Source of the DNA: a bacterium
Lineage (GTDB): Bacteria; UBA9089; CG2-30-40-21; SBAY01
Assembly (NCBI GenBank): GCA_040757115.1
Contig: JBFLYA010000054.1
Location: 1 to 20,359, forward strand
Length of the DNA stretch: 20,359 nt
Reading direction: 5' to 3'
Shown here in pieces: positions 1-20,359 of this stretch. The notes beneath the pieces are model-generated. The model saw only the letters and a program-made list of their open reading frames with translations, made no database searches and had not been told where the DNA came from. Numbering within the stretch: the stretch's first letter is position 1; each line of letters starts with the position of its first letter. The position numbers and the translations under genes are program-made.

Positions 1-50
1 CCTTTTTGAGGTTAATTATAACAGATATTAATGTCAAAGAGCTAAATAAA

Positions 51-120
51 GGTGCACGATGTCCTGCTACAAAATAGAGGATTAGGAGTGCACGATGTTC
101 AGGTGCACGATGTGCTGCTA
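51..120. repeat. Three short direct repeats with core GTGCACGATGT
   Basis: The core GTGCACGATGT occurs at 52-62, 88-98 and 103-113. The first and third copies extend to 19 bp (51-69 and 102-120) with one mismatch. The third copy encodes the last residues of the neighbouring propeller protein, so the repeat appears to have replaced the gene's original 3' end. Nothing else is recognisable in bases 1-98. Confidence 0.6.
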
Positions 121-767
121 GTTATCACATAGAGTTTATCATCCCTAGAGCCTACATAGACTGTTCCATCAAATCCTATAGCCGGGGAAGAGACAATTTC
201 ATCTCCGGTAATAAATTCCCATTTTTCTGTTCCATCGGGCCTTATAGCGTAAAGTTTGTGATCTCTTGATCCTACATAAATTGTTCCGTCAGTTCCTATT
301 ACTGGAGAAGAGTTGATCCAATAACCCGTGGGAAACTCCCATTTCTTTGTCCCGTCAGGGTTTATGGCATAGACTTTATGATCCCAAGATCCCATATAAA
401 TTGTTCCATCAGACCCTATAGCTGGAGAAGGATAGGCAATATCTCCAGTAATAAACTCCCATTTTTTTATTCCATCGGGGTTTATAGCGTAGAATTTATG
501 ATCCTTGGATCCTACATAAATTGTTCCATCGGTTCCTATAGCTGGAGAAGATTCAATAATACCTCCGGTAGTAAATTCCCATTTTTTGATAGGAGTTGTT
601 GGTCCATTATAAGAACTTCTACCTGTATGTGTTGGGTCATGGTGAAACATTGGCCAGGGGCTATCAGCTAATCCTTGTGCCTGCAACTCCTCTGGAGTTA
701 ATGATGACAAAATTCCAATCAAACTCAGCCCTAAAATCCCCAAAACGATTAAATTCTTTTTAAACAT
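99..767 (-). CDS. Exported PQQ-type beta-propeller repeat protein, shortened at the C terminus
   Basis: This is a 222-residue predicted exported protein. Residues 1-32 are a signal peptide (KK, then a long hydrophobic run, then AQG). A typical opening of PQQ/WD-like propellers follows (WPMFHHDPTHTG, 38-49). Four near-identical 40-residue repeats begin at KKWEF or EKWEF at about 61, 101, 141 and 181, each with SSPAIG or a close variant, DGTIYVGS and DHKxYAI. Such propellers normally have seven or eight blades, so this protein is short. Its last residues (SSTSCT) are encoded by a dispersed DNA repeat, which suggests the rest was lost. The start ATG follows AAGGAG at a rather long spacing. Function is unknown: these folds bind ligands or scaffold surface proteins, and no catalytic residue is visible. 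Confidence 0.8.
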   Translation of the reverse strand: MFKKNLIVLGILGLSLIGILSSLTPEELQAQGLADSPWPMFHHDPTHTGRSSYNGPTTPIKKWEFTTGGIIESSPAIGTDGTIYVGSKDHKFYAINPDGIKKWEFITGDIAYPSPAIGSDGTIYMGSWDHKVYAINPDGTKKWEFPTGYWINSSPVIGTDGTIYVGSRDHKLYAIRPDGTEKWEFITGDEIVSSPAIGFDGTVYVGSRDDKLYVITSSTSCT

Positions 768-930
768 TTTTTCATCAACTCCTTTTTAATTTTTTTGTAA
801 GCGGATTAAACGGATTGATCGGATATGTTTTTTTATCTTTTTATTTATCCGTTTTATCCGCTAAATCCGATTACTAATTTTTTTTCCCTCCATAAATCTG
901 TCTCAGAAATGTTTTAGAAATGTTTCTGAC
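728..930. repeat. Duplicated intergenic module, copy 1, with large hairpin
   Basis: This segment holds the first codons of the propeller gene, its ribosome-binding region, and a hairpin with arms AGCGGATTAAACGGAT (800-815) and ATCCGTTTTATCCGCT (847-862, one mismatch). It ends with an ATCTGTCTCAGAAATG block (896-911). The same order recurs at 1235-1389 and again at 1787-1824, where a MITE and other DNA separate the two parts. The 11-bp unit AGAAATGTTTT is repeated in tandem just upstream of the tRNA promoter. Confidence 0.75.
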
Positions 931-959
931 TTGACAAACATCTCTTTTTATGATAATAT
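931..959 (+). promoter_or_regulatory. Promoter of the tRNA gene
   Basis: TTGACA (931-936), a 17-bp spacer and TAATAT (954-959). The predicted transcription start near 966 lies about three bases before the mature 5' end of the tRNA, leaving almost no 5' leader. AGAAATGTTT direct repeats abut the -35 box. Confidence 0.75.
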
Positions 960-968
960 TTAACATGT

Positions 969-1042
969 GCCCTGCTATCTCAAACGGAGAGAGAGCTCGA
1001 CTGCTAATCGGGAGGTTCCGGGTTCGATCCCCGGGCAGGGCA
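969..1042 (+). tRNA. tRNA with anticodon GCU and short (class I) variable loop
   Basis: The cloverleaf folds completely. The acceptor stem GCCCTGC/GCAGGGC (969-975, 1035-1041) is perfect and the discriminator is A1042. The D stem is TCTC/GAGA (978-981, 991-994) with a loop containing A14 and GG (986-987). The anticodon stem is CTCGA/TCGGG (996-1000, 1008-1012) with one T:G pair, and the loop CTGCTAA holds anticodon GCT (1003-1005). The variable loop is only five bases (AGGTT). The T arm is CCGGG/CCCGG with loop TTCGATC. CCA is not encoded. GCU reads serine codons AGU/AGC, but bacterial serine tRNAs carry a long variable arm recognised by SerRS, and this one does not. It also has A at position 20, C35, U36 and A73, which are arginine-tRNA identity bases. 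The amino acid is therefore uncertain. Confidence 0.85.
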
Positions 1043-1099
1043 CAACAGAGGAACGGAACCTGAAGCAGTCATTCCTCTTAAAAAAATTATAAAAAATAC

Positions 1100-1128
1100 T
1101 TGACAAATTGAAATAATTATGTTATATT
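1100..1128 (+). promoter_or_regulatory. Promoter of a short non-coding transcript
   Basis: TTGACA (1100-1105), a 17-bp spacer and TATATT (1123-1128). No open reading frame with a ribosome-binding site follows. A terminator lies about 80 bases downstream. Confidence 0.7.
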
Positions 1129-1134
1129 TAGAAT

Positions 1135-1213
1135 AGCAGTCGGGTTCAACTATCTCCAGTTGAGATAGTAGTAGAAAAGCAGGAAGAAAATTTCTTTCTG
1201 CTTTTTGCTTTTT
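1135..1213 (+). ncRNA. Probable small RNA of about 80 nt
   Basis: The predicted transcript runs from the start site of the promoter at 1100-1128 to an intrinsic terminator. It holds a perfect 8-bp hairpin, ACTATCTC/GAGATAGT (1149-1156, 1162-1169), with the 5-base loop CAGTT, followed by the terminator hairpin. No known RNA family was recognised. The ends are estimated from promoter geometry, not measured. Confidence 0.5.
1175..1213 (+). terminator. Intrinsic terminator of the small RNA
   Basis: A 13-bp stem (1175-1187 with 1193-1205, core AGCAGGAAGA/TCTTTCTGCT, one G:T pair), a 5-base loop, then a T-rich tail broken once by GC. Confidence 0.6.
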
Positions 1214-1234
1214 ATAACCAATCAAGCCAATCAA

Positions 1235-1389
1235 GATTCACCCTAAAAATCCCCAAAATAATCAAATTCTTTTTACTCATTTTTTCATCAACTCCTTTTT
1301 AATTTTTTTGTAAGCGGATTAAACGGATTGCTCGGATATGTTTTTTATCTTTTTATTTATCCGTTTTATCCGCTAAATCCGATTACTAA
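1235..1389. repeat. Duplicated intergenic module, copy 2 (propeller-gene 5' remnant)
   Basis: This matches 728-875. On the minus strand it reads ATG AGT AAA AAG AAT TTG ATT, giving MSKKNLIILGIF, close to the propeller protein's MFKKNLIVLGIL, and then goes out of frame. The hairpin is present at 1313-1328 and 1359-1374. It is therefore a decayed copy of the leader and signal-peptide region, not a gene. Confidence 0.75.
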
Positions 1390-1484
1390 TAAGAAAAGAA
1401 AAACATCCGCTTGCTTTAAAAAACTGCACCCCACATTCTGCCTCCCACATCCTTTTTTTATCTGCCATCTGGCAATCTGATTTT

Positions 1485-1778
1485 GTAACCGTTCACCGCA
1501 GAGAACAGAGACGCAGAGAAAAACACACCCCTAACCCCTCTCAAGAGGGGAAAATCTATGGACGAGACGCTTAACATTCCTGATTTTCATCAGGGCAAGC
1601 TCTTAAGTACAACAACATTAAAATTGATTAACAAATCTGGCTTGCCTGCTGAACATTCGGTAAGCAGGTCCTATGTATTTCCATGTCTGCATCAATAATC
1701 TTTTATGTTATCTGATTTATTTCTATATTTTCTCTGTTCCTCTGCGTCTCTGCGGTAAATTACCACCTGAACGGTTAC
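1485..1778 (+). mobile_element. MITE family A, copy 1, with 8-bp target duplication
   Basis: This is a 294-bp non-autonomous element. Its perfect 11-bp terminal inverted repeats are GTAACCGTTCA (1485-1495) and TGAACGGTTAC (1768-1778), and CTGATTTT is directly repeated at both flanks (1477-1484, 1779-1786). Sub-terminal CGCAGAG-type inverted repeats, a CCTGAT/ATCAGG hairpin and a CCTGCT/AGCAGG hairpin lie inside. No credible protein is encoded. A second copy lies at 17057-17352 in the same orientation. Confidence 0.8.
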
Positions 1779-1806
1779 CTGATTTTTTCCCTTCCTATAG
1801 ATCTGT

Positions 1807-1865
1807 CTCAGAAATGTTTCTGAGTTAAAATTTTAATTGACAAAGAGTGATACTTATGGTATTAT
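1807..1865 (+). promoter_or_regulatory. Promoter and palindromic operator of the first toxin-antitoxin module
   Basis: The perfect palindrome CTCAGAAATGTTTCTGAG (1807-1824) lies just upstream of TTGACA (1837-1842), a 17-bp spacer and TATTAT (1860-1865). The predicted start near 1872 rules out the upstream GTG at 1847 as the antitoxin start. The palindrome is a plausible site for antitoxin-mediated autoregulation. Confidence 0.65.
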
Positions 1866-1888
1866 TATCTTCAGACGAGGTAATTATC

Positions 1889-2092
1889 ATGCAATCTGCT
1901 TTAAATCTATCTAAAGAAATTATCAATTTAAGCAAAAGAACCAGGATAATAACTTTTGAGACAGTTAGGGATAATAATTTCGATCCGGTAGAGGATATGA
2001 TTGGGAGTATTACCCTTAACCATCCTATTGATGTCGAGTCGCTATTAAAAGAAGGAAGTTTTTACGGTGTCAGCAAGGATTTTGAAATTTGA
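1889..2092 (+). CDS. Putative antitoxin upstream of a PIN-domain gene
   Basis: This 67-residue protein begins MQSALNLSKEIINLSKR. The ATG at 1889 is chosen because GAGG sits at 1877-1880 and the promoter's -10 box (1860-1865) overlaps the longer GTG reading. I do not recognise the family. The amphipathic N-terminal helix and the position before a PIN toxin gene, with a 26-bp overlap, suggest an antitoxin. The palindrome in its promoter could be its operator. The antitoxin role is inferred from context only. Confidence 0.6.
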   Translation: MQSALNLSKEIINLSKRTRIITFETVRDNNFDPVEDMIGSITLNHPIDVESLLKEGSFYGVSKDFEI

Positions 2093-2333
2093 TGCTTCGC
2101 TCCCTAATGTTATCTTCTGGGATGCAAATTTTGTTATTAACTCTTGCGTTACTGAGGCTAAATACTTCTCAGAATGCAGTAATCTTCTTCGGAAAATAGC
2201 AAAAAGAAAGATTACTTCAGTCATTTCTACTTTAATTCTGGAAGAATCCTGGTACGGTCTATTAAGAATCAAACTAATTAAAGAGTATCAGGACAAATGG
2301 CTCGACAAACTCAGAATGGTATTATTAGATTGA
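2067..2333 (+). pseudogene. PIN-domain toxin, N-terminal half only
   Basis: The 88-codon frame starts with GTG after GAAGGAAG. Residues 15-23 (VIFWDANFV) carry the first catalytic Asp of a PIN nuclease, and ILEESW (about 57-62) fits the second acidic site. PIN toxins run to about 130-150 residues, and the second half with the remaining acidic residues is absent. The stop is followed after only about 20 bases by the next gene's ribosome-binding site, so there is no room for a frameshifted remainder. A deletion joining two toxin-antitoxin modules is the simplest explanation. The product probably has no nuclease activity. Confidence 0.65.
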
Positions 2334-2366
2334 AAGAAAAAAATATTAATTTCAAGGAGAACAAAC

Positions 2367-2564
2367 ATGAAAGCAAAAGAGTCATTAACCGATTATTTAG
2401 ATTATCTCCAAACTGACAATATTATAGAAGCCACTCAACAAGCACGTAAAAAGAGCATGCATCTTTTACAAGACCAGGGTATTGCTGTTATGGCTCTTTT
2501 AATCTCTAACTTCATTACAGAAGCAATTGACCATCCTGAATTATTATTAGAGAAGGCATCATGA
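2367..2564 (+). CDS. Putative antitoxin of a PIN toxin
   Basis: This 65-residue protein is preceded by AAGGAG. It is rich in Leu, Glu and Gln and predicted to be largely helical, with a hydrophobic stretch VMALLISNFI (about 41-50). Its stop overlaps the ATG of the following PIN gene (ATGA), the translationally coupled order typical of vapBC operons. No DNA-binding fold was recognised with confidence. Function is inferred from position. Confidence 0.65.
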   Translation: MKAKESLTDYLDYLQTDNIIEATQQARKKSMHLLQDQGIAVMALLISNFITEAIDHPELLLEKAS

Positions 2565-3028
2565 AATGTGTTTATATTGATACCTCCGTAGTGAATATCA
2601 ATCTGTTTGGTACAAAGAAAGAACCAGAGCGATATTCTATAGTAATGAATTTCTTTAATCGACTTAATAGTCAAGAATTTGAAGGATTAATCTCCCTATA
2701 TACCCTTCAGGAAATATATGCCTTTTGTGAAGATAACTTTCCATTAAACTATGTAAGAAAAGTAGTTAAATTGTCCTTTCAAGAATTACTAAAGAGTGAA
2801 TTGCAAATAATTCCTTTATTAAAAAGATCCGAACGATTAGTTCACCAAAGAAAATTTCCGATCTCAGATTTATCTGACCAACCTCATGCAATTTTAGCCT
2901 ATCTGAATGGGTGTGATGCTATTATTACTTATGATGACCACTTTAGAGATATCGGATCTATCATTAAAGTTTTTACGCCAGAAGAATTCTTGGATATACT
3001 TGACAACAAACTTTTGCAGGAAATTTAA
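2561..3028 (+). CDS. PIN-domain ribonuclease toxin (VapC-like)
   Basis: This 155-residue protein has a PIN fold: YIDTS with Asp7, LQEIYAF with Glu51, SDQPHAILA with Asp106, and the closing ITYDDHF with Asp125/126. These are the acidic residues that hold the metal ions in PIN nucleases, and all appear present, so the toxin looks intact. Known family members cleave tRNA or rRNA and are held inactive by the partner antitoxin. The gene overlaps the antitoxin by four bases, and AGAGAAGG within the antitoxin's last codons serves as ribosome-binding site. Confidence 0.85.
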   Translation: MKCVYIDTSVVNINLFGTKKEPERYSIVMNFFNRLNSQEFEGLISLYTLQEIYAFCEDNFPLNYVRKVVKLSFQELLKSELQIIPLLKRSERLVHQRKFPISDLSDQPHAILAYLNGCDAIITYDDHFRDIGSIIKVFTPEEFLDILDNKLLQEI

Positions 3029-3090
3029 TAAAGCTACAGATTAACACAGAAAAACACAGAAAATAAAATAATTTATATCCTTTTTTGTCT

Positions 3091-3159
3091 CGCCAGGGCG
3101 CAAAGAGCACAAAGGTAATTTTTCCCTTATTTCCCTTTGCGTTCTTTGCGTGCTTGGTG
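3091..3159. repeat. Short palindromic dispersed repeat (GCAAAGA type)
   Basis: Imperfect inverted arms of about 25 bp: the left arm (from 3091) contains GCGCAAAGAGCACAAAGG and the right arm (to 3159) contains CCTTTGCGTTCTTTGCG. It resembles widespread intergenic palindromes and encodes no protein. Confidence 0.55.
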
Positions 3160-3186
3160 TGAAACTTCCTTTCTCCTGAAAATAAT

Positions 3187-3237
3187 GTCAGTGTCTATAG
3201 TCAGTAACAATAATCTATTGACTACTGACACTGTCAC
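3187..3237. repeat. Imperfect inverted repeat between converging genes
   Basis: CAGTGTCTATAGTCA on the left pairs with TGACTACTGACACTG on the right with two mismatches. It lies between the toxin gene (+) and the CHASE2 gene (-), overlapping the latter's stop. A role as bidirectional terminator is possible, but no T-run is present. Confidence 0.45.
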
Positions 3238-5642
3238 TGGTTTTCATCCTCTTTTGTACGCCACTGGCTCATGGCCGCTTTATCTAACCTCTCCTCATCC
3301 AAAGAAAGACCTTCTGACTTTTCTATTTCTAATTGACGCTCTATTTGCCTTTTTAACCTATCCTTAATGTTAGCGGTCAATGATGTCTCATCCCCTAATT
3401 GAATATCTATTTTAGTGTCTTCATCTTCAATAATTACCATAAAAAGAGAACTTAATACAAGTCCCTCTGGATCCTTTTTATCAAGTTTAGTTTTAGAGAA
3501 TTTCATTACCTTATCAGTCCATTCTTCAATTAATTCTTTAAAGAATGGCATATTAATCAACTTATCAAATAAAGAGGACTTATCATCAGATTCTCTTATC
3601 TCTCTAAGTAAAGTTATTAAAGTAGATTCTTCCGGTGTTTCCTCCTCATGCTTAAGTTCTTTTATCCTCTTCTCGACTTCTTCTTTCTTCTTCTCCAAAT
3701 CTTCTAATTCTTTATTCAACCTATCTCTTTCTATTCCAATAACTGTCCAATACTGCTCTTTCCATTCTTTACCATCAAGGTAAGAAATACTTTTCATATA
3801 AGATTTAATCTTAGCCAGTATCAGTTTAAAACAATCCTCATAATCAGTTATTGTTCCCTTATTCATTTTACACAACAGCCAATATCCCTCAATATTCGCC
3901 GGGTCAAGTTCTATTGCCTTTTTAACCTTAGCCTCTGCTTGAGCAGGTAGGTTTTTATCTATATCCTCATTTGCCTTCTTTATTATTTGCTCTGCTTCCA
4001 AGATATTGCATTCATAATCATCTTTTTTAAGTTTAAATTGGTAATAACCCTTACCGAGTGTCCCTTTACGAGTAGATTCAATAATCCTTCTTTTAAAAGG
4101 TTCATTTAAATTAGTTACTTGTATTCTAAAAGCTCCTGCAGGGTCTTTGGGGCTCTCAATATTCCAATTATCAAAAATACCATATCCTGATGTCCAATGA
4201 AGAATCTGTTTTCTAATAAAATGTTGTAGTAATATAAATCGAGGTTCATCTTTTTTGATTGATTTATCTCCTATACGAATTTCTTTAAGCCTAAAGTCTA
4301 TTTTTATAGGCTCTATTGGAGTAGTCTTTAGTATTATCGCTTCAAGTTTACTCCTTAAATCTTCTATCACACTCAGTAATTTAGTCTTTTCAAAGGCATA
4401 ACTTTGTAAACTTATAGCTAAATGACTAAATAGAATAACCGAACCAGGTGCTACTTGCTCCAGCCAGAGTTGATGAATCCTGAATAAGTAAATAGAAATT
4501 GAAAGATAACTACATAAAAACACTAAAGAGAATAATCCTTGTTTTAATGCAGTTAATCTTGGTAGGAGTAATCCTATCATTAATCCTATCATTATCAAAA
4601 GTATACTATTTAATCCTTTGCTTAGACGAGTTAAGAATTGTTGATTAAGAATATTATCAATTGCGGTAGCAAATATCCCTACCCCCGGGTATTGAGCTGA
4701 AATAGGTGTAGTACATATATCTCCCTGACCAGTAGCAATAGAGCCAATTAGCACAACCTTGTCTTTATAATCCTTAAGCGAAATTATAGGTTTTTCCCTT
4801 CCTTCAATCTGTTTAGCTGATTGTAAAACCTCTATAAATGAATTAGTTTTTAAATCTGAGGTTGTAAAATTCAATAGCATCTGGCATTGTTTATCTATAG
4901 GGATTTTGATTCTATCCAGGATGATATATTTGCCTGGGATTATTTCTATATCCTCCTGGGAAATATTTAAGTAATCGCAAGCCAGTAAAAGAGCTAAGTT
5001 TGGATATAATTTATCCTTATATTTAATAACTAATGGAATTTTTCTTATTACTCCATCAGTATCGTGGAATACATTGGTATGACCAATACCTTTTGCACCT
5101 TTAAGCAGGCAAGGAAGTGAAGAAGTAAAACTTACAGCAGTTTTGATATGGGAGGCGGGAAGGTTTTCACTATACATCCTGCCTCCAATACATGAACTTT
5201 CAAGCAATTGCTCAACTTCCTCATCTACATCTTCTGAAGTAGAAAAATGAAAGATATAGGAATGATAGACATTTTTAGCTAATGTAGTACAATCTGATAA
5301 TAAGTCATCATATTTTGGATTTGGGCTTTTTTCTGAAAATAGAATATCAAAACCAATTTGCTTAGGTCTATACTCATCTTTAGTTAATGTATGTATAAGA
5401 AGTGCTTGTAAGTCTCTTGGAAATGGGAATTGGTTTATCTGGCTAAATGTATAATCATCAATAAGTATAAGTTTTATTCGTGAGTCTAATGGTTTATTTA
5501 GTGAAAATAGTCGAAATCTATAGTCTAATGATTTTAATTCAAATGGCTCAAATATTCCACACCAGGATAGCAAAGTTATAATCAGACTGACCAATAATCC
5601 TAATATTACTCCTTGTTGGATATTGGTTTTATATACCTGCAT
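3234..5642 (-). CDS. CHASE2 membrane sensor with C-terminal winged-helix and TPR/coiled-coil regions
   Basis: This 802-residue protein starts at ATG with GGAGG nine bases upstream. TM helix 1 is at about 11-30. A CHASE2 extracytoplasmic sensor fills 34-330 (SLDYRFR, then KLILIDDYTF, RPKQIGFDILF, GHTNVFHDTDGVIRKIPL, KDKVVLIGS and a late PGVGIFATAIDNIL). Three TM helices follow at about 343-361, 369-387 and 394-412. A region at about 445-538 looks like an OmpR/PhoB-type winged helix, ending TLGKGYYQFKL like the G-x-GY of that fold. It is followed by a TPR-like unit (about 545-595) and a highly charged coiled coil (about 634-668). CHASE2 usually precedes kinases, adenylate cyclases or phosphodiesterases; none is present here. 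I infer a membrane-bound one-component regulator, but the winged helix could instead mediate protein contacts. Confidence 0.8.
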   Translation of the reverse strand: MQVYKTNIQQGVILGLLVSLIITLLSWCGIFEPFELKSLDYRFRLFSLNKPLDSRIKLILIDDYTFSQINQFPFPRDLQALLIHTLTKDEYRPKQIGFDILFSEKSPNPKYDDLLSDCTTLAKNVYHSYIFHFSTSEDVDEEVEQLLESSCIGGRMYSENLPASHIKTAVSFTSSLPCLLKGAKGIGHTNVFHDTDGVIRKIPLVIKYKDKLYPNLALLLACDYLNISQEDIEIIPGKYIILDRIKIPIDKQCQMLLNFTTSDLKTNSFIEVLQSAKQIEGREKPIISLKDYKDKVVLIGSIATGQGDICTTPISAQYPGVGIFATAIDNILNQQFLTRLSKGLNSILLIMIGLMIGLLLPRLTALKQGLFSLVFLCSYLSISIYLFRIHQLWLEQVAPGSVILFSHLAISLQSYAFEKTKLLSVIEDLRSKLEAIILKTTPIEPIKIDFRLKEIRIGDKSIKKDEPRFILLQHFIRKQILHWTSGYGIFDNWNIESPKDPAGAFRIQVTNLNEPFKRRIIESTRKGTLGKGYYQFKLKKDDYECNILEAEQIIKKANEDIDKNLPAQAEAKVKKAIELDPANIEGYWLLCKMNKGTITDYEDCFKLILAKIKSYMKSISYLDGKEWKEQYWTVIGIERDRLNKELEDLEKKKEEVEKRIKELKHEEETPEESTLITLLREIRESDDKSSLFDKLINMPFFKELIEEWTDKVMKFSKTKLDKKDPEGLVLSSLFMVIIEDEDTKIDIQLGDETSLTANIKDRLKRQIERQLEIEKSEGLSLDEERLDKAAMSQWRTKEDENQ

Positions 5643-5714
5643 AAGTCTAAACCTCCAAAATATATGGGATGCGGGAGGCGGGAAGCGGGGAAGTAATGTT
5701 GCCTTCTGCTTCCA

Positions 5715-6357
5715 CTATTCTTTGCTGATTTTATCTAAATATCTAACTAACCCATTAAGTAAGCGTCCTACACTTTCTATAGCAGTTATTAACTGGAAGT
5801 TTACATAGGATAATACCCATAAATAAGGCATGAGAATAATCGTTCCGTTAGGAACATAATATCGGTAGGAATAGATAGACAAATCAATCAGTTCCGTAGG
5901 AACGATATATTGGTAGAAAATTTATGGAAAGCCATTTACCGATATATTGTCCCTACGGGACATTATTTGTGTGATATTTATTTCTACCGATATGTTGTCC
6001 CTATGGGACATTATTTGTATTTCTAAGTAAAGTTTTGAATAATAACTGCTATATCATTTGTTTTATTTCATGGTACACTTCATTATTAACCATTTTCAAC
6101 TTATAGCTAAGTATCCATAAACTTTCTACTTCATTTAATGACCCCATAGCTATCTCGACAAAATATTTGTATTCTTTTTTAGATGACCTTCCAGAACCCT
6201 CTGCAATATTACTTGAGATAGATATAGTAGCTCGTCTTATCTGGGATGTGAGCCCGTACATTTCTTCTTTTGGAAAATCCTTAGTTACTTTATAAATTTT
6301 AACTGCTAAATCAATCGCTAATTGCCATACTTCAAGAGTTTCATATACTTTTGCCAT
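5715..6357 (-). pseudogene. Four-helix-bundle (S23) protein gene split by a MITE
   Basis: The N-terminal part (6052-6357, about 102 residues, [22 protein letters not shown] and SSNIAEGSG motifs) is a typical S23/four-helix-bundle protein of unknown role. Its TAG stop (6049-6051) comes from the end of an inserted element. Beyond the element, 5777-5718 continues in the same frame as ESVGRLLNGLVRYLDK and ends SKE with a TAG at 5715-5717. Removing the element and one TA duplication gives a continuous protein of 122 residues, the usual length for this family. The truncated form may still be made, lacking most of its last helix. Confidence 0.85.
5780..6051. mobile_element. MITE family B, copy 1, with TA target duplication
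   Basis: This 272-bp element has terminal inverted repeats TAGCAGTTATTA at both ends, inverted with partial extension to about 25 bp, and a TA duplication at 5778-5779 and 6052-6053. That is the signature of Tc1/mariner-IS630-type transposition. No transposase is encoded. The interior carries four copies, two in each orientation, of a GTTCCGTAGGAAC / GTCCCTACGGGAC palindrome beside a GATATATTGGTAG-type sequence. Confidence 0.85.
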
Positions 6358-6429
6358 TTAATATTTTCCTCCTTCCTGCTTCCCATCTCCCACTTCCCGT
6401 TTCCTGCTTCCCGTCTCCCGCTTCCCAAG

Positions 6430-8571
6430 TTATTCTTTCCAATAAAGAATTTTCCCAACAAGATTTTCTCCTTCTTCCAATATATTTCTCATGCGAGTTA
6501 TCTGGGCAGAGGTAGGTTCGGGTATATGTAGTTTTACTTTTTCTTTTTCAACCTTTACTTTCTTTTTTGCCTTTTCTAACAACTCTTTAATTTCGGGTAT
6601 CGAAAGTTTTAATAGAGGAATTTGTTCTGCCTTTTCAATAGCTTCTTTATCCAGGCCAAGGGTCTGATATGCCGCTTCATAGTTAGGAAATAATCTTAAT
6701 GCCTCAATAAACATCTCTAATGCTATATTTTTTTCTTTTAATAGCGTGTATAATACCCCTAAATTAAGGTATATTCCACCGTCAGTTGTATCTTTTTTTA
6801 TGGCTTCTTCATAGTACTTACAGGCAAGTTTTAACTCTCCATTTAAGCAATAAATATTAGCCAGATTATTATAAGCAGGAGAATATTCTGTATCAATCTC
6901 ATTGATTATTTTACTAAATTCGTTTATTGCCTCCTCATACCTTCCGTCCTTAGCATAAAATATCCCTTTTTGATTATGCTCCATAGAAAGTCTACTTTTT
7001 TTTCGGTATTCTTTAAATTCATTAATGTACTGTTTAACTTTAATATTTATTTCTTCTTGTGCCGGAATTTTAGGTAGCCAGTTTTCTTGAGGGAGGGTTG
7101 GTGGATTAAGAGGAGGATAATTTTTCCAACATTTATGTGTCTCCAATACTTTCAATTTACCCTCATTATTCCATTCCTTATACTCTCTTATACCATACTG
7201 CCAGGCATCTATAAATGATTTTTGTAGATGAATGGGGTCTATTGGTAGCCAGACATGGTCTTGCAGGATAATATATGAGTCCTTATCAAAACTAATTAAA
7301 TCGGCATTTTTAGAATGGATACCTGTATCAAATAGTATAAATATATGTTCTGGGACTAATACAAATGCTGTGTGAATACCGACACTTTCTAAGCAAGTGG
7401 CATACAAGATACTTAAATCATCACAATCGCCTTTAGTAAAGAATAAACTTTGACGGGCATATTGAATTATCTCAAACGGCTCATGCGAGTAGCCAATAGG
7501 GTATACAGATAATCCTACAAATATCTCCATTGCCTGTAATAATCTTTCATTTAATTCTCTTGGTTTAAAAGCACTAATTATATGTCGGGTAAAGAATTTT
7601 ATAAGTGGGTCATCTGGGGTTACAAATTTACTGATTTTCTCCCAATCAATAGCCTCTTCCTTTTTAGGAAATTGTACAGATAGGCTAAGTCGATGTGTAC
7701 TACCAATATCATCATAAGGTAAGAAACAATAGTCAAATAGCGTATGATTTCTTTTTAGCCCTAATCCAAAAGAGTATTTACCTAAATCTTTACTATGAGA
7801 ATTTAGGCTTTGAGAGTATCCTCCTTGCAATGTTAAGTTATCTAAAAGTCTATACTCTATACCAAGATGTAGTTTAGAATTAGACTCCTTCAGAAATTTA
7901 TCTATATCAACTGCAAAAATTAAGTCATCTCTTAATTTATAAGTAATACCTGTTTTGATGTTTAAAGGGAGTGGATAGCTTTGCTTGATAAATTTTACCT
8001 TCTTGCCAATGTTTTGTAAGTTTACACCAATATTTAAATCTCCTCTTTTATACAATCCACCTAAGTCAGCAGCAAAGGTAGTAGCCTTTTCATCCTCAAG
8101 TTTTTCTTGAATAAATTTACCAGTAATACCGATAGAAAGGTCATGGGTTAGCCCTCTGGCATATCCTAAACTAATGTTTAAATCCGAAGTATCAAAGCTA
8201 CCAATAGGTGCATCAGTAGGTCCTGTTCTTTTTTCTATTTTATCTGAATTAAGATAGTTTATACTTGCTCCAATGGATTGATTTGATGATAAAGGTTGGG
8301 CATAACTAAGGAATTCTTGTGTAGTATGAAGGGAGAGTTGGTTATGAGAGAATAAAAGTTTCCTTTGCTTGATTTGATTTAGCCCGGCAGGATTCCAATA
8401 AATAGCAGTGGGGTCATCAGCTAGACCAACAAATGCACTACCCATGCCTAAAGCCCGTGCTCCGATACCTATCTTCAAGAAAGAATAGGGGGTTTTACCT
8501 GCCTTAGCTTCTACTTCTTGTACACTGAGTAAGCCAAGAAGTATTAGAAATGTTATCTTAAATTTTAACAC
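6430..8571 (-). CDS. Outer-membrane PorV/UPF0164-like barrel fused to transglutaminase-like and TPR domains
   Basis: The GTG start at 8571 is preferred (713 residues). GGAAGG precedes it by a few bases, whereas the ATG at 8589 has no ribosome-binding site. A signal peptide covers residues 1-23. The PorV/UPF0164-type beta-barrel region opens FLKIGIGARALGMGSAFVGLADDPTAIYWNPAGL (the hallmark of the family; residues about 31-64) and runs to about 300. A transglutaminase-like domain follows: GDCDD with Cys383, PEHIFILF with His409 and WLPIDP with Asp445 form a plausible Cys-His-Asp triad. At least three TPR units follow (about 530-645), then a lysine-rich helix. Barrels of this family carry or shuttle surface proteins, and the fusion suggests peptide or cell-wall processing at the outer membrane (inference). 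Confidence 0.8.
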   Translation of the reverse strand: MLKFKITFLILLGLLSVQEVEAKAGKTPYSFLKIGIGARALGMGSAFVGLADDPTAIYWNPAGLNQIKQRKLLFSHNQLSLHTTQEFLSYAQPLSSNQSIGASINYLNSDKIEKRTGPTDAPIGSFDTSDLNISLGYARGLTHDLSIGITGKFIQEKLEDEKATTFAADLGGLYKRGDLNIGVNLQNIGKKVKFIKQSYPLPLNIKTGITYKLRDDLIFAVDIDKFLKESNSKLHLGIEYRLLDNLTLQGGYSQSLNSHSKDLGKYSFGLGLKRNHTLFDYCFLPYDDIGSTHRLSLSVQFPKKEEAIDWEKISKFVTPDDPLIKFFTRHIISAFKPRELNERLLQAMEIFVGLSVYPIGYSHEPFEIIQYARQSLFFTKGDCDDLSILYATCLESVGIHTAFVLVPEHIFILFDTGIHSKNADLISFDKDSYIILQDHVWLPIDPIHLQKSFIDAWQYGIREYKEWNNEGKLKVLETHKCWKNYPPLNPPTLPQENWLPKIPAQEEINIKVKQYINEFKEYRKKSRLSMEHNQKGIFYAKDGRYEEAINEFSKIINEIDTEYSPAYNNLANIYCLNGELKLACKYYEEAIKKDTTDGGIYLNLGVLYTLLKEKNIALEMFIEALRLFPNYEAAYQTLGLDKEAIEKAEQIPLLKLSIPEIKELLEKAKKKVKVEKEKVKLHIPEPTSAQITRMRNILEEGENLVGKILYWKE

Positions 8572-8605
8572 ACTTTCCTTCCTACACATAAATAGAGTTC
8601 AGCGG

Positions 8606-8623
8606 CGGTGGGCTTGCCCACCG
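8606..8623. repeat. GC-rich perfect hairpin CGGTGGGC/GCCCACCG
   Basis: An 8-bp perfect stem with a TT loop lies between the MITE and the barrel gene's 5' end. No T-run follows on either strand, so it is more likely a dispersed palindrome or mRNA-structure element than a clear terminator. Confidence 0.5.
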
Positions 8624-8634
8624 TCCACTGTAAT

Positions 8635-8952
8635 AACTTGATAATTCGTAACTATTTAGCCAAGTGAAGTGAAAGGTAAGGAGAGGTGGAGAAAGGAGAG
8701 AATTGGAGAAAAGTACAAAATCCCACATCCCAAATTATAAATCACAAACAAATTCCAAATTCAAAATCTATTTGTTTCCCCTGTAGATAATATCAACGGG
8801 GTTTAGAGTTTTGGTCATTGGATTTTAGAGTTTGTTTGATTTTTGGTGCTTGTGATTTGGTACTTCTTTTTATTCTCTCCATTTCCCCATCTTCTCCCTT
8901 TCTCCTTACTTACACAACTTCAGATGTCTAAAGTGTTACGATAATTCAAGTT
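8635..8952. mobile_element. MITE family C with 5-bp target duplication GTAAT
   Basis: This 318-bp element has long imperfect inverted ends. The left reads AACTTGATAATTCGTAAC; the right, reversed, reads AACTTGAATTATCGTAAC. Further pairing follows through TTTAG, TGAAG and GGTAAGGAGA-like purine tracts to AAATCACAAA in the middle. GTAAT flanks both sides (8630-8634 and 8953-8957). No protein is encoded. The right end overlaps the stop codon of the nucleotidyltransferase-HEPN gene. Confidence 0.6.
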
Positions 8953-9827
8953 GTAATTTTTTGCTCAAATTGCTTAAACTTTTCTCGACACTTTCTCAAC
9001 GCCAACCTGCGTAGTTTCTTTACACGCTCTTCAAGGTATTCAAGTTCACGCTTGGTAATTTTATATGATTTCTTGTATCGTGCACCAATATATGCTTCCT
9101 TCAGAAGCTCAAACAGATGTTTTTCTTTGCCTTTTTCCCGTGGGAAAATCTCGGCGAAATCCGTATCAATTTTTTCCATTCGCTCTGTTAGTTTCTCTAA
9201 ATCGTGTGTTCTTGGTTTGTAGCTGGTAAGTACGAGAGAAGCACCAGTGTATAGGTGTTCGGTGGTCTGGTGGAGATGGAAAGCAGCCTCATTATTCCAG
9301 CCTTTCTTAAAACTAGATTCATAATACCAAAAAAATTTCTTCGCCTTCGGAAACCAGATTTTATAATCCTCCTTTGCCAGTGCCCTTTTTATTCCTGGGG
9401 TAAGCTTCCTTGCTCGTACCAGTTGGAATCGTCTTGAGTCATAAAGGAGTATGCCTTCCTTTTTGACATCAGCATAGAAGTATCTGCCAACTGAGAGTTG
9501 TTCATTGACATGCTCAATATCTTCCCTAATAAGTTTTACTGGTGTATGAATCTTACGTCTGATTTGATTTTCAACTTTATTCCAAATCTTATAATCATCT
9601 ACTATCTTCTCCTCCTGCACAATCACCATAATGTCAAAGTCACTTTCATAATTCGTGAAATGTTCCTCTTCAGCATCATATCGAAAATCGCGCTCCACGA
9701 AGTCTCCACGAGCATAACTGCCAAACAGAATAATCATCTCGACTTTTGCTGCTGCACGAATGATTCCAACGATATCTTCGAGTTCCTCTCGTTTATACTC
9801 CGGAAGATGGTTTATGCTTGTTTTCAT
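8946..9827 (-). CDS. Nucleotidyltransferase-HEPN fusion protein (MNT-HEPN)
   Basis: This 293-residue protein has an N-terminal minimal nucleotidyltransferase domain: LFGSYARGD (35-42) with the Gly-Ser pair, and SDFDIMV with Asp63 and Asp65. About 20 residues, rich in acid and aromatic side chains, separate the two motifs, more than in most MNT proteins. Residues from about 150 form a HEPN domain with HLHQTTEHLYTGA and ARYKKSY (about 248-254). In separate MNT/HEPN pairs the transferase modifies and silences the HEPN RNase; here both are in one chain. GAGGA precedes the ATG. The final codons and the TGA stop lie at the junction with MITE family C, so the original C terminus may have differed. 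Confidence 0.85.
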   Translation of the reverse strand: MKTSINHLPEYKREELEDIVGIIRAAAKVEMIILFGSYARGDFVERDFRYDAEEEHFTNYESDFDIMVIVQEEKIVDDYKIWNKVENQIRRKIHTPVKLIREDIEHVNEQLSVGRYFYADVKKEGILLYDSRRFQLVRARKLTPGIKRALAKEDYKIWFPKAKKFFWYYESSFKKGWNNEAAFHLHQTTEHLYTGASLVLTSYKPRTHDLEKLTERMEKIDTDFAEIFPREKGKEKHLFELLKEAYIGARYKKSYKITKRELEYLEERVKKLRRLALRKCREKFKQFEQKITT

Positions 9828-9966
9828 AATTAATCCTCAATAATTCAGTGGTTGTCCGTTACTGGAGTAACCAATCAAGATTCGGACAGAGACAAGCCCT
9901 GTCCCTACATATAGCATCCATCATTTTTAAGTTTAAAATAGAACTCTGAAAGAGCAGTGCCACCAG

Positions 9967-10248
9967 TTAGATAGAATCTATCTGTGATTTGTTTTTCTTT
10001 GTTGCTAAGTTCCAAAAAGTCAAGTTGTTTGGAAGTGAGTATAGTTTTCCCCATAGTAAATACTCCAAAAAGCGCCTTTTATAAGGGTCAATATGGGATT
10101 TTATCCTCTCCCAGGATTCTATTACTTCTGTCCGATTAAGTTTTTCCCCATCCAATCCATAATTTATTAATTGAGTTAGCTTCCACAGTCTAAATTCTTC
10201 TGGTTTTTCCTTCATAAACTTAGCTTCATCTATCACCCAGTTATACAT
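9967..10248 (-). CDS. Small protein of unknown function, possible toxin-antitoxin partner
   Basis: This 93-residue protein contains FRLWKLTQLINYGLDGEKL, RTEVIESW, DPYKRRFLEYLLW and a short tail. GGAGG lies nine bases before the ATG. The WRLxxLINYGLxGEKL...KRxFLxxLLW pattern resembles small proteins (possibly DUF6922) that I recall next to AbiEii-type nucleotidyltransferase toxins; the family name is from memory and uncertain. It sits between a nucleotidyltransferase-HEPN gene and a broken PIN gene. No catalytic residues are visible. Confidence 0.6.
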   Translation of the reverse strand: MYNWVIDEAKFMKEKPEEFRLWKLTQLINYGLDGEKLNRTEVIESWERIKSHIDPYKRRFLEYLLWGKLYSLPNNLTFWNLATKKNKSQIDSI

Positions 10249-10281
10249 AGTTTTATTCCTCCAGAATGCCTAAGAGATGCT

Positions 10282-10465
10282 CTAATGCTTTAGTTCTAAT
10301 ACTCTTTGATAAACCTCATCTCCAATATAAAATTTCTTCTTACGGAGTTCATCTATATAAACCTTAAGGTCTTTTTCTATTAATCCCAATTCTTTACCAT
10401 AAGCAAGTACGCCTACTTCTCCTATTACTTCTAATCCTAATTGTATAGCCTTAGTTCTCAATTCG
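10282..10465 (-). pseudogene. PIN toxin C-terminal fragment (DUF3368 type)
   Basis: On the minus strand this reads LRTKAIQLGLEVIGEVG, then VLAYGKELGLI and ELRKKKFYIGDEVYQRVLE, which matches the C-terminal third of DUF3368 PIN toxins (A-x-LGL-x-VIGTLG, then DEL...GFYISDELY). The catalytic N-terminal two thirds are missing. Upstream the frame runs into a truncated nucleotidyltransferase copy in a different reading frame, so two unrelated gene pieces were joined. Confidence 0.75.
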
Positions 10466-10717
10466 AGGTCTGACCCCCAATCCCCCTTTTGCCTTTCCTT
10501 CGTCCTGTACAATCACCATAATGTCAAAGTCACTTTCATAATTCGTGAAATGTTCCTCTTCAGCATTATATCGAAAATCGCGCTCCACGAAGTCTCCACG
10601 GGCATAACTGCCAAACAGAATAATCATCTCGACTTTTGCTGCTACACGAATGATTCCAACGATATCTTCGAGTTCCTCTCGTTTATACTCCGGAAGATGG
10701 TTTATGCTTGCTTTCAT
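10451..10717 (-). pseudogene. Truncated duplicate of the nucleotidyltransferase gene
   Basis: The first 71 or so codons repeat the start of the gene at 8946-9827, with only about five base differences over roughly 210 bp (10506-10717 against 9615-9827). Both active-site motifs (LFGSYARGD and SDFDIMV) are retained. After IMVIVQDE the homology ends and the frame continues through unrelated sequence to a stop. The rest of the transferase and all of the HEPN domain are lost. The ribosome-binding site has been moved away by a MITE inserted upstream, so efficient translation is unlikely. The high similarity implies a recent duplication. Confidence 0.8.
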
Positions 10718-10722
10718 AATTA

Positions 10723-10935
10723 TAGCAGTTATTATTCAAAATTTTACTTAGAAATGCCGATAAGTATAGTAAGTATTAACCAAAACTTCACATTAGTATT
10801 GTTGATGGTTGATAGTTGATAGTCTATGAAACTATAAACTATCAACTATCAACCATCAACCCTGTTGCTATATCTGTTCTATGAGAAATTTTCGTTAATA
10901 ACTACTATATGTCAAATTTTGATTAATAAGTGCTA
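10723..10935. mobile_element. MITE family B, copy 2, with TA target duplication
   Basis: This 213-bp element begins TAGCAGTTATTATTCAAAA and ends in the inverse of TAGCACTTATTAATCAAAA, flanked by TA at 10721-10722 and 10936-10937. Its first roughly 35 bp match the right end of copy 1. A further end-like sequence (inverse of TAGTAGTTATTAACGAAAA, ending at 10907 next to TA) lies 28 bp inside the right end, which suggests nesting. The interior holds a 23-bp perfect hairpin. Confidence 0.8.
10801..10860. repeat. Perfect 23-bp hairpin built of GTTGATA heptamers
   Basis: The left arm 10801-10823 (GTTGATG GTTGATA GTTGATA GT) and the right arm 10838-10860 are perfectly complementary around a 14-base loop. 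The arm is itself a heptamer tandem repeat. It lies inside MITE family B copy 2. Confidence 0.85.
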
Positions 10936-11016
10936 TAATCCTCAATAATTCAGTTAATAACTTCATGTCAATATTTTCACCAAAAACTCTAACAACTTCA
11001 ACTCTCCACTTTTTTC

Positions 11017-11319
11017 TCATCTTACCTTCCCTTCAATTTCTTCATTAGTTAAATTAATTATTGGAATACCTTCTTCTTCTAATATTTTTTGAGTTTCCCA
11101 GTAGTTCAAACCAAGTAATTCTGCTGTCTCTCTTAAAGTTATCTTCCTATTCTTGTAAGCAGTAATAACTTCTTGCTTCATTATAGACCCTAATCCCATT
11201 GCTATCAATTGTCGTATAGCTGTTGAGACATCCTCATAGTGTCTTTTTGCGTAATAATTAACTTTCTGTAACAGGTCATCATTTAAAACTGTTCTTACTT
11301 CTATCATCTTTTGTTCCAT
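11017..11319 (-). CDS. UPF0175-type antitoxin
   Basis: This 100-residue protein has an N-terminal segment (about 5-45) that looks like a ribbon-helix-helix DNA-binding region. The C-terminal stretch AYKNRKITLRETAELLGLNYWETQKILEEEGIP (about 54-86) is the UPF0175 signature. It directly follows the PIN toxin gene: the toxin's TAA is immediately followed by this ATG. The toxin's last codons (ATGGAGGAAGGA) act as ribosome-binding site, so translation is coupled. The toxin-first order is the reverse of classic vapBC. It probably binds the direct repeats downstream of the operon promoter. Confidence 0.8.
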   Translation of the reverse strand: MEQKMIEVRTVLNDDLLQKVNYYAKRHYEDVSTAIRQLIAMGLGSIMKQEVITAYKNRKITLRETAELLGLNYWETQKILEEEGIPIINLTNEEIEGKVR

Positions 11320-11808
11320 TTATCCTTCCTCCATTATTAAAGATTTATACTTCTCTAAGTTACTCTTAGAAAGCCTCTTATAATAATATAAGTTTTGTAG
11401 GTAGGTAACATATTCATCTCTACTCAAAATCTCCTTTTTTACTCTCTCAAATAAGAACTCAGGAGAATTCATTACTCTGAATCCTTCAAGTTTTGCTTTT
11501 CTATATAATTCAGTATCGTCAACAAATACATAATGAGCATTTTTATCTTTAGCTAATAAAACTACTTGAGTATCAACTTTTGCAATATTATGAAATTCTT
11601 TTTCACTTTCTTTCTTAATTATCTTTTGATCAAACACTCTTTTAATAATTATAGCATCAGAATAACCAGAGATAATACCATCCTCTACACATTCTCTATA
11701 AACTCCTTCTGGACAGATTATCTTTCCTTCTATTTCCGTTAGCCACTCAATTACTCCAATTTTTGATAAAGATATCAACATTGAAGTATCAATAACTATT
11801 TTCTTCAT
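11320..11808 (-). CDS. PIN-domain ribonuclease toxin (DUF3368-like)
   Basis: This 162-residue protein starts at the ATG at 11808, preceded by AAAGGTGA. A TTG five codons upstream is less likely. PIN acidic residues are Asp7 (VIDTS), Glu39 (VYRECV), Asp79 (KVDTQVVLLA) and Asp97/98 (YVFVDDTELYRKA). The core is complete, so the nuclease should be active. Pairing with a UPF0175 antitoxin is the known arrangement for DUF3368 PIN toxins. A fragment of another such toxin lies downstream at 10282-10465. Confidence 0.85.
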   Translation of the reverse strand: MKKIVIDTSMLISLSKIGVIEWLTEIEGKIICPEGVYRECVEDGIISGYSDAIIIKRVFDQKIIKKESEKEFHNIAKVDTQVVLLAKDKNAHYVFVDDTELYRKAKLEGFRVMNSPEFLFERVKKEILSRDEYVTYLQNLYYYKRLSKSNLEKYKSLIMEEG

Positions 11809-11909
11809 TAAGTCACCTTTCAATTATACTCCTGCTAATGCACAGGATGGAGTAATAACTTCTACTTTAGTATCTACTAATAGCCCAAGAAATATACTTA
11901 CTATAAAAC

Positions 11910-11949
11910 TGACAAAGTAACAAGGTAATAAATTGACAAATGTAACAAG
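11910..11949. promoter_or_regulatory. Direct-repeat operator candidate of the UPF0175/PIN operon
   Basis: TGACAAAGTAACAAG (11910-11924) and TGACAAATGTAACAAG (11934-11949) are near-identical direct repeats 24 bp apart, placed just downstream of the predicted transcription start. The position suits repression by the antitoxin. Confidence 0.5.
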
Positions 11950-11962
11950 TTAGCCTTATATT

Positions 11963-11991
11963 ATATTACCATAAGTGGGAAGAACTGTCAA
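11963..11991 (-). promoter_or_regulatory. Promoter of the UPF0175/PIN operon
   Basis: On the minus strand: TTGACA (11986-11991), a 17-bp spacer and TAATAT (11963-11968), giving a leader of about 150 bases before the toxin ATG. The spacer ends in ACTTATGG, the same as the spacer of the toxin-antitoxin promoter at 1837-1865. A plus-strand TTGACA (11933-11938) with TTATAT (11956-11961) overlaps it and would read antisense into the FG-GAP gene. Confidence 0.65.
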
Positions 11992-12012
11992 TTAAAAACA
12001 GAAAATGGCAAA

Positions 12013-13611
12013 TTATTTAATTATTACTAATCTCTTCACAATGGTCTTAGTAGTCCCATCAACAAAATCTACCTTAAAGATATAGACATAAAGGCCACTG
12101 GCAATATCTAACATATTCCATTCAAGTTCACTATATCTTCCCTCATCCCCCTTTCCTTTTAGAGTTGTTACCCAATCATAGCTAATATCGTAGATGTCTA
12201 TGGTTATATCTGCATCCTTTGGTAGATGGTATCTAAAAGTAACTTTATCAACATTTTTAGCCGGATTAGGGTAGCTATAAACAATTATGTCTGAAGTTGG
12301 GGTATAAATTTCCTTTGTGGCTTTTAATAGATACAATTTATCAGATAAAACTAAAATATCATTAACTCCGTCTTTATCTACCTCTGAGGTGATTAAATGG
12401 GCTATTTTATTATTCGGTAGAGTATAATTCCATAGTTTATTAAGTTCATCATCTAAAACAATAATCTGGCCATCCTGAGTATAAGTAATTATCTCTAAGT
12501 GTCCATCACCACTAAGATCATTAATACAGCCGGTTGCAATTCCTGTGGTATGGTTAAATTGAGCAAGTGGATTAAGGTTACAATCAAGCATCATAACCTT
12601 ACCAATATTACTGCCGACAACTATTTCCTTTTTACCATCATAATTAAAATCTGCCACAGCCATTCCTTTTAATCCATAAGTTGTCAGGAATTGATGGATA
12701 ATGTCACCATTTGCAGGATTAAGGATATACACTCCACCCCAATCATTATTATCATTTAAAATCCAAACGATGATTTCTTCCTCACCATTTCCATCCATAT
12801 CAGCAATAGCTACATTCGTGCTAGTAGATACAGAACCAATTTTTTTAACCCATTTCTCATTACATGAGTCATCCAGACAAATTACATAACTATACCAATC
12901 ACTTGTGCCATTATAGGTGCCAGGCTCAAGGCTAATTTTAGAGGCATAGGATTGAATGGCAACAAAAGAGTCATTAAGAGCACCAATTTCAGCGTCTGCA
13001 CCTAAGGAGTATGTCCCTATTTCTTTAATTTTTTCAGTGATGATACCATCTACATACTTTATTCTGGACATAACTACCTTACGGATGGTGACACTACCTA
13101 CCTCACCTACCTTCCCAAGTTGGGTAATAATGGTATTGGGGCCTAATAAAGATATATTCTTTATCTCATTGCCAAAGTCAAATAATGAATAGACCTGCTT
13201 GTTCTTACAATCAATAATCCCAAGTACACCTTTTTTATTAGCAAATATAATTTCTAATGAGCCATTATTATCCAAATCTATCAGACAGATACTGGTCAGC
13301 GTCCCCCCTAAATCAGAAGAAAATAACTCATCTCCATTAGCCCCACAGACTATAACCCTATTTACAACTGGAGTGATAATTTCTAACTCTCCATCACCAT
13401 TGACATCACCTGTTAGAACCAATTGGTTAGCTTGTTTAGTCCAGTCGACTTCAAAAGGCAATTTGGGATGAATCTTTTTAGTAGAGGCAAATGGATAATA
13501 AAAGGTACTTGCGGGACTATATCCATTAAACTTCCAGCCTATTGTTTCAGTTGCTGATACTTTGTTAGTCCAACTGATAAGACACATTAAAATGACAAAA
13601 AGTATTCTCAT
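12013..13611 (-). CDS. Secreted FG-GAP/VCBS-repeat protein with C-terminal FlgD/T9SS-like domain
   Basis: This 532-residue protein starts at the ATG at 13611 (signal peptide MRILFVILMCLISW...VSA), with AAGGA upstream. The longer frame to 13677 is translated from a CACGAAGAACACGAAGG-type repeat and is rejected. Several calcium-loop motifs (DVNGDGELEI, DLDNNGSLEI, DMDGNGEEEI, DFNYDGKKEI, DLSGDGHLEI, then DKDGVNDI) mark FG-GAP/VCBS repeats of an integrin-like beta-propeller. The last 85 or so residues (YSYPNPAKN, FRYHLPKDADITIDIYD, ASGLYVYIFK, KRLVIIK) match the FlgD-Ig or type IX secretion C-terminal fold. It probably functions on the cell surface. It lies 52 bp downstream of a response regulator and may share its transcript. 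Confidence 0.85.
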   Translation of the reverse strand: MRILFVILMCLISWTNKVSATETIGWKFNGYSPASTFYYPFASTKKIHPKLPFEVDWTKQANQLVLTGDVNGDGELEIITPVVNRVIVCGANGDELFSSDLGGTLTSICLIDLDNNGSLEIIFANKKGVLGIIDCKNKQVYSLFDFGNEIKNISLLGPNTIITQLGKVGEVGSVTIRKVVMSRIKYVDGIITEKIKEIGTYSLGADAEIGALNDSFVAIQSYASKISLEPGTYNGTSDWYSYVICLDDSCNEKWVKKIGSVSTSTNVAIADMDGNGEEEIIVWILNDNNDWGGVYILNPANGDIIHQFLTTYGLKGMAVADFNYDGKKEIVVGSNIGKVMMLDCNLNPLAQFNHTTGIATGCINDLSGDGHLEIITYTQDGQIIVLDDELNKLWNYTLPNNKIAHLITSEVDKDGVNDILVLSDKLYLLKATKEIYTPTSDIIVYSYPNPAKNVDKVTFRYHLPKDADITIDIYDISYDWVTTLKGKGDEGRYSELEWNMLDIASGLYVYIFKVDFVDGTTKTIVKRLVIIK

Positions 13612-13663
13612 CTTATTTTTCCTTCGTGTTCTTCGTGCTCTTCGTGGTGAATAGTTACAATAA

Positions 13664-14029
13664 TTACAGTAATTCATTTATTTTTGATAATAATTCTGCA
13701 TCATCAAAAGGCTTGGTAATATAGGCATCTGCCCCTACTTTTTCACCCCATTCCTTATCACTCTTTTGTCCCTTAGCCGTTAACATGATAATAAGAATGT
13801 GTTTGTATTGGTCATCTGATTTTAGAATCTGGCAGACCTGGTAGCCACTTTTTTTAGGCATCATCACATCAAGAACAATCAAATCAGGATTCTCTCCCTG
13901 TGCCTTATCCAATCCCTCTACGCCATCGGACGCAGTAATGACATCATAACCTACATTTTCTAATCTAATCTTCAATGCCATGACTAAGTAAGGTTCATCA
14001 TCTATTACCAATATCTTTCTTTTAGACAT
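13664..14029 (-). CDS. Single-domain response regulator
   Basis: This 121-residue receiver domain has no output domain. The acidic pocket is Asp10/Asp11, the phosphoacceptor is Asp54 (IVLDVMMP), the switch Thr is Thr84 and the conserved Lys is Lys106 (YITKPF). The start overlaps the end of the preceding receiver gene by eight bases (GATGTCTAA), so the two are translationally coupled. Together with the histidine kinase gene upstream they form a signalling operon. Single receivers act as phospho-relays or by binding target proteins. It resembles the next receiver closely enough to suggest tandem duplication. Confidence 0.9.
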   Translation of the reverse strand: MSKRKILVIDDEPYLVMALKIRLENVGYDVITASDGVEGLDKAQGENPDLIVLDVMMPKKSGYQVCQILKSDDQYKHILIIMLTAKGQKSDKEWGEKVGADAYITKPFDDAELLSKINELL

Positions 14030-14393
14030 CTTTTAACACCTCTTTTATCGTCTTAATCAATTCTTCTGATTCAAATGGCTTGGTGATGTAACCATCAGCC
14101 TTTAGCACTTGAATCCCTATTAACCTATTACTCAATTCTGTCCGGGCAGTAAGAAAGATAACTTTAATCGCCTTAAGGGAGGCATCTTCTTTAATCTTTC
14201 GGCAGACTTCCCAGCCATTCATCTTTGGTAACCAGGCATCCAAAAGGACTAAATCAGGTGTTTCTTTATATACCTTATCCAATGCCTCTAAGCCATTAAA
14301 TGCCGTAATTACTTTATAATTATTTACTTCTAATCTAATTTTAACTGCCTCTACAAGTTGTGGGTCATCATCAACCACTAATATTTTGAACAT
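14022..14393 (-). CDS. Single-domain response regulator
   Basis: The 123-residue form starts at MFKILVVDDDP (ATG at 14393, GGGGAG about 11 bases upstream). A longer frame to 14462 only reads the kinase gene out of frame. The receiver residues are complete: Asp8-10, phosphoacceptor Asp52 (LLDAWLP), Thr82 and Lys105 (YITKPF). It overlaps the 3' end of the histidine kinase gene by 23 bases and the next receiver by eight. Without an output domain it probably passes phosphate onward or regulates by protein contact. The partner kinase is most likely the one just upstream. Confidence 0.88.
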   Translation of the reverse strand: MFKILVVDDDPQLVEAVKIRLEVNNYKVITAFNGLEALDKVYKETPDLVLLDAWLPKMNGWEVCRKIKEDASLKAIKVIFLTARTELSNRLIGIQVLKADGYITKPFESEELIKTIKEVLKDV

Positions 14394-15501
14394 AGTGTTT
14401 TTTACTCCCCTTTGTTTCTTCTTCTGCCTTACTAAGTAATTCATCCTGGGTCGTGGCATCATCAGGATAAGTGGCTGTCCCTAATCTTATTATTACCTCT
14501 ATTGCTCTACCTTCTTGAGTTAAAAATTTATATGAGACCAGAGCATTTAATACCCTATCTCTCAAGGAAAAGGCATCTTTTCTGTTTATCTCCGAAAGAA
14601 TAGCAATCGATTTATTCTTTTTAATCCCTGTCACAACATCACTTTCTCTTCGAACTATCTCCTTGCATACCTTTTCTACCTCATAAAGCATTTTATCGGC
14701 AATACCTTCTTCCAAATTATCTATTTTAACTATAAGCAAGGACAAAAACAACCGATTTTGCAAGGCAAAGGAGAATTTCCTCTTTAAAACATCTTTAAAA
14801 TATATATCTTCTTCATATTCAGGTAAAGAGAAGGTGAAATTACTTCCTTTTTCCAGTTCGCTTTCTACCCTGATTTTACCATGATGTATTTCAACAATTG
14901 CTTTAGAAATACTCAATCCTAAACCTGTCCCTCGAACTTTTTGGTTAGTAGGAAGTTCAAGCCGGTGGAATTTATCGAATATCAAAGGAAAATCCTCTTT
15001 GGCTATACCTATTCCAGTATCGATGATACTAATCTCGACCTGGTTATTTACTTTTTTACCTTTGATAGTTACCGTGCCAGATTCTTTAGTAAATTTAATT
15101 GCATTATCTATAAGATTTGTCAATACTTGTGAGATTTTATCTACATCAGCATAGACAGTTGGTAAATCCTGAGGCAATAAGTTTTTTATGGAAATATCTT
15201 TTTCTGCCGCCTGAGTCTGAAATAATTTAATTATATCTTCGGCGACACTATTTATATTCATCTCTTGACAATTTAACTCCATTCTACCAGATTCTATCCG
15301 TGTTATATCCAACATATTGTTAATCAATCGAGTTAAACGATTGATATTCTCATTAATAATAGTCAGAAACTCAGTTTGTGTTTTATTGATTTTACCTGGA
15401 ATCTCATCTAAGATAAGTGATACAAATTCTTTCATTGTCGTCAGTGGGCTTCGAATTTCATGGGAAACAATCGAGACAAACTCTGATTTCATTTGATTCA
15501 A
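14371..15501 (-). CDS. Histidine kinase core with degenerate GGDEF-like tail (membrane part broken off)
   Basis: These are the 376 residues downstream of an in-frame stop. HisKA carries His14 (SIVSHEIRSPL). The HATPase carries an N box LTNLIDNAIKF (Asn129, Asn133), G1 DTGIGIA (161-167), the phenylalanine motif IFDKFHR and G2 GTGLGLS (191-197). Residues about 236-360 resemble a GGDEF domain without its GGDEF motif; RLGTATYPDDATTQDELLSKAEEE fits the family's C-terminal segment. The same frame continues upstream past TAA (15514-15516) into coiled-coil and membrane sequence, so this was once the C-terminal two thirds of a longer sensor. No ribosome-binding site precedes the first ATG, so expression as a soluble kinase is uncertain. 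Confidence 0.75.
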   Translation of the reverse strand: MNQMKSEFVSIVSHEIRSPLTTMKEFVSLILDEIPGKINKTQTEFLTIINENINRLTRLINNMLDITRIESGRMELNCQEMNINSVAEDIIKLFQTQAAEKDISIKNLLPQDLPTVYADVDKISQVLTNLIDNAIKFTKESGTVTIKGKKVNNQVEISIIDTGIGIAKEDFPLIFDKFHRLELPTNQKVRGTGLGLSISKAIVEIHHGKIRVESELEKGSNFTFSLPEYEEDIYFKDVLKRKFSFALQNRLFLSLLIVKIDNLEEGIADKMLYEVEKVCKEIVRRESDVVTGIKKNKSIAILSEINRKDAFSLRDRVLNALVSYKFLTQEGRAIEVIIRLGTATYPDDATTQDELLSKAEEETKGSKKHYVQNISG

Positions 15502-15513
15502 TTCTGCAAGTTC

Positions 15514-16142
15514 TTAATTAGCCTTCTCCAATCTTTTGGATTTGAGGGTTGATTCCATTAATTCTTCGGTCCTCTGATGAATAATATCTGCCAGATGTCC
15601 AGCGATAATTGCAATCCAGAAGAAAAATACTACTCGCACAATCACCGATGTTATTAAATATTCTACATTCTCATGCAAAAGAATTTTAAATTCTGAAAGA
15701 GGTGCTGATGGTAAAATTTCGAAGAACTCAAAACTAATAATAGTCGTATATAAAATACTGCTTAGAGCGGCAAAGAGAATACTTGCCCGTAATGAGAGCA
15801 GGGCACGGGCGGCGATAATGATAATAAAATAAATGAATATATCAAACTTCCTAACCCACCAGTAAAATGGACACCTAAAGTAATAAAGAATAAATCTACG
15901 ATTAATTGAAAATAGGCAATAAATCGTAGACATTTTCTTAACCGAATCATGATGAGATAGAATATATTAAGGACATACTCAATAAAAGGTAAAATTTCAG
16001 GAAAACCAATTTTTATCTCACCTTGCTGGCTGGCTAAAATACATATAAGATATGGAAAAGTAGCGGCTATCCATCTTATATTTATCAACCATTTTATCCG
16101 TTTAGCCAATTCCTCTTTTTCTACCAGATCAATTTTTTCCAT
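15514..16142 (-). pseudogene. Membrane-sensor half of the histidine kinase, frameshifted and stopped
   Basis: Starting at 16142 (MEKIDLVEKEELAKRIKWL), a first frame gives three TM helices (about 22-38, 50-66, 74-93) ending in GVHFTGGLGS. The reading then shifts near 15820-15850, in an A/T-rich stretch, to a frame giving three more TM helices (FIIIIAARALL, ILFAALSSILYTTII, VVFFFWIAIIAG) and a short coiled coil ending RLEKAN. TAA at 15514-15516 then interrupts what should read on as ELAELNQMKSEF. One deleted base and one AAA-to-TAA change explain both lesions. The RW...GG six-TM layout resembles RegB-type sensors. Intact, the protein would have about 590 residues. Confidence 0.8.
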
Positions 16143-16152
16143 AAGTAACTAA

Positions 16153-16181
16153 ATTATATTACTTATTTCTAACTTTGTCAA
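16153..16181 (-). promoter_or_regulatory. Consensus promoter of the histidine kinase operon
   Basis: On the minus strand: TTGACA (16176-16181), a 17-bp spacer and TATAAT (16153-16158), a perfect consensus. The predicted start near 16146 leaves about four bases before the ATG at 16142, so the mRNA would be almost leaderless. No ribosome-binding site is present. Confidence 0.8.
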
Positions 16182-16208
16182 TAATTTTCTACTACTAAAT
16201 AATTTTTC

Positions 16209-16237
16209 TTTACAATTTTCCCTGAATATGATATTAT
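16209..16237 (+). promoter_or_regulatory. Promoter of the stand-alone DHp gene
   Basis: TTTACA (16209-16214), a 17-bp spacer and TATTAT (16232-16237). The predicted start near 16244 lies about three bases before the ATG at 16247, which has no ribosome-binding site, so this mRNA too would be nearly leaderless. Confidence 0.7.
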
Positions 16238-16246
16238 AAAAATATA

Positions 16247-16498
16247 ATGGGTAATGAAGACCTATCGTCAGGAAAATCTGATTTGCTCTCCGAGATGTGG
16301 CATGAGGTAAGAAATCCTTTAACCACAATCAAGGCATTTACTCAACTGTTATTATCTGCCCCTGATGGAGAAATTAAATCACGAGTAGAATATTTAAAGA
16401 TAATTAATAGTGAAATTGATAGATTAACGGGATTGATTGATGAACTGTCAGATACGGCAAAACTGACTAAGGAATCCCAAACTTGTTTGGGGAAATAG
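16247..16498 (+). CDS. Stand-alone DHp (HisKA-only) protein without ATPase domain
   Basis: This 83-residue protein consists of little more than a HisKA dimerisation/phosphotransfer hairpin. The H-box is EMWHEVRNPLTTIKAFTQLL with His19, and the second helix is EYLKIINSEIDRLTGLIDELS (48-68). There is no N, G1, F or G2 box, so it cannot bind ATP. It resembles the H-box region of the divergently transcribed kinase. It may act as a phosphotransfer intermediate, in the manner of Spo0B-like proteins, or simply be a truncated kinase. The response regulator gene begins 37 bp downstream in the same direction, which favours a working pair. Confidence 0.65.
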   Translation: MGNEDLSSGKSDLLSEMWHEVRNPLTTIKAFTQLLLSAPDGEIKSRVEYLKIINSEIDRLTGLIDELSDTAKLTKESQTCLGK

Positions 16499-16535
16499 GA
16501 TATCCTATAATTTTATACGAGGAGATGAAGGTAAA

Positions 16536-16895
16536 ATGAAAAAAATATTAATTGGAGAGGACAATAAGCTCATCAGGGTGGCATTGATACAGACCCTTAA
16601 GCGTGAAGACTTCGAATTTTTAGAGGTAGAAGACGGTAAGCAGGTATTACAAAAGTTTGAAGAATATCAACCTGATTTGCTTATCCTGGATATAAAAATG
16701 CCCGAGATAGATGGAATAGAAGTGTTAAAGAAGATACGAGCGGTAAATCAACAATTACCAATAATGATAATTACTGCCTACAAAGGTTTAGAAAAAGACC
16801 CGGAGATAGTCTTAGGTAACATCTCTGCATTTTTAATCAAACCAATTGATATTGAGGTATTAAAGGCAAAAGTAATGGAGATATTAGTCCAGTAA
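16536..16895 (+). CDS. Single-domain response regulator
   Basis: This 119-residue receiver domain has acidic pocket Glu8/Asp9, phosphoacceptor Asp52 (LILDIKMP), Thr80 and Lys102 (LIKPID). GAGGAG and AAGG precede the ATG. It has no output domain. It follows the DHp-only gene and probably receives phosphate from it or from the divergent kinase. The downstream stretch 16896-17056 shows nothing recognisable. Confidence 0.88.
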   Translation: MKKILIGEDNKLIRVALIQTLKREDFEFLEVEDGKQVLQKFEEYQPDLLILDIKMPEIDGIEVLKKIRAVNQQLPIMIITAYKGLEKDPEIVLGNISAFLIKPIDIEVLKAKVMEILVQ

Positions 16896-17056
16896 CGCTG
16901 ATGAACAAATCTATCGTACCTGTTTAGCGTGGTCAGAGAGCACAAATGAATGGTATTGACTTAGTGCGAAACCGCTTCAAACACAACAAGTGGTGTAACA
17001 CAAAATCAAAAATTAAATATTAAAATGCAAAATGACCTATCAAATATCAAAAATCG

Positions 17057-17352
17057 GTAACCGTTCACCGCACAGACACAGAGACGCAGAGAAAAACACA
17101 CCCCTAACCCCTCTCAAGAGGGGAAAATCTATGGACGAGACGCTTAACATCCCTGATTTTCATCAGGGCAATCTCTTGAGTACAACAACATTAAAATTGA
17201 TTAACAAATCTGGCTTGCCTCCTGAACATTCGGTAAGCAGGTCATAAGTATTTCCATATCTGCATCAATGAATTTTTTATGTGTTCTAATTTATTTCTAT
17301 GTCTTCTCTGTTCCTCTGCGTCTCTGTGGTAAATTACCACCTGAACGGTTAC
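17057..17352 (+). mobile_element. MITE family A, copy 2
   Basis: This 296-bp element is nearly identical throughout to 1485-1778, with ends GTAACCGTTCA (17057-17067) and TGAACGGTTAC (17342-17352). The flanking bases extend the inverted repeat to TCGGTAACCG/CGGTTACCGA. No exact 8-bp target duplication is visible here. Reading frames through it (for example 17032-17247) are not genes. Confidence 0.8.
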
Positions 17353-17481
17353 CGAATTTCCAATTTTAACTTCATTTTCTAACCGCAAGATTTCAAACAA
17401 AAGTGAACCGTCCCGAAAATCCGTGAATCGTGTCCCGTATCCGTATCCGTAGTTAGGCTGACGGTTTTTCCTCCTGTTGTC

Positions 17482-17634
17482 CTCTGCCTTCTGCCCTCTG
17501 CCCTCTGCCTTCTGCCCTCTGCCTTCTGCCTTCTGCCTTCTGCCCTCTGCCCTCTGCCTTCTGCCCTCTGCCTTCTGCCTTCTGCCTTCTGCCCTCTGCC
17601 TTCTGCCCTCTGCCTTCTGCCTTCTGCCCTCTGC
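17482..17634. repeat. Heptamer satellite, 21 full copies of (C/T)TCTGCC plus a partial copy
   Basis: This is a strictly periodic 7-bp tandem array with variation almost only at the first base (C or T). It ends ten bases before the priA stop codon. The strong strand asymmetry (pyrimidine-rich plus strand) and the tract length make it prone to slippage. Open frames through it on the minus strand are only a by-product of the period. Confidence 0.95.
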
Positions 17635-17644
17635 TTTTCCTTTC

Positions 17645-20056
17645 CTATAACATTCCAATCGGGTCAACATCTACATTTATCTTCAAATACCCCGGTATAG
17701 TTATTTGGTCTAATGCTGATTTCACTAATTCCCGAAGGGGTTTAGGATTACCTTTAAGAAGTATTTGCCAGCGATATTCTTCCTTTATCTTAGTTAAAGG
17801 GCAAGGGGCTGGACCTAAAATAATCACCGTTTTATCCTGGTTATTACTTCGGAGAATACTACCGAGCGTCTGGGCTAATTTAATCGTTTCCTCACCATTT
17901 TTACCTTTGATGATAATATTAAGTAAATGGGTAAAAGGTGGGTAATTAAGTTCTTTTCTAAATGTAATCTCTTGAGAATAAAAGGTGGCATAGTCCTGTA
18001 TCTTAGCCGACTGAATAGTAGAATGTTCAGGATTATAGGTTTGAATAATAACTAATCCGGGATTTTGCCCTCTTCCGGCGCGACCAGCAACTTGCGTCAG
18101 TAATCCAAATGTCCGTTCTGCGGCACGAAAATCAGGCAGATTTAACCCCACATCTGCTGAAACTACCCCAACTAAGGTTACATTGGGAAAATCTAATCCC
18201 TTAGCAATCATTTGTGTGCCAACTAAAATATCTATTCCGCCTGATTTAAAAGAAGAAAGAATATTATCATGAGCCATTTTAGGTGTAGTTGTATCTAAAT
18301 CCATTCTTGAAATTCTTGAATGTGGGAATAATTTTTGTAATTCATCCTCAACCTTCTGCGTTCCTGTGCCAGAATACCGAATTTGTGTCCCCTGACACTT
18401 AGGGCAGAATGCGGGTGCTATTTTTTGAAAATTACAATAATGGCATTTGAGCATTTTGTCTGCAAAATGATAGGTTAAAGTAATCTCACAATGCGGACAT
18501 CTCATCGTCATCCCACAATCACGACATTGAATAAAGGTGGCAAATCCTCGCCGATTTAAGAAAATAATGACTTGCTGTTGTTTGTTTAGTCTGTCCAATA
18601 TTGCCTCTTTTAATTTTAGGCTAAAAATACTCCGATTACCCATTTTGAGCTCTTCTTTCATATCGATTATTTCTACCTCTGCTAAAGGTCTATGGTCAAT
18701 TCGAGATGGGAGATGGAGATAGTAAAATTTACCAATGGATGTGTTGTAATATGCCTCTACGGATGGGGTGGCAGAACCTAAAATTACCACAGCATCAGTA
18801 AACTTTGCTCGCATAATCGCTACATCTCGAGCATGGTAGCGTGGGACAGAATCATATTGTTTATAAGTAGTTTCGTGTTCTTCATCAATAACAATCAGAC
18901 CTAAATTTTTCATAGGGGCAAAGATAGCCGAACGAGCACCAATAACGATTTCTGCTCCACCTTCCTGTATCCTTCGCCATTGGTCATAGCGTTCGCCTGG
19001 AGATAATTTACTGTGTAAAATGGCTACTTTTCCGCCAAAGCGGGCTTTAAATCGCTCAACTGTCTGCGGAGTAAGTGATATTTCTGGCACTAAAACAATC
19101 ACCCCTTTTCCTATCTTCAAAACCTCATCTATGGCTTGAAGATAAACCTCTGTTTTACCACTCCCGGTTATGCCATGCAATAAAAATACCTTAAACTCAC
19201 CTTTTTTAATATATTCTTTGATAGCATTTAAACTCTCAGTTTGCTCTTTGGTCAATCTTAGAGGGTAAGAAGGTTTAAAATATCTATCTTTGTAAGGTTC
19301 CCTATCTATTTGCTTTGAACAAACCATAAGAAAATTTTTATTTATAAGATTATTAATCGGGGTGAGGCTTGTTTGTGCTTTTTGGGCTAATTTATCTGGC
19401 TCAAGAGCCCCATTTTGATGCAGGATTTCAATAATCGAACGCTGTCTTTGAGTCAGTGTTTGCGCCAATATTCTTTCCTTAGGCAGGGCTAATTTGATTA
19501 CCTTTATCTCTTTGGGTTTTAAAGCAGGCTTTTTAACACGCTCGATCTCTATCAACTCTTTCTGGATAAGACTGTTTATCGCTGAATAAATAGGTCTTTT
19601 CTTTAAAATGTTTAATAACTTAGCTAAACTTATCTCTTTTTCTTTTTTTATTAACTCCAGAATCTTAAATTGTAGAGGTGCCTTTTTATCCAGACCCGGC
19701 ATATCTTTCAGGTATTTAATTCTGGTTTTTGTGTTGATATTAATACCCGGTGGTAGAGTCGATTCAATTACCTCGCCCCAGGAGCAAAGGTAGTATGTGG
19801 CTATCCATTGGGTTAGTTTTAACATCTCATCAGATAGAACAGGCGTGCTATCCAGAACATCTAAAATATCTTTTATTTCATAGTCAGCACAGATAGGACT
19901 GGTAAGGACATTAACGATATATCCAGTCAGGTGGCGCCGATGGCCAAAAGGAACTAAGACCCGTTTCCCAATGGCTATATCTTTTTCTAATTCCTTTGGA
20001 ACCGCATAGGTAAAAGTTTTATCAATAGATAAACCCGAAACTATTTCGATGAACAT
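17645..20056 (-). CDS. priA: Primosomal replication-restart helicase PriA
   Basis: This 803-residue, full-length protein has AGGAG before its ATG. The N-terminal DNA-end-binding domain (about 1-100) begins [16 protein letters not shown] and contains [10 protein letters not shown] winged-helix region follows, then the helicase core: Walker [12 protein letters not shown] (294-304), DEEH box at 391-394, and LGSATPS (426-432). Eight cysteines at 511, 514, 520, 523, 538, 541, 551 and 554 bind two zinc ions. The C-terminal helicase lobe has [15 protein letters not shown] and QVAGRAGRG. PriA recognises stalled forks and reloads the replicative helicase. It appears intact and is the main housekeeping gene in the window. 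Its 3' end lies beside the heptamer satellite. Confidence 0.97.
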
Positions 20057-20081
20057 ATTGCTCCTGAAAAATGGTTTTCTC

Positions 20082-20117
20082 CCCGCAGAGTCGCAGAGCT
20101 CTGTGGTGAACGATTAC
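20082..20117. repeat. Remnant of MITE family A (end sequences only)
   Basis: CCGCAGAG (20083-20090) and CTCTGTGG pair with one mismatch, followed by TGAACGATTAC (20107-20117), one base different from the family-A right end. The roughly 250-bp interior of a full element is absent. Confidence 0.55.
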
Positions 20118-20237
20118 AATGTGTTAATCTCATCCGAGCTCCTTATAATTTTATCCTTTGTTATAATACTTGCTGAATAAAACTTTGCACAAGCAACAAT
20201 AATTCTATCATGGATTTCAGGGATAGTCTTTAATTTC
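20114..20237 (-). pseudogene. PIN toxin C-terminal fragment between two MITE ends
   Basis: The minus strand reads KTIPEIHDRIIVACAKFYSA, then SIITKDKIIRSSDEINTL and a stop. P-x-IHDRIIVA-x-AK followed by ITKD is the conserved C-terminal core of VapC-type PIN toxins. No start codon or N-terminal half exists. The frame opens directly at a family-A terminal sequence (20238-20250), and its TAA stop lies within another family-A end. It is a degraded gene of which only about 38 codons survive. Confidence 0.75.
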
Positions 20238-20250
20238 GTAACCGTTCAGG
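20238..20250. repeat. Solo MITE family-A end
   Basis: GTAACCGTTCAGG equals the inverse of the family-A right end (CCTGAACGGTTAC). Sequence to the right diverges from the element. It marks the breakpoint of the PIN fragment. Confidence 0.6.
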
Positions 20251-20359
20251 CTATATATCAAAAGTGTAAGAAAGGGGATAAGGAGATAAGAGTGATATGG
20301 AGATAAGATAATAGAAATAGATTGAAATTTATAGAAATAGGTAGAAATTGATTGTGGAA
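20251..20359. other. Purine-rich non-coding edge with short near-tandem repeats
   Basis: GGGGATAAGGAGATAAG-like purine tracts are followed by two imperfect roughly 20-bp units with ATAGAAATAG and GAAATT. No gene is seen before the window ends. Confidence 0.4.

Follow-up and report, generated by a model that had tools for sequence, protein, structure and literature searches.

Introduction

Type VIII toxin-antitoxin systems, exemplified by SdsR/RyeA, pair an RNA toxin with an RNA antidote, and type I toxin-antitoxins with a trans-encoded antisense RNA consist of neighboring toxin and small RNA genes, each with its own promoter. In CreTA, the RNA toxin CreT sequesters rare tRNAs via a mini-ORF, and the antitoxin CreA, with sequences resembling CRISPR repeats, needs Cascade for transcription repression (PMC8501985). 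In allo-tRNAs (8/4 and 9/3 forms; Mukai et al. 2017, reviewed in PMC7609411), the identity of the tRNA body (Ser, or Ala via G3:U70) is not that of the anticodon. In E. coli, the amino acid inserted by SerRS- and AlaRS-type 8/4 and 9/3 tRNAs bearing a foreign anticodon (Ser and Ala) follows the body and not the anticodon (PMC7609411), and 8/4 tRNAs that SerRS charges actively suppress missense mutations when their anticodon is not that of Ser (PMC7609411, PMC7590224). No antisense partner of allo-tRNAs is mentioned in the review (PMC7609411).

Here we analyzed a 20,359-nt contig (JBFLYA010000054.1 of assembly GCA_040757115.1; hereafter, the window) from a bacterium of the UBA9089 lineage. It encodes a tRNA whose body and anticodon disagree, as in allo-tRNAs, followed by a predicted antisense RNA directed at this tRNA. 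We consider it moderately likely that a mistranslating tRNA is restrained here by a dedicated antisense RNA, the two forming an RNA-RNA module resembling a toxin-antitoxin system. As in type VIII systems, both partners are RNAs with adjacent genes and separate promoters (by consensus match only), one is complementary to the other, and the antidote would act by base pairing; the differences are that the proposed toxin is a tRNA acting via decoding and that the antidote gene lies in tandem, not opposite. The long, imperfect complementarity specific to its own partner recalls type I systems, but the target is a tRNA and not an mRNA. With CreTA the locus would share an RNA toxin working through tRNA or decoding, and the logic of addiction; here, however, the tRNA itself would be the toxic RNA, with an antisense partner, and no CRISPR-like array was reported within positions 1-2600 of the window. 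Two related tRNAs described below (genomes G001 and G013) have the 8/4 branch, 6-bp D stem and long variable arm of allo-tRNAs, whereas the window tRNA is an ordinary 7/5 class I molecule of Arg type and thus falls outside the 8/4 or 9/3 forms. A literature search returned no tRNA-directed antisense RNAs or tRNA toxins matching this arrangement, and an earlier mention in the original allo-tRNA paper is possible.

A class I GCU tRNA with arginine-type identity bases

The tRNA gene occupies positions 969-1042 of the forward strand. ARAGORN called it at 969-1043 with anticodon gct, and 969-1042 belongs to the Rfam tRNA family RF00005 (59.7 bits, against a gathering threshold of 29). Read directly, the sequence gives a 7/5 class I cloverleaf with a 7-bp acceptor stem (GCCCTGC/GCAGGGC) followed by U8 A9, a D stem TCTC/GAGA with D loop AAACGGAGA (G18 G19 A20), an anticodon arm CTCGA-CTGCTAA-TCGGG, a 5-nt variable loop (AGGTT), and a T arm CCGGG-TTCGATC-CCCGG with the conserved T loop. 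The 3' end has A73 and then CAACAG, so CCA is not encoded, unlike in nearly all other tRNAs of the genome. The gene is single-copy and is preceded on the same strand by a candidate promoter, TTGACA-17-TAATAT at 931-959, identified by consensus match only. A weak point is that the minimum-free-energy fold of the tRNA alone is not the cloverleaf, which is not unusual for an unmodified tRNA.

The GCU anticodon reads the Ser codons AGY, and the molecule has neither the long variable arm nor the G73 that bacterial SerRS uses, having AGGTT and A73 in these places. It does carry the tRNA-Arg identity set (A20, C35, U/G36, A/G73), in the form A20/C35/U36/A73 described for arginine (PMC9976931), although GCU does not read an Arg codon. 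The closest tRNAs in the genome are tRNA-Arg UCU, UCG and ACG (25.0, 24.6 and 24.0; next 19.8), and the anticodon loop, CTGCTAA, differs from that of tRNA-Arg(UCU) only in having G34 instead of U34. A20 is found in all five Arg tRNAs of the genome and is rare among the others, though not exclusive to Arg, as tRNA-Thr(GGU) has it as well. The initial annotation, which had reported a full cloverleaf with its own promoter, a GCU anticodon combined with a five-base variable loop, and arginine-type bases at positions 20, 35, 36 and 73, is borne out on all of these points.

The genome (4.3 Mb in 462 contigs, 99.87% complete, contamination 1.41) yielded 48 tRNA covariance matches, from which ARAGORN recovered a nearly full tRNA set. 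This set includes the long-arm tRNA-Ser(GCU) that the initial annotation had proposed to look for, a canonical 93-nt gene with encoded CCA, and the genome's SerRS has the tRNA-binding N-terminal domain (PF02403, 116 bits). The window tRNA is therefore an extra one, and the situation named as speaking against the initial annotation (a sole GCU tRNA together with a SerRS lacking the arm-binding region) does not apply. The single ArgRS is ordinary. A change of the genetic code was not supported, since AGY codons are common in the genes of the window and a P-loop serine of PriA is encoded by AGT. Judged from its sequence, this is an extra, Arg-type tRNA reading Ser codons, and it may be charged by ArgRS.

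An antisense RNA gene downstream of the tRNA

The repeat finder returned inverted repeats at 972-993/1150-1171 and at 993-1009/1131-1147, which together make up a single antiparallel duplex linking the tRNA to same-strand sequence located 90 to 130 nt farther downstream. The duplex has 33 bp (972-983/1160-1171, 12 bp; 986-990/1153-1157, 5 bp; 993-1006/1134-1147, 14 bp; 1008-1009/1131-1132, 2 bp) and a predicted energy of -50.7 kcal/mol, which was reached in 0 of 1000 shuffles of either partner. With composition corrected for, it was the most extreme of 2694 windows in 20 kb (-7.1 SD, next -3.9), and only the window tRNA among the tRNAs of the genome gave strong pairing (z -9.7, next -2.9). The pairing is well supported.

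The antisense stretch begins 3 nt past a second forward-strand promoter match, TTGACA-17-TATATT at 1100-1128 (11/12 consensus positions, TG before the -10 box), and ends in a predicted intrinsic terminator at 1174-1216 on that strand (15-bp stem, T-rich tail, fold z -4.3). The predicted RNA of ~75 nt (1131-1206, forward strand; start near 1132-1136, as judged from the -10 box) opens with an anti-anticodon block at 1131-1147, whose partner is tRNA 993-1009 (3' side of the D stem, anticodon 5' stem and loop). An anti-D-arm block follows at 1153-1171, with tRNA 972-990 as partner (5' side of the acceptor, D stem and loop), and this block also makes the RNA's own hairpin. Another forward-strand hairpin, AGAGGAA...TTCCTCT at 1047-1078 (z -2.4), lies between the tRNA and the antisense-RNA promoter. 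The arrangement does not correspond to a T-box or other tRNA-sensing leader, in which an mRNA leader would carry a specifier loop and an antiterminator pairing with NCCA, as there is no Rfam T-box match and a long antisense duplex is found instead, and no ORF follows closely after the terminator on that strand. No Rfam family was found for the antisense RNAs. We read 1131-1206 as encoding a ~75-nt antisense RNA and hardly anything besides, with expression predicted from its own promoter. The Arg-type identity and AGY misreading as a likely outcome, both put forward in the initial annotation, are supported, but the adjacent gene had been missed, and it shifts the reading from an odd tRNA to a two-RNA module.

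Recurrence in related genomes

Similar pairs occur in three related genomes, G001 (same genus), G003 (same family) and G013 (another family of the phylum), with a TTGACA promoter, an antisense stretch and a terminator downstream of each tRNA. In the G001 member, the anticodon GAU (Ile) sits on a Ser/Sec-type tRNA that begins with GGAG and has an 8/4 branch, a D stem of 6 bp, a long variable arm and G73. The antisense RNA of this member has two complementary blocks, the first against the 5' stem and loop of the anticodon arm, the second against the T arm, the variable arm and the 3' stem of the anticodon arm (0/500 shuffles for each). The G003 member, found in a downstream-antisense screen of 103 tRNAs from four genomes, combines the G3:U70 and A73 of alanine with the anticodon GUC (Asp); its antisense RNA starts TAATGACGGGCATGAG, and its tRNA has C33 in place of U33, which counts against the module. 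The G013 member, found by a pattern scan for T arms followed by a promoter, is a Ser-type 8/4 tRNA with GAU, of the same type as that of G001. Canonical tRNA-Ile(GAU) and tRNA-Asp(GUC) are also present in G001 and G003, respectively. An Acido-Lenti-1 RNA (RF01687) lies on the same contig as the G013 member (L456 64-109), and a 61-nt degenerate tRNA-like sequence (25.4 bits) was seen both in the window genome, G000 (L047, G000:C31:7499-7559), and in G001 (G001:C32:6510-6570).

When the G001 and G013 pairs were compared, 27 of 27 aligned positions paired in G001 and 26 of 27 in G013, with eight intermolecular base pairs altered on both sides and one on one side; this covariation rests on two homologous but diverged sequences aligned by hand. 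It is the strongest single argument that selection may be keeping the pairing.

These compensatory changes also bear on the possibility that the locus is functionless debris of evolution, left by a tRNA-Arg copy that mutated and was partly duplicated beside itself in inverted orientation. The window antisense stretch does resemble an inverted partial copy of the tRNA, and inverted duplication is its probable origin; a silent relic would for a time look similar, a point against the module. Local rearrangement is indicated by a direct repeat whose left copy (725-878, the 5' end of a PQQ-repeat gene plus sequence upstream) and right copy (1238-1390, 513 bp away), both reported by the repeat finder, enclose the tRNA/antisense cassette and appear to mark a local duplication of that part of the gene. 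Debris would not be expected to recur with independent sequences in about ten loci, to place the antisense just past a promoter and end it in a terminator, or to show compensatory changes between G001 and G013, and we find this account very doubtful, giving it the least weight. In the same region, positions 122-587 hold 120-bp tandem repeats coding PQQ/beta-propeller blades.

Distribution and specificity of the pairs

Scans for class I GCU tRNAs that set no condition on the flanks gave 12 ARAGORN-confirmed loci besides the window, four of them with a downstream antisense: L091 in a Pyrinomonadaceae MAG (Acidobacteria group), and L105, L116 and L117 on viral contigs, L105 and L116 carrying the same tRNA. 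Two scans that demanded TAGCAG downstream, and are biased by design, added the viral-contig members L472, L466/L473 and probably L505. Their complementarity extends well past the 6 nt demanded, to 14 nt in L472 and L466, and L505 has three complementary blocks. Every GCU member has A20 after G18G19; for the A20-bearing class I GCU tRNAs L071, L106, L113 and L100, no antisense partner was found within 1 kb. The tRNA of L105/L116 has U73, a poor fit to ArgRS, and the acceptor stem of L116 contains a mismatch. L466/L473 (IMGVR_UViG_3300031578_000096) comprises two copies of one GCU tRNA plus antisense unit on a single contig; in each spacer, a possible hairpin contains TTAGCAGAC, which matches the anticodon loop.

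The pairing is specific to each locus. In an 11 x 11 table, every antisense RNA had its own tRNA as the partner of its longest complementary block (9-14 nt, against mostly 4-8 nt for other tRNAs), with a tie between L105 and L116 due to their shared tRNA and a block of 12 nt also between the L091 RNA and the window tRNA. In 9 of the 11, the own-tRNA block lies against tRNA nt 24-39, in the 5' stem and loop of the anticodon arm, and begins 4-8 nt after the RNA start predicted from the -10 box. Support varies among members: the pairing energy of L117 is weak (z -0.6) and its 12-nt block was reached in 0/500 shuffles, and the L505 block is weak (12/500). Ordinary tRNAs gave almost nothing in screens of 103 tRNAs, 212 tRNA-like/promoter neighbors and 458 tRNAs. 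Among the last, which were distinct tRNAs with at least 150 nt downstream, seven had two complementary blocks of at least 8 nt, namely the window, G001, G003, G013, L105, L116 and one that was rejected on inspection. BLAST of the locus against relatives, phages and plasmids returned just generic tRNA or promoter similarity.

Several candidates were set aside. The apparent antisense of L152, an Arg(UCU) tRNA, is explained by a neighboring tRNA gene, that of L301, also Arg(UCU), lies within an ORF and has no promoter, and L458 is a chance match in a phage gene. ARAGORN found no tRNA in L459-L462. L360 and L158 scored strongly for pairing but have no tRNA at the place or are pyrimidine-rich, and the minus-strand signals of L096 and L100 are same-orientation copies, not antisense genes. 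In L096, L101, L107 and L114, from very different bacteria and viral contigs, tRNA-like sequences combine an odd D-arm region with an anticodon and T arm (CTTCGACTGCTAATCGAGAGGTC-like) that are normal.

In nearly all members the likely amino acid and the anticodon appear to disagree (Arg/Ser, Ser/Ile, Ala/Asp), less clearly so for L105/L116 given U73. We lean, if only slightly, toward these loci representing a widespread, mobile class of RNA-RNA toxin-antitoxins, in which a tRNA of mismatched identity is the toxin and an anticodon-masking antisense RNA the antidote. Some viral-contig members lie among phage-like genes (methylase-, holin-, HNH-, terminase- and tail-like; names assigned by eye), as would be expected if phages used an extra tRNA for counter-defence, resisting or mimicking the targets of host anticodon nucleases, with the antisense RNA timing its use. 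A replacement tRNA should, however, match anticodon and amino acid, and the four members in one bacterial phylum and that on the Pyrinomonadaceae contig sit among host-like genes, which makes counter-defence quite unlikely.

The flanking palindromes and the PIN operon

Just upstream of the tRNA promoter are two overlapping copies of a palindrome, 11 bp apart (TCAGAAATGTTTTAGA at 903-918 and TTAGAAATGTTTCTGA at 914-929), which together probably form an operator. Within 1 mismatch of TCAGAAATGTTTCTGA, the TTAGAAATGTTTCTGA palindrome has one other copy in the genome, at 1808-1823, upstream of the promoter of a PIN operon (TTGACA-17-TATTAT, 1837-1865, consensus match). The operon is possibly co-regulated with the tRNA gene. 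Its first gene is a 67-aa ORF of unknown family (1889-2092, forward strand) with an orthologue in L135 of the sister genome G001, followed by a truncated PIN-domain protein (2067-2333, forward strand; 88 aa vs 174 aa in the sister genome). G001 has two exact palindrome copies 474 bp apart (L135 1475-1490 and 1001-1016), one fronting the orthologous PIN operon and the other a different tRNA. In appearance, the promoter of the G001 tRNA is a duplicated copy of that of the PIN operon.

Some PIN toxins cut tRNA anticodon loops, and in G000 and G001 the tRNA gene has the palindrome and the promoter duplication in common with the PIN operon, which could mean that the tRNA has a non-translational role, as a decoy or substrate of the neighboring PIN-domain (VapC-like) nuclease, with the antisense RNA controlling the decoy. 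This is very unlikely, as the PIN gene is truncated in the window, none is evident beside the G003 and G013 members, and none appears, by eye, in the ORFs listed for L091, L472 and L117. Given its apparent absence beside other members, we rejected the PIN operon as an essential partner of the module; no tRNA was found near the remaining PIN homologues.

The rare palindrome common to the tRNA and PIN promoters in G000 and G001 also points to regulation of the tRNA, and together with the two separate promoters of tRNA and antisense RNA it would suit regulated mistranslation, in which a missense tRNA retained by the host would diversify the proteome under stress or in a phase-like manner and be tuned by the antisense RNA. 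We regard this as unlikely, since the different tRNAs and anticodons found at the matching locus of two congeneric species, the presence on viral contigs and the patchy occurrence are more in keeping with a selfish or defence module than with a conserved function of the host.

The window also encodes several PIN-type toxin-antitoxin-like gene pairs (2067-3028 and 11017-11823, of which 11320-11823 matches the PADLOC candidate family PDC-S70) and a nucleotidyltransferase-HEPN fusion protein (8946-9827; PF18765, PF05168), with a broken second copy of the 5' part of its gene at 9967-10717. An ORF at 17242-17670 contains a tandem EGRRQKA-like repeat, is of low complexity and is probably not a real protein.

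Discussion

The reading we prefer is a toxin-antitoxin-style element, suggested by the two promoters, the tandem genes, the patchy occurrence, the sequence turnover at a matching locus and the presence on viral contigs. In the window, the tRNA body would be recognized by ArgRS and the anticodon would read AGC/AGU, so that the charged tRNA would insert Arg where Ser is encoded, poisoning the proteome. Neither SerRS nor AlaRS depends on the anticodon, and ArgRS needs C35 and position 36 (PMC9976931, PMC7609411); the mismatch should therefore be tolerated by each of the implied synthetases, as GCU keeps C35 and position 36.

The antisense RNA, predicted to be transcribed from its own promoter, opens with sequence complementary to the 5' stem and loop of the anticodon arm and then matches another part of the tRNA (the D arm in the window). 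Its binding would unfold the anticodon and D arms and neutralize the toxin, either by stopping charging and decoding or by marking the tRNA for degradation. If the antisense RNA were short-lived relative to the tRNA, loss of the locus or shut-off of host transcription would release free tRNA, and the element or its host might benefit through addiction or abortive infection.

If true, this would be, to our knowledge, the first known case of dedicated antisense RNAs against tRNAs, and the first in which decoding errors serve as a toxin under control. It would also give natural missense tRNAs (allo-tRNAs and class I GCU tRNAs) a testable role, and would offer synthetic biology a ready-made on/off switch for missense suppression.
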